This document shows positions 1-59,138 of a stretch of 59,138 nt of DNA, one piece after another. Where the stretch lies: assembly GCF_000159315.1 (NCBI RefSeq), contig NZ_GG669992.1, forward strand, positions 793,894 to 853,031. Reading direction: 5' to 3'. Below the pieces are notes generated by a model. It saw nothing but the letters and a program-made list of their open reading frames with translations. It was not told where the DNA came from and did no database searches. Both the position numbers and the translations under genes were made by a program. The first letter of the stretch is position 1. Each line of letters opens with the position of its first letter. Source of the DNA: Lentilactobacillus hilgardii DSM 20176 = ATCC 8290. Its GTDB lineage: Bacteria; Bacillota; Bacilli; Lactobacillales; Lactobacillaceae.

Positions 1-45
1 CTAAACGACGGCGATGATGATATTCACGTTGATGTAAAACGATAA
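1..45 (+). CDS. 3' end of an upstream gene (partial)
   Basis: The first 14 codons are open in frame 1 and end with TAA at 43-45; the tail reads LNDGDDDIHVDVKR. A strong terminator follows 60 bases later, which supports a real gene end. The tail is too short to name a family. An acidic, charged C-terminus is all that can be said. Confidence 0.5.
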   Translation, partial: LNDGDDDIHVDVKR

Positions 46-103
46 TTGGTCTAGTTATCTGATTCCTTATGATCATTAATTACTAGGCAATTTGAACTAA
101 GCG

Positions 104-137
104 GCACATTATGGTATAGTTCATAATGTGCTTTTTT
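104..137 (+). terminator. Rho-independent terminator of the upstream gene
   Basis: A perfect 10-bp stem (GCACATTATG with CATAATGTGC), an 8-base loop and six T residues. It separates the gene leaving the left edge from glpK. Confidence 0.85.
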
Positions 138-203
138 GTTAGGGAAATGAGATTGTCAAACAGTTAATTCGGCGCGATTTATGGTACTATTCTTTCATAA
201 TAA

Positions 204-216
204 TGAAATCGTTTCC
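204..216 (+). promoter_or_regulatory. cre-like catabolite-repression site before glpK
   Basis: TGAAATCGTTTCC is close to the CcpA cre consensus (TGWAARCGYTWNCW), with mismatches at the R position and the last base. It lies between a plausible -10 (TACTAT, 185-190) and the glpK ribosome binding site, a position where CcpA can block transcription. Glycerol kinase is a classic CcpA target in Firmicutes, so the site makes sense. Confidence 0.5.
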
Positions 217-235
217 GAAGATCGGAGGGAATTAG

Positions 236-1750
236 ATGCTTACTGATAGACCAAAATATGTACTTTCAATTGATCAAGGTACAACAAGTACAAGAGCAAT
301 GATTTTTGACCATAATGGTCGAAAGGTGATCGAGGCATTCAAACCAGTCAAACAGATTATTCCACATAATGGCTGGGTTGAAACTGATCCAAATGAAATT
401 TGGACATCTGTCCTTAATGTTATTTCATCAGCTTTTATTGATGCCGGTATTCATCCGGAAGATATCTCCGGAATCGGTATTGTTAATCAACGGGAAACAA
501 CATTGATTTGGGATAAAGAGACTGGTGAACCGATTTATAATGCAATTGGTTGGCAATCCAAGCAAACGGCATCCCTGGCACGAAAATTAAAGAATGACGG
601 CTACTCGAATTTGATTCACAAAAAGACGGGATTAATTATCGATTCTTATTTTTCAGCTACCAAGGTTCGATGGATTTTGGATCACGTCGAAGGTGCCCAG
701 CAACGGGCTGAAAAGAGTGAATTACTTTTTGGAACCGTTGACAGCTGGTTGGTTTGGAAATTGTCCGGTGGCGAATATCATGTAACGGATTATAGTAATG
801 CCAGTCGTACCATGTTGTTCAATATTCATGCACTGCGTTGGGATGACGATATTCTTAGACTGTTGAATATTCCGCGGGCAATTTTACCAACTGTTAAAAC
901 ATCAAGTGAATTTTATGGCACCACTAAAAATTACCAATTCTACGGTATTGAAGTGCCGATTGCCGGAATTGCCGGTGACCAGTCGGCAGCCTTGATCGGC
1001 CAATTGGCATTTGATCCCGGGATGATTAAAAATACTTATGGTGACGGTGCTTTTATTATGATGAACACAGGAACCAAGCCTGAACTTTCGGATGATAACC
1101 TGTTGACCACAATCGCTTATAATATCGGCGGGAAGGTAACCTATGCGCTTGAAGGATCAATCTTTTCAGCCGGAACGGCCTTGAGTTGGCTGGCGGACAG
1201 CCTTAAATTAATCGATAATGTCCCGGAATTTCGGCAGGCAGCAATGAATTCAACCGATGACGACGAAGTTTATGTTATTCCGGCGTTTAACGGCTTGGGG
1301 GCACCGTACTGGGAACAGGATGTCCGGGGATCTGTCTTTGGACTGACCCGTGGCACGACCAAGGATGATTTTGTAAAGGCAACCCTACAATCAATTGCAT
1401 ACGGTACCAAGGACATTATTCAAACGATGGAAGAAGATACCCACATGCACATTCCGGCTCTGAAAGCGGATGGTGGTGCTTCTCGAAACAGTTACCTGAT
1501 GCAATTTCAAGCTGATATCCTAAATATTCCGATTCAACGAGCCGCTGATGAAAATACGACGGCATTTGGTGCGGCAATTTTGGCCGGACTAGCGGTCGGA
1601 TACTGGAAAGATATCGATGAAGTAAAAGCATTGGCAGAACCGGGACGACAATTTGAACCGAAAATGGATGAGAATCGACGAAATCGCTTGTACAGAGGAT
1701 GGAAAGCAGCAATTGATGCCACAAGGGCATATAAATTAACAAAGATTTAA
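236..1750 (+). CDS. glpK: Glycerol kinase
   Basis: FGGY-family kinase that phosphorylates glycerol to sn-glycerol 3-phosphate with ATP in the cytoplasm. The 504-aa length is normal. The N-terminal phosphate loop DQGTTSTR is at residues 13-20; NQRETT and the C-terminal DGGASRN and [11 protein letters not shown] stretches are typical of GlpK. GGAGGG precedes the ATG. No glpF or glpD follows, so it stands alone between two terminators. Oddity: low-GC Gram-positive GlpKs usually carry a YGHT motif whose His is phosphorylated by HPr. Here the motif reads YGTT (Thr229), so PTS-dependent activation by that route should be missing. Confidence 0.95.
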
Positions 1751-1792
1751 AGCGTATGGTGGAATGTGCGTTTGATCTTGCTCCATCTCATA

Positions 1793-1836
1793 AAAGCAGC
1801 AGCTGAATATTTCGATTATTTGGCTGCTGTTTTTGT
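1793..1836 (+). terminator. Terminator after glpK
   Basis: An AGCAGC-rich arm pairs with GGCTGCTG, followed by a T-run at 1830-1835, about 45 bases behind the glpK stop. Confidence 0.65.
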
Positions 1837-2036
1837 GTGCTGAAAATTTTGATTTGGCATATGCTTCAACCTAATAGTGAGAAATCCGATGATTGTAACC
1901 GGCTGGTAGATGTTCTAAGTATAAAAGTTGAGAGAAAGTGCGGTGGGATAACATTTGGGCTTGTTTTCGAGTATACTTTTCTTGATAGGGATAGTTGACT
2001 GTCAAATATTATTTTGGTGAGGGGAAGCGTAAACAA

Positions 2037-2744
2037 ATGTCAAAGTCTCGACTTGAAGCGTTTACTGATGGGGTTGTTTCAATTGTGTTGACACTGTTGG
2101 TACTGACAATTCAAATTCCGGACGCGCCAACGTGGCAATCGTTGTGGAAAGTTCGACTGATATTCTTTGCCTATGTTGTGTCGTTTGGATTCGTAGCTGT
2201 TATCTGGGTGGCTCATCATCGTCTGTTCCAGTTAACGGATTATGTTAACGATAAAGTTGTTTGGGCAAATATATTTTGGCTGTTTTGGTTAACGTTGTCC
2301 CCGGCAGTGACAATCTGGGTTGGACAGCATCCTTTCGATGTTGTGCCTAATTTGGCCTACGTCTTTATTTTCACAATGTGGAGTGTTTCGTTTGAAATTC
2401 TGGTGAGGGAGTTGCTGAAGATTCACCGGCCGGATTCCAAATTGGCTCGGGTGCTTCGGCATGATCGTCGGTCTCTTTATTCAGATGTGATTAACGTGTT
2501 AATTTTCATTGGCGTTTTCTTTGTGCCGATCATCGGGTTGATTGGTCGCTTCTTTGTGACGGCACTTTGGGTATTCCCATATCGAATTCCGGCAGGGGTT
2601 CCCAAGGCAGAAGTAAAGCAGGGAGAAACACCGACTATTGATGAGAAGCGTGTGCAGGAACGGCAACAGTTGGTTAAGGGGGGAATTGCCGTAGAAAAGC
2701 CAAAGAAAAAGCACAAACGATTTTTCTTAAGACATCGAAAATAA
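2037..2744 (+). CDS. TMEM175-family (DUF1211) potassium-channel-like membrane protein
   Basis: The N-terminus carries the family signature RLEAFTDGVVSIVLTLLVL, in which the F-x-D motif of the first helix forms the pore lining in TMEM175 channels. About six hydrophobic helices follow, then a Lys/Arg-rich tail (KPKKKHKRFFLRHRK). The ATG at 2037 is preferred because GGTGAGGGG lies about 12 bases upstream; an in-frame TTG at 1995 would add 14 residues of unlike composition. Bacterial members assemble as tetramers and leak K+. A single gene with its own terminator. The family is clear; the physiological role is inferred. Confidence 0.85.
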   Translation: MSKSRLEAFTDGVVSIVLTLLVLTIQIPDAPTWQSLWKVRLIFFAYVVSFGFVAVIWVAHHRLFQLTDYVNDKVVWANIFWLFWLTLSPAVTIWVGQHPFDVVPNLAYVFIFTMWSVSFEILVRELLKIHRPDSKLARVLRHDRRSLYSDVINVLIFIGVFFVPIIGLIGRFFVTALWVFPYRIPAGVPKAEVKQGETPTIDEKRVQERQQLVKGGIAVEKPKKKHKRFFLRHRK

Positions 2745-2793
2745 AAAATGACGTGCAGTCGTATTGAATCATACGACTAGACGTCATTTTTTT
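2743..2793. terminator. Bidirectional terminator between convergent genes
   Basis: A long stem (AATGACGT, then CAGTCGTAT paired with ATACGACTAG, then ACGTCATT) with A-run and T-run on either side serves the convergent genes ending at 2744 and 2792. Confidence 0.85.
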
Positions 2794-3238
2794 AATTTTG
2801 ATTGTCACTTTTATTCTTAAGGTAGCGGGCACTGATTAGCAATTCTTTTGAACGCTGATCTGCAGGCGCATACCCCAGCTTAAACAGATGTTTAAAGTAC
2901 ATCATGTTGTAAATAAGCATCCAGATAATGCCGAGAAAATATTCACCGGTATAAAAGGTAATGCTGAGTGGTTGAACCAGATACATTGATAATCCCATAC
3001 CGACAATGACTTCAACGCCCAGCATACAGAAGAAATTATACCAATCGGATCGAAAGACCGGTACCAGGATTTGGAAGAAGAGTGCCGTGAATGAAAGGCC
3101 AACCTTTGCAATCCTGATCTGACCGGTTTCTTTGTTAACGACCGTCGCAAAGTTAGGCGGGATTGGAATTAAATTCCGTGGGTCATTATCGTTATTGTCA
3201 TTGTTATCATTATTACCATTCCCGAATGGATTTTGCAT
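2792..3238 (-). CDS. DUF2628-like small membrane protein
   Basis: 148 aa. An Asn/Asp-rich low-complexity N-terminus (residues 6-20) is followed by three to four hydrophobic segments and a cytoplasmic tail. The segment with VGLSFTALFFQILVPVFRSDW and the late stretch NMMYFKHLFKLGYAP resemble the DUF2628 pattern (FSFxxFFFGxxxxLFRxDW ... Y...L..GYxP). AAGGGAG precedes the ATG. Function is not known for the family. The gene lies 33 bases downstream of rlmD and may be co-transcribed with it. Confidence 0.7.
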   Translation of the reverse strand: MQNPFGNGNNDNNDNNDNDPRNLIPIPPNFATVVNKETGQIRIAKVGLSFTALFFQILVPVFRSDWYNFFCMLGVEVIVGMGLSMYLVQPLSITFYTGEYFLGIIWMLIYNMMYFKHLFKLGYAPADQRSKELLISARYLKNKSDNQN

Positions 3239-3271
3239 GGTAGTCTCCCTTCTTAATGGTGTTTCAAAAGG

Positions 3272-4654
3272 TTATTTCTTTTTAAATTTGACAACACATT
3301 CGCATCGTGATGTTTGCGGCATTAAATCAACAGATTGAATGTATTCGACATTATACTTCCGAGTTAATTTTACTAGATCTCGCGCCAAAGTCGAAGGATT
3401 ACATGAAATATACACGAACTTTTTAGGCGTAATATCCAGAATGGTATCAATTAGAGAATCTGCCAATCCGGTTCGTGGCGGATCAACAATCATTGCGGTT
3501 GGGTTCCAAACATCTTCAATCCAAAGGGGCAGTAGCTTCTCAGCTTCACCGACTTCATAAAGTGCATTGACAATCCCATTCTTAATGGCGTTGGCATTTG
3601 CATCATCAACGGCATCTTTAATGGTGTCCATGCCACGAACTTCACGAACCTGACGGGCAACCGAGAGGCCAATTGTACCAACCCCGGAATAGGCATCGAC
3701 TAATTTCTCCTTACCAGAGAGCTCCAATGCTTTAAAAGCCTCTTGATAAAGGACAGCTGTCATTTCAGGATTGACTTGTAGAAAGGCCCTTGCGGATAGA
3801 TCGAAAGATAAATTGTTTAGAACCTCGGTAATTTTATCCTTGCCGGCCAAATGAATGGTTTCTTCACCCCAAACCAGGGATGTTTTACCTGGATTAACGT
3901 TCTGCATGACCGATACAACTTCTGGCAGATCGTGATCAATGCGTTCAAGCAATTGATGCTTTTTTAGTAATTTTTTGCTCTGCGTAATGAATGTGACCTG
4001 TGCTTCATCAGTTGCAGTGGCGGCACGAACAACGACCGTTTTGATAATGCCGGCGTTTTTTTCTTCATCATAAACTGGAATTCCCAAGTCGTCGATCATC
4101 TCAACAACGGCACGCATGACTTTCATCGTGAGCGGGTACTGTAAAGCGGACGTCTTTAAATCAACTACAGTGTGACTGCGATGCTTGTACAATCCGGCAA
4201 TCACCTTTTGACCATCGCTTCTGATTTGAAAAGTGGCCTTGTTTCGATAGTGGGTTGGATCATCCATCCCGATTGTCGGTAATAATTTGTATTTTCGATA
4301 GCCTGCTGGCTTGTATTTTTCCAGTGAGTCTTTAATGACATCACGTTTAAATTCAAGTTGTTTTGGATATGCCAGATTTTCTAATTCAAAACCGCCGACT
4401 TCATTGGCATAATCATCGACTGGCTGAACACGATCTTCACTTTTTCTTAGAATTTCGATTAAGTCTGCTCGAATAAAATTGTTTAAATCTTCAGTGACTT
4501 CAACAACGACTTTTTCAGTAGGAAGTGCACCCGGCACGAAGACCAGCTTATGTTCATAATAGCCGATTCCCTCACCGTTGATGCCCAGCCGTTTAATTGT
4601 TAATTTTAATTGTTCACCTTGTTCAACGTGAACCTGTGGTTTGTTAGTATACAT
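3272..4654 (-). CDS. rlmD: 23S rRNA (uracil-C5)-methyltransferase, RlmD/RumA family
   Basis: Transfers a methyl group from S-adenosylmethionine to C5 of a uracil in 23S rRNA. An N-terminal TRAM RNA-binding domain (about residues 5-65) is followed by the SAM-binding stretch VDAYSGVGTIGLSVA, then DPPRTGL, and the catalytic motif SCNPSTLARDL, whose Cys attacks the uracil. 460 aa from the ATG at 4654, chosen because AAGGAAGG lies just upstream; an in-frame start at 4690 would add 12 atypical residues. Gram-positive paralogues can modify U747 as well as U1939, so the exact target base is not settled. Confidence 0.92.
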   Translation of the reverse strand: MYTNKPQVHVEQGEQLKLTIKRLGINGEGIGYYEHKLVFVPGALPTEKVVVEVTEDLNNFIRADLIEILRKSEDRVQPVDDYANEVGGFELENLAYPKQLEFKRDVIKDSLEKYKPAGYRKYKLLPTIGMDDPTHYRNKATFQIRSDGQKVIAGLYKHRSHTVVDLKTSALQYPLTMKVMRAVVEMIDDLGIPVYDEEKNAGIIKTVVVRAATATDEAQVTFITQSKKLLKKHQLLERIDHDLPEVVSVMQNVNPGKTSLVWGEETIHLAGKDKITEVLNNLSFDLSARAFLQVNPEMTAVLYQEAFKALELSGKEKLVDAYSGVGTIGLSVARQVREVRGMDTIKDAVDDANANAIKNGIVNALYEVGEAEKLLPLWIEDVWNPTAMIVDPPRTGLADSLIDTILDITPKKFVYISCNPSTLARDLVKLTRKYNVEYIQSVDLMPQTSRCECVVKFKKK

Positions 4655-4748
4655 GAAACCTTCCTTATATCTATAGTTATTAAGTATCATAGCACACAGT
4701 AGGGGGCTTTCGCACCTGCTTGTGCTTTATTGAGGTTATTAATAAAAA

Positions 4749-4797
4749 CAAAAAGCCCGATTCTTTTCATTCGATGTGAATGGAGAATCGGGTTTTC
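4749..4797. terminator. Terminator between the AKR gene and rlmD
   Basis: AAAAGCCCGATTCT pairs with AGAATCGGGTTTT. On the minus strand it terminates the aldo/keto reductase gene. Confidence 0.8.
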
Positions 4798-4837
4798 GTA
4801 ACGGTTGATTATTTAAGGCTATTATTAAAAATGACGA

Positions 4838-5686
4838 TTACCAGGTTGCGGTATCCGGATCGATTGCCAAACCGGCCTTGCCGTGAAACCCATCGATCGT
4901 TTTCATATCAGTATTGGATAAATTAAAATCAAAGATATCGGCATTTTCCTTGATGTACTTTTCGTGAACCGATTTTGGCAGCGGTAGGAATCCGTGTTGA
5001 AGTGACCAGCGCAAAACAACCTGAGCGGGAGTCTTGCCATATTTTCGGCCAATCGGTGCCAATTCGGGAATCTTAAAAATACCACCGGTCCCGAGTGGAC
5101 TGTATGCTTCGGTTAAAATGTCATGGTTATTGTTGTAGTTAACGACGCCCGGCTGCATATCGGATGGGTTAATAAATAGCTGGTTGACCATTGGCTTTAC
5201 TTTGGCTGTTTCCAGCAACGCATCCAAGTGTTTTTCACGGAAATTGGAAACACCGATCGCTTTGGCAGTACCGTTTGCATAAAATTCTTCAATGGACCGC
5301 CATGAGTCGGCATTTGCCTGCTGCCAGTTTTGACGAAAGTCGATTGGATTTGGCCAATGAATCAGATAAAGGTCAACATAATCCAAACGTAATTTTTCGA
5401 GTGAACGGCCAAATGCTTCTTTGGTAGCCTCGTAGCCATGATCGGCATTCCATAATTTGGTCGTGACGAAAAGGTCTTCGCGGCTGACACCACTATCAAT
5501 AATGGCCTGACCGACGCTTTCTTCGTTACCATAGGCAGCAGCGGTATCGATGTGGCGATAGCCGGCATTTAATGCGGCCAAAACGGCGTGATAGGCCTCG
5601 TCACCGTTTGCAGACTGCCAGGTACCAAAACCTACTTGAGGGATTTTAACCCCGTTTGAAAGGGTATACGTATCAGTTAATGACAT
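4838..5686 (-). CDS. Aldo/keto reductase (AKR5-like, 2,5-diketogluconate reductase type)
   Basis: 282-aa NADPH-dependent carbonyl reductase with a TIM-barrel fold. The full catalytic tetrad is visible: Asp47 and Tyr52 in IDTAAAYGNE, Lys77 in VTTKLWN and His110 in LYLIHWP. VSNF follows. The usual NQxxxHP motif reads NQLFINP, losing the His. AGGAGG precedes the ATG. A probable promoter on the minus strand is TTGTCG-17-TACGAT (5728-5756). Monocistronic. The substrate cannot be read from the sequence. Confidence 0.9.
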   Translation of the reverse strand: MSLTDTYTLSNGVKIPQVGFGTWQSANGDEAYHAVLAALNAGYRHIDTAAAYGNEESVGQAIIDSGVSREDLFVTTKLWNADHGYEATKEAFGRSLEKLRLDYVDLYLIHWPNPIDFRQNWQQANADSWRSIEEFYANGTAKAIGVSNFREKHLDALLETAKVKPMVNQLFINPSDMQPGVVNYNNNHDILTEAYSPLGTGGIFKIPELAPIGRKYGKTPAQVVLRWSLQHGFLPLPKSVHEKYIKENADIFDFNLSNTDMKTIDGFHGKAGLAIDPDTATW

Positions 5687-5881
5687 TTGTAAAGCCTCCT
5701 AGTGTTTGACTAACAACTACAGCGTTAATCGTACTGGAAAATTGACTACGCGACAAGTATCATGGATCATCATTTGATTAACGCCATTGTGAATTGCCCC
5801 TTGGCTTGTAAATTGGGACAAATACTATCATATTTTTCGGGTTAGCGGAAGGCTTCGTGTGATGGGAAATGCATGCAACGG

Positions 5882-5890
5882 TGATATAAT
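5882..5890 (+). promoter_or_regulatory. Extended -10 promoter of the SDR gene
   Basis: TGATATAAT is a perfect extended -10 (TGnTATAAT), 67 bases before the ATG at 5957. No good -35 is visible, as is common with extended -10 promoters. Confidence 0.55.
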
Positions 5891-5956
5891 TAAAGCATTA
5901 GAAAGTTGATCACTCAGCGTTACTTGGATTCAGATAATGGAAGGACGGGATTGCTT

Positions 5957-6814
5957 ATGAGCCGAAAAGTTGCCATTGTAACCGGCGCTTCATCAGGAAT
6001 TGGCAAGCAGATTGCAAAAAATCTGCACCGGAACGGGATGGATGTTTATGCCGTATCAAGAAAAGTCTACCAAATGAACGAATTGGATGACTTGGGAATT
6101 CACACGCGTCATCTTGATGTAACGGATTATGAGGAAGTGGATCAGGTTGTCAATCAAATTGCCAAGGAAACCGGTAGAATTGATGTTTTGGTTAATAATG
6201 CCGGGTTGGGCGTTTTTGGCCCGGCAGAAGAAGTTGATTTGGCTGAAGGCGAGTACGAGTTCAAAGTAAATGTGTTTGCCGCGATGAAAATGATTCAGGC
6301 TGTTTTACCATTTATGCGAAAGCAAAAGAGCGGTCGAATTGTGAATATTTCTTCGATCGATGGTAAAATTTACAATTTACTTGGAAGTTGGTATGTAGGC
6401 TCCAAATTTGCCATTGAGGGTATTAGTGATGCCTTAAGGCTTGAGTTGAAGCCGTTTGGTATAGATGTTGTCGTGATTGAACCCGGTGCTGTTAAGTCTT
6501 CGTGGAAAGATACCGCTACCGGAAAAATGGTTGAAAAGGCAGCTGAGGGACCTTATGAAAAGCTGGCACGTCTATCAGCAGACTTTTTCTCCCTTTCCTA
6601 TAAGTTTGCCTCTGAGCCCAGGGTAGTTGCTAGGATGGTTGACAGGGCGGCTTTTTCAAGGCGACCGAAAACACGTTATGCGGGAGGGTCAGGTGCCAAG
6701 CCGATGCTATTCATGAGAAAAGTATTACCGGATAAATGCTTCGATTCGTTACTGACTGCACTTAGTAAATATGCCCAAAAGGTCCTGAATAAACAGACGG
6801 CGTTTAATAGGTAG
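5957..6814 (+). CDS. Short-chain dehydrogenase/reductase (SDR)
   Basis: Classical SDR oxidoreductase of 285 aa. The cofactor loop TGASSGIG is at residues 9-16, NNAG at 80-83, and the catalytic set Ser133, Tyr146 and Lys150 (YVGSK). The start at 5957 begins MSRKVAIVTG; an in-frame TTG at 5906 would add 17 unlike residues. GGAAGG precedes the ATG. The C-terminal extension after the Rossmann core resembles sterol/ketone-type SDRs. The substrate is unknown. A copy of the intergenic repeat begins directly at its stop codon. Confidence 0.88.
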   Translation: MSRKVAIVTGASSGIGKQIAKNLHRNGMDVYAVSRKVYQMNELDDLGIHTRHLDVTDYEEVDQVVNQIAKETGRIDVLVNNAGLGVFGPAEEVDLAEGEYEFKVNVFAAMKMIQAVLPFMRKQKSGRIVNISSIDGKIYNLLGSWYVGSKFAIEGISDALRLELKPFGIDVVVIEPGAVKSSWKDTATGKMVEKAAEGPYEKLARLSADFFSLSYKFASEPRVVARMVDRAAFSRRPKTRYAGGSGAKPMLFMRKVLPDKCFDSLLTALSKYAQKVLNKQTAFNR

Positions 6815-7007
6815 TGTGCTGGTTAGAGAAGCAGTCCTAAGGTAAGTGCGCGGATCAAAGCGGTTAACGTTCGGAGTGTAAGGCGTTCATTTCGGAAATC
6901 CGGGGTTTGGATTTTTGAAATGGATCCCTTACATGCAGAACGTTGCTTTGAGGAACAGTCCTAAGAAGTGTACGAATCTAACCGGTTAGCACCCGGAATC
7001 AGTCCTA
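6813..7007. repeat. Intergenic repeat cluster: full 119-bp element plus two mini-copies
   Basis: The full element occupies 6845-6963, from AGTGCGC to CAGTCCTA. It is an imperfect palindrome: CAAAGC-GGTT-AACGTTC pairs with GAACGTT-GCTTTG, and TGTAAGG pairs with CCTTACA. It is flanked by internally deleted copies that keep only the ends, 27 bp at 6813-6839 and 41 bp at 6967-7007. The same element recurs at 16616, 18764, 18888 and 19012. The first mini-copy starts within the stop codon of the SDR gene. Confidence 0.85.
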
Positions 7008-7172
7008 AAAAATAATTAAATTTGTATGTTATTTGTTTGCAAATCGCTTCACTATATGTAAAAATAATGGTGTTAGATATGTAAAGGAAAAATGTGAATT
7101 TCTTTCTGAGGGGAAGAATTCGGGGATGTGGCAAATTCAAGCCTTGCTGGATCCTCTTTTTTCTTGTCCTTA

Positions 7173-7201
7173 TTGACTAGGAAAGCGATATCAATTATTC
7201 T
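7173..7201 (+). promoter_or_regulatory. Promoter of the thiMDE operon
   Basis: TTGACT (7173-7178), 17-base spacer, TATTCT (7196-7201). Transcription would start just before the TPP aptamer. Confidence 0.7.
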
Positions 7202-7211
7202 TAAATTAAGC

Positions 7212-7304
7212 ACAACACTAGGGGTGCCGCCAGAAGCGGTTGAGATGGATCTGCTCGATCTGGTCCCTTGGAACCTGTAAGACAATGCTTGCGTAGGGAA
7301 AGTG
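7212..7304 (+). promoter_or_regulatory. TPP (THI-box) riboswitch aptamer
   Basis: The conserved landmarks occur in order: ACTAGGGGTGC, then GTTGAGATGG (usually GCTGAGA), then CCCTTGGAACCTG, AATGCTTGCGTAGGGAAAGTG. These are the P1-P2-P4 signatures of the thiamine pyrophosphate riboswitch. It stands before thiM-thiD-thiE, so high TPP should switch these salvage genes off. The output device is the terminator at 7420-7462. Confidence 0.93.
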
Positions 7305-7419
7305 ACAGTGAGGGTGTGAACCATCCAAAATTTTAAGGCATTTTTGAGATGGGGCACGTTTAAGATGGTTGTCTAGTATTTTGCCATCACTTAATTCAAC
7401 TCTATACGTAAACAACTTT

Positions 7420-7462
7420 GGACTGCAGGCAATGAGGAATTGTCGCGGTCCTATTTTATTTT
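7420..7462 (+). terminator. Riboswitch-controlled terminator before thiM
   Basis: A 13-bp stem with one bulged A (GGACTGC, then GGCAAT, paired with ATTGTC and GCGGTCC) around a 5-base loop, then TATTTTATTTT. It ends only a base before the thiM ribosome binding site AAGGAG. With the TPP aptamer upstream this is most simply the OFF-state terminator. The antiterminator arm probably lies in the 115-base linker, where AACCATC (7319) can also pair with GATGGTT (7364). Confidence 0.75.
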
Positions 7463-7475
7463 AAGGAGAAATACA

Positions 7476-8264
7476 ATGAAAATTGATTTATTAAACACAC
7501 TACGAGAAAAAAATCCAATTGCTTTTAACATCTCTAATTTTGTGACCGTTCAGGACGTTGCAAACGGTATTAATGCACTGGGCGCTTCGCCGATTATGTC
7601 TGAAGAGAAAAATGAGGCCGAAGCAATGGTTAAAATGGCCAACTCGGTCACAATTAATCTGGGTGCATTTACCGAGCAACAGCTCACTCAAATTGATACG
7701 GTAATGACGTTTGCCAACCAATATCATAAGCCGATCGTGGTTGATCCCGTAGCCGTTGGTGCTGTGCAATACCGTTTGGAACGCTGTAACGAGCTGCTTG
7801 CTCAAAAGCAGGTAAGCGTTATTCGAGGCAATGCTGGCGAAATTGCAGCCTTGGCAGGTGTTGAATGGCATGCTAAAGGTATTGATGCCGGTGAAGGTGC
7901 CGGGGATTTGGTTGAAATTGCTAAAAAATTGGCGAATAAATACAATTGCACAGTTGTTGAAAGCGGAAAAACCGATATCATTACAAATGGTGATGCGGTG
8001 GTTAAAGTGTTCAATGAGTCTGATTTATTCAAATTGCATGTTGGATCCGGTGATATGCTTTCAAGTACAATTGGCTGTTTTGTAGGGGTCGAAGATGATT
8101 ACTTTGAAGCCGCCCAAACAGCCGTTGTGATTTTTGATGTTGCGGGTGAAGTTGTTGCTAAAGCAATGGACAAGCCGCTTGCCGGTTCATTTGGACCACA
8201 ATTAATTGACGAGTTGCATTTAATCGATACGAAAACGGTTGAAAAGTATGCAAACTTTGAATAA
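7476..8264 (+). CDS. thiM: Hydroxyethylthiazole kinase
   Basis: Phosphorylates 4-methyl-5-(2-hydroxyethyl)thiazole for thiamine salvage. The 262-aa protein carries the family core NxVTVQDVANGINALGASPIMSEE near the N-terminus, VVDPVAVGA, and the nucleotide/anion loop VGSGDMLSSTIGCF. The ATG at 7476 follows AAGGAG. First gene of thiM-thiD-thiE under the TPP riboswitch. No thiC or thiG is present here, so the operon recycles thiazole and pyrimidine moieties rather than making them. Confidence 0.94.
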   Translation: MKIDLLNTLREKNPIAFNISNFVTVQDVANGINALGASPIMSEEKNEAEAMVKMANSVTINLGAFTEQQLTQIDTVMTFANQYHKPIVVDPVAVGAVQYRLERCNELLAQKQVSVIRGNAGEIAALAGVEWHAKGIDAGEGAGDLVEIAKKLANKYNCTVVESGKTDIITNGDAVVKVFNESDLFKLHVGSGDMLSSTIGCFVGVEDDYFEAAQTAVVIFDVAGEVVAKAMDKPLAGSFGPQLIDELHLIDTKTVEKYANFE

Positions 8265-8311
8265 TCACATCTTTAATCAGTGAAGAATGGATAAGCAAAG
8301 GAGAAATAAAA

Positions 8312-9130
8312 ATGGTTAACGAAACGGTTCAAGCTCTTACGATTGCAGGAACTGACAGTGGCGGTGGCGCCGGCGTTATGGCAGACATTAAGACAATGCA
8401 GGAACGTCATGTCTTCTCGGCGGCTGTGGTGGTCGCGGTTACTGCGCAAAATACTATTGGCGTTCAGGACTTTATGGCAATGCCAAAGAAAATGATTGAT
8501 GAGCAATTTGCTTCAATAGCGGATGACTTAAAAATTCGGGCATGTAAAACCGGTATGTTGGCTGATGTACCGACTGTTGAAGCAGTTGTCAAAAATTTAA
8601 AAAAGTATGATTTGGGGCCGTTAACGGTTGACCCGGTGATGATTGCCAAGGGTGGTGCACGTTTGCTTTCCGAAGATGCCATTAGCACTGTACGTGAAAA
8701 ACTATTGCCGCTGGCTGATATTTTAACGCCAAATCTGCCCGAAGCAGAAGAATTAGCCGGCATGAAAATTAATGATCACGATCAAATGATTCAGGCCGCT
8801 AAAAAGCTTCAAAGTATGGGTGTTAAAAACGTGTTGATTAAAGGCGGTCATCAAGTCGAATCAAAAGAATCCTCTGATTTTATTTTGCTTGAAAACGGCA
8901 ATTCTTTTTGGGTCAGTTCACCAAGAGTCGACACTAAGCGGACGCATGGAACAGGAGATACACTCTCTTCATGTATCACAGCCGAATTAGCGAAGGGAAG
9001 CGATGTTGAAACGGCTATTCGCACCGGTAAGAAATATGTTCAGGCTACTATTGCAAACGGCATTCAGGTAGGACACGGGCATGGGCCGCTGAATCACTGG
9101 GCCAAGATTGACAAAGAGGGTGACGACTGA
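8312..9130 (+). CDS. thiD: Hydroxymethylpyrimidine/phosphomethylpyrimidine kinase
   Basis: Phosphorylates HMP and HMP-P to HMP-PP, one of the two substrates of ThiE. The ribokinase-like fold is shown by ALTIAGTDSGGGAGVMADIKTM at the start, LTVDPVMIAKGG in the middle and RTHGTGDTLSSCI near the end, where the Asp is the catalytic base. AAAGGAG precedes the ATG. Its TGA overlaps the ATG of thiE by one base (TGATG), pointing to translational coupling. Confidence 0.95.
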   Translation: MVNETVQALTIAGTDSGGGAGVMADIKTMQERHVFSAAVVVAVTAQNTIGVQDFMAMPKKMIDEQFASIADDLKIRACKTGMLADVPTVEAVVKNLKKYDLGPLTVDPVMIAKGGARLLSEDAISTVREKLLPLADILTPNLPEAEELAGMKINDHDQMIQAAKKLQSMGVKNVLIKGGHQVESKESSDFILLENGNSFWVSSPRVDTKRTHGTGDTLSSCITAELAKGSDVETAIRTGKKYVQATIANGIQVGHGHGPLNHWAKIDKEGDD

Positions 9131-9786
9131 TGGCAATGGCATTTAAAGTCGGTATGTTACGGGCGTATTTTATTGCCGGCACACAAGATATTAAAAAGTC
9201 AAATCTGACGTTACCAGAGGTACTTACTCAAGCTTTACAGTCAGGCATTACCGCGTTTCAGTATCGTGAAAAGGGCCCCGGATCTCTCTCGGAAGAGAAA
9301 AAGGTTGATATGGCGCATACACTTCGGAAGCTTTGCGAAACCTACAAAATTCCGTTTATCGTGGATGATGATGTTGATTTGGCACTTGAAACAGCGGCTG
9401 ACGGCATTCATGTTGGCCAAAAAGACGAGCGGGTAACGAAAGTGATTCAACAAGTCGGCACAAAAATGTTTGTTGGGCTTTCCTGTGATACAAAAGAGCA
9501 GGTTGCCATTGCCAATGAAACCGAGGGTATTAGTTACATAGGAAGTGGCCCTGTGTATCCAACTGGTTCAAAAGCAGATGCCGATCCGGTGATTGGGATA
9601 GCCGGTTTAAAGAGGCTGGTTCAGTCCAGCCGGTTGCCTGTCGTTGCAATTGGTGGGATTACCGAGGAAAACATTTCTGAATTGCCACAAACAGGAGTGG
9701 CTGGTGCGTCTGTTATTTCCATGATTGCCCAAAGCAACGATATTAAGCGAGCCGTTACGAGAATGCGGGCTGTCTTCGAAAAGTAA
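9130..9786 (+). CDS. thiE: Thiamine phosphate synthase
   Basis: Condenses HMP-PP with thiazole phosphate to thiamine monophosphate. The TIM-barrel landmarks are YREKG, VDDDVDLALETAADGIHVGQ and YIGSGPVYPTGSKADADPVIG. 218 aa. The start overlaps the thiD stop; a second in-frame ATG two codons later (MAMAF) is possible. No clear terminator follows, so readthrough into the next gene is possible. Confidence 0.95.
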   Translation: MAMAFKVGMLRAYFIAGTQDIKKSNLTLPEVLTQALQSGITAFQYREKGPGSLSEEKKVDMAHTLRKLCETYKIPFIVDDDVDLALETAADGIHVGQKDERVTKVIQQVGTKMFVGLSCDTKEQVAIANETEGISYIGSGPVYPTGSKADADPVIGIAGLKRLVQSSRLPVVAIGGITEENISELPQTGVAGASVISMIAQSNDIKRAVTRMRAVFEK

Positions 9787-9856
9787 TTCCTTTGCTAAAG
9801 TCACCGGGGTACCGTATGATGAAAGTAATAAATCTCGATGATTGGCAGTGAAAAGG

Positions 9857-10711
9857 ATGACGACTCAATCAACGCGGAGCCTCTCCGCACAATTTCGTAA
9901 GATACAGCAACAAATTGATAACAGTAAGCCGGGGAAAATTATTGCCAACACAAAATTAAACGGCAACCAGCACAAGTTTAAGGTGCAGTCTCATGGTAAG
10001 TCAATTGATTTTAGCGGTCCTGAATGGCTGGTAGATAGTTTTCGACAGGCAAGTGAAAATGGCAAGCAGCTTGAAGATAAATATCCGGCCCACAAAGAAT
10101 TTTTTGAACGGATTGCCAAGCTTCATTGGACATGGATTGACCAGATGCCATTGAACTCTGAGCGCATCGACAGGCTCTTAAAGCTTGATGATCATGAGCT
10201 GAATCAAGTGTTTGTCGATACCTTGATTCGGGATTCCCACAACTTACTTAATCAAAACCTGGATGATTTGGCGGCTTCTTTGGATAATGGTCATGCCAAA
10301 CAAATTAAAATTGTTAAACGACTGATTTACCAAGCACACGATAATTACATCGTTTTGTTTAATTTGCTGTTTTCAATTCTAGAAATGGTAACTGTTCAAA
10401 AATATGGTCAGTCGCGAACAGCTACCTGGAACTATAATCCGTCTCTAAATGAAATTAAACGGATAAACGAGCAAATCAAAACGGATCGGCATAAGCAGTT
10501 TGGCCGGCTACTTGAGTTGAATGAATTGGATGTTTTGTCGGGGTTATATAAATTCTTTGATTTTAACTCTTATCATTTACAAACGATGCCGTACTCCAGA
10601 CATACAGTTGAACACGGTAAATTTGATCCAAATAATTATACCTTTACCGAATTCATGCAATTGGTGCTTCTTAGTAGAAATATTGCGGTTTCCTTTAAAG
10701 GAGAGAAGTAG
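9857..10711 (+). CDS. Protein of unknown function with a C-terminal RHxxxHG motif
   Basis: About 284 aa, soluble, rich in helix formers. No family is recognised with confidence. The C-terminal stretch YSRHTVEHGKFDP followed by FMQLVLLSRNIAV has the R-H-x3-H-G then hydrophobic-helix layout seen in several HEPN-like domains of abortive-infection and toxin proteins. This is a resemblance only. The start is uncertain: GTG 9848 and TTG 9842 are in frame, and no strong ribosome binding site precedes any of them. It follows thiE by 70 bases with no terminator between, so it may be read from the thi promoter. Confidence 0.6.
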   Translation: MTTQSTRSLSAQFRKIQQQIDNSKPGKIIANTKLNGNQHKFKVQSHGKSIDFSGPEWLVDSFRQASENGKQLEDKYPAHKEFFERIAKLHWTWIDQMPLNSERIDRLLKLDDHELNQVFVDTLIRDSHNLLNQNLDDLAASLDNGHAKQIKIVKRLIYQAHDNYIVLFNLLFSILEMVTVQKYGQSRTATWNYNPSLNEIKRINEQIKTDRHKQFGRLLELNELDVLSGLYKFFDFNSYHLQTMPYSRHTVEHGKFDPNNYTFTEFMQLVLLSRNIAVSFKGEK

Positions 10712-10753
10712 GCCACTGATACTGTTATCTAGCCGAAACGTGCGCCAAAAAAC

Positions 10754-10831
10754 AGCTCCCGGCCATATAAGCAATCAAATCCAATATTCAAACCCAGAAT
10801 ATTTGATTTGATCGCTTATATTCTGGGAGCT
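10754..10831. repeat. 78-bp imperfect palindrome, probable bidirectional terminator
   Basis: AGCTCCC at the left end pairs with GGGAGCT at the right, and the interior ATATAAGC / GCTTATAT and AATCAAAT / ATTTGATT also pair around a short loop. It is unusually long for a terminator and only a weak T-tract follows (CGTTTTC). It could also be a mobile palindrome, but no second copy is seen in the window. Confidence 0.6.
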
Positions 10832-10864
10832 AATCGTTTTCTGTCGCACTCTTTTCTTCAGAAA

Positions 10865-10892
10865 TGTTACACTATAGTTACTTGCTCGTTAC
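10865..10892 (+). promoter_or_regulatory. Three 11-bp-spaced GTTAC half-sites (WalR/PhoP-like)
   Basis: TGTTAC, AGTTAC and CGTTAC begin at 10865, 10876 and 10887, an exact 11-bp period. OmpR-family response regulators such as WalR (TGTWAH-N5-TGTWAH) bind direct repeats spaced this way. Only the first half-site fits the WalR consensus perfectly. The next gene, 117 bases on, encodes a secreted protein. Confidence 0.4.
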
Positions 10893-11008
10893 ATTTATTG
10901 AGTTTCAGTGAAAACGAGGGCATAAGCCTTGTACTTTTTCTGATAAATCGTTATAAATGAATGTGAGTCATGTATTTTTTATTTTACAAATTAAGGTGGG
11001 GATATGTA

Positions 11009-12580
11009 ATGAAGGGACATTTTAAGTTTGCTGTAATGACAGCTCTCTTATTTGCGTCCGCCGGAATATTCGGAATCGCTGCTAACGCCAATGCTGACGT
11101 TATCGATGCACCCGGCTCGGCTGGCTCAATCAAACAAGTTAATGCCGGTAACGTGTTAAAAGATTATGACGAAGAGGCTCTTAACACAGTTAATAATGAT
11201 ACGCCTCAAGGGAATACGTCGAAGAAATACGCGAAGTATGATCTTGATCCATCAGGCTATAACTACGCTAACTCCTATTCAACAATTTCAGGTAGTTCGC
11301 AATCAAATACATTTAAGACCAAATGGTTCTTACCAGATGGTTTTAACGTTTCCAACCTGCAACACGGTAACTTCCAAAGTGTCACTATGGATGATAGCGG
11401 AAACGTTTACTTCGTTGAATCAAATGGAACCAATACAAACCAAGGGGCAATCGTTAAGTTCAATATGGCCAAGTTGCAGCAGCTTGGTGTCAACAACGAT
11501 CCTTTAGCTTTGTGGCAAGCATTTGATTACTTTAACCCTTACACAACGGATGGAACGGCACATAACCAGGAATACGAAGATGCGTATAATCAAATGAAAG
11601 GGTCATTTGATCAGATTAAGACGTTAACCAATACGCTTAACCAGAATAAATCTTGGCAGAATAATCAGAATAACTACCAGAATAATGCGCAAAAGTGGTA
11701 TTATTACTGGAAAAATAAGAAATCTAAGAATCAAAAAATTGTAAAATCTGCCAAGTATTCTTATGCTTCTAAACAAAAGGCCAAGAAGATTGTTAAACAG
11801 GCAACTACTAAGATGGCACAATGGATGAAGTCATATCAGATGCATAAGAAGAAGGTTGCCAACTACAACAAAAAGATCACATCCATTCAAAACCAGATCA
11901 ATACTTATCAAAGTCAGGTTGATGCGGTTAAAGCACAAAATCCTGAGATGTTTAAGTATGTTGATATCGCTCAAACCGCACAATTGTCTCCAGAGGTTGA
12001 CATAGGTCATGGTCAGACATTGGCTTTCAACCCACAAAACAAACACATTTATCTTGCTGAAGATAACACGTTAACCGACTTGAAGACACGGGATGATAAC
12101 AACACTGTTCTTGAAATGGATCCGAATACGTTAAATCCAATTCGTGAATATAACTTCAAGATGTACCACGGTGATAGTGCCAACTTACAGTTGCATACAC
12201 TTGCATTTGATAAGAGTGGTAATGCATACTGGGGTCGTAAATATGGCAAGGGATACATCTTGTTCTATGGTCGTTTAGATGAAAACGGTGTCTCCTTCCA
12301 AGCTTCACAAAACATGGTTGGAAACCGTGGTGGTACCACCAACCAAGGGATGAGTTATAATCCACAGAATGATCGGGTTTACTTTGTTTCCGATGATATT
12401 TTAACGTCTATTCCGGCTGAAAAGGTGCGGGATAGTAACTTCACTGCTAGTGATATTCACTATCAAGCATTTGATTCACAACGTGAGTTTGAAAGCTTAA
12501 CGTTTGACCAGGATGGTTATGGCTACTTGTTGGCATTATGGCCGCCTGAGTTAATGCAATCAACAGCACCATTAAATTAA
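11009..12580 (+). CDS. Large secreted protein: split beta-propeller-like fold with a coiled-coil insert
   Basis: About 523 aa. A signal peptide (residues 1-28) ends ANANA before DVIDAPGS. NHL/propeller-like repeats (FQSVTMDDSGNVYFVES, LAFNPQNKHIYLAED, LAFDKSGNAYWGR, MSYNPQNDRVYFVSD, LTFDQDGYGYLLAL) are interrupted at about residues 190-310 by a Lys/Gln/Asn-rich helical segment that looks coiled-coil. No LPxTG or membrane anchor, so it is released or held non-covalently. AAGGTGGGG precedes the ATG at 11009; an in-frame upstream start at 10970 would spoil the signal peptide. Similar extracellular proteins of lactobacilli have no assigned function. Confidence 0.8.
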   Translation: MKGHFKFAVMTALLFASAGIFGIAANANADVIDAPGSAGSIKQVNAGNVLKDYDEEALNTVNNDTPQGNTSKKYAKYDLDPSGYNYANSYSTISGSSQSNTFKTKWFLPDGFNVSNLQHGNFQSVTMDDSGNVYFVESNGTNTNQGAIVKFNMAKLQQLGVNNDPLALWQAFDYFNPYTTDGTAHNQEYEDAYNQMKGSFDQIKTLTNTLNQNKSWQNNQNNYQNNAQKWYYYWKNKKSKNQKIVKSAKYSYASKQKAKKIVKQATTKMAQWMKSYQMHKKKVANYNKKITSIQNQINTYQSQVDAVKAQNPEMFKYVDIAQTAQLSPEVDIGHGQTLAFNPQNKHIYLAEDNTLTDLKTRDDNNTVLEMDPNTLNPIREYNFKMYHGDSANLQLHTLAFDKSGNAYWGRKYGKGYILFYGRLDENGVSFQASQNMVGNRGGTTNQGMSYNPQNDRVYFVSDDILTSIPAEKVRDSNFTASDIHYQAFDSQREFESLTFDQDGYGYLLALWPPELMQSTAPLN

Positions 12581-12638
12581 ATACTGAATTTCCGAACTTG
12601 ATGATTGAATCAGTCATTTGATAGTAATGGAATATTTT

Positions 12639-12684
12639 AAAAAGGTTCTTGCAACGGTAATGAAAACGTTGTAAGAGCCTTTTT
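12639..12684 (+). terminator. Terminator of the secreted-protein gene
   Basis: AAAAAGGTTCTTGCAACG pairs with CGTTGTAAGAGCCTTTTT around a 10-base loop. Confidence 0.9.
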
Positions 12685-12742
12685 AATAACAGAAATAAGT
12701 AAAAGCATTATGAATTTTATTCTAATTGTATTAAAAAATATA

Positions 12743-12772
12743 TTGACAATGGTAATAATTCGCAAGTATACT
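12743..12772 (+). promoter_or_regulatory. Promoter of the siderophore ABC operon
   Basis: TTGACA (12743-12748), 18-base spacer, TATACT (12767-12772). Confidence 0.7.
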
Positions 12773-12790
12773 TAGCGTATTGATTTCCGG

Positions 12791-12825
12791 GGGGATTTGG
12801 CAAAGCTTTATTTTGTCGGATCCCC
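12791..12825 (+). other. Leader hairpin in the 5' UTR of the siderophore operon
   Basis: GGGGATTTGGC pairs with GTCGGATCCCC (with G-T pairs), followed by TCTTACTTTTTAAT. It sits between the promoter and fhuC, so it would act as an attenuator or a processing/stability hairpin. No known riboswitch is recognised. Confidence 0.5.
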
Positions 12826-12842
12826 TCTTACTTTTTAATAAA

Positions 12843-12862
12843 TTAGAATTATTATCATAATG
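12843..12862 (+). promoter_or_regulatory. Fur-like box before fhuC
   Basis: TTAGAATTATTATCATAATG resembles the Gram-positive Fur box (core TGATAATNATTATCA). It shares TTAGAAT-Y-ATTATCA with the site at 35907 before feoA, the other iron operon of this window. It is placed downstream of the promoter and would act as a roadblock. Confidence 0.5.
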
Positions 12863-12892
12863 ATGTCGTTCTAAAATAAAGGGGCTGAAAAG

Positions 12893-13684
12893 ATGGCAGA
12901 TAGTTTGGCAGCAAAAGATTTAACAGCAGGGTATGGACATAAAGTCGTGATTGATCATCAGGACATTTCAATCGCTCAGGGTCAGATTACCGGATTAATA
13001 GGTCCAAACGGAAGTGGCAAGTCGACTTTATTTAATGTATTGAATGGTTTCGAGTCGCCGATTTCAGGAACGGTGACTTTAAGCGGAAAGCCGATTTCAA
13101 GATTCAGTGCTCGCCAACGCGCACAACAGATTGCCTGTTTACCGCAGCGGACAGTTATTCCGGATGGGATTACTGTTTTTGAATTGGTTTCTTATGGACG
13201 CTATTGTCGGCAACGTGGCTTCCACCATCTGTCACAAACAGATCGAAAAGCTATTAATGACGCAATTCAGGCAGTTCACATGACCTCAAAGGCAGATGAA
13301 CTGCTGACCAGTCTTTCTGGCGGTCAACAGCAGCGGGCGTTGATTGCCATGACACTTGCTCAAGACAGCTGTATCTTGATGCTTGACGAACCGACTACAT
13401 ACTTGGATCTGACAAATCAACTTGAGATTTTAAATCTGTTACAGGAACTAAATGCCAAGTTCCGGAAAACAATCATTATTGTGTTACATGATTTAAATGA
13501 AGCTGCCCGTTACTGTCACCGATTGGTTTGTCTGGTTGATGGTCATGTAAAGGCAACCGGCAGACCGATTGACGTTATAACAAAGGCCATTTTAGCTGAT
13601 GTGTTTAAAGTTGATGGTGATATTCTTCATGATCATGGCTGCCCACAAATCATGAATTGCCATACGCTGGCAATGCCATCATGA
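12893..13684 (+). CDS. fhuC: Iron-siderophore ABC transporter, ATP-binding protein
   Basis: Cytoplasmic ATPase of an iron-complex importer. Walker A GPNGSGKST at 37-45, signature LSGGQQQR, Walker B CILMLDEPTTYLD, then the H-loop IIIVLHDLNEAARY; this last form and the spacing are typical of the FhuC/FecE group. 263 aa. AAAGGGG precedes the ATG. The stop overlaps the next gene's start (ATGA). First of four genes ordered ATPase, permease, permease, binding protein. Iron-chelate, heme or cobalamin could be the cargo; the Fur-like box favours iron. Confidence 0.9.
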   Translation: MADSLAAKDLTAGYGHKVVIDHQDISIAQGQITGLIGPNGSGKSTLFNVLNGFESPISGTVTLSGKPISRFSARQRAQQIACLPQRTVIPDGITVFELVSYGRYCRQRGFHHLSQTDRKAINDAIQAVHMTSKADELLTSLSGGQQQRALIAMTLAQDSCILMLDEPTTYLDLTNQLEILNLLQELNAKFRKTIIIVLHDLNEAARYCHRLVCLVDGHVKATGRPIDVITKAILADVFKVDGDILHDHGCPQIMNCHTLAMPS

Positions 13685-14661
13685 TCTTTCATAAAAAAAG
13701 AGTGTTAACCGGTTGCCTGCTGCTGGCGTTGGGGTTTGCGGTTCTGCTGGATACTTTGGGCGGTCCAAAGTGGTATGGTATATCAGAATTTTGGCGGCCT
13801 ACCTCAAAATTAGCCACACAAATTCTGTGGGATGTCCGCATTCCAAGAGTGTTGGCCGCAATGCTGGTTGGCATTTTACTGGCGACTGGCGGTTTGTTGC
13901 TGCAAACAATTTCACATAATCCCTTGGCTGATCCGTCAATCATTGGTGTTAATGCCGGTGCAAATTTGGCTTTGATTGCGGGAGAATTAGCCGGACTTGC
14001 ATTGACAGTTCTTAATGCTTTTTGGCTGGCGCTTATAGGTGCATTATTGGCGTTCTTGGTTGTCATCGGGCTTTCCTTAAACAAAAAAGGATTCAGCCCA
14101 CTTCGATTACTACTTGGCGGCACTATTTTTTCAGGTTTTCTCAGTAGCATATCGATGGCAGTCAGTTTTATGACCAACAACACTCAACAATTTCGAGTTA
14201 TTCTGGCTGGCGGTTTTAGCGGTGCCAATTATGAACAGGTCGGCTTATTGGTTCTGGTTGCGATTGTGGTGGTGGGCAGTGTCTTTTTCTTTCGAACCGA
14301 ATTTACGCTGTTGGGGCTTGACCATCAAACAACCGTTGGACTGGGACTTTCTTTTAAAAAATTAATGGGGATCGCAATTGCTTTAATCGTATTAGCTGCC
14401 GGTAGTTCCGTAGCTGTAGGTGGCAACATCGGGTTTGTCGGGGTGGGCGTGCCCCAAATGGTCAATTTTGTTCATCCCGGTTCATTCAAAGCCAACGTTT
14501 TTCCGATTGCACTGTGCGGCGGCATTTTTATGCTGTTTGCCGATTTGATTTCCAAAGCAGCGGTCAGTTCTGTTGAATTACCGTTATCGGCCCTAAGTGC
14601 CATTGTCGGTGGGATCGTTTTGTTTATATTGGTGGCCTTTAAAAAGAAGGTAGTGAAATGA
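13681..14661 (+). CDS. fhuB: Iron-siderophore ABC transporter permease (FecCD family)
   Basis: About 326 aa with nine to ten membrane helices. Family marks: DVRIPRVLAAMLVGILLATGGLLLQTISHNPLADPSIIGVNAGAN near the N-terminus and GGNIGFVGVGVPQMVNFVHP near the C-terminus, the stretch that contacts the ATPase. The ATG at 13681 overlaps the fhuC stop by four bases; an upstream in-frame start at 13657 is less likely. It overlaps the next permease by ATGA as well, so the operon is tightly coupled. Confidence 0.9.
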   Translation: MIFHKKRVLTGCLLLALGFAVLLDTLGGPKWYGISEFWRPTSKLATQILWDVRIPRVLAAMLVGILLATGGLLLQTISHNPLADPSIIGVNAGANLALIAGELAGLALTVLNAFWLALIGALLAFLVVIGLSLNKKGFSPLRLLLGGTIFSGFLSSISMAVSFMTNNTQQFRVILAGGFSGANYEQVGLLVLVAIVVVGSVFFFRTEFTLLGLDHQTTVGLGLSFKKLMGIAIALIVLAAGSSVAVGGNIGFVGVGVPQMVNFVHPGSFKANVFPIALCGGIFMLFADLISKAAVSSVELPLSALSAIVGGIVLFILVAFKKKVVK

Positions 14662-15659
14662 CAAGAAGGATACGGTTAGTACTGACTTTTATGATTCTTT
14701 GCACCATTTGGATTGGGCTTTTATTGGCAGTCTTGTCATTTGGAGACATCAAATTAAATGTCGTTGAGGTCATGAAATCTTTGTTTGGACTCAGTCGGGA
14801 TTTCACCACTAATTTTGTTGTTTGGCAGTTACGGTTCCCAGGCTTATTGGCATCGATTATCACGGGTGGTGAGTTGGCTGTTAGCGGTTTGATTCTGCAA
14901 ATCCTGACGCATAATTCGTTGGCAGATTCCACCATCCTTGGCATTAACGCCGGTGCGAGCCTTGGTGTTGTGATTGCCATGTTTGTATCGGCTGCAGTTG
15001 GCCTTCATTTAATTTCTTCCTGGCTGTTGCTGGCAGCACTTATTGGCGGACTTACCAGTTCCGGATTACTCATGTTGGTTGGTCGGCAACAATCCGCAAT
15101 TAAAATTTTATTGGCATGAGTAGCCTTAACAGCAGTTTTGAATGGTATTATTTTGATGCTTGAATTGGAAATGAACCAGTTTGATTTTGATAAAGTATTG
15201 GTTTGGTTGAATGGCAGTTTTTGGAATCTGGGTATGCCATTTTTAACGACCCAATTATTGCTTGGTATTGGTCTGATTATTCTAGTTATCTTAATGGTCC
15301 CGGCACTTAATGGGTTAACATTGGGGAGTCGTGGTGCTTATGGCATTGGTGTGAACGTTAAGGTGGCCGGTAATGTGTTGATGGGCATTGCCATTCTATG
15401 TGCAACCGGAGCGGTTTTGGTTGGTGGGGCCATTAGTTTTGTTGGCTTAATGGCACCTAACATTGCCAGAAAATTAGTAGGGCAGCGGGTGACTTATTTA
15501 TTGCCGACCAGTTGGTTACTCGGCTGTTGTATTATGATGCTGGCTCAGTTTGTGGCAACCAATGCGTTTGGAAAAACAGCGTTGCCGGTTGGATTAGTTG
15601 TTTCAGCGGTTACCGTGCCGTATTTTATTTACTTGTTATTTTCAGAAAGGGTTGAATAA
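14658..15659 (+). pseudogene. fhuG: Second FecCD-type permease, interrupted by an in-frame TGA
   Basis: The frame runs from the ATG at 14658 (ATGA overlap with fhuB) to TAA at 15657-15659, but a TGA at 15117-15119 splits it. The first half ends KILLA and the reading resumes VALTAVLNGIILML in the same frame. Related permeases read LLAGxALxAL at this point, so a GGA-to-TGA change explains the stop. The two halves together give the normal length of about 333 codons and keep QLRFPGLLASIITGGELAVSGLILQ and GAISFVGLMAPNIARKLVG. Without suppression the transporter lacks one of its two membrane subunits. Recent loss or a base error are the alternatives. Confidence 0.88.
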
Positions 15660-16630
15660 TGATGAAAAAGAAACATACATATCTTAAGGTGTTGTCTGTT
15701 GCTATGATGGCACTTTTATTTTTGGCGGGTTGTGGAAGGGGAAATTCGGACAAGTCTGCCAATAAGGAGTCGACAAGCAGTACCAGGGTCATTCGGACTG
15801 CTTCCGGAAAAGTTAAAATTCCTACCGATCCAAAACGGATTGTGACTAATGTTTATACAGGGGATGTATTATCGTTGAGCGGTCACGTTGTGGGTGCAAC
15901 GTCCATTGATTTTACGAGCCCATATATAACAAAGTCTCAAAAAAAAGGCATCACGAATCTGGGGTTAACGATGAAGCCGGAAGCGGTGCTGAAGTTGAAG
16001 CCTGATTTGATCGTGACATCCAATGAGTCAGATGTGAAGCCATTGAAAAAGATTGCACCGGTTGTGTATATTCCCTACGGCACAACGGGTAATATTGAAA
16101 AAAAGGCAACTAAGTTCGGTCAGGTCCTGAACCGACAAAAGCAGGCTCAGAGTTGGATTGCCAAATTTAAAAGCGAATCCGATAAGCAGTCACAGCGATT
16201 GAAAAAAGCGGGAATCAATCCGACTAAAACGTCAATCGGTATTTATGATATGCAGAACGGTAAATTATTCGTAGATGGCGCGAAATGGGGACGTGGCGGT
16301 CAAGCGTTGGTTACCGGACTTGGATTTAAACTGCCTGCTTCTATTCAAAAGATTGACCAAGGTGCAGGCTTTCAGCAGATTTCTTTGGAGTCGTTGAAGA
16401 AGTATTCGGCGGACTGGCTGTTCTTTACAAATACAACGAGTGGGAAATCAACGAATAAGCAGGCAATTTCGGATCTAAAATCGAATCCGGTGTGGAAGAG
16501 CCTACCGGCAGTCGAAGCGGGCCATGTTGTTCAGTTGCCGGAAAATAAAATGTATTACTTTGATCCAACTGCCGTATACCAACAATTGAAATTGGTGACG
16601 GATGCAATGGTGAAAAGTGTGCGGAGCTAA
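15659..16630 (+). CDS. fhuD: Iron-siderophore-binding lipoprotein
   Basis: 323-aa substrate-binding protein of the class III (FhuD/BtuF) type. Signal peptide with lipobox LAGC, lipidated Cys25; then RTASGKVKIPTDPKRIV, the entry to the helical-backbone fold, and EAVLKLKPDLIVTS. The start ATG overlaps the preceding stop (TAATG); the second ATG (15662) is also possible. Its last codons (SVRS-stop) come from a copy of the intergenic repeat that begins at 16616, so the C-terminus has been rewritten by that element. Confidence 0.9.
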   Translation: MMKKKHTYLKVLSVAMMALLFLAGCGRGNSDKSANKESTSSTRVIRTASGKVKIPTDPKRIVTNVYTGDVLSLSGHVVGATSIDFTSPYITKSQKKGITNLGLTMKPEAVLKLKPDLIVTSNESDVKPLKKIAPVVYIPYGTTGNIEKKATKFGQVLNRQKQAQSWIAKFKSESDKQSQRLKKAGINPTKTSIGIYDMQNGKLFVDGAKWGRGGQALVTGLGFKLPASIQKIDQGAGFQQISLESLKKYSADWLFFTNTTSGKSTNKQAISDLKSNPVWKSLPAVEAGHVVQLPENKMYYFDPTAVYQQLKLVTDAMVKSVRS

Positions 16631-16704
16631 GCGGTTAACGTTCGGAGTGTAAGGCGTCGATTTCGAAAATCCCAGGCTTGGATTTTTGAAATGGATCCCT
16701 TATC
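16616..16704. repeat. Truncated copy of the 119-bp intergenic element
   Basis: Begins AGTGTGCGG inside the end of the lipoprotein gene and keeps GCGGTTAACGTTCGGAGTG, TGTAAGG and GAAATGGATCCCTTA, but lacks the right outer arm (GAACGTT-GCTTTG ... CAGTCCTA). Confidence 0.8.
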
Positions 16705-16826
16705 AGTTATTAATGCGTCTAACAATGACGTCATAAAATTCAGTGGCCACTATTCCCAAACTTATGTATTCGCGGTACAATACATCGAGTATACGTATCT
16801 CCCGATTTAGAAGAACGGAGGAAAAT

Positions 16827-18764
16827 ATGGCTTATCTGGAATTACATGATATTCAGAAATCGTATTACCTTGGCAGTGAAGAGTTCCCGGTACTTAAGGG
16901 ATTGAACCTTTCATTTGAACAAGGGGAGTTCGTTTCAATTCTTGGTGAATCAGGTGGTGGGAAAACTACCTTGATGAATATTATCGGTGGCTTGGACAGT
17001 AATTACACCGGTGATGTTGTTCTGAATGGTAATTCATTGCGACACGACACTAACAAACAGTTGGATGCCTATCGACGACAAACAATCGGTTTTATTTTTC
17101 AAAATTTTAATTTGATCAGCCATTTGACAGTTCTTCAAAATGTAATGGTGTCTCTTGAAATGACAACCTTGAGTCGTAAGCAGCAGGAAGAACGTGCCCA
17201 TCAATTGTTGGAACAGGTTGGGCTGAAGGAACATGTTAAAAAATTTCCAAACCAGCTTTCGGGTGGCCAAAAGCAACGGGTCGCAATTGCCCGTGCGTTG
17301 GCTTCCGACCCTGAAATCATTATTGCTGATGAACCAACGGGGGCTTTGGACAGCCAAAACACACAGGAAATTCTTGAACTGCTTGATCAGATTGCTACGG
17401 ACGGTAAATTGGTGATCACAGTTACCCATTCACAGACTGTCGCGGATTTTGGTACCCGAATTGTGCGATTAACGGACGGTAAAATCAGTGAAGATAAGCA
17501 GATTAAGGAACCGTATAAAGCTGGTAATGAAAATGAGTTAACGACGCATACTCTAAAATTCGGTGCAACCTTAAAAATGGCACTGGAAAATATGCGATAC
17601 AATTTGAAACGAAATATTCTGATTATTATCGGAGCAGCGATTGGGATCTTTAGTGTGATTGTCATGCTTGGACTGGGAAATGGTGTCCAAGGATATATTA
17701 ATCACGAAATATACTCGCAGGTAAATCCGAATGCGTTGCAGATTACCAAGAATGTCAGCAGCGATAATACAGACGTCAACAAGAGTAATATGCAGACAAA
17801 GGATAAGAACCGACTAGAGAAGATTAAGCACGTTAAAAACGTTCAGAACGGGTTTTACGTGCAAGGTGGCAGCCAGTTGCGATTAGGTAAACAGACAGCT
17901 GCTATTTCGTTTATGCAGACGTTTAACCCGACAATTTTGAAGAAGAGCATCACAAAAGGGGATGCGCCCAAGGGTAATGAAATCCTGCTGACTAAGGAAA
18001 TTGCTGCAAAGCTAAATAAAAAGCATCCCTATTCTCTGATCGGTAAGAAGATTATTTTCTATCAAAATACGTTAAATAAGCAGAAACGACCGGTGACTTT
18101 AAGTAAAACATTGAAAGTGAGTGGGATTGCAAAGGCCAATACCGGGTCTACTTCCGTTACTTATCAAACAATGAAGTCGATTTATGGGTCAAAAAATATT
18201 AGTATTAAACCAAATTTCTTAACACTTGAAGTAACTGGCAGTGTAGAAAATGTTAAACCGGTTCAAAATAAGATTAAGGCCTTTAAAAACAGTAAGAATA
18301 AGGCGCAATATATGATTACCGGTGTTGGTGGTTTTGTTGACACTTTGAATACCTATATTAATTTAGCGGTTAATGTATTGGCGACGATTGCCGGCATCTC
18401 CTTATTGGTATCAGCAATCATGATTATTGTTGTTCTTTACATCAGTGTTTCTGAAAGAACCAAAGAAATCGGTATTTTACGTGCGTTGGGGACATCAAAG
18501 GGCAGTATTCGAAATTTATTTTTCTCTGAAGCTTTCTTCATTGGCTTGTTCTCGTCGGTGCTTGCAATTATTTTGGCAGAAGGACTGGCTGCGATTGCCA
18601 ACCACATTGCCGAATCCGGCATTAATTATCAGATCATGCAAATCTCTACTGGTAATATTCTCTTCGGACTGATTATCTCAATTGCCATTTCGTTACTGGC
18701 TGCTCTGGCACCAGCAGGAAAAGCAGCAAGATTGGATCCAATAGAGAGCTTGAGCTATGAATAA
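16827..18764 (+). CDS. MacB-like ABC exporter, fused ATPase and permease
   Basis: 645 aa. N-terminal ATPase: Walker [10 protein letters not shown] (40-48), Q-loop FQNFNLI, signature [15 protein letters not shown], Walker [14 protein letters not shown]-loop VTVTHS. C-terminal FtsX-like permease: one membrane helix near residue 270, a large extracytoplasmic domain (about 300-510), then three helices, ending [18 protein letters not shown]. This is the MacB topology. The ATG at 16827 follows CGGAGG. Gram-positive relatives export peptides or protect against antimicrobial peptides. No two-component system is adjacent, and the cargo is unknown. The stop lies directly on the first tandem repeat. Confidence 0.88.
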
Positions 18765-19162
18765 GTGTGCAGAGCAAAGCGATAGTACCCGGAATGTAAG
18801 ACGTCAATTTGGAAAATTCCGGTTTTGAATTTTTTAAATTGATCTCTTACATGGAGTGGTACTGCTTTGAGGAGCAGTCCTAGTATAAGTGTGCAGAGCA
18901 AAGCGGTTATCGTTCGGGGTGTAAGGCGTTCTTTTCGGAAATCCCGGGTTTGGATTTTTGAAAGGGATCCCTTACATGCAGAACGATGCTTTGAGGAGCA
19001 GTCCTAGTATAAGTGTGCAGAGCAAAGCGATTATCGTTCGGAGTGTAAAGCGTTCATTTCGGGAATCCCGGTTTTGGAATTTGAGCCGAGTTGGCTTATA
19101 TGCAGGTTTGTGGTTGACGGAGCAGTCCTAAAAAGTGTGCGGATTAAAGCAGCTATCACCCG
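18764..19162. repeat. Three tandem 119-bp structured elements plus a partial fourth
   Basis: Copies at 18764-18882, 18888-19006 and 19012-19130, each exactly 119 bp and separated by five bases (GTATA), so the period is 124. A truncated fourth begins at 19134. Each full copy runs from AGTGTGCAGAGCAAAGCG to GGAGCAGTCCTA. Arms of the first copy are AGTACC/GGTACT, TGTAAGA/TCTTACA and CAATTT/AAATTG; those of the second are ATCGTTC/GAACGAT and TGTAAGG/CCTTACA. The changes are compensatory. The third copy has a decayed right arm. The first copy shares the final A of the exporter's stop codon. Confidence 0.9.
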
Positions 19163-19182
19163 AAACCGCATATTACGGCTTT

Positions 19183-19233
19183 TGTAATCATTTGTAATTG
19201 GAAATTGTAAATCGATGATAGTATCATTAAAAT
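19183..19233 (+). promoter_or_regulatory. Probable promoter with TGTAAT repeats
   Basis: TTGTAA (19205-19210), 17-base spacer, TAAAAT (19228-19233). TGTAAT occurs at 19183 and 19193 and TGTAAA at 19206, which resembles WalR half-sites but with irregular spacing (10 and 13). Confidence 0.4.
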
Positions 19234-19313
19234 GTAGTGTATAAAGCAAATTGAGATGATTGAGTTTGCTTACAATTCTAAGAAAAAGAATGAAGGCAAA
19301 GGAATTATAAATT

Positions 19314-19769
19314 ATGGCTGATAAGAAGACAATTTCAGAGAAACAGAGTAACCAGCAGCATTCAAAGAAATCGAAGGGACCAAAGGAACAAGTTCGTCGA
19401 GTGATCGGCGGATTGCACATTCGACTGGAAGAAGATGGCAAGCGCACATTGGCAACTGACCATGAATTTTTCTGGAAAATCGGCAAAAAGACAGGTAATG
19501 AAGGTTCAGAACTTGTTGACGGTTTTCCCGAGTTGGGCCGAGTGGCAGTTGTTGAGACCAAATTCGGCTGGCGACCGGTGCTGGTGGTCCGTGAGCAAAC
19601 AGTGACGGGAGAGGCTGCTGTGAAGGCAGCTGATGATTTACGTCATGTTAGTCGATTTACGGTAAATGATGTTCATACGTACCATTTAGTCAGACCGTTT
19701 AAAAAGTATCTAAAAGATAATCATATTCAAGATCCGCGTGACGAGAAGAACGAAAAGGCGGATAAGTAA
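19314..19769 (+). CDS. Conserved-looking hypothetical protein, lysine-rich N-terminus
   Basis: 151 aa, no signal peptide or membrane segment. Residues 1-30 are basic and disordered (Lys, Gln, Ser). The core from GGLHIRLEEDGKRTLATDHEFFWKIG to FGWRPVLVVREQTVTGEAAVKAADDL looks like a small alpha/beta domain, and the C-terminus is charged again. A modest AAAGGAA precedes the ATG and a good terminator follows, so it is a real single gene. I do not recognise the family. Confidence 0.7.
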   Translation: MADKKTISEKQSNQQHSKKSKGPKEQVRRVIGGLHIRLEEDGKRTLATDHEFFWKIGKKTGNEGSELVDGFPELGRVAVVETKFGWRPVLVVREQTVTGEAAVKAADDLRHVSRFTVNDVHTYHLVRPFKKYLKDNHIQDPRDEKNEKADK

Positions 19770-19778
19770 GATCAATTA

Positions 19779-19821
19779 AAAATACCAGTGATGATTTGTT
19801 TTGAGTCATCGCTGGTATTTT
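19779..19821 (+). terminator. Terminator after the 151-aa gene
   Basis: AAAATACCAGTGATGA pairs with TCATCGCTGGTATTTT. Confidence 0.88.
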
Positions 19822-19865
19822 GGTATGCTTACTAAAAGAAATTAGAATTTTTATGGAGGTTTCCT

Positions 19866-20282
19866 ATGGGAAGATATATCGTTAATGCAAAATTACGCAA
19901 GGTTGGTGCTCAAGTGGACACGCAAACCGGCATTCACCATTTCCTGGTTGATGAGCCGGTTGCTGGTGGTGGCACAGATGCCGGTCCAAATCCGGTGCAA
20001 TATTTATTGTCTGCAGTTAGCTCTTGTATGGCCATTACTGCAAATGATATTGTTAGACGGCAGCCGGAAATCAAAATTAATAAATTTGAAGTAAAAACGG
20101 CTGGTGAAACGACCAAGTATCAAGATGGTCGATCAGCAGTGACCAAAATTCAGGTCACGATACATGCTGAAACCAATTTGAATGAACAGGATCAGCACAC
20201 TTTTATCAATCAAGTTATTAAGGAATGTACAGTTCATGAGACTTTAAAACATGCAGTTCCGATTGAAATTAAGCGTGTTTGA
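19866..20282 (+). CDS. OsmC/Ohr-family protein
   Basis: 138 aa. OsmC proteins use two cysteines to reduce organic hydroperoxides. Here Cys54 lies in YLLSAVSSCMAIT and Cys121 in VIKECTVHETL, the expected positions. GGAGG stands just before the ATG. Whether it is a peroxidase or a general thiol-stress protein is open; no OhrR-type regulator is adjacent. Confidence 0.9.
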   Translation: MGRYIVNAKLRKVGAQVDTQTGIHHFLVDEPVAGGGTDAGPNPVQYLLSAVSSCMAITANDIVRRQPEIKINKFEVKTAGETTKYQDGRSAVTKIQVTIHAETNLNEQDQHTFINQVIKECTVHETLKHAVPIEIKRV

Positions 20283-20347
20283 CGAAATTTGAGGGATATA
20301 AGTTTTATTGTGCTGATTGAATTTTGAATAAATTGAGGGGATAAATC

Positions 20348-21970
20348 GTGAAAAAGATCAAATTATTTTTGGCCGGGTTGGCAACCTTCATAACGGTGGT
20401 TGTTTTATCGGGATGTGGTACTCAAAATCAGTCAAATAAACGGACACTTAACTTAATGCAGACATCCGAGCTCACCACGTTGGACAATACAAATCAGGCG
20501 ACTTTACCTGAGTTCAATACGTTAACCAACATTTCGGAAGGCTTGTACCGGTTGAATAGTAATGATCAACCGGCACCTGCAATGGCAACAAAACTTGTTA
20601 AGCCGACCGATAATGGGAAGAAGTACGTTTTTCATATCCGAAAAAATGCTAAGTGGAGTAACGGCGATCCTGTGAAGGCTGAAGATTTCGAGTTTGCATG
20701 GAAGCGGGCAATGAATCCGGCTAATAATCCGGTTTATACGTACATTTTCAGTGGCATTAAAAATGCGGATGCTATCATGGCTAATAAGAAATCGTATAAG
20801 ACTTTGGGGATTAGGGCGACAGGTGACAGAACACTCGTGATTACTTTGGATCATCCAATGACCTATTTCAATAAGTTGATTGCGATGCCTGTATTTATGC
20901 CGAAAGATAAGTCGTTTGTGACTAAAGTCGGCGTTAAGAAATATGGAACCAATGCGAAAAATACGGTTTCAAATGGTGCATTTAAGATTACCAAATGGAC
21001 GGGAACTAATGATAGTTATCAACTTGTTCGCAATCCTTATTATTGGGATAAGAAGTCAATCAAGCTGGATCGGATCAATTATAAGACGGTCAAGGACCCT
21101 AACACTGCACATAATTTATTTCAATCCGACAAATTGGACGATGCTACTATTTCCGGTGTAACTGCTAAGAGTCTGCAAAAGAACAAAGATCTTAAGCGGG
21201 TACCGAAAGCATGGACATATTATTTGCAGGTTAACCAAAAGAGTGGGCAGCCTTTGGCCAATCAGAAACTTCGAGAGGCAATCTCACTTGTGATCAATCG
21301 AAATGAACTAACCAAAAAGGTGCTTTCGGATGGTTCGGAACCTGCAAGTAGTTTTGTCAGTCCAAAAACATCGGTTGATCCTATTACCGGTAGGGATTTC
21401 AGTCAAGAAACCAGCACCAGTGTTGAACCGAACCTTCAAAAGGCAAAGCGCTTATGGAATCAAGGCCGAAAAGAAGCTAAGATTTCCGGGACACTTAAAT
21501 TATCAATTATCGGTGACGATCAGGATGTGACTCGTAATGTTGCTCAGTTTGTGTAAGGGCAAATTAATCAAAACCTGCCTAACGCAAAAGTCAGCATCAG
21601 TAATTTACCTGATAAGGCTTATCAAAATCGACGGACTAATGGTCAGTGGCAGTTAAGTCAATGGTATTGGTTGGCGGATTTTGCGGATCCAATTAATTAT
21701 TTGGGTATTCTGACAACTAATAATACGATGAATCCAGGTCATTTTAGTGATAAAACTTATGATAGGCTGGTTGCCAGTGCTAAAAAAGCTGATAACCAAA
21801 CCGATTATTGGCGGAATCTCAGACAAGCTGAAAATCGACTGCAGAAGTTAACCGGTGTTATTCCACTGTATTATGTAAAAGAAGATCATTTGGTTAATCC
21901 TAAGTTGTCCGGTGTTGAGTACCATGTTGCAGGATTTGCGGACTATACCAGATCAAGGTTGGCAAAATAG
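20348..21970 (+). pseudogene. OppA-like peptide-binding lipoprotein, interrupted by an in-frame TAA
   Basis: SBP_bac_5 family solute-binding protein. Signal peptide with lipobox LSGC (Cys23); NISEGLYR, WSNGDPVKAEDFEFAWKRAMNP and NGAFKITKW are typical of oligopeptide-binding OppA. The frame stops at codon 403 (TAA, 21554-21556) and continues unchanged for 138 codons (GQINQNLPNAKVSI ... YWLADFADPINYLG ... GFADYTRSRLAK). At the matching place the intact paralogue at 50428 reads EFVQSQL, so CAA-to-TAA explains the stop. A truncated product would lack part of domain III and probably not bind peptide. No oppBCDF genes lie nearby. Confidence 0.88.
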
Positions 21971-22280
21971 GACTGAGAGGAGAGCTTCGTAATTGATGAG
22001 GCACTTCTTGTATTTTGATTATTTTTACTAAAGTTATAAAAGTCATTCAAAAATAAAAAGTTAACCGGAAACTACGGAACACATAATAACGGAGAAAAAT
22101 AGTTTGACCCCAGAGTGCATATTAAATAGTTACGGATTTGTGTATCATAGTTAATCCAAAAGAGTAATTAAGATAATATGATCACATACGACGGCACACA
22201 TGATATAATGATTGAGTTGTAAAACATTACAAGAAGCCTCTCGCGGCGGAAAACGCGAGGGGCTTCAATTGTATCTTGTT
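21971..22280. other. Gene-free interval with a GC-rich hairpin
   Basis: No plausible gene. An extended -10 (TGATATAAT, 22201-22209) is followed by a strong 13-bp stem at 22233-22266 (GAAGCCTCTCGCG with CGCGAGGGGCTTC). The stem could end transcription of the minus-strand gene at 22281 or form part of a short RNA transcribed from 22216. Neither can be decided here. Confidence 0.4.
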
Positions 22281-22424
22281 TTATTTTAATTTTTTCTTTA
22301 AATCATCCAAACTATTCTTTAATTCTTCATTTTGCTGTTCAATTTTAGTCAAACGGACCTTTAAATCTCTATATTGGCTTTTATTCCGACCTGCAAAAAA
22401 TGAGGTGATCGTACTTGTCAGCAT
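22281..22424 (-). CDS. Small coiled-coil protein, 47 aa
   Basis: Reads M-LTSTITSFFAGR, then a heptad-like helix (YRDLKVRLTKIEQQNEELK ... SLDDLKKKLK) and TAA. The heptad pattern and coding-like composition support a real gene. There is no ribosome binding site, and the right end of an insertion-sequence remnant abuts it five bases upstream. The original 5' end may therefore have been displaced by the insertion. Function unknown. Confidence 0.5.
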   Translation of the reverse strand: MLTSTITSFFAGRNKSQYRDLKVRLTKIEQQNEELKNSLDDLKKKLK

Positions 22425-22428
22425 ACCG

Positions 22429-22693
22429 GTGAACTACTCGGTCATGAATGCCCGAGCTTCTGGGAACGCGAAGTAGTATTTAGGCTGTTACATCGGTATG
22501 CCGAAAACCTAACTTCCAGAACCTCGCTCTTTTACCATGGCTAGTTCCTAACCAATAGCTTTTAGTCCGCAATTAAGGATATTAACTGCCGCATTAATAT
22601 TTAGAACACGTCCACTCCCGAATATCTAACGTTTTAGCGCCGTCATTCTGCCCGCACGCTGAACACTGACAAAATAACCGAAAGGCAGTCATG
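22429..22693 (-). mobile_element. Remnant of an IS200/IS605-type TnpB element (3' end)
   Basis: On the minus strand the decayed frame reads CQCSACGQNDGAKTLDIREWTC, the TnpB zinc-finger region, and after a deletion INAAVNILNCGLKAIG-stop (TAG at 22548), the standard TnpB tail. The CGxxHDRD part between them is lost. The element ends with a small hairpin (CTCGG/CCGAG) and TAGTTCAC, the usual right end of IS605-group elements. No intact transposase remains. Confidence 0.8.
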
Positions 22694-23061
22694 CCGTTTA
22701 GGCACGCTTACTAGTAGCTGAACCTAATCATCTTGACCAATCTTTATATGAACAATTCCAAAACCGTGTTCATCGGCGGGACTTGTAAGCCAGAGCATTT
22801 GCAAATTCCTCAATGGGACTAGTTAAAGTCTAGTTCCCCACGTGTAATGATAATTTGCATTATGCAACGAGATTTAGTCATATGCTAATCTATTTGTACT
22901 TTTTTCGATAAATATTATAGCATGTTAAGAATGCTGCTGTATACATAAATTCATAAAATAAGGAAACTTATTGGTAGGTATTTATCGTTCATTAGACGTA
23001 AAAACGGAGGCAATTCATCACGTCCTTAAAAGAACGTGTTTTCTTTCCCTATCTCATAAAT
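22694..23061. repeat. About 365-bp repeat, copy 1 (inverted relative to 48056-48420)
   Basis: Runs from CCGTTTAGGCACGCTTACTA to CCCTATCTCATAAAT. The reverse complement of 48056-48420 matches over its whole length with many substitutions (roughly three quarters identical by eye). Conserved blocks include ATCTATTTGTACTTTTT, TGCTGCTGTATAC, TTAGACGTAAAAACGG and the hairpin CACGTCCTTAAAAGAACGTG followed by TTTTCTT. Both copies sit where a gene is cut short. The content of the repeat is not identified; it may be another part of the TnpB-type element. Confidence 0.7.
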
Positions 23062-23443
23062 AAAGCCGTTGGTTTTCAAAAAAGTATGAAATGACTTTTG
23101 AAGTTTACCGATGACACCGACCATTCGGATGAAACGAAGTAGTTTGAGCAATCGAAAAATGCGGAAAACTCTTGAGAATCGAAAGAAACTAAAGGCTGAA
23201 TATAGTGGGATGATTGCCAGTAAATCAAAAATGTTGTGAATGAAAAACTCAGATTTATCTTTTGCGTAGACTAATCTTGTGAAATAATCAATTGTAAAAA
23301 TGATTAAAATACCATCATTGATGACGTTCCAAGGGTCACTATTCAAACTGATTGTATTGCAAAAAATCAAGTATGGTTAGTGCAATTGAGATAATGGCAA
23401 GTATCATGATAGTTATGTTGTAAGCGATGTTGTATTTTTTCAC
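23026..23443 (-). pseudogene. Voltage-gated ion-channel fragment, frameshifted and truncated
   Basis: A GTG start (23443) after TGTGGGGG gives VKKYNIAYNITIMILAIISIALTIL, then the frame breaks at a six-T run near 23360. It continues in another frame as SLNSDPWNVINDGILIIFTIDYFTRLVYAKDK, FDLLAIIPLYSAF and the Arg-rich S4-like segment FRFSRVFRIFRLLKLLRFIRMVG. These are S1-S4 of a Kv-type channel; the pore (S5-P-S6) is missing because the reading runs into the repeat at 23061. Non-functional as it stands. Confidence 0.75.
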
Positions 23444-23541
23444 GTTAATGCCCCCACATAACGATTTCGAGTCCTCGCATCCATTTTACCAAGTCTATAA
23501 TAAAAACGTGTTAAAAAGCTCATCATTCTCGTGTTTAGATA

Positions 23542-23573
23542 ATAAAAAAGCCGAGGCTGGATTCGCCTCGACC
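23542..23573 (-). terminator. Terminator of the DUF1508 gene
   Basis: On the minus strand TCGAGGC and GCCTCGG pair around a short loop, followed by six T residues. Confidence 0.75.
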
Positions 23574-23658
23574 TTTCTGTCATTCTTTTTAAGAACTTAA
23601 TTGAAACATGTTGTTGGAGAAACCCTTATAGTCACATCACTTCAGTCATTAGGTAACC

Positions 23659-23838
23659 TTAGACAAGGTCTTCTATATGGGATTCCGGGCTAAGATGCCC
23701 ATTCATGATGATAGAAACAGCCCTTTGAACGTCATGCTTGGTGTCAAAAGCTTTGCTCATTGCGATCGTTTCGTGATCGGCGGATTTGATAAAAAACTGA
23801 AATGTTCCATTCGGGTTTTGATCAATAACAAAATACAT
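23659..23838 (-). CDS. DUF1508 (YegP-like) small protein
   Basis: 59 aa starting MYFVIDQNPNGTFQFFIKSADHETIAMSKAF, the YegP/DUF1508 pattern (N-G-x-F-x-F-x-x-K ... S). The ATG at 23838 is placed ten bases behind AAGGAG; the GTG three codons upstream is too close to it. Function in bacteria is unresolved; E. coli YegP has two such domains, this protein one. Confidence 0.75.
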   Translation of the reverse strand: MYFVIDQNPNGTFQFFIKSADHETIAMSKAFDTKHDVQRAVSIIMNGHLSPESHIEDLV

Positions 23839-24256
23839 AAATATCACGCTCCTTAAGCAATCAATTTTGAAGATGTTTTGTTATTATTCCCCTCAATAGC
23901 TCTATTATATTTTCAGAAAGGGACAATTTGTCAAATTGGTGACAGGCAATATTGCACGATTAAATTACTGCCGTGTTATGACAAATTCGCATTACTAAGT
24001 GCATTAATTGGTGAACAAGTCGCCTCTAACGGGTATAATCATAAGATTGGTGATTATTAACTAATTAACAGAAAGCAATAACTACTTTTTCATGATAAAA
24101 TTTAAAAAAATGGTTGAACTTTAATCATAAGTTTTTACAATAAAGGTTGAAAGGTGAAACTTTAATCATCTTTCAGCTAGAAATAGCTCAGGCAGTAACT
24201 GATCCTGTCCGTGTTTATTTTCAACTTATTTCGTTTATAAAGGGAGGGTTGATTTT
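23839..24256. other. Intergenic interval with a promoter for the 45-aa gene
   Basis: TTGAAC (24114-24119), 16-base spacer, TACAAT (24136-24141) would read into the gene at 24257 through a leader of about 110 bases. The 11-mer ACTTTAATCAT occurs twice around it. A 60-codon frame at 23878-24060 lacks a ribosome binding site and is not accepted. Confidence 0.45.
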
Positions 24257-24394
24257 ATGGCACTAAGGAAACAATTAGAGATGACTGTTTTTGGACAATT
24301 AGTTACTGGCCTTAAACCGCGACAAAGATTAAAGAAGTTGCAGAAGAAATTGCAACGCGAGAAAGGTCAGGAAACTGCAGCAGCTGCTTCTTAA
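24257..24394 (+). CDS. Small basic protein, 45 aa
   Basis: MALRKQLEMTVFGQLVTGL followed by a Lys/Arg/Gln helix (KPRQRLKKLQKKLQREKG) and an Ala-rich end. AGGGAGGG precedes the ATG by eight bases, a promoter stands upstream and a terminator follows at 24510. The composition suggests an amphipathic, nucleic-acid- or membrane-binding helix. No family recognised. Confidence 0.6.
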   Translation: MALRKQLEMTVFGQLVTGLKPRQRLKKLQKKLQREKGQETAAAAS

Positions 24395-24509
24395 TTGCAA
24401 ATCCCCCCAAATTTGCCAGAAGTGACGACATATAATGATTCGATGTGTTCGAGGCTCTTCTCGAGAAGGGGAGTTGGTCAGTTCTATATGAAATTAATAG
24501 TTGATTTGG

Positions 24510-24551
24510 TAAGCACCCGATAACCTGTGACGTTGTCGGGCGCTTATTTTT
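24510..24551 (+). terminator. Rho-independent terminator
   Basis: TAAGCACCCGATAAC pairs with GTTGTCGGGCGCTTA and is followed by TTTTTATAT. Confidence 0.88.
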
Positions 24552-24649
24552 ATATCTTGTTATAATTGAGAAGATGTTTCTGCCTAAACAAATCGCACTA
24601 AAAAGCATAGGATAGATATATTACATTAAATATTGGGGGAATTGAATCG

Positions 24650-25006
24650 ATGTTGTGGTTATGGATTCATTTAATGACTTGGGTCGTATTAATAATCGTG
24701 GTTGTGCTTGGTTTGATCGCAAAATCTCATAAAGTAACCGGTTGGGCAATGACAGCACGCGTTTTATATTTGATCGCCATTATTAGTGGCGTTATTCTGT
24801 TATTGGGAACTTGGCAATACAATCCAGTACTTAGTACTATCAAAGTTATTTTAGCACTGGGTTTGATTGCATTTATTGAAATTGCGTTTGCTCGCAAGCA
24901 AGAGAATAAGTTTCATGCCAGTTTAATCTGGTGGGCACTTTTCTTTTGTATCGTAGTTGGTATTGTTGGATTGATTCTTTCACAAGGCCGACCATTTCTA
25001 CATTAA
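24650..25006 (+). CDS. YisL-family (DUF1516/UPF0344) membrane protein
   Basis: 118 aa with four membrane helices. MLWLWIHLMTWVVLIIV at the start and WxxTARxxYLIAIISGVxLL in the second helix are the YisL pattern. GGGGGAA precedes the ATG. Function unknown. Single gene between terminators. Confidence 0.82.
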   Translation: MLWLWIHLMTWVVLIIVVVLGLIAKSHKVTGWAMTARVLYLIAIISGVILLLGTWQYNPVLSTIKVILALGLIAFIEIAFARKQENKFHASLIWWALFFCIVVGIVGLILSQGRPFLH

Positions 25007-25027
25007 CTTGATTAATAAATTCAAATA

Positions 25028-25080
25028 AAAAATTCCGATTAAAGTCACCACATTAGTGCTCGACTTTGATCGGATTTTCT
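25028..25080. terminator. Terminator after the YisL gene
   Basis: AATTCCGATTAAAGTC pairs with GACTTTGATCGGATTTT. Confidence 0.75.
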
Positions 25081-25096
25081 GACTTTATAAAATGAG

Positions 25097-25133
25097 AAAA
25101 CCACCTATCGTCTTTAAAACGATAAGTGGCTTT
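25097..25133. terminator. Terminator of the LysM-NlpC/P60 gene
   Basis: AAAACCACCTATCGT pairs with ACGATAAGTGGCTTTTT. It works on the minus strand for the gene ending at 25154. Confidence 0.8.
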
Positions 25134-25153
25134 TTATAATGGTCATCAATTAA

Positions 25154-26014
25154 TTAAGCGTTGACCGAACCGGCAAAGCTAGGTGCAAAATATTGTGAAA
25201 TAGTTTGTACTTGAACTGTCTTGCCGGGTTCCGGTGCATTAGCATATTGATTATTACCCAGGTAAATAGCGCTGTGATAAACGCCGCCTTTGCTTCCCCA
25301 GAACAAAAGGTCACCTGGTTGCGCATTTGATACGGATTCGTTTGTAGTAGCTTCTGCTTGTGCTTCAGCTGTTCGTGGCAAAGAAACGCCATTTTGTTTA
25401 TAAACATATTGAACAAATCCTGAACAATCAAAGTCCTTGGTAGTTGTACCACCCCATTGATATGGAATGTTTTGAGTGGTTAATTTTTGAGCTAAGGTTG
25501 TCACACCGTCAACGGTGCCTGAATTAGTATCAGTATCAGGACTGGCGGTCGTATTGGTTGCTGCGTTTGCTTTCAGTGCTGTTGATGATTTAGCAGTCTT
25601 GGCTGATTTGGTTGTAGCTGAACTGGAAGCAGTTTTGCTTAATGATTTTGTCGTGCTTGTTTGCTTATTTGAGCTCGGACTCACATATGTACTGGTTGTT
25701 TGCTTATTCTTTCCAGTATAGGTTTTCCCCGTCGTGTATTTTTTAGCACCCGAATTTGATGATGTTGAACTTGATGCAGCAGTTGATTTACCTGGAATCG
25801 TGATTTGGGTTCCGGTAACAATTGTATTTGCGTCCTTTAAATGATTTGCTTTTGCGATTGTACTAACGGTCGTGTGGTATTTTGTAGCGATTTTATATAA
25901 GGTATCGCCTGATTTTACTGTGACCTTAGTATCGGCGTTCGCGGCGACTTGGCTTAAGGTAAAGACACTAGCCATTGAAAACAAACCTAGAGCTACTTGT
26001 TTCTTTATACTCAT
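25154..26014 (-). CDS. Secreted LysM - NlpC/P60 peptidoglycan endopeptidase
   Basis: 286 aa. Signal peptide to about residue 28 (ANAD), LysM domain 30-75 (VKSGDTLYKIATKYHTTVSTIAKAN), a Ser/Thr/Lys linker, and an NlpC/P60 domain from about 170. Catalytic Cys197 is in DCSGFVQYVY and His247 in VYHSAIYLG. The enzyme should cut gamma-D-Glu-diamino-acid bonds in stem peptides, acting at the cell wall during growth. The ATG at 26014 follows GGGGAG; the adjacent TTG is less likely. The upstream WalR-type box fits the usual control of such hydrolases. Confidence 0.93.
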   Translation of the reverse strand: MSIKKQVALGLFSMASVFTLSQVAANADTKVTVKSGDTLYKIATKYHTTVSTIAKANHLKDANTIVTGTQITIPGKSTAASSSTSSNSGAKKYTTGKTYTGKNKQTTSTYVSPSSNKQTSTTKSLSKTASSSATTKSAKTAKSSTALKANAATNTTASPDTDTNSGTVDGVTTLAQKLTTQNIPYQWGGTTTKDFDCSGFVQYVYKQNGVSLPRTAEAQAEATTNESVSNAQPGDLLFWGSKGGVYHSAIYLGNNQYANAPEPGKTVQVQTISQYFAPSFAGSVNA

Positions 26015-26084
26015 CAAAAATCATCTCCCCGAATTTCTTAAGACTTTGTTAAGACACCTATACCATAACATTTTTCTACGCTCG

Positions 26085-26108
26085 ATTTGTAACAAGCTTG
26101 TTACAAAT
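26085..26108 (-). promoter_or_regulatory. Perfect WalR (YycF) box before the cell-wall hydrolase
   Basis: TGTAAC-AAGCT-TGTTAC fits TGTWAH-N5-TGTWAH exactly and lies within a 24-bp perfect palindrome. It is about 70 bases upstream of the hydrolase start, behind a -10-like TATGGT (26062-26067, minus strand). The WalKR system controls LysM and NlpC/P60 hydrolases in many Firmicutes. Confidence 0.65.
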
Positions 26109-26426
26109 TTGGCGTTTCGATCACTAAGAAGGAATGGGCTTTGAAAGCTGAAATAGTAGTCTTAAGGAGTTCTTAAGAATTTGAGGCTGGTGAAATAGCG
26201 TGTCATTTGAAATGTTTTTGTAACATAGAAAGAGAAAAGTTATATTATTGTGATAAAAGAAATAACGCTTTCTAAATGATCAATCCACTTATATTAATTA
26301 AAAAGTAATGGGAAGACTTTTGAAATTTATATCAAGTGAGGGTGACGTAATATTGCCTATTTATCCGAAATGACATGTCAATGTTACGATTGATGCTGGA
26401 ATTAAAAGAGGTTATGATAAATTTGA

Positions 26427-26462
26427 AGTGTGCGGATCAAAACGATTAGCATCTCGCATTAC
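26427..26462. repeat. Partial copy of the intergenic element
   Basis: AGTGTGCGGATCAAAACGAT and a few further bases match the left outer arm. The copy breaks off where the peptidase remnant begins. Confidence 0.6.
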
Positions 26463-26738
26463 CATCAGGCAATTAAAAAGCCGGGATCTGAACTAAATAT
26501 TGTGGGGCCAACACCAGAAACGGTTATTGAAGCGATTGAGTTCAAAACAGATGGTTAGGTGATCGAAGTACAGTGGCATCCAAAATTTTTATTTGAAACA
26601 ATGCCAGAAGAGAAGAAACTCTTCGAGAGTTCTATACACGGCTGTAATGATCGAATACAACTTAACCAAGTTAATAATAATGATTTAAAAATGGTTGATT
26701 TTAGTAGACGGAAACGGATAGAACCACTTATGATTTAA
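26463..26738 (+). pseudogene. Remnant of a peptidase C26 / glutamine amidotransferase gene
   Basis: The frame reads HQAIKKPGSELNIVGPTPETVIEAIEFKTDG-stop-VIEVQWHPKFLFETMPEEKKLFES. The Q-W-H-P motif with its catalytic His and the preceding HQ(A) are diagnostic of the gamma-Glu-GABA hydrolase group. An in-frame TAG (26556-26558) and the lost N-terminal half with its Cys nucleophile make it non-functional. It abuts a fragment of the intergenic repeat on its 5' side. Confidence 0.8.
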
Positions 26739-26803
26739 GTTGTGTTTCTATTTGCGAAACCGCTATTAGAGCTGCATGATTAAATTGAGGGAGAAATCGG
26801 AGA

Positions 26804-27490
26804 ATGAATTTTGCGGACAAAACAAAATTAACGCAACTCGAAAATCAAAAATTAGCGATTAAAGAAATGATTCGCTTAGTATATTCAACTTCCAGATTCG
26901 AAGATAACAAGGCAACAATTCGGGAAACCGAAACGATTATTTTGGGATCCGATGTTTATGGTCTTTCAACAAGGGACATGAAGATTATTCGGCAACTTCA
27001 AAGTGCGGTCGAATTAATAATTAGAAACAGCAAGCCCTATTCTCTGGCAGTTAGCCATGCCATTAACGGCTTGGTCGCAGAGGGCGAGTCGGTTGCTTGG
27101 GGAATGCTGCGCACTGGCAAAGTTAAAATTGGTGGGACGGACTATATTCCAATGATCCCGGTTTATGATCAGGTAGTGGCTGATCTTACCGAAATAATGA
27201 TGACCGATCAATCCGCAACCTGGAAAGCCTTAAAGGTGATGCTTTATATTATGCATAGCCAGTTGTATTGGGATGGCAATAAGCGGACCGCTCTTCTATC
27301 TGCGAATTATATTTTAACTCAGAACGGTGCCGGACTCTTAATCATTGATGACGAGCATATGACGGCTTTTTATCGCCTGCTGAATGGTTATTATAATACC
27401 GGCCGTGGTGAAACGTTAATGAATTGGCTGTACGAAACTTGTATTGTAACTGATAGGGCGTTGAATACGAAAAAGGAATCATTTAACTAA
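26804..27490 (+). CDS. Fic-family protein, class II (self-inhibited) type
   Basis: 228 aa. The Fic motif reads HSQLYWDGNKRT: His151 as catalytic base, Gly158-Asn159 for the phosphate loop and Arg161, with Trp and Lys in unusual positions. Residues 29-35 (TSRFEDN) followed by IRETETII match the S/T-x3-E inhibitory helix of class II Fic proteins, with Glu33 as the blocking residue and Asp where Gly or Asn is usual. It should transfer a nucleotide, normally AMP, to a protein and be held in check by its own N-terminus, which fits the absence of an antitoxin gene. Target unknown. Confidence 0.85.
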   Translation: MNFADKTKLTQLENQKLAIKEMIRLVYSTSRFEDNKATIRETETIILGSDVYGLSTRDMKIIRQLQSAVELIIRNSKPYSLAVSHAINGLVAEGESVAWGMLRTGKVKIGGTDYIPMIPVYDQVVADLTEIMMTDQSATWKALKVMLYIMHSQLYWDGNKRTALLSANYILTQNGAGLLIIDDEHMTAFYRLLNGYYNTGRGETLMNWLYETCIVTDRALNTKKESFN

Positions 27491-27547
27491 AAAAGCTCCC
27501 TATCATCTACCATCCCTTCTCGGGTGGTTGATGATGGGGAGCTTTTT
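27490..27547. terminator. Strong bidirectional terminator between fic and eutC
   Basis: AAAAAGCTCCC and ATCATC pair with GATGAT and GGGGAGCTTTTT around an internal smaller stem (CTACC/GGTGG). Confidence 0.92.
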
Positions 27548-27551
27548 AGAT

Positions 27552-28397
27552 CTAATTTTTTAAGGCTTCTTTTAAATCCAATCCGGATTTCTTAAGTGTC
27601 AGCATATTCCAAATTGTTTCCGCAATATAGGCGCCCGCTTCGACAGCAGGAATACCACCGGGATGGATATTTGAAATGACTGTTCGTCTGGCTTCAGCCA
27701 TTCCGACGGTTGGTTGATAAGCGATGTAGGCACTCATTGACTTTGGTGTTACCAATCCGGGACGTTCCCCAATTAAGAGGCAGACAACTTTTGCATGGGT
27801 CAGCTCTCCCAGTTGGTCTTCAACAGCGACCCTTGAAAATCGAATAAAGGGAATCGTGTTGATTGCAATATCATGAAGCTTCAATCCCTGCTTAATGGCC
27901 GGGATGACATCACCGACGTTTGCCGTAATGGCCTCGGAGCTCAATCCATCACCGACAGCGAGTAAAACGGAGGGGCCCTTGTCGATGAGTTGAGTAACTT
28001 TGGCTGCAGCAGCTATCGATAATTGACGACCGTGATCGGGGCGGGTGAGGTATTCGGTCTCGTCTTGACACTGGGATTGCAATGGCAGCATGTTCATTGA
28101 TTGAATAAACTTGGACGGTACATCCGCCCACACAGAATCCTGAGCAGCCGCATGATCGGCTCTTAGTCGTAAAACGGAACGGGTTTTGTAACGCAACCCC
28201 GCCCGGCCCATCCCGAGCCTTGCGGGAGTGGTTTCCTTTAATGAGAGGTAGGCATCTCTATTTGCTGGATGGTCAACCATTAATTGCGTGTTTAAATGGA
28301 CTGAACGAATATCGATCAACTCGTTATTGGCGTTGACAGGAAGCGGTTGAACTTGTGGTGGTGTGAGTGATTGATTTTGGGCTTTAAGTACTTTCAT
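27552..28397 (-). CDS. eutC: Ethanolamine ammonia-lyase small subunit
   Basis: 281 aa. With EutB it forms the adenosylcobalamin-dependent lyase that splits ethanolamine into acetaldehyde and ammonia. ARLGMGRAGLRYKTRSVLRLRADHAAAQDSVW, VLLAVGDGLSSEAI and LIGERPGL are typical of EutC. The ATG directly follows the eutB stop (TAAATG) with AAGGAG inside eutB. Last gene of eutA-eutB-eutC. No shell, EutH or EutE genes are present in the window. Confidence 0.95.
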   Translation of the reverse strand: MKVLKAQNQSLTPPQVQPLPVNANNELIDIRSVHLNTQLMVDHPANRDAYLSLKETTPARLGMGRAGLRYKTRSVLRLRADHAAAQDSVWADVPSKFIQSMNMLPLQSQCQDETEYLTRPDHGRQLSIAAAAKVTQLIDKGPSVLLAVGDGLSSEAITANVGDVIPAIKQGLKLHDIAINTIPFIRFSRVAVEDQLGELTHAKVVCLLIGERPGLVTPKSMSAYIAYQPTVGMAEARRTVISNIHPGGIPAVEAGAYIAETIWNMLTLKKSGLDLKEALKN

Positions 28398-29774
28398 TTA
28401 CATCGACTCCTTTTCCATAAAAATTGAGGCGTCCCCTGCTTTGCTGGTTAAGCGGCCATTTTGACTAATGCCGATTTTTTCCATCCAAGTCTCAAATTCG
28501 GGAATCGGGTGAAGATTCAGCAGTTCCCTAATAGTTGCAGTTTCTTGAAAACCGGTTGATTGGTAATTGAGCATGACATCGTCTGCTTGGGGAACGCCCA
28601 TGATATAAGTGCAACCGGCATTTGCCAGAAGCAACGCCAGATTTTCAATATCATTTTGATCAGCTTTCATGTGGTTGGTATAACAGACATCACATCCCAT
28701 TGCCAAGCCACTGAGTTTGCCCATGAAATGGTCTTCCAGACCGGCTCTGGTAACCTGTTTGGCATCGTACAGATATTCCGGTCCAATGAAACCAACCACG
28801 GTGTTGACAATAAATGGATCAAAGTGACGGGCAAACCCGTAGCAGCGAGCTTCCATTGTGACTTGGTCGGCACCAAAATTGGCATCGGATGATAATTCAG
28901 ATCCTTGACCGGTTTCAAAATACATCACGTTTTGCCCCTTGTTTTGCAACGCTTGTTTTCCTAACTGGTTAGCTTGGGCGATCAAGTGCTGATCAATTCC
29001 AAAAGCAGTGTTTGCCTTTTGCGAGCCGGCGATGGATTGAAAAATCAGCCCAGCCGGAGCACCATCTTCAATGGCCTGCATCTGGGTAGTGACGTGAGCC
29101 AAGACACAAGTTTGGGTTGGTACCTGCCAGCGGGTCACAAATTCATTGAAAGTATTAAGAATGGCGGTTACACCGGAGACGGTATCATTAACCGGGTTTA
29201 ATCCAATGACGGCATCCCCGATCCCCATACTTAACCCCTCCATTGTGGAGGCCATAATGCCACGAAGATTGTCTGTAGGATGATTGGGCTGTAAACGTGA
29301 TGAGAAAGTTCCGGGTCGGCCAATGGTTGTATTGGCGGTCTTTTCATTAATAATTTTTTTAGCAGCGGTAATCAAATCAAGGTTTGTCATGAGCTTACAT
29401 ACTCCAGCAATCATCTCGGAGGTTAACCCTTGTGAGAGGTAGTGAATTATGTCATTGGTTGTTGTCGTTGCCAATAACCATTCCCGAAGTTGTTCGAATG
29501 TCCAGCCTTTTATTTGTCTGAAAACCAACGGGTCCAAATCATCGATAATCATTCGGGTGACTTCATCATGATCGTAGTCAACAGCGGGATGTTCATACAC
29601 ATCATTTAGAGTCAGCTGTGACAAAACGACTTTTGCGGCGACTCGTTCCTGCATGTTGTGGGCAGCAATGCCTGCAAGGGTGTCGCCGGACTTTTCTTCG
29701 TTTGCTTTTGCCATGACGTCTTTGACGGATTTGAATTGATAATGCTTGCCGGAAAGAATTGTTTTTAGAATCAT
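28398..29774 (-). CDS. eutB: Ethanolamine ammonia-lyase large subunit
   Basis: About 458 aa, the catalytic TIM-barrel subunit. The family landmarks GRPGTFSSRLQPNHPTDN, GDAVIGLNPVNDT, TCVLAHVTTQ, FQSIAGSQKANTAFGI and GCDVCYTNHMKADQ are all present. The start at 29774 (MILKTILSG) is chosen because GGAGTG lies eight bases upstream; the longer frame from 29792 begins with a TTG before that site. It starts 14 bases behind the eutA stop, so the genes are co-transcribed. Confidence 0.95.
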   Translation of the reverse strand: MILKTILSGKHYQFKSVKDVMAKANEEKSGDTLAGIAAHNMQERVAAKVVLSQLTLNDVYEHPAVDYDHDEVTRMIIDDLDPLVFRQIKGWTFEQLREWLLATTTTNDIIHYLSQGLTSEMIAGVCKLMTNLDLITAAKKIINEKTANTTIGRPGTFSSRLQPNHPTDNLRGIMASTMEGLSMGIGDAVIGLNPVNDTVSGVTAILNTFNEFVTRWQVPTQTCVLAHVTTQMQAIEDGAPAGLIFQSIAGSQKANTAFGIDQHLIAQANQLGKQALQNKGQNVMYFETGQGSELSSDANFGADQVTMEARCYGFARHFDPFIVNTVVGFIGPEYLYDAKQVTRAGLEDHFMGKLSGLAMGCDVCYTNHMKADQNDIENLALLLANAGCTYIMGVPQADDVMLNYQSTGFQETATIRELLNLHPIPEFETWMEKIGISQNGRLTSKAGDASIFMEKESM

Positions 29775-29788
29775 TTTGATCACTCCAT

Positions 29789-31198
29789 TCAATTAAATGC
29801 CAATGTTTTGATGATGAGGGGAAGTGCCTGACCGTTTGCAACTGGTCGACCGATATCGATGTAGTCGCCGTCTTTGGTCGAAACGGCATCTAAGCAGACC
29901 AGTGGGTAATCTTTGGGAATATGTTCGCGAAAACAATTGCCGAAGAACAGTGCCACATTTTTCTCCATTAAAATAACCAGAGGAACTTTCATACGAATCA
30001 AGTTGGTCAACCCTGATGCCAAATCGGCGGCTTGCTTGGCGACTGCTTGGAAGCTGGTGCCGACGTGTTGCAGAGTAATTCCAATTGCTGCTAATTCTGG
30101 CAGGTCGTATAGCATGAGCCTGTCTTCAATAATCGGATTAATATCGGTGATCTTCGATTGATCAAGGCTGATCACGGGCACGTTTCTTAAAGGGAGGACA
30201 TTGCTCGAATAGCGGATCGTACTGCCACTTACGGTAACGGTTTGTGAGCCTGCTCCGATAACGGTTGCCCCGATGGTCTCTGTGGGATGACCGATATGTT
30301 TAGCCTTAAAGAATGCCGAGGTCTTAATGGCGTGTCCAAGCAGGATGCCGATGTCACCATATTTGAATGGATTTGTGGGTAATTTTGAAAAGAAACAATC
30401 GGAAACACCACCTGAAAATGTGATCAGGGCGTCTTGATTAACGGGATGATTCATTGGGTCTGTTTGAAGAAGATTGTAGAAAGGCGCCGGCTGAGTACCG
30501 CCGACCATCTTGACCAAGGCCCGCACCATTTCGTTAATTAATGGCTGAAGGATGGCCGGGGTTGCAGTGTCTCCCAGGTGAATGGGGAGCGCCAGTCTTG
30601 AAATGATTCTTTGAATCTTTGGAGCAATGTATGTAATTTGACGATGATCGTTAACCCGGATAAGCCGACCCCCAATATCAAAGCAGGCGGTATCCATGCA
30701 GTTGCCATTTTTGAAGTAAGCCAGGTTGGTGGTTCCGCCACCTATATCCAGATTAATAACCGGTATTTCGGGATGTTTTTCCAGCAATGCTTGATTTGCG
30801 CCCTTGCCGGCAATGAAGCTTTCCAGCCTTGGACCTGCAGTTGCACAAACAAAATTACCGGCAAACTGGCTCAATGATTGAAGAATGCGTCTGGCATTTT
30901 GCTTACGAGCGGTTTCTCCCGTCATGATAATGGCACCCATTTTCAGATCGGCCTTATTAATCTTGGCGATTTGATACTGATGGGCAACAAATGCCTGAAG
31001 TGCCTCCTGATTGATCTTCTTTGCGTCAACTAAGGGTGTAAAGATAACCGGACTTCGATAATTGATTTGTTTATCAACGATCTGAACATGAGGCAAACTG
31101 GAGAAAGCTTCGGTATTTTGAATTGAAAGCTGCGCCAACACCAGAGATGTTGTGGTTGTCCCGATGTCGATTCCTACCGTTTGAATGGTCTCCGGCAT
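29789..31198 (-). CDS. eutA: Ethanolamine ammonia-lyase reactivating factor
   Basis: 469-aa ASKHA-fold ATPase that removes damaged cobalamin from EutBC. The phosphate loops are TVGIDIGTTTTSLVLAQLSI at the start and PVINLDIGGGTTNLAYF in the middle; GGVSDCFF and IGATVIGAG follow. It leads the operon and is transcribed away from the permease gene. The intergenic region holds inverted repeats (ATGTCA-N8-TGACAT at 31218) that could be an operator. No cobalamin riboswitch or EutVW antiterminator is visible. Confidence 0.94.
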   Translation of the reverse strand: MPETIQTVGIDIGTTTTSLVLAQLSIQNTEAFSSLPHVQIVDKQINYRSPVIFTPLVDAKKINQEALQAFVAHQYQIAKINKADLKMGAIIMTGETARKQNARRILQSLSQFAGNFVCATAGPRLESFIAGKGANQALLEKHPEIPVINLDIGGGTTNLAYFKNGNCMDTACFDIGGRLIRVNDHRQITYIAPKIQRIISRLALPIHLGDTATPAILQPLINEMVRALVKMVGGTQPAPFYNLLQTDPMNHPVNQDALITFSGGVSDCFFSKLPTNPFKYGDIGILLGHAIKTSAFFKAKHIGHPTETIGATVIGAGSQTVTVSGSTIRYSSNVLPLRNVPVISLDQSKITDINPIIEDRLMLYDLPELAAIGITLQHVGTSFQAVAKQAADLASGLTNLIRMKVPLVILMEKNVALFFGNCFREHIPKDYPLVCLDAVSTKDGDYIDIGRPVANGQALPLIIKTLAFN

Positions 31199-31285
31199 AA
31201 TGTCATTCCTTTCTTTTATGTCAAAAAATTATGACATGATTTGTTGACAAAATAGTAGACAAGTCTCATTTAATTAAAAAATAGC

Positions 31286-31313
31286 TTGCTATTTCTAATC
31301 TATGTCATATAAT
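31286..31313 (+). promoter_or_regulatory. Promoter of the APC permease gene
   Basis: TTGCTA (31286-31291), 16-base spacer, TATAAT (31308-31313), 51 bases before the ATG. Confidence 0.65.
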
Positions 31314-31364
31314 GTAACACATAAACGAACGAAATGGTATATATTTTAGGAGGATGGGCGGAAA

Positions 31365-32993
31365 ATGATTATTTTTGGATTGATCGTCATTTTTGTCACC
31401 ATCATAACGATGCTGGCAATTCTGGTAAAAGCAACAGATTCGGTTAGAAAGTGGAAACTGCAGTCTGGAAGCTTGTTTCAAATCTCAAAGTCGTTTGGTT
31501 ATAAGCAAGAATTAATTCGTGATATGGGCGGCTTTTCAAATTTTGCCGTTTCGTTTTCAATTATTTCGATTTTGACCGGTGCGGTTTCTTATTATGGTTA
31601 TGGTTTTAGCAATGGTGGTCCGGCAATGATGGGTATTGGCTGGCCACTTGTCACGTTCTTTGTCCTGTTTGTGGCTGCTGCAATGGCTGAATTAACATCG
31701 GCCATTCCGACTTCAGGTGCGATTTACCATTGGGCATCCATTTTGGGCGGGTCGACTTGGGGATGGTTTACCGGATGGCTAAATGTTATCGGGCAGGTAA
31801 CCATTGTTGCCGGAATTGATTATGGTTGTGCGACTTTTGCTTCAAACCTTCTTTTTACCCATCCAAGTAAATCACTATTTCTGATGACTTATGCGGTGAT
31901 CCTTGGCAGCCATGCTATTTTAAATCATGTGGGTATTAATATTGTGTCAAAATTGAATTCGATTTCTGCTATTTACCATGTGATTGGTGTCTTTCTAATT
32001 ATTGGGGTACTGGTCGTACTTGGACCACAACATAGTGGAACCTATTTATTCCATACTTTTTCTACGACAACTTCTCAATCAATGCCTTATTGGGGTGCTT
32101 TTCTGATTGGGCTGTTGCAAGCTCAGTGGACATTAACAGGTTATGATGCCTCTGCTCATACCAGTGAAGAAACAATGAATCCTCGTATTCAAGCACCATG
32201 GGGTGTTTATCTGTCAGTTGCGATTTCTGGTATTTTTGGTTTTCTGTTACTATCACTGGTAACTGTCTCGATTAAAAATCCAACGGCGGTTGCCAATGCC
32301 GGTAATAATGCTTTTATCGTCGCAATTGAGCAAGCAGCGGGGCCGCGATTGGGAAGTGCGATGCTTTGGCTGGTCACAATTGCAATGTGGTTCTGTGGGT
32401 GTTCATCGGTAACCTCATCATCCCGGATGGTATACGCATTCAGTCGGGATGGCGGCTTGCCATTTTCAAATCAACTCAAGAAAATTTCCAGTAAATTTCA
32501 CACTCCGACGATTGCCATTTGGCTGATTGTTATTCTAGCATTTCTGTTCGGAACCTCTGATGGTGTTTACGCAGCTATCGGTACGATGAGTGTCATTGGT
32601 CTTTATGGGTCTTATCTGGTACCGATTGCTTTAAAACTAAGGGCAAGACTTCTTCATGTGTGGACTAAAAAGGACGATGGTCCATGGAGCCTTGGCAGTT
32701 GGAGCGTTGCGGTCAGCTCGATTGCTTGTGGTTGGATTGTCTTTTTGATCTTACTCATGATCTTTTCACCGACCGATGTTCAGCTTACTTCAAATATGGT
32801 GTTACACTATGCGACCGGTAAAATTTTTGTGGCTGTTTTGATTGTCTTGATTATTGATTTTGTTGTTTATGCAAGACGTCATTTCACAGGCCCCAAACTG
32901 GGATCATATGAAGCACTAAATAAACAATTAACGACAGGTCAACGTGGTCAATCGTTGACACCAGAAGTTGATTCGGAAACTCGAAAAAAATAA
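31365..32993 (+). CDS. APC-superfamily permease (ACT/choline-amino acid type), probable ethanolamine importer
   Basis: 542 aa, about 13 hydrophobic helices. FSNFAVSFSIISILTGAVSYYGYGFSNGGP and AELTSAIPTSGAIYHWASILGG are the ACT (amino acid/choline) family marks of the APC superfamily. It faces eutABC head to head over 166 bases and replaces the usual EutH, so ethanolamine is a reasonable substrate by context; yeast choline/ethanolamine carriers are relatives. AGGAGG precedes the ATG. The first 30 residues form an extra N-terminal hydrophobic segment before the family core, which is unusual. A GABA or amino acid role is the alternative. Confidence 0.8.
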   Translation: MIIFGLIVIFVTIITMLAILVKATDSVRKWKLQSGSLFQISKSFGYKQELIRDMGGFSNFAVSFSIISILTGAVSYYGYGFSNGGPAMMGIGWPLVTFFVLFVAAAMAELTSAIPTSGAIYHWASILGGSTWGWFTGWLNVIGQVTIVAGIDYGCATFASNLLFTHPSKSLFLMTYAVILGSHAILNHVGINIVSKLNSISAIYHVIGVFLIIGVLVVLGPQHSGTYLFHTFSTTTSQSMPYWGAFLIGLLQAQWTLTGYDASAHTSEETMNPRIQAPWGVYLSVAISGIFGFLLLSLVTVSIKNPTAVANAGNNAFIVAIEQAAGPRLGSAMLWLVTIAMWFCGCSSVTSSSRMVYAFSRDGGLPFSNQLKKISSKFHTPTIAIWLIVILAFLFGTSDGVYAAIGTMSVIGLYGSYLVPIALKLRARLLHVWTKKDDGPWSLGSWSVAVSSIACGWIVFLILLMIFSPTDVQLTSNMVLHYATGKIFVAVLIVLIIDFVVYARRHFTGPKLGSYEALNKQLTTGQRGQSLTPEVDSETRKK

Positions 32994-33003
32994 CTCGTGA
33001 AAT

Positions 33004-33055
33004 AAAAATCGTCATTAGTTGCCTCCTATCCGAGGCAACTAATGACGATTTTTTT
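33004..33055. terminator. Perfect bidirectional terminator
   Basis: A 22-bp perfect stem (AAAAATCGTCATTAG then TTGCCTC) with a 6-base loop and T-run serves the permease and the convergent small gene. Confidence 0.95.
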
Positions 33056-33060
33056 GATCA

Positions 33061-33342
33061 TTAATTTTTAAAAATACCTATAATTTTATCCAACCAACCG
33101 GATGCATCTACTTGGTCTTTCAGGTCTTCAAGCGATCCGGTTACTTTTGAGGTTGTTTCTTCACCGAAATTTTGGACGTGATCGGTTACACTGGAAACGT
33201 CAAAATCTGCCAGCATATCAGTGGCGTTGGTCAGATGATTGCCGAGTCCTTCAGCGTTTTCCTGCAAAAAAGTCCGGGCTTGTTCAAGGTGGCCTGCATC
33301 GAGTAATCCTTGAAACTGACTAAATAAGTCTTCTGGTGTCAT
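33061..33342 (-). CDS. Small acidic hypothetical protein, 93 aa
   Basis: No signal peptide or membrane helix; mostly helical. MTPEDLFSQFQGLLDAGHLEQARTFL is followed by Thr/Asp-rich helices with a YtxH/late-embryogenesis-like flavour (VTDHVQNFGEETTSKVTGSLEDLKDQV) and ends WLDKIIGIFKN. CGGAGGAG precedes the ATG. Family not recognised. Confidence 0.7.
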   Translation of the reverse strand: MTPEDLFSQFQGLLDAGHLEQARTFLQENAEGLGNHLTNATDMLADFDVSSVTDHVQNFGEETTSKVTGSLEDLKDQVDASGWLDKIIGIFKN

Positions 33343-33515
33343 TGAACTCCTCCGTTTCTGGAAGTCATAGTGGCATCTGGCGTTAAAATATAATCTTTAT
33401 GATGATAGTTTAGCATGTGGCGTATGACTGCGACAATCGAAATGACCTATTTGTGACGTGGCTTTTGCCGGTTAATGATAGGTACAAACGGTTTGGTAGA
33501 ATAGGCGATTATCTT

Positions 33516-33543
33516 TTTACACAACCTTTACATCAAATTTACA
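33516..33543 (+). promoter_or_regulatory. PHO-box-like array of three TTTACA repeats
   Basis: Perfect TTTACA at 33516, 33527 and 33538, an exact 11-bp period (TTTACA-N5-TTTACA-N5-TTTACA). PhoP/PhoB-type regulators bind such arrays. A -10-like TATTAT (33564-33569) follows 20 bases later, so the last repeat takes the place of a -35. The target is the secreted protein at 33601. Confidence 0.6.
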
Positions 33544-33600
33544 GGATTGTGCAATTGCCGCGCTATTATCAAGGTGGAGATAGAAGTGGGGTGATGTGAA

Positions 33601-33939
33601 ATGTTTAGGAAATTTCTATTTATCGTCACTGTTGGATTACTGTTGTTTGCCGGACTTGTCACGGTACCGTCATCGCATGCAAGCACGTTACCCGGATATT
33701 ATTCATCATATTGGTACAAGCCTCGTCTTATTCACATTAAATATCCGGTCTATGTTTATCAGGTTAATCCGGAAAATTCACGGACAAACCAAAAAATGGT
33801 GTTGTTGGAGGATTCCAAGGTCCAAGCGGAAAACGATACAACTTTTGGCTGGGTTGTTAAGGCACCGTATCTGCAGCAAAAAAGAGGCTATATTTGGATT
33901 GTAAAGGGTCATTATAGCCAAGATTGGATAAAGTGGTAA
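33601..33939 (+). CDS. Small secreted basic protein
   Basis: 112 aa. Signal peptide MFRKFLFIVTVGLLLFAGLVTVPSSHAS (cleavage after HAS or so), then an 84-residue domain rich in Tyr, Trp and Lys with alternating beta pattern (YPVYVYQVNPEN ... TTFGWVVKAPYLQQKRGYIWIVKG), which resembles a single SH3-like wall-binding fold. GGGGTGATG precedes the ATG. The PHO-like array upstream suggests response to phosphate or envelope stress. Function unknown. Confidence 0.7.
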   Translation: MFRKFLFIVTVGLLLFAGLVTVPSSHASTLPGYYSSYWYKPRLIHIKYPVYVYQVNPENSRTNQKMVLLEDSKVQAENDTTFGWVVKAPYLQQKRGYIWIVKGHYSQDWIKW

Positions 33940-33958
33940 GTGTTAGAATCAGCCGATT

Positions 33959-33995
33959 AAAAAGATCAAGGAGAAAATGGCCTTGATCTTTTTTT
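33959..33995 (+). terminator. Terminator of the small secreted-protein gene
   Basis: AAAAAGATCAAGG pairs with CCTTGATCTTTTTTT. Confidence 0.92.
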
Positions 33996-34065
33996 GTGAC
34001 GACTTTTCCAAGTCGATATGCTCAAACTTTTCCTATGTTAGTGTTATAAATGTTAGTGAAAATGT

Positions 34066-34079
34066 TGATAGCGCTTTTT
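34066..34079 (+). promoter_or_regulatory. cre-like site before the MFS exporter
   Basis: TGATAGCGCTTTTT matches the cre consensus at 12 of 14 positions. It lies 43 bases before the start codon, downstream of a TATAAA (34045) that may be the -10. Confidence 0.35.
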
Positions 34080-34121
34080 TAAAGATACGATTGATCGCAT
34101 CAATGAGTCAAAGGGGGAAGA

Positions 34122-35570
34122 ATGATGGCTGATAGTCGGGGGAAAAATCTATCTATTATTGGTGTCCTGGGGATGTTTTCATTTTTGACATCTCTGTCAG
34201 GTTCCAGCACAAATTTGGCAATTCCCAAGATTGCCATTTCAATGAATATTTCGAGTAGCGCCGCAACTTGGATTGTCCAAATCGGGCTGATTACAACGGC
34301 CATATTATTGGTGATGTTTGGCCATATTGGCGACATCTTATCAAAGAACGCCGTCTTTTTAGCCGGCGGTATTGCCTTTTTAATTGGATCGACAATTACA
34401 GGGTTTGCACCGGATTTTATCACCATTTTGATTGGCCGGGTAATTCAGGCGATTGGCGCGGCTATGATTATGGCTAATTCAATGGGGATTGTGACGCAAT
34501 ATTTTCCGGATAATAAACGGGCTGAAGCTTTGGCGATGATTTCCATGTTTATTTCGGTTGGGTCGATTTCCGGACCCGGAATCGGTGGTTTTATTATTTC
34601 CGTTTCGAGCTGGCGATGGATTTACTGGATTAATATTCCGTTAGGTATTTTAGTCCTTTGGCTGGGCTTTAAATTTCTGCCAATTCCCAAAGAATCCTGG
34701 GCACACATTAAAGAAGTAACCAAGGGCGCCAATTGGACAGGGCAAAACTTATTCACAATTGGCATCATTTTGTTCTTCTTAAGTGGGTCATTCTTTCAAA
34801 GTGGGCGTGATCACTTACTGATGGGGCTTGCTTTCTTCATTGTCGGTGGCGCAATCACGGTTTACTCGTTCATTCAGGATGATAAATCAAATCTGCCGTG
34901 GATTGCACCTGAGGTTCTTCGAAACAAAGGCTTCATGACATCGATTTTTGCGTTGAGTTTAGAGATGTTGGTTAATGCCATATCAAACATTTTGTTACCA
35001 TTCTATCTGCAGAGTTACAACGGTATGAGTCCGTTCGCCAGTGGGCTGGTTATTATGCTCCAATCGGTCATGATGTTGATTACCACACCCTTTGCCGGCG
35101 TTCTGGCGGATAAAATTAACCGGGAGTTGATGACGGTTATCGGCTTGGCAATTTTGATGTTTTCACAAGTCGGTTATGCGTTTTTCCCGGATCATTTGGA
35201 TATGATGAAGATTATTCCGCCAATTGTTTTGAACGGTATGGGCATTGCCATCTTCCTGTCACCAAATAACGCTTTGACAATGGGGATGGTTGATAAAAAG
35301 CTTTCTGGAATTGCCGGATCGTTTAATTCCTTTGCCCGGACGTTGGGAATGACAATCGGAATCAGCTTTGCATCATCGGCACTATTCTTCCAGTTGCCGG
35401 GCGTTACCCGAATTACGCCGGCGGTTGGTGATAAATTTGTTCAGGCATTCTACAATGTCTTCTGGATTGCAACAGCAATTTCCGGATTGGCACTTGCTGT
35501 GGTTTTGATAAGATATTTGAAATCAAGAAAAGAACCGGTTAAGAAAGATTCGGCTAAAGAATCAGCCTAA
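34122..35570 (+). CDS. MFS drug exporter, DHA2 (EmrB/QacA) family
   Basis: 482 aa, 14 predicted membrane helices. STNLAIPKIAISMNISSSAATWIVQIGLI, GHIGDILSKNAVFLAGG (motif A), GRVIQAIGAAMIMANSMGIVTQYFP and GSISGPGIGGFI (motif C) are DHA2 antiporter marks. The protein should expel hydrophobic cations or drugs using the proton gradient. The ATG at 34122 is followed at once by another (34125) with slightly better spacing from AAGGGGG. Single gene with its own terminator; no adjacent regulator. Confidence 0.88.
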   Translation: MMADSRGKNLSIIGVLGMFSFLTSLSGSSTNLAIPKIAISMNISSSAATWIVQIGLITTAILLVMFGHIGDILSKNAVFLAGGIAFLIGSTITGFAPDFITILIGRVIQAIGAAMIMANSMGIVTQYFPDNKRAEALAMISMFISVGSISGPGIGGFIISVSSWRWIYWINIPLGILVLWLGFKFLPIPKESWAHIKEVTKGANWTGQNLFTIGIILFFLSGSFFQSGRDHLLMGLAFFIVGGAITVYSFIQDDKSNLPWIAPEVLRNKGFMTSIFALSLEMLVNAISNILLPFYLQSYNGMSPFASGLVIMLQSVMMLITTPFAGVLADKINRELMTVIGLAILMFSQVGYAFFPDHLDMMKIIPPIVLNGMGIAIFLSPNNALTMGMVDKKLSGIAGSFNSFARTLGMTIGISFASSALFFQLPGVTRITPAVGDKFVQAFYNVFWIATAISGLALAVVLIRYLKSRKEPVKKDSAKESA

Positions 35571-35588
35571 GAATAAGGGCTCGATAGT

Positions 35589-35634
35589 AAAACGCTGTTT
35601 GGAAATGAGTCTCATTTTCCAAACAGCGTTTTTT
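35589..35634 (+). terminator. Terminator of the MFS gene
   Basis: AAAACGCTGTTTGG and AATGAG pair with CTCATT and CCAAACAGCGTTTTTT. Confidence 0.93.
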
Positions 35635-35674
35635 GATACAACTTGTTAGGCGAAGATGTTAAAAGTGGTTCATA

Positions 35675-35708
35675 AAAAAGTAGCCGGCCCATGTCAGCCG
35701 ACTACTTT
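35675..35708. terminator. Second hairpin, terminator-like on the minus strand
   Basis: AAAAAGTAGCCGGC pairs with GCCGACTACTTTG. With its T-run on the minus strand it faces away from the MFS gene and no minus-strand gene remains to use it, so it may be a leftover. GTGCAG and CTGCAC just beyond can pair as well. Confidence 0.5.
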
Positions 35709-35824
35709 GTCGTGCAGTATTTTCATTTACAGTCCCGCTGCACTCGAAGACTTACGAATAAAATGACTAATACTTATTAGAGTAACATTAAAAGAGTTAC
35801 TCACTTAACACTGAGTATACGAGG

Positions 35825-35863
35825 AAAAAATCCTGATTTCAATCATTTTCAGGATATTTTTTT
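35825..35863. terminator. Terminator-like hairpin upstream of the feo promoter
   Basis: AAAAATCCTGA pairs with TCAGGATATTTTTTT. Confidence 0.65.
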
Positions 35864-35906
35864 GAATATGATCGCTTAATATACAATCGGGCGCTATCCG
35901 GGATGT

Positions 35907-35987
35907 TTAGAATCATTATCACTAGATAATTAGAATAATACTCATTTTTCTTATCGTATTGACATTTTTGGCTTTTACATTTAATAT
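35907..35987 (+). promoter_or_regulatory. Fur-like site and promoter of the feo operon
   Basis: TTAGAATCATTATCACTAG and ATAATTAGAATAATA (35907-35940) contain the perfect dyad ATTATC-ACTA-GATAAT and share TTAGAAT-Y-ATTATCA with the box before fhuC. The promoter is TTGACA (35959-35964), 17-base spacer, TAATAT (35982-35987). The arrangement fits iron-dependent repression by Fur. Confidence 0.6.
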
Positions 35988-36091
35988 TTGTTTATCACAT
36001 ATACCACAATAATGTATTTAGTGGTAGGAAAACAAAAGATTTCTACATATTTAAATATTCCAAAATTATAAATTGAAAAGAGTGATCAACT

Positions 36092-36565
36092 ATGGAAGCA
36101 TTATCAGAAGCCAAACACAGAGGTGAATACATTATTATGAACGTCTTGGGTGACAAGGCAATTGTTCGCCGATTATCTGAAATGGGGATGATTTCTGGGA
36201 AGAAGGTCACAGTGATCTCTCTTTCGACGGATTCAAGCGGCATGATGATTTATTTTCAGGGCCAGCGCTTGGCCATCAGTTTGGATATTGCTGAACGAAT
36301 TGTCGTACGGGATATTAAGGAAAAAGCCGGCGACAAGTTGCATTCACTGTCTGACTTGAAAATGGGCAAGACCGGAATCGTCCGGAAGATGGTCGGTGAT
36401 CGAGCATTGCGCCGCAGGCTATTAGACATGGGATTAACCAATAACACCATGATTAAAGTTAATCAAATTGCACCACTTGGAGATCCGATCGAATTGATGG
36501 TTCGCGGCTATAAATTGAGTTTGCGTAAGCGTGATGCCAGTTGCGTTTTAATCGAGGAGGTGTAA
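36092..36565 (+). CDS. feoA: FeoA with two fused FeoA (SH3-like) domains
   Basis: 157 aa, double the usual size of about 75. Domain 1 (1-75) holds VLGDKAIVRRLSEMGMISGKKVTV; domain 2 (80-157) holds GKTGIVRKMVGDRALRRRLLDMGLTNNTMIKV, ending ELMVRGYKLSLRKRDASCVLIE. FeoA stimulates FeoB-driven ferrous iron uptake on the cytoplasmic side. It ends four bases before feoB. Tandem FeoA fusions exist in lactic acid bacteria, though single-domain FeoA is the common form. Confidence 0.92.
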   Translation: MEALSEAKHRGEYIIMNVLGDKAIVRRLSEMGMISGKKVTVISLSTDSSGMMIYFQGQRLAISLDIAERIVVRDIKEKAGDKLHSLSDLKMGKTGIVRKMVGDRALRRRLLDMGLTNNTMIKVNQIAPLGDPIELMVRGYKLSLRKRDASCVLIEEV

Positions 36566-36568
36566 TGA

Positions 36569-38686
36569 ATGGAAATGTCTTCGCTTGCATTGGTTGGAAA
36601 CCCTAACAGTGGTAAAACCACATTATTTAACGCACTAACCGGTTCCAATCAACATATAGGCAATTGGCCGGGCGTGACCGTGGAACGAAAGAGCGGCCAG
36701 CTTAAGTCCGATAAGAGTATGATTGTTCAAGACCTGCCTGGTATTTATTCCCTGTCACCCTATAGTTCCGAAGAATTGGTCACCCGAAAGTATCTACTTG
36801 ATGATCTTCCGAGCGAAATCTTGGATGTCGTTGATTCAACCAACTTGGAACGCAATCTTTATTTAACTCTGCAATTAATGGAAACCGGTATTCCATTGCT
36901 ACTTATTTTAAACATGATGGATATTTTGAAGAAACAGCACCATCGGCGTATTAACCTCAAAAAATTATCATACATATTGGATGTCCCAGTGGTCAGCATC
37001 AGTGCGTTGAAGAAACAGAATCTGGATCAATTAACTGAAAAAATTCGGGAAAGGGATGCAGAAGATCATCAATACGCCTACCCGGAATATGATCCACGGT
37101 TAGAGTCCGCACTATCAATGATTCAGGATCAATTGACGGGCCAATTTCCAGACAACGAATTGCGATGGTATGCCATTAAAGTTTTTGAACGGGATGAAGC
37201 AGTTAGCCGGACAATGTCATTTACCGAGCAGCAGCAGCGGGAAATTGAAGCCACTATCAAGGCAACTGAAAAAATCTTTGATGACAACAGCGACAGTATT
37301 GTTGTGAATGCCAGATATGATTTTATTGCTAAAATCATTGAAATGTGTGTTGTCGATACGGATGACTTTAAGATGTCGATGAGTGACAGAGTTGATCGAA
37401 TCGTCACTAATCGTTGGCTGGCACTGCCAATCTTTGTACTTGTCATGTGGGCGGTTTACTACCTCTCTATTCAAACGATCGGCACGATCGGCAGTGACTG
37501 GGTCAATAATACCTTGTTCGGCGCATGGATTCCCAACGCGATGACGAGTCTTTTGAATGCCATGGGAGTAGCAGCCTGGTTGAAAGGATTGATTGTTAAC
37601 GGCATTATTGGTGGGATCGGATCAGTACTTGGTTTCCTGCCACAAGTGATGATGCTGTTTCTATGTTTGGGCATTCTTGAAGATTGTGGTTACATGGCAC
37701 GAATCGCCTTTGTGATGGATCGCATCTTTCACCGTTTTAATTTATCTGGAAAATCCTTTATTCCCATGCTAATCGCAACCGGTTGCGGTGTACCGGGGAT
37801 TATAGCGACTCGAACGATTGAAAGCGAAAAGGATCGCCGAATGACGATTATGTTAACTACTTTCATGCCATGCTCGGCCAAGCTAACGGTCATTGCGCTG
37901 ATTAGTGGGACCTTTTTCCCTCACAACAGCTGGGTGGCACCTTCTGCTTATTTCTTGGGGATACTAACAGTGGTCTGCTCAGGGATCTTTTTGAAAAAGA
38001 CAAAGTTATTTCGTGGCGCGCCGGCACCTTTTGTCATGGAATTGCCGGCTTATCATTTTCCTAAGCTGACCAATACACTTCAAAGTGTTTGGTTCCGGGC
38101 TCACGCCTTTATTATGAAAGCTGGCACGATTATCTTTCTGTCATGCGTTGTGATCTGGTTTCTTCAAAGCTTTAACTTTAGGCTGCAGATGGTCGATCAA
38201 AATCATAGTATTTTGCAAACTTTGGGGTCGCTTTTGGCACCGTTATTTGCACCACTCGGTTTTGGAGATTGGCATGCGACAGTGGCAGTGATTGCCGGCC
38301 TGATTGCCAAAGAGAACTGCGTTGGCACACTGCATATTACCTTTGCCGGCAGCAACCTCAGTTTTGCAGACGCCCTTCGCTCAACCTATTCACCAATGGC
38401 CGGATATGCGTTTCTGGCATTCAACTTATTATGTGCCCCGTGTTTTGCAGCGATCGGCACAATGTACAAAGAGTTTGGGGATGCCGGTTGGACTTGGCGG
38501 GCTGTTGGTTATCAAACGCTGGTTGCTTATATGGTCGCTACGATCATATATCAGAGTTCACAAGTCTTTTCCGCCAATTTCTCACCGGTTGGCCTGACGG
38601 TTGCGGTTCTTGCATTGGGAATGGTGGTTTATGGTTTGTTCATTAAACGTGAACGACCGGATTTGGGTATTAATGTTAGTGCTTAG
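36569..38686 (+). CDS. feoB: Ferrous iron transporter FeoB
   Basis: 705 aa. N-terminal G domain: G1 GNPNSGKT (10-17), the G2 stretch NWPGVTVERKSG, G3 DLPGIYSLSPYSSEE, G4 NMMD. A helical guanine-dissociation-inhibitor-like region follows, then the Gate and core membrane helices with FIPMLIATGCGVPGI and FMPCSAKLTVIAL, whose Cys residues lie in the proposed pore. Imports Fe2+ across the membrane. GGAGG within the end of feoA serves as the ribosome binding site. An overlapping ATG at 36565 is out of frame. Confidence 0.96.
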   Translation: MEMSSLALVGNPNSGKTTLFNALTGSNQHIGNWPGVTVERKSGQLKSDKSMIVQDLPGIYSLSPYSSEELVTRKYLLDDLPSEILDVVDSTNLERNLYLTLQLMETGIPLLLILNMMDILKKQHHRRINLKKLSYILDVPVVSISALKKQNLDQLTEKIRERDAEDHQYAYPEYDPRLESALSMIQDQLTGQFPDNELRWYAIKVFERDEAVSRTMSFTEQQQREIEATIKATEKIFDDNSDSIVVNARYDFIAKIIEMCVVDTDDFKMSMSDRVDRIVTNRWLALPIFVLVMWAVYYLSIQTIGTIGSDWVNNTLFGAWIPNAMTSLLNAMGVAAWLKGLIVNGIIGGIGSVLGFLPQVMMLFLCLGILEDCGYMARIAFVMDRIFHRFNLSGKSFIPMLIATGCGVPGIIATRTIESEKDRRMTIMLTTFMPCSAKLTVIALISGTFFPHNSWVAPSAYFLGILTVVCSGIFLKKTKLFRGAPAPFVMELPAYHFPKLTNTLQSVWFRAHAFIMKAGTIIFLSCVVIWFLQSFNFRLQMVDQNHSILQTLGSLLAPLFAPLGFGDWHATVAVIAGLIAKENCVGTLHITFAGSNLSFADALRSTYSPMAGYAFLAFNLLCAPCFAAIGTMYKEFGDAGWTWRAVGYQTLVAYMVATIIYQSSQVFSANFSPVGLTVAVLALGMVVYGLFIKRERPDLGINVSA

Positions 38687-38738
38687 TTGTTAAAAAAAGT
38701 TCGACGCAAAATGTCACGATTTGGAAGGAGTCAATCTT

Positions 38739-38909
38739 ATGGGCACGCTTATTGTTGCAATTATTGTATTTGGGTTGGTTGGATTCACATTCTATGTCCG
38801 CTTTCTCAAGAAGGGGTCTAAGGGGAGCTGTCATGAGTGTGCAGATGTTGGCTGTCCGTTAGCTGATCGGGCCAAGATGGTTAAAAATAAACGAATAAAA
38901 ACGGAATAA
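38739..38909 (+). CDS. FeoB-associated Cys-rich membrane protein
   Basis: 56 aa: one N-terminal membrane helix (LIVAIIVFGLVGFTFYV), then KGSKGSCHECADVGCPL with three Cys. Short proteins with a membrane helix and a Cys cluster behind feoB (FeoB-associated Cys-rich family) are thought to aid iron transfer, replacing FeoC. GGAAGGAG precedes the ATG at 38739; the in-frame codon at 38721 lies upstream of that site and is rejected. Confidence 0.85.
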   Translation: MGTLIVAIIVFGLVGFTFYVRFLKKGSKGSCHECADVGCPLADRAKMVKNKRIKTE

Positions 38910-38966
38910 AATTTAAGTATATTTGAAATGCACTCGTAGTGTTACTTAAGAAGGGGTTGTCGATGA

Positions 38967-39113
38967 ATGGAACTTATCATGGTTTTTAGTCTTTGGCTGT
39001 TCAGTGTTTTTATTGGGTTGTCGATTGAAGGGATTGCTTATTGGCGAGGAAAATTAACTTTGTCGGATGATGATTATAAGGATTTTTCCGATCGGATCAC
39101 GAAGGCTAAATGA
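38967..39113 (+). CDS. Small membrane protein of the feo operon, 48 aa
   Basis: MELIMVFSLWLFSVFIGLSIEGIAYWRGKL forms one membrane helix followed by an acidic tail (SDDDYKDFSDR). AAGGGG stands before the ATG. It lies 57 bases behind the Cys-rich gene and before the operon's terminator, so it belongs to the Fur-controlled unit. I recognise no family; a role in the Feo complex is inference from position. Confidence 0.65.
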   Translation: MELIMVFSLWLFSVFIGLSIEGIAYWRGKLTLSDDDYKDFSDRITKAK

Positions 39114-39217
39114 GGTGGCGTCGTTCAGAATGGATTTAGCTAAGAACAAACAAACTTATTATTAGGAGAACAGGGGGGGTAAGGGATTGATAGTCGTTGG
39201 ATGATTACAAAAAGATG

Positions 39218-39249
39218 GCCGGAATAAATAGCTTATTCTGGCTTTTTTT
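39218..39249 (+). terminator. Terminator of the feo operon
   Basis: GCCGGAATAA pairs with TTATTCTGGC, followed by seven T residues. Confidence 0.9.
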
Positions 39250-39381
39250 ATGGCATCAATAGACACGGATAAAGTATATTTGTAATAACCGTGTATACTA
39301 TTAACTAGTGTACTATTAATATAAAATATGCATTGTTAGTTAATGTATTTTGATTACTTGATTTCAAAAAGACGGTAAACA

Positions 39382-39445
39382 TTGACAAGCAATCTTTAAA
39401 AAGTATGAATAATCTTTGTGTTTTTCACCGGATATGTTATATAAT
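39382..39445 (+). promoter_or_regulatory. Two possible tandem promoters of the Ala/Lys-repeat protein
   Basis: P1: TTGACA (39382-39387), 16-base spacer, TATGAA (39404-39409). P2: TTGTGT (39416-39421), 18-base spacer, TATAAT (39440-39445). P2 is closer and has the perfect -10. Confidence 0.5.
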
Positions 39446-39489
39446 AAGAGCCGTTCAGGGAATATTTTTATTAATTTGGAGGGGTAATT

Positions 39490-40431
39490 ATGAACAAAGC
39501 ACTTAAGAAAGTTACATTACTTAGTGCTGCCGTCTTAGGTCTTTCTGGCGCTGCATTTGCAGCTCAACCAGCAACTACTGCTTCTGCTAAAACAGAAACA
39601 ACAGCTGTTGCAAAGGCCCATGCTAAGAAGGCAACATCTAAGAAAGCAAAAGCAGCTGCCAAGAAGAAGGCTGCTGCTAAGAAAGCAGCCGCAAAGAAGG
39701 CAGCTGCCAAAAAAGCCGCTGCTAAAAAAGCCGCTGAAAACAAAGCATCTCTAGCCGCAGCCGCATCAGCAGCTGCAGCCGCTAAAGCTGCCGAAGCTAA
39801 GAAGGTTGGTACACCAGCTACTGCTTCATCATCAAGTGTTGCAGCACCTGTTGCTTCAACTTCATCATCAGCTCCTTACGTATCAGTTGGTACTAGTCAA
39901 ACTACTGTTGACAGTACTTTCAACATTGAAGGTTACAGTCAAGCTACTGGTGGTAAGCAAGTTGCTCATGCACAATGGACAATTCCTCTATGGAACGGTA
40001 ACGTTAACTGGAATAATGCCGTTAACACATTCAACCGTGATCGTACTGTAATGGGTAACAAGAATGATGTTATTCCTGCAAACACCTTGAAAGCTGCTTT
40101 GAAGAATGACGGCTTCAACCAAGTTTACATGAAGATCACACCAACTATCTTACCTCGTCTTGCAGGTGGATGGCTTGATAATGTTGACTCATTGACTGGT
40201 GTTTACATGAAGTTCAACTTGGATACTGACAGTATTCCAAATAATGTTCACTATGGTGACACTGTTCGCTTAGGCTACACTGTTGATGATTCAGCATTGT
40301 ACACCAAGTCTGCTGGTGACACTAAGAATGAAAATTCAAGTGCCAATGCTGATGGTTACATCGGTATGACTATCTATCGTCAATGGGTAAAGACCATTCT
40401 TGATATGTATGTTGTTAACCCATACCTATAA
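39490..40431 (+). CDS. Secreted protein with an Ala/Lys (AAAKK) repeat
   Basis: 313 aa. Signal peptide MNKALKKVTLLSAAVLGLSGAAFAAQ, then a highly basic repeat built on AAAKK units (about residues 45-85), an Ala/Ser linker, and a C-terminal beta-rich domain (from about 130) with FNIEGYSQATGGKQVAHAQWTIPLW and YGDTVRLGYTVDDSALY. No anchor motif; the cationic repeat could hold it on teichoic acids. Codons are those of a highly expressed gene (GCT, GTT, AAC, GGT), and the ribosome binding site TTGGAGGGG is strong. Probably an abundant surface protein of unknown function. Confidence 0.8.
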   Translation: MNKALKKVTLLSAAVLGLSGAAFAAQPATTASAKTETTAVAKAHAKKATSKKAKAAAKKKAAAKKAAAKKAAAKKAAAKKAAENKASLAAAASAAAAAKAAEAKKVGTPATASSSSVAAPVASTSSSAPYVSVGTSQTTVDSTFNIEGYSQATGGKQVAHAQWTIPLWNGNVNWNNAVNTFNRDRTVMGNKNDVIPANTLKAALKNDGFNQVYMKITPTILPRLAGGWLDNVDSLTGVYMKFNLDTDSIPNNVHYGDTVRLGYTVDDSALYTKSAGDTKNENSSANADGYIGMTIYRQWVKTILDMYVVNPYL

Positions 40432-40448
40432 TGATTAGTTAGTTTAAT

Positions 40449-40485
40449 AAAAAAAGGCATTTCCTTTGGGAAATGTCTTTTTTTG
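40449..40485 (+). terminator. Terminator of the Ala/Lys-repeat protein gene
   Basis: AAAAAAGGCATTTCC pairs with GGAAATGTCTTTTTTT. A second hairpin (AAAAAGGAAGCTGC with GCAGCTTCTTTT, 40493-40524) follows at once. Confidence 0.92.
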
Positions 40486-40824
40486 ATCCTTAAAAAGGAA
40501 GCTGCGCATCACTGCAGCTTCTTTTGGAGGACGGCATCTTTGAGGGGGGAGATGTCTTTTTATTTGAAGGGATAATCATGAAATTTGTTAAGAAATCAAT
40601 TCATTATTGGAGGGCAATTATTTAATGACTCATTTATGGGTGGCATCACTTCTTTCAATTAGTATTGATATTTGAAGTCGCAACTCTCTGGATGTGTTAA
40701 CTTCTTATTTGATTGTCTATATCATATAAGAGCTGGCTTAACTCAAGCTTAAAACTAGAAATAAAATGAAAATTAATTGCGGAATTGCCAGTTTTTCTAG
40801 TCTGTTGACCATTCAGAGGCAGCA

Positions 40825-40856
40825 AAAAAGCCGTTATCATTTATCTCGATAACGAC
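40825..40856 (-). terminator. Terminator of S53 protease gene 1
   Basis: On the minus strand GTCGTTATC pairs with GATAACGGC, followed by six T residues. Confidence 0.85.
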
Positions 40857-40884
40857 CTTAGCCTATTTGTAATGAAAAGAGTGA

Positions 40885-42807
40885 CTAATTGTTGGGACTT
40901 TCACTGTTGAATTTTTGATATAGTTTCTCGAAATTGTTCGTGCCAAGTCCGGTTGCTTGATTGTAAAGGGTTCCCGGCTGACCGGTATAGTACAGATTAT
41001 TGTTATTATTTGCGTCATCCAATACGTTGAACGGTGTGTCGGATTGTTGAGCAAATTTATAAATCTGTGGGTTCCAGAAACCGATTGGTGTGCTGCGGTC
41101 ACCGTTCATAACGGCATTTGCTGCAGCCATTTGTGGTGAAGTGTAGCTGGTACCGCCACCGACCATCCAAATTTTGGATGGTTTAATTGAAAGGCTTTTG
41201 CCTTTTATGGAAGCCTGATTTCCAGAGAGGTAGGTTGCATATCCAGTCTGGGTATCGGCATTTCCAGAGACATCCGGCAGATTTCTTGAGTGACCGGTTC
41301 CGGTAATGACTTTGGGATTCTTGTTGATGGTGTAGCGACCATTGCCGACATACTTCAAAGCTTCAATCGCTCTGAAAGTATTTACACCGGGAACACCCAG
41401 TTGATAGCGTGGTGTTGGATTCAGAGCTGAGAAACCGCCGCCACTGCCTGGGAAGACACCCGCTTTGATTTCTGCGGGGCTCACACTATAGGTATCGCCC
41501 CAAGCACGTTCTTTGGTCACCTTGATGAGCTTATTGTGAAGAATTTTGGTGTACGGTAACGTTGTACCACCAACAATCACTTGATACGGTGAAGTTGAAA
41601 CAACGTGATTTTCTTTACCGGTTGGTGATTCGCTTCGTCCATAATCACCACTGGCTCGAAAGACAGAAATGCCCTGAGCAGCAGCTTGCTCCAACATGAG
41701 GTTATAAGCATGATTATATTGTTTTAATGTTGAACTGTGATCCGACCATTCGGAATTGGTTTCGACACTTGGACCAAAGCTGGTACTGATTTGTTTATCA
41801 TCATTATCAGAAATAGCTGACATAAATGCCGTGTAGTGGGCAGAAGGTGTCGTTGTTGCATAATTGCTTGGTTCTGCAATATAAACGTCAATGTTTGCTT
41901 TTGGCGCAACCGAACTGGCCGATTGAACGTCCAAAGAGGCTTCCAGTTGACCGGGTGTCATCAGCCTGCCCGAAATTTTTTGAACGGCCTTTTCACCACC
42001 AACTGTATAGATTCGATGAATTCGGCTGGTATCTGTATTAACCCCGGTCTGTTCCCAGTACGTCTTGATATCGCCAATCCGAAAATCGGCATGTGAAATA
42101 ATCCCGATCCGTTGGCCTTGTCCTTGCATCCCTTTATCGTAAAGGTTATTTAATTGGTAACGGTCAGCGAACTTAAGCGCACCGTATTTTTTAGAAAACG
42201 CATTGCCGGTGACATTAGTGTTTGGCTTGTTATCGCTGACGGGAACATCAGCGCTTTTTAAAATTGACGGGGTATAAGCTGCTTTTTTGGTCGATTTCTT
42301 TTTGACGGGTGTTTTCTTGACTGCTTTTTTGGTCTTGGGTTTTGGTGCGTAAACACCAATTACTGCAACCACTTGCTTGGACAGCTTACCTGGCAGTTTA
42401 TAGGTTGTTTTTGACTCATGACCCTTTTCTTTGACATATTTAGCTTTAAAGGCCTTATTAACATTAGCCTTGGTGCCCCGAATCTTTAAGGACAGATTAC
42501 CGGGGTACGTATAAGTTCTTAGATGATATCGATTTAAATAGCTTTTAAATGATGATAGATAGCTATCGGATTGACCAAATTTTTGAGCAAATTCACTTGG
42601 TGACAGATACTTATGATAGTTGGCTGAATTTGGATCAACCGTATCATAAACGTAATTGGTTAAGTCGGTTTCGTTGGATGCTTTAAAAGCAACGTTAACG
42701 ACGGTTGATCGATTGTCTGCTTTCTTGGCTTTGGCATTAGCGGTAAAACCAGTTCCCAGAACCAGAAAACCGCTTAAGGTCGCAATAATAAGTTGTTTTC
42801 CCCTCAA
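40885..42807 (-). CDS. Secreted S53 serine-carboxyl peptidase (kumamolisin-like), copy 1
   Basis: 640 aa. Signal peptide ending TANAKA, a pro-domain (about 35-155), a basic linker, and the sedolisin catalytic domain. Catalytic residues visible: Glu289 and Asp293 in LEASLDV, the oxyanion Asp388 in RASGDYG, Ser554 in GGTSYTSP; the C-terminal ATGLGTNNF fits the calcium loop. Such enzymes are acid endopeptidases freed from their pro-domain by self-cleavage. The TTG at 42807 is preferred because this codon is shared by all four copies; GTG 42816 is the alternative and the ATG at 42945 would destroy the signal peptide. Promoter: extended -10 TGTTATAAT (42842-42850, minus strand). Confidence 0.9.
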   Translation of the reverse strand: MRGKQLIIATLSGFLVLGTGFTANAKAKKADNRSTVVNVAFKASNETDLTNYVYDTVDPNSANYHKYLSPSEFAQKFGQSDSYLSSFKSYLNRYHLRTYTYPGNLSLKIRGTKANVNKAFKAKYVKEKGHESKTTYKLPGKLSKQVVAVIGVYAPKPKTKKAVKKTPVKKKSTKKAAYTPSILKSADVPVSDNKPNTNVTGNAFSKKYGALKFADRYQLNNLYDKGMQGQGQRIGIISHADFRIGDIKTYWEQTGVNTDTSRIHRIYTVGGEKAVQKISGRLMTPGQLEASLDVQSASSVAPKANIDVYIAEPSNYATTTPSAHYTAFMSAISDNDDKQISTSFGPSVETNSEWSDHSSTLKQYNHAYNLMLEQAAAQGISVFRASGDYGRSESPTGKENHVVSTSPYQVIVGGTTLPYTKILHNKLIKVTKERAWGDTYSVSPAEIKAGVFPGSGGGFSALNPTPRYQLGVPGVNTFRAIEALKYVGNGRYTINKNPKVITGTGHSRNLPDVSGNADTQTGYATYLSGNQASIKGKSLSIKPSKIWMVGGGTSYTSPQMAAANAVMNGDRSTPIGFWNPQIYKFAQQSDTPFNVLDDANNNNNLYYTGQPGTLYNQATGLGTNNFEKLYQKFNSESPNN

Positions 42808-42903
42808 AATAATCACTCTTTTCCTAAAATGATCTAGTTTAATTATAACAGTCTCATTTATTGAATACGCCAGATGTGTTTTGTGATTTTGGTTCAATCG
42901 ATA

Positions 42904-42948
42904 AAATGAGGTTGGAAAATCAACTTCTCGATTTCCCAACCTCATTTA
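42904..42948. terminator. Terminator between S53 copies 1 and 2
   Basis: AAAATGAGGTTGG pairs with CCAACCTCATTT; it ends copy 2 on the minus strand. Confidence 0.85.
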
Positions 42949-42979
42949 AATCATATTCACTTGTTTCTCGGATATTGGT

Positions 42980-44869
42980 TTAATTAGCAGTGCCTTCACT
43001 ATTGAACTTGGCATTTAGCTTTGCAAAGTTAATGGTTCCAAGCCCGCTAGCCTGATTATAGAGCTTGCCGGGTTGACCAGTGTAATAAAGATTATTACTT
43101 GTTGTGTCAGCCAAGACGTTGAACGGACTATCGGTTTCCTGGGCGAATTTGTAAATTTGGGGATTCCAAAAGCCGATTCGAGTTGACCGGCCGCTATTCA
43201 TAACGGCACTTGCGCCGGCCATTTGTGGTGTTGTGTAGCTGGTACCGCCACCGATCACCCAAATTTGATAGGGCACTCGAACAACTTTTTTGCCTTTCTT
43301 AGTCGGCTGAGTGCCATTAATGTAGGTCGCATACCCGGTTTGTGGATCAGCATTTCCGGAAACGTCCGGGAAGTTTCGGCCGTGGCTAACCCCAGTGATC
43401 ACTTTCGGATTCTTGTTAATGGTAAACAGGCCCTTGCAAATGTACTTTAAAAGTTGGATGGCGCGGAAAGTGTTAACACCGGGAACTCCTGCCTGATAAC
43501 GAGGTGTTGGATTTAATGTTGAGAAGCCACCGGCACCACCGCCGGGGAAAAAGCCCTTTTGCAGTTGAGTGGGACTGGCAGTGTAAGTATCGCCCCAAGC
43601 GCGTTCCTGGTTAACTTTGATGAGTTTATTATGGATAATCCTGGTGTATGGCAAAGTTGTGCCGCCAACCAAGACCTGATAAGGGGATGTTGATACGGCG
43701 TTTGTCTGAGCAGCTTGTGCTTCATCATAAGGACCATGGTCGCCACCAGCCCGAAAAACGGTAATACCTTGTGCGGCAGCCTGTTCCAACATCAGATTGA
43801 ATGCGTGATTGTATTGAACAAGGTTGGCACTTTTATCGTCCCAACCATTTTTGGCTTCATCACCAGGTGAAAAACTAGTGCTGATTTGGTTATCTGCGTT
43901 GTTAGAAATTGCCTGCATAAAAGCAGTGTAGTGGGCAGAAGAATTTAAGGTTGCACCGCTTGGTGCCAAATCAATATAAACGTCAATATCGGCTTTGGGA
44001 GCAACTGAACTTGCCGATTCAACGTCCAGTGTTGTTTCGACTTGAGCCATATTAAACTGTGAGTTCGAAAGAGCTGTCACATTCTTTTGCTTTCCGGCAA
44101 CGGCAATTCTGTGAAGGCGTCCAGTGTCTGTATTGACGCCAACCTGCTGCCAATATTTTTTGACGCTGCTGTTTCTAAAGTCGGTGTGGGCAACAAGTCC
44201 GATACGCTGTCCCTGACCTTCCAAGCCCTGGTTATAAAGGGTGTTTAGTTGGTAGCGGTTCGCAAATTTAGCCGGACCGTATTTTTTGGAGAAGGCGTTA
44301 CCGGAAAATGCGGTATCGGGTTTGGTACCGCTTGTAGGAACGTTGACGTTACTTGAAAGTGATTTTGTATAAGCTGACTTTTCCCTTGACGATTGTTTCT
44401 TGGTTGTCTTTGGATTGGATGCATAGACACCTATGACGGCGACTACTTGCTTGGATAAGCGTCCGGGTAAGCTGTAACTGGTCTTGTCATGATTTACATA
44501 CTTGGCTTTGAATGCCTTGTTGACGTTGGCTTTTGTCCCGGTAACTTTTATGGACAGGTTGCCCGAATAAGCCGAGGCCTTCACGTGATACTTGGTCAAA
44601 TACTTTTTAAACGCTGCGATATAATTGGTTGACTGTCCAAACTTTTGTGCAAATTCGCTTGGTGTTAAATACTTGTGAAAATTGGCAGAATTTGGATCAA
44701 CCGTGTCATAGACGTAGTTGGTTAGGTCGGTTTCATTGCTGGGCTTTAACGCCACGTTAACAACGGTCGGCCGGTTATCGGTTTTCTTGGCCTTGGCGTT
44801 AGCTGTCAAGCCGGCTCCCAGAACCAGAAAACCGCTTAAAGTTGCGATGATAAGGTGTTTTCCCCTCAA
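42980..44869 (-). CDS. Secreted S53 serine-carboxyl peptidase, copy 2
   Basis: 629 aa, close in sequence to copy 1 throughout. Signal peptide ending TANAKA, pro-domain, shorter linker. The catalytic set is kept: Glu and Asp in VETTLDVE, Asp in RAGGDHG, Ser in GGTSYTTP. It differs in the region after the oxyanion Asp (GPYDEAQAAQTN) and in substrate-pocket loops, so a separate cleavage preference is possible. TTG 44869 or GTG 44878 as start. It has its own extended -10 TGCTATAAT (44910-44918, minus strand), matching copy 1, so each copy is a separate transcription unit. Confidence 0.9.
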   Translation of the reverse strand: MRGKHLIIATLSGFLVLGAGLTANAKAKKTDNRPTVVNVALKPSNETDLTNYVYDTVDPNSANFHKYLTPSEFAQKFGQSTNYIAAFKKYLTKYHVKASAYSGNLSIKVTGTKANVNKAFKAKYVNHDKTSYSLPGRLSKQVVAVIGVYASNPKTTKKQSSREKSAYTKSLSSNVNVPTSGTKPDTAFSGNAFSKKYGPAKFANRYQLNTLYNQGLEGQGQRIGLVAHTDFRNSSVKKYWQQVGVNTDTGRLHRIAVAGKQKNVTALSNSQFNMAQVETTLDVESASSVAPKADIDVYIDLAPSGATLNSSAHYTAFMQAISNNADNQISTSFSPGDEAKNGWDDKSANLVQYNHAFNLMLEQAAAQGITVFRAGGDHGPYDEAQAAQTNAVSTSPYQVLVGGTTLPYTRIIHNKLIKVNQERAWGDTYTASPTQLQKGFFPGGGAGGFSTLNPTPRYQAGVPGVNTFRAIQLLKYICKGLFTINKNPKVITGVSHGRNFPDVSGNADPQTGYATYINGTQPTKKGKKVVRVPYQIWVIGGGTSYTTPQMAGASAVMNSGRSTRIGFWNPQIYKFAQETDSPFNVLADTTSNNLYYTGQPGKLYNQASGLGTINFAKLNAKFNSEGTAN

Positions 44870-45002
44870 TATACTCACTCTTTTCTGTAAATAATCTTAT
44901 TCGCATTCAATTATAGCAGTCCTGTAACCTGTGAAGTCGTTTGATGCCCTTGGACATTTAAAGTTAGGTCAACACTAAATTAAGGGCATCACACAAACTA
45001 AA

Positions 45003-45040
45003 AAACGGTCCGATACAGAGGAAATGTATGGGATCGTTTT
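45003..45040. terminator. Terminator of S53 copy 3
   Basis: AAAAACG and TACA arms pair with TGTA and CGTTTTT on either side of GAGGAAA. A second stem (TGATGCCCTT with AAGGGCATCA, 44943-44992) lies beside it. Confidence 0.7.
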
Positions 45041-45044
45041 TGAA

Positions 45045-46961
45045 TTATTTAACGTTGGCTTCTTGATCAAACTTGCGAGATAGTTTATCGAAATTGATGG
45101 TGCCCAGACCGGTTGCCTGATTATAGAGTTTGCCGGGTTGACCGGTATAATAAAGGTTATGGTTGTTCGTTCCGTCTAAAACGGTAAAAGGTGAATCAGC
45201 CTGCTGAGCAAATTTGTAGATTTGGGGATTCCAAAAGCCGATGGAAGTTGTTCGGCCACTGTTCATGACAGCGTTAGCCGCCGCCATTTGGGGGGAAGTG
45301 TAGCTGGTTCCGCCGTCCATCATCCAAACTTTTTTGAGAACCGAATGAAGTTTGTTTTGTTTGAACCTCACTTGATTACCGGAGAAATAAAGCGCATATC
45401 CGGTTTGGATGTCGGCATTTCCTGCCACATCGGGTAGGTTACGGCCGTTATTAATACCGGTAATGATTTTGGGGTGCTTACTAATGGTGTATTTGTGGTT
45501 CTTATGCTGAGTCTTTAAAAGCTCAATGGCTCTGAAAGTGTTAACACCGGAGATACCTTGCTGGTATCTTGGTGTTGGGTTTAGGGCGGAAAAACCGCCG
45601 CCACTGCCTCCAATCTTACCGGCTTCAATTTGAGCCGGAGTGGCAGCGATGTTGCTGCCCCAAGCACACTCTTTGGCAACGGTGACCACTTTATGATTAA
45701 TGGTTTTTGTGTAAGGCAGAGTTGTTCCGCCAACAATAACCTGGTAGGGTGACGTTGAAAAAGCGTGATTTTCTTTGGCAAGCGTCACGTCATCGCGAGG
45801 ACCGTTGTCCCCACTGGCTCTGAAAACGGTGATGCCCTGGGCGGCTGCCTGTTCCAGCATTAAATTAAATGCGTGGTTATATTGGGCCATTGTTGCACTG
45901 TAATCATGCCAACGACTCTGGACTTCGGCGGTTGGTGCGAAGCTGGTTGAAAGTTGTTGATCGATATTGTCTGAAATTGCCTGCATAAATGACATGTAGT
46001 GGGCGGTTGGCGCATTGGTGAGATCATCGGTACTGTCACCGATGTAGAAGTCGATATCGGCTTTGGGAGCAACCGAACTTGCGGCCTGAACATCCAGTGT
46101 GGCTTCTATTTGTGCCCCGTTTACGGCAAAATCCAACCGTTTTTGAACATCTTTTCGACTATCAACGGTATAGATTTTGTGAATGTGACTTAAATCATTG
46201 TTTACGCCGGCTTGCTTCCAGTAGGTCGTTAAATCGCTATTGTGGAAATCTCCGCTGGAAATAATGCCGATGCGTTGGCCCTGTCCTTTGAGACCTTTGT
46301 CATAGAGGGCAGTTAATTGATACTGCTTGGCGAACTTTAATGCCCCGTATTTTTTTGAAAAACGATCTCCGGAAAGGGTTGTGTCCGGTTTGGTGTCGTC
46401 GGTTTGGGTGGGACTGCTGACGGAAGAGGACTGAAGTTGAGTCAATGCTTTCTTGCTGTGTGATTGACGATTGACCGGTTTGTTAACAGTCGGCTTGGAT
46501 TGATAGAGACCCATGACGGTTAATACGTGATTGGATAATTGAGCCGGCAATTTATAGGTGGTCCGTGATTTGTGAGTCCTTTTTTCCGTTACGGATTTGG
46601 CATTGAAGGCGCGGTTAACGTTATTTCGCGTACCGGACACTTTCAATGACAAATTTCCGCCGTAAACATCCGCATTGACGTGATATTTTTTTAAATACGT
46701 TTTAAAGGCGGCTACATATCGGTCGGATTGGCCGAACTTTTGGGCAAATTCACCGGGGCTCAGATAGTGATGAAAGTATTGCGAGTTTGGATCAACTGTG
46801 TCGTAAACATAATTTGTTAGGTTGGTTTCGTTTGTTGGTTTAAAAACGACATTGGCAATCGTAGGGGCGTTATCGGATTTTGCGTTTGCCGTCAGTCCGT
46901 GTCCCATTGCCAGAAAGCTCAAGCCGCTTAAAACTGCAATCATAAAGTGTTTTCTTTTCAA
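45045..46961 (-). CDS. Secreted S53 serine-carboxyl peptidase, copy 3
   Basis: 638 aa from the TTG at 46961 (AAAGG eight bases upstream). Signal peptide ending TANAK, pro-domain, linker, catalytic domain with Glu and Asp in IEATLDVQ, Asp in RASGDNG and Ser in GGTSYTSP. It is more divergent from copies 1 and 2 than these are from each other. The pattern indicates successive tandem duplication. It follows the TraX-like gene by 79 bases and may be read from that promoter. Confidence 0.9.
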   Translation of the reverse strand: MKRKHFMIAVLSGLSFLAMGHGLTANAKSDNAPTIANVVFKPTNETNLTNYVYDTVDPNSQYFHHYLSPGEFAQKFGQSDRYVAAFKTYLKKYHVNADVYGGNLSLKVSGTRNNVNRAFNAKSVTEKRTHKSRTTYKLPAQLSNHVLTVMGLYQSKPTVNKPVNRQSHSKKALTQLQSSSVSSPTQTDDTKPDTTLSGDRFSKKYGALKFAKQYQLTALYDKGLKGQGQRIGIISSGDFHNSDLTTYWKQAGVNNDLSHIHKIYTVDSRKDVQKRLDFAVNGAQIEATLDVQAASSVAPKADIDFYIGDSTDDLTNAPTAHYMSFMQAISDNIDQQLSTSFAPTAEVQSRWHDYSATMAQYNHAFNLMLEQAAAQGITVFRASGDNGPRDDVTLAKENHAFSTSPYQVIVGGTTLPYTKTINHKVVTVAKECAWGSNIAATPAQIEAGKIGGSGGGFSALNPTPRYQQGISGVNTFRAIELLKTQHKNHKYTISKHPKIITGINNGRNLPDVAGNADIQTGYALYFSGNQVRFKQNKLHSVLKKVWMMDGGTSYTSPQMAAANAVMNSGRTTSIGFWNPQIYKFAQQADSPFTVLDGTNNHNLYYTGQPGKLYNQATGLGTINFDKLSRKFDQEANVK

Positions 46962-47040
46962 TGTCGTAACCTTTCTTTGATGATGGATAATAGTACCTGT
47001 TTTTAGCTCATATATATAGTTGTAAAGCTTTGTCATTAAA

Positions 47041-47844
47041 TTATTTTCCAACGCCCAACAGTGAGGCCAGAATGTAAAGTCCCCAGATGTGAAGTGGGTA
47101 AAAGCCGTAGAAAAAGCCTTTCATGCTCTTGCCGAGCTGACCATTATAGAATGAGAGCGGAATAATGGAAAATACCATCATCCACTGCATATTTGAGAGC
47201 AGATTGGTAAAGTTGAACCCTGTTGATAAAAGTGCAAAACAGGCAATGGCAATCATTTGCCAACTCCGATGGTTTCTAACCAGATATAATACCGGTCCCA
47301 GATAAAGGAAAAAGGAGTTTTCAGCGGAGAAGGGCGTCGGCGCAGCTAACATCAGATAGGTTGTGTAATCAGCCATTTTTCCCTGCATGAATGTGAGAAG
47401 AAGTACACCCAGTACTAAGGGAAGCATAATGAGAAAGAAACCGAATGACGCCTTGGACAATTGATGGTTTTTGAAGCCGTCTGCGAGCATTTGAATGCCA
47501 TACATGGTCAGGACACCTATAAACAGATCGCCAAAAATGTTGTTAATCAGGACCAAATTGCCAACACTGAAAAAATGACCAACAACGAAATTACCGATAC
47601 CCATAATCCAAAAGCCGATTAATAAGCGTAGCAAATATCGCTTTTTATTATGGGTGTGTGTAAAGCCCTCGACACTTAAAAACATAAAAATGGTTGCGAC
47701 CGGCCGACCGAACATATCGACCCAGGTCGGAACACCAGCTGCCGAAAACATCTCATGGATGTGATCAATAAACATCAACGTAATGCCGAGAATTTTGATG
47801 TCAAAGCTGGTTAATCCTCTCTTCTTGATACCTTCTAATAACAT
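47041..47844 (-). CDS. TraX-family membrane protein
   Basis: 267 aa with about eight membrane helices. LTSFDIKILGITLMFIDHIHEMF at the N-terminus and FYGFYPLHIWGLYILASL at the C-terminus are the TraX marks; in F plasmids TraX acetylates pilin N-termini, and chromosomal homologues are presumed acyltransferases. GGAGG precedes the ATG. No conjugation gene is nearby. It lies just upstream of S53 copy 3 on the same strand; a functional link is not shown. Confidence 0.85.
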   Translation of the reverse strand: MLLEGIKKRGLTSFDIKILGITLMFIDHIHEMFSAAGVPTWVDMFGRPVATIFMFLSVEGFTHTHNKKRYLLRLLIGFWIMGIGNFVVGHFFSVGNLVLINNIFGDLFIGVLTMYGIQMLADGFKNHQLSKASFGFFLIMLPLVLGVLLLTFMQGKMADYTTYLMLAAPTPFSAENSFFLYLGPVLYLVRNHRSWQMIAIACFALLSTGFNFTNLLSNMQWMMVFSIIPLSFYNGQLGKSMKGFFYGFYPLHIWGLYILASLLGVGK

Positions 47845-48055
47845 AGTGTTCCTCCAGATGATTGAATGTTGTACCTTGCTAGTTAATTATTCTAGTAACT
47901 AACCTGATTTAATTAAGATATCGTAATCGGTATAAATTGTCAATTATTTTTTTGAAAAGTTTTAAAACACCTTTGACTGAATCATCAACAAAAGAAGTGA
48001 AACCAAAGGCCATAAACCGGCCCTTAGTTTCACTTCTTTTGTTTAAAACGATGTA
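47845..48055. other. Intergenic interval with a long palindromic terminator
   Basis: AAAGAAGTGAAAC and GGCC pair with GGCC and GTTTCACTTCTTT at 47991-48039, a near-perfect stem with symmetric A/T tails. The 78-codon minus-strand frame 47909-48145 runs through this hairpin and into the repeat and is not accepted as a gene. Confidence 0.6.
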
Positions 48056-48420
48056 ATTTATGAGATAGGGCAAGAAAACACGTTCTTTTAAGGACGTGAT
48101 GAGTTGCCCCGTTTTTACGTCTAATAAACGATAATTACCTGCCAATAAATTTCCTTGTTTTTATGAATCTACGTATACAGCAGCACTCCTAATATGCTAT
48201 AACGTTTATCTGAAAAAGTACAAATAGATTAATCTATGACCAAACTTCATTGCATAACGCAAACTACCATTACGAGTGGGGAATAGGCTTTAACCAAACC
48301 CGTTGAGAAAATTTTCAAACGTCTGGTTGACGAAACCGCCGATGAACCTGGTTTTAAAATTGTTCATCTGAAGATGATCAAGATGTTCAGGTCCAACTAC
48401 TAGTAAGCGTGCCTAAACGG
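48056..48420. repeat. About 365-bp repeat, copy 2 (inverted relative to 22694-23061)
   Basis: Reverse complement of copy 1 over the full length with scattered substitutions. It begins ATTTATGAGATAGGG, holds the hairpin CACGTTCTTTTAAGGACGTG, and ends AGTAAGCGTGCCTAAACGG, exactly at the point where the truncated protease frame (48413-48715) is cut. Neither strand keeps a clean reading frame. Confidence 0.7.
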
Positions 48421-48715
48421 CAGTCCTTATATGACGTTTGTGTAGATATTCTTTAAACATTGAGAGATAGGCATTTGGTTCACCAAATTTTTGCGCAAAT
48501 TGTTTTGGCGTTAGATAGTGATGATAGTTGATCGAATTGGGATCAACCGTACTATAAACATAATTGGTTAGATTAGTCTCGCTTGTTGGCTTAAATGCAA
48601 TGTTGACAACAACTTGATGAGTGTTGGACACGGCTTTTGCTTTGGAAGTTAGGCCGATACTTAGAAATAGCAAGCTGCTTAGTGCAGCGATGATGAATTG
48701 GTTTCTTCTCTTCAA
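48413..48715 (-). pseudogene. Truncated fourth S53 protease copy (signal peptide and part of pro-domain)
   Basis: Starts at the shared TTG (48715) and reads KRRNQFIIAALSSLLFLSIGLTSKAKA, then TSETNLTNYVYSTVDPNSINYHHYLTPKQFAQKFGEPNAYLSMFKEYLHKRHIRTAV-stop. This matches residues 1-100 of the other copies. The catalytic domain is gone; the last codons and the stop belong to the inverted repeat. The export signal and partial pro-domain might still be made, but no protease activity is possible. Confidence 0.88.
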
Positions 48716-48769
48716 AATAGATGGACTCTTTCTTACTGAATACTTCTTGGTTTGTATGGCTTTTATTGA

Positions 48770-49186
48770 TTAGTCACTGAACACGACTTGACCATTTTCG
48801 GAAACGGTTCCGTTCACAAATCCGGCTAATGGTCGATGTCCATCCTCTGGATCAACCACGGCACCGTGTTTATTTTTTGGATGCTCCAGTTGATCCAGAT
48901 AAACTTTTCCGCGGCTGGTTAGCCACTCGTCTCCCTGCAGCGAAACGGTAAAGTATTTTCGTGGAAAGGTTTGGTAGACTTCGATATTCAGCATGACGTC
49001 ATGAATAGCGTCCAGGTTTTCAAGCTCCTTTAAAATATCTGTGTCAGCATACTTGGCTTTCTTGGCTGATTCAAAGAGCATTTTCAATCGCTGTTGACCG
49101 GGTTGACCCGTATCTTTTGCTAAAAAAGACAGGATAAATAGCTTGCGTTTTTCGTGAATATTTAACTTTGGTCCTAATAATCCCAT
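48770..49186 (-). CDS. Hypothetical cytoplasmic protein, 138 aa
   Basis: MGLLGPKLNIHEKRKLFILSFLAKDTGQPGQQRLKMLFESAKKAKYAD suggests an N-terminal helical bundle; the middle (VYQTFPRKYFTVSLQGDEWLTSRGKVYLDQL) looks like the wing of a winged-helix domain, which is only an impression. No signal peptide. The ATG at 49186 sits nine bases behind GAGGGA; the longer frame from 49243 starts before that site. Family not recognised. Confidence 0.65.
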   Translation of the reverse strand: MGLLGPKLNIHEKRKLFILSFLAKDTGQPGQQRLKMLFESAKKAKYADTDILKELENLDAIHDVMLNIEVYQTFPRKYFTVSLQGDEWLTSRGKVYLDQLEHPKNKHGAVVDPEDGHRPLAGFVNGTVSENGQVVFSD

Positions 49187-49385
49187 GATGATCATTCCCT
49201 CACAATTCAAATTAATTAAATAGACAACTCCATCATAGGGCAATTTGGAAAATTGAGGGTAGAAAAACAGTTATTAGACTAAATAGCGACAGTTGTCTTT
49301 AAATAAATTTTTCAAAAGACCCCATTTATTTTACGACGCATAACAGAGCATAAATGGTTATAATTGACAGAAGAGGTGATAGCCA

Positions 49386-50216
49386 ATGATCCATATTGTG
49401 ACGGATTCAACCGCTCAGCTAACGGACAAAGAAATCGAAAATAACCATATTACGGTTGTGCCGTTAGCGGTAACTTTGGAAGGGCAGCATTATCAGGACG
49501 GGGTCGATGTCAGTCGGGCAGAATTTTCACGGCGCCTGAGAGAAGACCAGCAGTTTCCCAAGACCAGTCAGCCATCTTTGGGCCAGTTTGTGGAAACGTA
49601 TCAAAGAATTGCCAAACCAAATGACCAAATCTTGTCAATCCATATCGGCTCGGTTTTGAGTGGAACAGTCCAAACTGCCCAGATGGCAGCCGAACAGGTG
49701 CCGGCACAGGTTGGCGTCTTGGACAGTGGCCTAACCGATCGTGGATTAGCGTTCGTTGTCTTGAAGGCCGCCGAACTCATTCAAACTGAGCATGACTTGG
49801 CAACGATCATGGCGGAGCTTAAAGCATACATGAACAAAATTACATTAACCTGCTTTGTCAATAGCTTGGACTACTTGGTGAAGGGCGGTCGTGCCAATCG
49901 GGCTATTGGGTTTGTGTCAACGTTGATCAAACTCAAGCTGGAATTGGGGATGCCGAACGGCGAACTGAAGGTTCTTCATAAGTCGCGCGGTGAAAAGGGG
50001 ATGCAAAAGATGATCGACCAGGTAACAGCAGACATTATCAATCATCCTCAAATAACCCGTGTCGGCCTGTCTTACGTTGACAGCCATGCGGATACGGATA
50101 GGATTGAGGCATTCTTAAAGAAAAAACGACCAGACTTGGAAATCGTCAATCGTTTAACCAGCCCGACAATTATGACGCACGTTGGGCCAAATGGGTTTGC
50201 AGTTATTTTTGTTTGA
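49386..50216 (+). CDS. DegV-family fatty-acid-binding protein
   Basis: 276 aa. IVTDSTAQL at the start, FPKTSQPSLGQFVETY and ILSIHIGSVLSGTVQTA are the fatty-acid-head-group loops of DegV/FakB proteins, which present exogenous fatty acids to the FakA kinase. GLAFVV and SLDYLVKGGRANRA complete the family pattern. AGAGGTGA precedes the ATG. No fakA is nearby; lactobacilli usually carry several scattered DegV genes. Confidence 0.92.
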   Translation: MIHIVTDSTAQLTDKEIENNHITVVPLAVTLEGQHYQDGVDVSRAEFSRRLREDQQFPKTSQPSLGQFVETYQRIAKPNDQILSIHIGSVLSGTVQTAQMAAEQVPAQVGVLDSGLTDRGLAFVVLKAAELIQTEHDLATIMAELKAYMNKITLTCFVNSLDYLVKGGRANRAIGFVSTLIKLKLELGMPNGELKVLHKSRGEKGMQKMIDQVTADIINHPQITRVGLSYVDSHADTDRIEAFLKKKRPDLEIVNRLTSPTIMTHVGPNGFAVIFV

Positions 50217-50352
50217 AAATCAGCTGCCGTCACAAAGAATCTCCAGAGAAATTATCTGGTATTTAAGTGAAATCCTTAAGGTGGAATCGACTATACTGAT
50301 TCAATGTTGTCAAAGTTAGGGTAGGGCTTTTATTTTTGACTCGTTTTAAATC

Positions 50353-50399
50353 AAAAGGCAACGGTTAACTTCAATTAAGAAGTGACCGTTGCCTTTTAA
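50353..50399. terminator. Terminator between degV and the OppA-like gene
   Basis: AAAAGGCAACGGT pairs with ACCGTTGCCTTTT. Confidence 0.88.
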
Positions 50400-50427
50400 T
50401 ATTGATTGTTAAGTTGTTAGAATCGGA

Positions 50428-52047
50428 TTATTTAATAGAAGCCTTGCTCCAATCCCATTGTGGTGCAGTTGGGAAGAATTGAACACCTTTAACTTTGGAC
50501 TTCATCAATGCTGATTGTCCCTGTTGGGTTAATGGCACAATTCCTTGATCATTCATCAAAATCTTTTCGGCTTTTATCATATCGTTCCAACGAGCAGTTT
50601 CATTGTTGGCATCCTGATTTTCCGATTTCTTGATCAGAGCATCATATTGAGCGTTCTTCCACTTACCATTGTTGTAAGTGTTGGTTGATGTGAAGAGATC
50701 GAGGAAGTTGCTTGGATCAGGATAATCAGCGATCCAACGGGAAATAACGATATCAAATTGACCGTTTTGTGAACGTGAGAGGCGGGTCTTAAATGGAATG
50801 TTTTGGTTGGTAATCTTTAATCCGGGTAATTTGGTCAATTGACTTTGAACAAATTCAGTGATCTTCTTTGACGTATCGTCGTCATCCGACATTAATGTCA
50901 AAGAAACGGATTTCTTGCCAACTTCTTTTAAGCCCTTGGCCCATAGCTGTTTGGCTTCAGCATCGTTATTTGTAACGGCGTCTTTGACGTAGGCTTCATC
51001 TGCAAAGTCTTTGCCATTCTTCTTGTTCATGCCGGCTGGAACATAGCCCTTTGGCAATTGTGAACCATCGGCCAATACTTTATTAACCAATTGATTTCGG
51101 TTGATAATCAATGAGAATGCTTTTCGAATATTCTTGTTTTTGAACATTGGCAGACGTTTCTCGTTCATTTCCAGGTATTGAGTAGAAGCCTCTTTGTAGG
51201 ACTTGTAGTCTTTGTCGTTCTTATACTGTTTAACCTGGGTACTGTTCAATGTTGTGAAGTCTAACTTGCCGCTTTCGTAACTGTTAAGGGCGGTTGACGG
51301 ATCCTTGATAACCTGAACGTTCATTGTTTGAAGCTTAACGTTTTTGGCGTTCCAATAGCTCTTGTTCTTAACAAGCTTCATTGTATCGTTGGTACCGGTC
51401 CAACCTTTGAGAACAAATGGGCCGTTATAGCCGTTCTTGGTTGAGTTGGTGCCGTAACTTGAACCATACTTTTCAACAACCGATTGTTCTTCTGGGAAGT
51501 AGTAGCTTTGTGCCACCATGAATTTGAAAAAGCTTTGTGGCTTGATCAAATGAACAACCAGCTTGTAGTTACCCTTTGCTTCAACACCCAGTTTAGTTGG
51601 TGACATCTTGCCGGCGTTGATCTTGTTGGCATTTTCGATGTTCGCAAAAATATAGGCATATTGAGAAGCGGTCTTAGGTGTTACCGTTCGACGCCATGAG
51701 TAAACGAAATCTTTGGCGGTAACGGGTTTGCCATCGTTCCATTTGGAATGACGGAGATTAAACGTCCAGGTCTTGCCATCCTTGGAGATTGTATAGTTCT
51801 TGGCAACACCGGGTGAAACCTTGCTATTGCCCATTCGAAGCAGGCCCTCATTCGTATCGTTTTCAATCTGTGACGAATACAAGTCCGTCATTTTTGAAGC
51901 ATCCATTGTGGAAATATTGGCTGGCAGCATCCAGTTCAGTGTTTGTGCTTTGGAACCGGATTGTGATGATTTACTTCCACAACCTGCGAGCACAAGTGCT
52001 GAAAGAATGGCCACCCCACCAATCTTCACTAATGATTTCAATTTCAT
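50428..52047 (-). CDS. OppA-like oligopeptide-binding lipoprotein (intact)
   Basis: 539 aa, SBP_bac_5 family. Lipobox LAGC with Cys23, then WNDGKPVTAKDFVYSWRRTVTPKTAS, NGPFVLKGW and KAFSLIINRNQLVNKVLADGS, all typical of OppA. Captures peptides outside the cell for an ABC importer. No oppBCDF genes adjoin, so it is an orphan binding protein that would feed a transporter elsewhere. It is the intact counterpart of the broken gene at 20348. GAAGGGA precedes the ATG. Confidence 0.93.
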   Translation of the reverse strand: MKLKSLVKIGGVAILSALVLAGCGSKSSQSGSKAQTLNWMLPANISTMDASKMTDLYSSQIENDTNEGLLRMGNSKVSPGVAKNYTISKDGKTWTFNLRHSKWNDGKPVTAKDFVYSWRRTVTPKTASQYAYIFANIENANKINAGKMSPTKLGVEAKGNYKLVVHLIKPQSFFKFMVAQSYYFPEEQSVVEKYGSSYGTNSTKNGYNGPFVLKGWTGTNDTMKLVKNKSYWNAKNVKLQTMNVQVIKDPSTALNSYESGKLDFTTLNSTQVKQYKNDKDYKSYKEASTQYLEMNEKRLPMFKNKNIRKAFSLIINRNQLVNKVLADGSQLPKGYVPAGMNKKNGKDFADEAYVKDAVTNNDAEAKQLWAKGLKEVGKKSVSLTLMSDDDDTSKKITEFVQSQLTKLPGLKITNQNIPFKTRLSRSQNGQFDIVISRWIADYPDPSNFLDLFTSTNTYNNGKWKNAQYDALIKKSENQDANNETARWNDMIKAEKILMNDQGIVPLTQQGQSALMKSKVKGVQFFPTAPQWDWSKASIK

Positions 52048-52374
52048 TGTGATGCACGTCCCTTCGACATGTAAGATTTATTAACGTTACTCATTTTAAA
52101 TTAAAAACAAATTAAAAGCAACCCATTTCTATATAATCTGATATAGCAACGTTTTCGGAGGATTGGAGTTGGCCGACATGTCATTAGTATGTTAATTTTA
52201 AACTTTGTATGGCTTGCTTTATCATTTATAACTCATCAGATTTTATTTTAAGTAGATTCTAAGAAGAGTAGTCAATTACCTGTCCAACAGTTGAATTGAC
52301 ATCTTACTAAAAAGCCGGAGTCCGACGAAACGACTCCAGCTTTGGCACTGATAAACAGCGACTGGTTTTAATGA
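52048..52374. other. Interval with the terminator of the desulfurase remnant
   Basis: No gene is seen. A hairpin at 52309-52343 (AAAAAGCCGGAGTC with GACTCCAGCTTT) has its T-run on the minus strand and once ended the gene whose 3' part remains at 52375. Confidence 0.6.
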
Positions 52375-52497
52375 TTAGCTGTAGATTCGGTTAAGTGCAT
52401 CTGCAAGCGAAGTGACTTCCTTTGGCTGGTTACTTGTCCCAAAGGAAACGCTGATGTAATGGCTAGCTTGTTCCGGTGTTAATTTCTCTGAGCTCTC
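52375..52497 (-). pseudogene. 3' remnant of a cysteine desulfurase (NifS/IscS-like) gene
   Basis: The last 40 codons read ESSEKLTPEQASHYISVSFG, then TSNQPKEVTSLADALNRIYS and stop. The S-x-R/S-V-S-F-G ... T/S-N ... E-V/I ... L pattern is the C-terminal end of class V aminotransferase-type cysteine desulfurases. All catalytic parts are missing and no start codon is available. Its terminator is kept downstream. Confidence 0.7.
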
Positions 52498-52570
52498 GAA
52501 AATAGTCATTAATTATTGAATAAACAGCAGTATACTTAAGACATCTTTTATACATATCTGGAGGGGTATT

Positions 52571-53104
52571 ATGAGAAAATGGTTGGTTGGATTACTTTGT
52601 ATCGTTGGGTTATCAATGGGCTTTATGGGAAGTGCGATAAAACCACAGTCATCGCAAGCAGCTTCACATTCGTTACGTTATTTTCCGAGTGCGTTGCGTC
52701 ATACCTGGTATCATTATGACGGCCATGGTAGGTATGATCGAGTAACATTTGGCTATAAGCATTATCGTGAGCAAAATTATTATGATGGATGGACAGTTTA
52801 TCATGGCAAAATCCATTATCGAAATTTAAAAACAACTCATATTAGTCATCACCCCAATTGGACATTTGCGACACCGTTTTATATCCACCATATGCATTGG
52901 GTTAACATTTATGGATGGAATCAAACAGCCGGGGATGGAGAGTACTACGGTGTGAAGGTACGTCATTATCACGGCCATCGTATTCGGGTCATGAGCGAAG
53001 CAAATGGTGCTGGCATATGGACATACCAACATTATTACGCAACCCGAAAAGTAGCCAGAACTTTGGGTAATAAACATTTCAAGGGTGTTTCATATGATGG
53101 ATGA
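52571..53104 (+). CDS. Secreted His/Tyr-rich protein
   Basis: 177 aa. Signal peptide of about 31 residues ending SSQAAS, mature part of about 146 residues with more than 20 His and some 20 Tyr, basic, and apparently all-beta (LRYFPSALRHTWYHYDGHGRYDRVTF ... YHGHRIRVMSEANGAGIWTYQHYY). Similar small secreted proteins of lactobacilli are uncharacterised. The His clusters (HISHH, HHMH, HYHGH) could bind metal, which is inference. GGAGGGG precedes the ATG. The next small gene may be co-transcribed. Confidence 0.75.
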   Translation: MRKWLVGLLCIVGLSMGFMGSAIKPQSSQAASHSLRYFPSALRHTWYHYDGHGRYDRVTFGYKHYREQNYYDGWTVYHGKIHYRNLKTTHISHHPNWTFATPFYIHHMHWVNIYGWNQTAGDGEYYGVKVRHYHGHRIRVMSEANGAGIWTYQHYYATRKVARTLGNKHFKGVSYDG

Positions 53105-53213
53105 TAAAGTATCCGGGTAAATAAACTTGGTGTTCATTGAAAGACTACGATCGATGAGTTAATTATCAGTATGGATGATAACTTTGATAGTCATTAAAAA
53201 GGGGATTGTTTAG

Positions 53214-53372
53214 ATGAGATTATATGACGGGAAACATTTGCACATTATAGCAAAGATGCATAAGAATACGAGAAAAGAAAGGATTGAAGCTTTGATCGGG
53301 TATGGCATTTTTGCGTTACTGCTTGTTTGGTGGTTCGGCAAAAAGGTGGGTGGCAATTCAGCTGATAATTAA
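53214..53372 (+). CDS. Small membrane protein, 52 aa
   Basis: MRLYDGKHLHIIAKMHKNTRKERIE (basic, cytoplasmic) followed by one membrane helix (ALIGYGIFALLLVWWFG) and a short polar tail. AAGGGG precedes the ATG by nine bases. It starts 109 bases behind the His/Tyr-rich gene on the same strand. Unknown function. Confidence 0.6.
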   Translation: MRLYDGKHLHIIAKMHKNTRKERIEALIGYGIFALLLVWWFGKKVGGNSADN

Positions 53373-53549
53373 ATCGATTAACACGGATTGCCTGATAACG
53401 ACTGGTGTCGAACGTTTGAAATCCTGAGTAACAGGAAGCACTTGATTGTACATTTTAAGTAGCATGAAAAGAGTGTGAAGTTAGAGTGTTCGCTGAAAGC
53501 TTACGCTATTTGAAAAAGAAAAACTTGGGATTAAATAAAATTGTATAAG

Positions 53550-53608
53550 AAAAGAGCAAGAAATCATTTAGTATTGAAAAGATAGCCAAAATGATTTCTT
53601 GCTTTTTT
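53550..53608. terminator. Bidirectional terminator
   Basis: AAAAGAGCAAGAAATCATTT pairs with AAATGATTTCTTGC, then TTTTTT; it serves the small-gene pair and the convergent tetR gene. Confidence 0.85.
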
Positions 53609-53633
53609 GATAAAGCAAATAACGGGTTAATCA

Positions 53634-54185
53634 TCATTTAAAAACGTCACTAATACTATCAAACGTATGAATAATGTCCTCCTGTGAAGGCGGATTCCCA
53701 GTTTCGATCACATACTCAATGACGGAAAGGATAATTGCCGGAAAGACATTTTTCTCCAATGGCAGGGGTTCATGACCGAGTAAGGTCGGCAGATACTGGC
53801 GAAAGCGTTTCTTTAATTCGTTTTCTAACGTGTAGTCACTGTATTCAATCGAAAATAGTGCCGCTGCCGTTTCCCGATTCTCGGCCCAAAAAGTATTGGT
53901 CTGGGGAAATAGTAATGGGATTCGGCTTGTCAGATCCAGTTTCTTTAAATTTGCAGCGACGTAATGTTTGTATAGGTCGTCGTATTTTTGAACTAATTCT
54001 TTGATCATTGCTTCGGTTAACTGATACTTATCTTGATAGTGGTAGTAAAATGTCTGTCGGTTAATTAAAGATTCCTTGGCAATATCGCCGACAGTGACAT
54101 TTTTAAAGCCTTTTTCATTGACTAATTTAATAAAAGCCGTTTGGATATCACGCTTTGTGCGAAGCTTCTGTAAGTCCCTTGGCAT
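53634..54185 (-). CDS. TetR-family regulator
   Basis: 183 aa. N-terminal helix-turn-helix VTVGDIAKESLINRQTFYYHYQDKYQL; the C-terminal half is a ligand domain like that of DhaS-type regulators. The ATG at 54185 follows TAGGTG; the longer frame from 54236 overlaps the putative operator. It is divergent from the CocE/NonD hydrolase gene 171 bases away and most likely controls it, with a ligand related to the hydrolase substrate. Confidence 0.88.
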   Translation of the reverse strand: MPRDLQKLRTKRDIQTAFIKLVNEKGFKNVTVGDIAKESLINRQTFYYHYQDKYQLTEAMIKELVQKYDDLYKHYVAANLKKLDLTSRIPLLFPQTNTFWAENRETAAALFSIEYSDYTLENELKKRFRQYLPTLLGHEPLPLEKNVFPAIILSVIEYVIETGNPPSQEDIIHTFDSISDVFK

Positions 54186-54211
54186 GTTTACACCTACTTT
54201 TGACAATTTTA

Positions 54212-54235
54212 GACATTCTGTCGTATAAGCAGACA
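54212..54235. promoter_or_regulatory. Putative TetR operator
   Basis: GACA-TTC-TGTC and the overlapping TGTC-N9-GACA form two nested dyads just upstream of the tetR start. This is the usual place for a TetR autoregulatory operator. Confidence 0.45.
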
Positions 54236-54356
54236 ATACACTAACAACTAGCTAATAATCAACCAATTGGCAGTGCTTTGGCCATATTCAATGATGCTTA
54301 AATCCCCTAGAATAACAAGTGAATTAAGTTACTGAATTTTTAGGAGGTTAACAACT

Positions 54357-56114
54357 ATGACCGATTTAAATCAATTAAAAGTATATCGACCATCTTTAGA
54401 CTACATCGATGATGGCAAAGAGCATGGTGTTTTAAGCAAATTCGAACCAGGAACCCGGATCTTACCAAAAGGATATCAGGTAAGCGACAAATTCAAACCG
54501 CTCGATTGTGACATTGTGTTTGAGAAAGATGTGCCAATTAAATTGCGTGACGGTGTGACGATTTATGCCGATGTCTTTCGACCGAATACGAATGAAAAGG
54601 TACCGGTCATCATGGCTTGGAGCCCTTATGGAAAGAGTGCTGGAACTGCGCCGAGGTATGAAAATATTTTTGGCATCATCGGCTTGAAAAATAACATTGT
54701 TTCCGGACTGGAAAAGTTCGAAGGGCCGGATCCGGCTTATTGGTGCCAACAGGGATACGCAATCTGTAATCCTGATGAACGTGGGATTGCCCACTCTGAA
54801 GGTGATGCATCAATGATCGGTACGCAGGAAGGTCGCGACAGCTATGATGTTATTGAATGGTTGGCTGCCCAAAGCTGGTGTACCGGTAAAGTAGCGATGA
54901 GTGGCACGTCATATTTGGCATTTTCCCAATGGTTCATTGCTGCCGAACAGCCACCACATTTAGCAGCGATTAATCCAACGGAAGGTTTGAGCGATGGTTA
55001 TCGAGATATGGCCATGCGTGGCGGTATTCCGGATGAGGATTTCGTTCGGCGAATTCAAGCCAACTACGTAAACGTTGACGATAATCAGCATGAAGACGTT
55101 ACGGCGGAAATGAAGAAGTACCCCTTAATCAATCATCCGGTTTGGCAGGATAAAATTGTTAAATTTGATCAAATTCAAGTGCCAACATACTTGGTTGCCA
55201 GTTATGGAAATACGCTTCATACAAATGGCACTTTCCGTGCTTGGCGTCAGATGGGGTCGAAGCAAAAGTGGCTGCGAATTCACAATAGTCAGGAATGGCC
55301 GGATTATTACGACGCAATGAATACCGAGGATCGCAAACGGTTCTTTGATTATTTCTTAAAGGACGTCCAAAACGGCTGGGAAGAGACGCCTAAAGTCAGA
55401 TATGCCATGCTGGATATGGCTGGTGGAGATGAGACCAACATTGCTGGGGATGAATTTCCACCAAGCTACGTTGACTATCAAAAATTTCATTTGGATGGTG
55501 TGACCCGGGAACTGAGGGATCAAGTGACTAAAAAAGATGTTTCGGTAACCTATACACCGGAAATGGGACCGGGAAAGGCCTCGTTTATTAAACAATTCAG
55601 TCAAAGAACTGAAATGATTGGTTATCCAAAGGTACATCTGAATGTCCAGGCAAAGGATGCCGATGATATGGAACTGTTTGTCGTCATGCAGAAATTAGAC
55701 CAGTACGGCAATCAGCTTTCGGAATTTGTGGTTCCAAATCATGGTGCGATGATGCATGATTTCACGGATAATGGCGGTACCGTCATGAAATATAAGGGAC
55801 CGGATGGCCGATTACGGGTGTCTGTTCGTCATCTTGATGAAGCACAATCAACGGACGCTATTCCAGTGCACAGTTTTGATCGGGTTGAAAAGTTGAGCCC
55901 TAATGAAGTTGTTCCGGTTGATATTGTATTGATGCCAATGGGGATGGTCTTCAACCCCGGTGAACAGTTGAGATTGGTGATCAGCGCAAAAAATGAAGCC
56001 GGCTCGATCGTGCCATGGTCGGTGGCATACGAATCCAAGAACAAGGGCCGTCAGGTTATTCACTGTGGTGGTGAGTATGATTCTTATTTGCAGGTACCGG
56101 TTAAGCTTGGGTAG
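54357..56114 (+). CDS. CocE/NonD-family serine hydrolase (X-Pro dipeptidyl-peptidase-like)
   Basis: 585 aa, cytoplasmic. The alpha/beta-hydrolase N-terminus holds MAWSPYGKS, DERGIAHSEGDA and the nucleophile elbow SGTSYLAF (Ser185). A C-terminal jelly-roll domain (from about 385) ends with the LRLVISAKNEAGSIVPW stretch. The family cleaves esters, amides or N-terminal X-Pro. The extended N-terminus of about 55 residues before DIVFEKDVPIKLRDGVTIYADVFRP is typical of the lactobacillar and fungal-like branch. AGGAGG precedes the ATG. It is probably induced through the divergent TetR. Substrate unknown. Confidence 0.88.
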   Translation: MTDLNQLKVYRPSLDYIDDGKEHGVLSKFEPGTRILPKGYQVSDKFKPLDCDIVFEKDVPIKLRDGVTIYADVFRPNTNEKVPVIMAWSPYGKSAGTAPRYENIFGIIGLKNNIVSGLEKFEGPDPAYWCQQGYAICNPDERGIAHSEGDASMIGTQEGRDSYDVIEWLAAQSWCTGKVAMSGTSYLAFSQWFIAAEQPPHLAAINPTEGLSDGYRDMAMRGGIPDEDFVRRIQANYVNVDDNQHEDVTAEMKKYPLINHPVWQDKIVKFDQIQVPTYLVASYGNTLHTNGTFRAWRQMGSKQKWLRIHNSQEWPDYYDAMNTEDRKRFFDYFLKDVQNGWEETPKVRYAMLDMAGGDETNIAGDEFPPSYVDYQKFHLDGVTRELRDQVTKKDVSVTYTPEMGPGKASFIKQFSQRTEMIGYPKVHLNVQAKDADDMELFVVMQKLDQYGNQLSEFVVPNHGAMMHDFTDNGGTVMKYKGPDGRLRVSVRHLDEAQSTDAIPVHSFDRVEKLSPNEVVPVDIVLMPMGMVFNPGEQLRLVISAKNEAGSIVPWSVAYESKNKGRQVIHCGGEYDSYLQVPVKLG

Positions 56115-56157
56115 GAAAAATTAGCGGTCAGCCAAATGACCAATCATTATTTAAGTA

Positions 56158-56196
56158 TAAAAGCCACTCGAAAATTGAAATCGAGTGGTTTTTATT
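56158..56196 (+). terminator. Terminator of the hydrolase gene
   Basis: AAAAGCCACTCGA pairs with TCGAGTGGTTTTT. Confidence 0.9.
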
Positions 56197-56822
56197 ATCC
56201 TTATTTGATGCCTAAATTGATCTGGAGCGCTTATGCAAGCATTAATGAAAAGTTGGTTTTACTCTTGATGCCTAAGTCATTCAGGAGATGTCTTTTTAAC
56301 ACCTTGATTTTCCTCCCATTCAAGGGGCAAGGCGGTATTAATCCCAATTGGAACTAAAAGCTGGCCTTTGGAGTGTTCAATTGTTCGTAGATCTGATGTG
56401 TCTGTAAATCTGCAATTTTGTAATCTTCTTTAGCTAATGAATAGCCTTCAAGTGATATGGTGTGTTATCAAAGAGTATCGTTGCTAAAGGTTATCGAAGC
56501 AAACTTTAGATCAGGAAGGTTGACTTCGACTTGGCTTTCTAATTGAAAGTTAATAATACGTAATATGGATAAGACCATGGTTTAATTCGTCATCGCAATG
56601 TTTAATACCCAAACGTTGTTATCAATCAATTATTTTGTGGCTTTTGTGCTGAATAATTTTTTTGATATTTAACGGGACTAAATGCCGCTCATTAACGTAA
56701 TTGAAGCTTTAATAGTATAAATCTATCCATAAGTAAGTATTTATTTTCTTATTTAACATTACGCAACGTAGATGTATACTAAAAAATATCAATTTGAACT
56801 CAATTGTGGAGGAATGATTATA
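56197..56822. other. Decayed interval before the SIR2 gene
   Basis: No intact gene. On the minus strand 56357-56465 a short open stretch reads ISLEGYSLAKEDYKIADLQTHQIYEQLNTPKASF-stop, which may be a gene remnant of unknown family. The sequence becomes markedly AT-rich from about 56600, marking the entry to the defence locus. Confidence 0.4.
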
Positions 56823-57926
56823 ATGGTTGACCGATTTAAGGTTAAAAATGGCAAAGAAGATTCAGTTGGCGAAAAAGAAAAAGTATTAACGATGGATGAC
56901 CAAATTGATGCATTAGCTAAAAGTATTCGTCATTTTGCGATAACTAAGCAATTAAATTTCTTGATTGGTTCAGGGGCTTCAGCTGATGCCATTCCTCTTA
57001 TGAATGACGATAAGTATAAACCTAACTCTAATCAGTTACAGGAATTAAATAAATCTGAAGATCCTGATGCAGAAAAAAAGTTTTGTTTGAAAAGTTTATT
57101 TGCTAAGACTATGGATGTTTCTAAACGCATAATCTCAGGTGAGTTAGTTGGCAAAGAGAAGGATACTCAAAGTATGTACGATAAGTTTCTCCAGGCGGTT
57201 ATAACCATTTTAAATCTATCTAATTCCAGGCGAGGACCTAAAAATGTGAATTTATTTACAACTAATTATGATTTGTTTATTGAGAAATCAATTGACAATG
57301 TAGCTGGTACTAATAGATTTATTTTTAATGACGGAGCTAGTGGATATTTCGAACGGTTTTTAGATAGTTCAAATTATAATCGGGTAGTAGCATATAGAGG
57401 TTTAACTGATAATTATCTAAATGAGATGCCTTCAATTTCACTCATTAAGCCACATGGATCAATGAATTGGTCTAATAGTGATAATAAAATTCAAGTATTA
57501 AATACAATTTCTCAGGATCCATTTTTGGTAAAACCTACAGGCTTTGAAAATAAAGAAACTTTTCTAAGTAATCATTTTTATGACATGTTGCGAATATTTC
57601 AACTTGAACTAGATAAATCTGAGTCAGTCATGTTTGTTATTGGCTTCTCTTTTCAAGATAAGCACATAGCCCAAATGATTAGGAGAGCTCTTCAAAACCC
57701 AGAATTAATGATTTACGCTTTTGGCTTTAGAGATGGAGATAGGCAAAAGTATATGAGCAACTTAGGGGTTAATGATGAGAAACATAATTTTCGAATTATC
57801 ACGCCGTCTAACTTATATGTAGATTGTAAAAACAAACAAATCACACTTGGAGTATTGACGGATATTTTAAATAATAAATTTATTAGGGAAGAAAAAGGAA
57901 AAGAGGCTTCAAATAGAGCAGAGTAA
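56823..57926 (+). CDS. SIR2-domain NADase of a SIR2-HerA defence system
   Basis: 367 aa from the ATG at 56823, ten bases behind GGAGG. SIR2 landmarks: NFLIGSGAS (NAD loop, 49-53), FTTNYDLFIEKSID with Asn148 and Asp150, and IKPHGSMNW with the catalytic His211; FVIGFSFQDKHIAQMIRRAL near the end is the usual closing motif of defence SIR2 proteins. With HerA, such proteins hydrolyse NAD+ on phage infection and stop the cell. The HerA frame follows directly, partly overlapping. AT-rich base use, unlike the neighbours, points to horizontal acquisition. Confidence 0.9.
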   Translation: MVDRFKVKNGKEDSVGEKEKVLTMDDQIDALAKSIRHFAITKQLNFLIGSGASADAIPLMNDDKYKPNSNQLQELNKSEDPDAEKKFCLKSLFAKTMDVSKRIISGELVGKEKDTQSMYDKFLQAVITILNLSNSRRGPKNVNLFTTNYDLFIEKSIDNVAGTNRFIFNDGASGYFERFLDSSNYNRVVAYRGLTDNYLNEMPSISLIKPHGSMNWSNSDNKIQVLNTISQDPFLVKPTGFENKETFLSNHFYDMLRIFQLELDKSESVMFVIGFSFQDKHIAQMIRRALQNPELMIYAFGFRDGDRQKYMSNLGVNDEKHNFRIITPSNLYVDCKNKQITLGVLTDILNNKFIREEKGKEASNRAE

Positions 57927-59138
57927 GCGTTTAGGAGTTGTTGTTGGTGTTGATGGATCTATTGCTAGCATCGGGATGTATGAGATGTCCAATGATGTAG
58001 ATTTTTTTGGAATGGAGATATATTAACTGGTCCTAAAGTTGGAGCATTTTTAACAATTAATCAGAATGAAATAAAAATTATTTCTTCGGTAATTACAGAA
58101 AAGGTAATCGATCAACAGAATACGATTAAGAGCAAAGAATTTGATAATAGGTATAAAAAAGACTCTATTAATAGAGTTATCCAGTTAAAGACTCGTGGGG
58201 TGATAGTCGATGACAGATTTGAAATCACGAGTTCTTATGTACCAATGATCGGGAATGAAGTTACTTTAACTACTAAGAATGAATTAAATATTGTATATAG
58301 CGTTCAAAATGATGATTCTTCGCTTAAAATTGGGCAATCGATACTTGAGAACCAAGCAATATCAATCCCTATCAATAAATTTTTTGCTAGTCATATTGGA
58401 ATATTTGGGAACACGGGAAGTGGAAAGTCCAATACTTTGCATAAACTATATTTGGAATTATTTCGATCCAAGTTTCGAAATAATATTTTTAAACACTCGC
58501 AATTCTTAATTATTGACTTTAATGGTGAGTATGTTGGCAATAATATGTTCGGAGTTAATGATAAAAAAATAAAAAGGGTATTTGATATAAATACAAAGGT
58601 AAAAAGTAATTTCAATAAAATTCCAGTTACTAAAGAATATCTTTTTGATGCTGATATTTTAAGTATTCTTTTTGATGCACGTCCGAAAACACAAGTCCCT
58701 TTCTTAAAGAAAGCAATGAAAAAAATGAATGAAGTAATTGTTCAAAAAGATTTTAAATTTGGGAATTTTGTAGGGGGGATACTTAAAAGAATTTTAAGTA
58801 CTCCTGAGGAATCAACTCAAAAAAGTTTGGATGAATGGATTACTATTGCAAAAAGATATGACTTAAATGCAAGTGACTTTACATTTATTGATAAGATTCA
58901 ATTTAATTCAAAAAATAAAAACTATTACGGACTCAATGAACAGGGAGTAACTATATATTTTAATGGAGGAGCTGAGAAAGCTAATAATCAAAAATTAGAA
59001 TTCTTTAAGCTATCAATGATTGAAATGAGAATTAATAATTATTGGAGTAATACATCCATATCATTAATTAAAAAATTGAAAGCTTTTTTGGAATTTCAAA
59101 AGGTATTTTATATAGCATGGAAGGATTTTGACTCACAG
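57913..59138 (+). pseudogene. herA: HerA-type ATPase of the SIR2-HerA pair, frame interrupted, runs off the right edge
   Basis: The HAS-barrel start (KRLGVVVGVDGSIASIG ... MSNDVDF) is open from 57913, but the frame ends at TAA 58024 after a seven-T run (58002-58008). One extra T would restore WNGDILTGPKVGAFLTI and a frame open for 377 codons to the window end. That frame holds Walker A IGIFGNTGSGKSN, the HerA strand LIIDFNGEYVG and a long helical domain. No ATG precedes the barrel: the only candidate behind the AAAAGAGG site is ATA at 57913, and the first ATG is at 57976. It is either a decayed gene or affected by a homopolymer error. The C-terminal ATPase half is outside the window. Confidence 0.82.

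Follow-up and report, generated by a model that had tools for sequence, protein, structure and literature searches.

A strand-specifically folded hairpin repeat family at gene edges in Lentilactobacillus hilgardii and its relatives, with signs of stem exchange between units

The window, a stretch of 59,138 nt of Lentilactobacillus hilgardii DSM 20176 (contig NZ_GG669992.1), carries members of what is probably a large family of non-coding, strand-specifically folded repeats acting as non-autonomous mobile DNA of the MITE/ERIC/YPAL kind, whose hairpin units recombine as cassettes. Several MITE traits are present: the units are short (119-120 nt), non-coding, highly base-paired and multicopy. Visible as patterns in the sequences are the fold with its covariation, a strand bias, siting at gene edges, native-like spacers, presence and absence at orthologous sites, replacement of stems, reordered units and a chimera.

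An earlier note on this DNA had described four full copies (6845-6963, 18764-18882, 18888-19006 and 19012-19130), each of which is indeed exactly 119 nt long at these positions. Its truncated copy (16616) and its two fragments (19134 and 26427) were found as well. The arm pairs quoted there are found in the sequence; they were drawn from three of the four copies, and 19012-19130 does not form the hairpin. Absent from that description were a minus-strand sister unit (10735-10852), two short units (6813-6839 and 6967-7007) and the completion of the preceding gene's stop codon by the first unit of an array. The features are as follows.

6813..6839, plus strand: mini-unit with both unit ends kept and inner stems absent; its first two bases finish the TAG stop of ORF 5906-6814
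6840..6844, plus strand: spacer of 5 nt
6845..6963, plus strand: full A-type unit (135.5 bits)
6967..7007, plus strand: short unit of 41 nt without the inner part
10735..10852, minus strand: C-type unit with ends AGAGTGCG...GCGCACGTTTC and the architecture of the A-type (73.8 bits, z -10.5)
16616..16702, plus strand: 3'-truncated A-type unit that gives ORF 15659-16630 its stop codon
18764..18882, plus strand: full A-type, unit 1 of the array; the TAA stop of the ABC permease gene 16743-18764 ends on its first base
18883..18887, plus strand: spacer GTATA, 5 nt; the native bases before the array are GAATA
18888..19006, plus strand: full A-type unit 2 of the array
19007..19011, plus strand: spacer GTATA, 5 nt
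19012..19130, plus strand: unit 3 of the array, a chimera with A-type sequence in its 5' half and B-type sequence in its 3' half; it does not fold into the hairpin
19134..19161, plus strand: terminal partial unit, about 28 nt from the 5' end of a unit
26427..26453, plus strand: solo 5' fragment, its end placed by eye

Folded as plus-strand RNA, three of the four full copies form one long hairpin (-51.9, -45.4 and -52.6 kcal/mol; z -6.1 to -6.5; none of 200 shuffles did as well). For copy 19012-19130 the z is +1.0. Its 5' half matches the neighbouring unit at 18888 with 90% identity, and its 3' half is 69% identical to that unit and 84% identical to B-type units. Judged from its sequence, this copy is an A/B chimera that has lost the fold. 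Across the family a unit spans about 119 nt (119-120), its ends AGTGWGCGGA ... GGAGCWGTCCTA closing a single long hairpin that contains an internal loop rich in purines, a GGTT bulge and, at the apex, a loop usually of 7 nt, and A-, B- and C-type units have this architecture in common.

The statistical test of covariation proposed in the earlier note was run on 23 full copies from the L. hilgardii genome, and was significant. These copies comprised 22 of the 25 BLAST matches spanning query 1-119 and one match (L029) extended by 11 nt; two full-length matches and the non-folding copy 19012 (L013) were left out, the latter omission biasing the alignment slightly in favour of structure. Standard pairs filled 98.1% of pair cells (88.8% in shuffles), 104 pair cells were changed on both sides (32.9 in shuffles), and the covariation score was 0.338 (0.150 in shuffles), values that none of 500 shuffles reached; slid pairing registers scored 0.06-0.10. 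The compensatory arm changes claimed before are thus upheld as strong covariation. Already paired inner stems seem, however, to have been exchanged as blocks between sites, so that not every arm difference counts as a compensatory event of its own.

One terminal pair alternates between A-U (203 of 333 units) and U-A (107 of 333), and some pairs favour wobbles: 41-81 is G-U or U-G in 253 of 334 units, and most units also have a wobble at 32-90 (179 of 338) and at 39-83 (182 of 336). G-U outnumbered A-C mispairs by 203 to 105 (a ratio of 1.93; column shuffles gave 1.11) over 26 chosen pairs, a count that excludes the two G-U-majority pairs among them, pair 41-81 and P4 columns seemingly misaligned in relatives. 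This excess points to one strand as the folded one and disfavours a DNA cruciform, which would weigh both strands equally. The earlier note had suggested selection for the folded form, or else spread of the element from several structured sources. In all but its cruciform version this suggestion gains support from the covariation, the common A/B/C architecture and the flipping terminal pair. Of the two strands the plus strand also gives the better fold in 336 of 338 units, but it does the same in 119 of 120 mononucleotide shuffles, and the strand energy difference was dropped as proof of RNA in favour of the G-U/A-C count.

The family is widespread. The L. hilgardii genome holds 42 BLAST matches, 25 of them spanning query 1-119, and 78 model matches at E<=1, opposite-strand echoes included. 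Within the genus it occurs in 18 of 24 genomes, 16 of which have at least 16 matches, and the wider search of Lactobacillaceae that the earlier note had called for found it in 121 of 397 genomes, which belong to 18 of 40 genera. A plasmid collection gave one weak match, and the phage collection searched gave none. The earlier remark that no known family could be recognised agrees with Rfam 15, no family of which fits the element: at gathering score over the whole window only a TPP riboswitch elsewhere was found; between 6500 and 27000, with matches allowed up to E 5, the element drew only miRNA models scoring far under gathering; and at 11 further loci only a T-box outside the element passed gathering. 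A known RNA family was ruled out by these searches. No description of this family was recognised in the titles and abstract openings covered, a coverage outside which most subscription journals lie.

Arrays are sited at the very edge of genes, as called by simple ORFs of at least 80 or at least 100 aa. Two gene flanks were available for 169 of 205 arrays, or 163 once six L. farraginis rows duplicating G019 were removed. Among arrays lying sense-downstream of a gene (L. farraginis duplicates removed), 42 of 81 start between -3 and +6 nt from the stop codon and a further 12 start at -5, where AGTGA provides the TGA; as a control, array 3' ends lie near the stops of facing genes in 6 of 78 cases. 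Where the upstream gene is antisense, 23 of 74 arrays begin at a distance of 17-25 nt from the start codon of that gene, directly in front of the Shine-Dalgarno (SD) site, compared with 0 of 85 for array 3' ends and the start codons of downstream sense genes; with simple ORF calls some start codons are wrong, and 13 of the 74 antisense distances are negative. This SD siting is found in the named-species set in 22 of the 23 cases and is not seen in the L. hilgardii genome. In the latter, 25 of 36 arrays are sense-downstream of a gene and 17 of those start -2 to +5 nt from the stop, as counted on 52 hand-picked units of at least 45 bits that exclude opposite-strand echoes and the L074 copy of the window unit at 6845.

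Units form arrays with spacers mostly of 3-6 nt, and these spacers resemble each other and the native flank. In 124 arrays, adjacent spacers share 2.75 of their last 4 nt (1.89 when permuted; n=85; 0/500), and the first spacer shares 2.17 of its last 4 nt with the native flank (1.72 when permuted; n=110; 0/500). The unit bodies show no excess likeness within arrays over between arrays, and plain tandem duplication of whole units was therefore rejected as a general origin of arrays; one fresh triplication, of three tandem near-identical units, was found. About half of the arrays end in a partial unit; in 63 of 122, with masked stretches counted in, no further start followed the last full unit. 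Similar short units occur at other loci too. Target-site duplication was not detected at the outer ends of the 89 arrays that end in a full unit (2.58 vs 2.51 matches; 192 of 1000 permutations as high). For the spacer and outer-end duplication counts, as for the terminator counts below, L. farraginis loci duplicating G019 were partly excluded.

Comparison of close species reveals both occupancy differences and changes inside units. The element stands directly after the stop in 9 of 20 permease orthologs, the 16616 copy is absent from the orthologous site of G019 (L. farraginis), and the loci L146 and L254 also differ by presence and absence. At orthologous sites of L. rapi and L. dabitei, inner stems are replaced while edges and flanks are unchanged: in 6 of 10 orthologous unit pairs the bodies are 71-78% identical, the leaders 92-100% and the ends 85-100%. 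A 12-nt deletion accounts for the low value of the pair L212u2/L156u2 in this comparison. For each of the six divergent pairs L. rapi has another unit that matches its body at 91-99% identity, although with a median best match of 0.93 among 92 L. rapi units such similarity is usual and pinpoints no single donor. Units have also been gained by duplication, lost, or swapped in order between these two species.

We propose that a unit settles by a gene, its 5' end against the stop codon (sense) or just upstream of the SD site (antisense), with insertion as the probable founding step. The settled unit would then be duplicated locally, along with the 4-5 native bases that precede it, giving arrays with array-specific spacers, and inner stems would be swapped between dispersed units in a gene-conversion-like manner with the conserved ends as bounds. 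Replacement may proceed by gene conversion or by template switching at stalled hairpins. For ordinary homologous recombination it would be uncommon to convert ectopic sequences that share about 75% identity across 120 bp. The fold could persist because it is needed by the machinery that moves or exchanges units, or by the RNA in the host.

The search for a mover covered two enzyme families. The Y1 transposase domain PF01797 was found in 7 of 24 genomes, with none in L. hilgardii and the element-rich G003, G004, G006 and G014; RVT_1 (PF00078) was found in 8 of 24, with two genes in L. hilgardii and none in the element-rich G004, G005, G006, G014 and G019. Neither distribution tracks the element, and both the Y1 transposase and the reverse transcriptase were rejected as movers. 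No autonomous copy, with separated halves around a gene, was seen among the loci examined. The lack of an outer target-site duplication, of a gene-bearing copy and of a tracking enzyme gene among PF01797 and PF00078 speaks against a mobile repeat.

An alternative is that the element belongs to host 3' UTRs, where a co-transcribed hairpin would block 3' exonucleases or be cut by RNase III and so set mRNA stability, exchange serving only to homogenise the copies. The strand-specific fold would suit such a role, as would the L. hilgardii arrays placed sense-downstream and tight against stops, and several arrays precede an intrinsic terminator as judged by eye. Terminator-like sites within 250 nt downstream are nevertheless found for 21 of 55 arrays compared with 14 of 55 on the opposite strand, a weak difference that leaves co-transcription unsupported. 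The orientation classes of the 163 arrays (54 sense-sense, 45 anti-anti, 33 sense-anti and 31 anti-sense) are distributed much like those of intergenic gaps, 11 of 20 permease orthologs have no element visible directly behind their stop, and truncated and non-folding copies persist. We regard a host RNA element as unlikely.

Quite unlikely, too, is a system of gene-free cassettes resembling integrons or Tn916, in which a recombinase would cut at TCCTA-N5-AGTG, excise and re-integrate units, with N5 as the coupling sequence and the folded strand as substrate. The native-like N5 spacers, the strand-specific fold with its conserved bulges, the inverted arms read across the junction, and the gain, loss and reordering of whole units between close species all fit. 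Stems change while spacers stay, however (ATACA is kept between L152 and L204 although their stems differ), which conversion explains better; at informative junctions base 113 pairs with base 5 of its own unit in 5 of 8 cases and with that of the next unit in 3 of 8, favouring neither side; and the PF01797 and PF00078 searches found no enzyme for it. Very unlikely, and already disfavoured, is that the repeat has neither function nor mobility, slippage copying arm from arm while siting at gene edges reflects tolerance. Hairpin DNA is known to undergo such quasi-palindrome correction, and the truncated, short and chimeric units attest rearrangement at the hairpin, but correction would erase conserved G-U pairs, whereas 41-81, 32-90 and 39-83 are mostly wobbles, and presence/absence between species and the excess of G-U over A-C also argue against it. 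The reading we prefer remains that of a mobile repeat with exchangeable hairpin units.

Small palindromic repeats are common in bacteria, yet their way of moving, and whether the fold matters, are seldom settled. The present family reaches high density in many species of its genus, which includes food bacteria, folds strand-specifically and lies at the very edge of coding sequences. Close species differ in the hairpins they carry at the same sites, and since edges and spacers mark the place, an exchange can be distinguished from a duplication or an insertion. The repeat could also be of use in strain typing.

Known systems offer several parallels. Integron attC sites are strand-specific folded hairpins with conserved ends and a variable inner part, arranged in tandem arrays and reordered, and in each of these respects the element resembles them, as an analogy of architecture only; unlike integron cassettes, its units are gene-free and its spacers vary over 3-6 nt. 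By this analogy there is a slim chance that Lactobacillaceae shuffle dozens to hundreds of interchangeable hairpins among gene ends as an integron shuffles genes. REP/BIME repeats, which go with RAYT transposases, are clustered, and the element is likewise a palindromic intergenic repeat in clusters. REP are 20-40 bp long (PMC3733652), and gene conversion was proposed for them (Higgins 1988, title as cited in PMC2267715); the unit is about 119 nt, and no PF01797 gene was found in L. hilgardii and several element-rich relatives.

The remaining families are compared by published description. BOX, RUP and SPRITE of Streptococcus pneumoniae are, like the element, structured interspersed repeats, and are viewed as parasitic (PMC3049150). 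BOX carries a variable number of tandem inner modules between end modules (PMC3049150), while in the element it is the entire unit, both ends included, that is repeated; the ends of RUP are IS630-like and its targets TA (PMC2229807), and no TA rule is visible for the element. SPRITE is likewise enriched near gene 3' ends and is terminator-like with a U-rich tract (PMC3049150), whereas the 3' end of the unit, GGAGCAGTCCTA, is without a T run; a crude scan placed terminator-like sites inside 21 of 55 arrays. YPAL/RU-2 are described as intergenic palindromic repeats with filled and empty sites between genomes and target duplications of 3-26 bp (PMC2229807), and ERIC and YPAL span 100-170 nt (ERIC size from PMC2759123). 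Set beside these descriptions, the element is similarly intergenic, palindromic, of like length and with filled and empty sites; it departs from YPAL and ERIC in its arrays with native-like 3-6-nt spacers, its stem replacement between units and its place against stop codons and SD sites, with no outer-end duplication detected.

The earlier note had listed four exact 119-nt copies of a hairpin-forming intergenic element, a truncated copy and two fragments; all are present, and the window holds further units:

6845-6963: full 119-nt unit (BLAST, folding)
18764-18882: full 119-nt unit (BLAST, folding)
18888-19006: full 119-nt unit (BLAST, folding)
19012-19130: 119-nt unit, chimeric by identity, non-folding (identity, folding)
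16616: truncated unit
19134 and 26427: fragments
10735-10852, minus strand: C-type sister unit (folding, z -10.5)
6813-6839 and 6967-7007: short units with ends kept and inner stems missing (read from the sequence)

One long hairpin is predicted for three of the four 119-nt units in the window (-45 to -53 kcal/mol, z -6.1 to -6.5); it was not formed in folding of the unit at 19012-19130. The 5' half of this unit is 90% identical to its neighbour at 18888, and its 3' half is 84% identical to B-type units versus 69% to 18888; judged by these identities, the unit is an A/B-type chimera. The C-type unit is flanked by two ORFs (9842-10711, 289 aa; 10970-12580, 536 aa) with no Pfam match at E 0.001, and a TPP riboswitch (62.1 bits) is found at 7210-7317 on the plus strand, shortly 3' of the first element cluster.

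The fold is supported by an alignment of 23 full copies from the L. hilgardii genome, from which the chimeric unit was excluded. Changes on both sides occur in 18 of 42 pairs; 98.1% of cells are paired (88.8% in shuffles), 104 cells are altered on both sides (32.9), and the covariation score is 0.338 (0.150). The weakest measure is the number of further pair types, 41 versus 37.3, which was reached by 13 of 500 shuffles. Pair columns were counted in 338 distinct full units from this genome, L. farraginis and named relatives. Of 333 units, 203 have A-U and 107 have U-A at bases 5 and 113; pair 6-112 is G-C in 333 of 338, positions 8-110 are G/A in 318 and 10-108 A/G in 308, and 9-109 is mixed (G/G in 151). 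B- and C-type units share the A-type hairpin plan, with a stem of about 7 bp, a 4-5-nt bulge, a 7-bp stem, a 3-4-nt internal loop, a long stem and a loop, the latter mostly of 7 nt (4 in locus L073, 3 in L054). In paired columns without a G-U majority, G-U outnumbers A-C by 203 to 105, a ratio of 1.93 versus 1.11 when 3' letters were shuffled (largest 1.16 of 200). The plus strand is energetically favoured in 336 of 338 units, yet also in 119 of 120 shuffles, and this preference was therefore set aside as evidence.

The 2.72-Mb L. hilgardii genome contains 42 BLAST matches, 25 of them spanning query positions 1-119; several arrays of tandem units (L002, L006, L016, L025 and L027) run downstream into N stretches (gaps or masks), so that long arrays may be under-counted here. 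A covariance model built from 23 copies of this genome had matches at E<=0.001 in 18 of 24 Lentilactobacillus genomes (at least 16 matches in 16, one in each of two) and in 3 of 36 genomes outside the genus; at E<=1e-5, with a ceiling on the matches recorded for each genome, it matched 121 of 397 Lactobacillaceae genomes, in 18 of 40 genera. Several Lentilactobacillus species, three Pediococcus species and Ligilactobacillus acidipiscis are among the matches listed in a pattern scan. A phage collection gave zero matches, a plasmid collection one weak match, and Rfam none to the element at gathering score. A further subtype in relatives, starting GTGTGCGACGAGCCCCGGGT and ending GGAGCATAGC, looks to have the same hairpin plan; at L096 and L100 it lies directly after the stop of the gene orthologous to the window's permease gene, and it also occurs at L254.

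The element is often sited precisely at gene edges. In L. hilgardii, the gene preceding the array is in sense orientation for 25 of 36 arrays, and 17 of these have their first base between -2 and +5 nt relative to its stop. A wider set of 163 arrays having both flanks, with duplicates removed, included 81 sense-downstream arrays whose 5' end is intact; these begin most often at -5 (n=12, TGA from AGTGA), -2 (n=18, TAG) and -1 (n=6, TAA), and 42 fall within -3 to +6 of the stop, versus 6 of 78 array 3' ends measured against facing-gene stops. Antisense arrays have their 5' end immediately upstream of the divergent gene's Shine-Dalgarno site: 23 of 74 (22 from named species, one from L. farraginis, none from L. 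hilgardii) begin 17-25 nt from the start codon, versus 0 of 85 array 3' ends measured against downstream sense starts. Since orientation classes overall resemble those of intergenic gaps, the striking feature is edge precision rather than choice of gap. No strict target motif is visible at the array sites. Many L. rapi and L. dabitei units carry a Shine-Dalgarno-like GGAGGAG at their sense 3' end.

Spacers between units (n=233) are mostly 5 nt (92) or 4 nt (88), with 27 of 3 nt and 17 of 6 nt. Across 124 arrays from nine genome groups, neighbouring spacers match at 2.75 of 4 nt (1.89 permuted), the first spacer matches the native bases ahead of the first unit at 2.17 (1.72), and the leader (positions 5-12) is mildly array-specific (0.836 versus 0.798), each value being reached by 0 of 500 permutations. 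For four body segments, values as high arose in 134 to 290 of 300 permutations, so similarity within arrays is not raised there; a column-by-column comparison of L. hilgardii and L. farraginis units likewise gave no such rise in the bodies. A further unit start follows the last full unit in 59 of 122 arrays, with a median match to units of 27 nt (8 nt for 60 control starts); none was found in the other 63, masked stretches counted in.

Sites turn over between species. By eye, an element stands directly past the conserved gene end in 9 of 20 orthologs of the window's permease gene (66-100% identical), with A-type units or parts in six and other subtypes in three; none is visible there in the other 11. 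Presence, number or subtype differ at several of nine sites compared by eye between L. hilgardii and L. farraginis. Nine orthologous sites with flanks 88-98% identical were compared between L. rapi and L. dabitei, five of them yielding 10 unit pairs. In six pairs, bodies are 71-78% identical, leaders 92-100% and ends 85-100%; three have bodies at 89-97%, and one is low owing to a deletion. Each of the six L. rapi bodies is 91-99% identical to another of 92 L. rapi units, which does not identify single donors because L. rapi units in general already have a median best match of 0.93. At L152/L204 the spacer ATACA is common to both species though both adjoining bodies differ. At the other four sites, judged by eye with some stretches masked, a shared pair of bodies stands in opposite order in the two species at two; at a third, L. 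dabitei carries three tandem units that are nearly identical; and the last holds four L. rapi units versus a 26-nt remnant of a different subtype.

We consider it probable that the element is a non-autonomous mobile hairpin repeat. Local duplication of a unit would take along 4-5 native bases, and inner stems would be exchanged between units within limits set by the conserved ends. A host function in the 3' UTR, in which an array would be co-transcribed with its gene, seems unlikely to us, and recombinase activity at TCCTA-N5-AGTG, the junction where one unit's end, a spacer and the next unit's start meet, is a still more doubtful explanation. As candidate movers of the repeat, Y1 transposase genes (7 of 24 genomes, none in L. 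hilgardii) and RVT_1 reverse transcriptase genes (8 of 24, two in L. hilgardii) were rejected, as neither tracks the element. The two L. hilgardii reverse transcriptase genes are divergent and about 1 kb apart (G000:C111:209235-209672, minus; 210612-211166, plus), with a matching layout in a relative (G007:C8:154316-156164), and are possibly a two-RT defence system.

The element works like a MITE, but target duplication was looked for at outer array ends and none was seen, and we therefore do not class it as one. Judged by published descriptions, its nearest known kinds are ERIC/YPAL, BOX/RUP/SPRITE and REP; the element differs from them in the grammar of its arrays, in its siting at gene edges and in the exchange of its stems.
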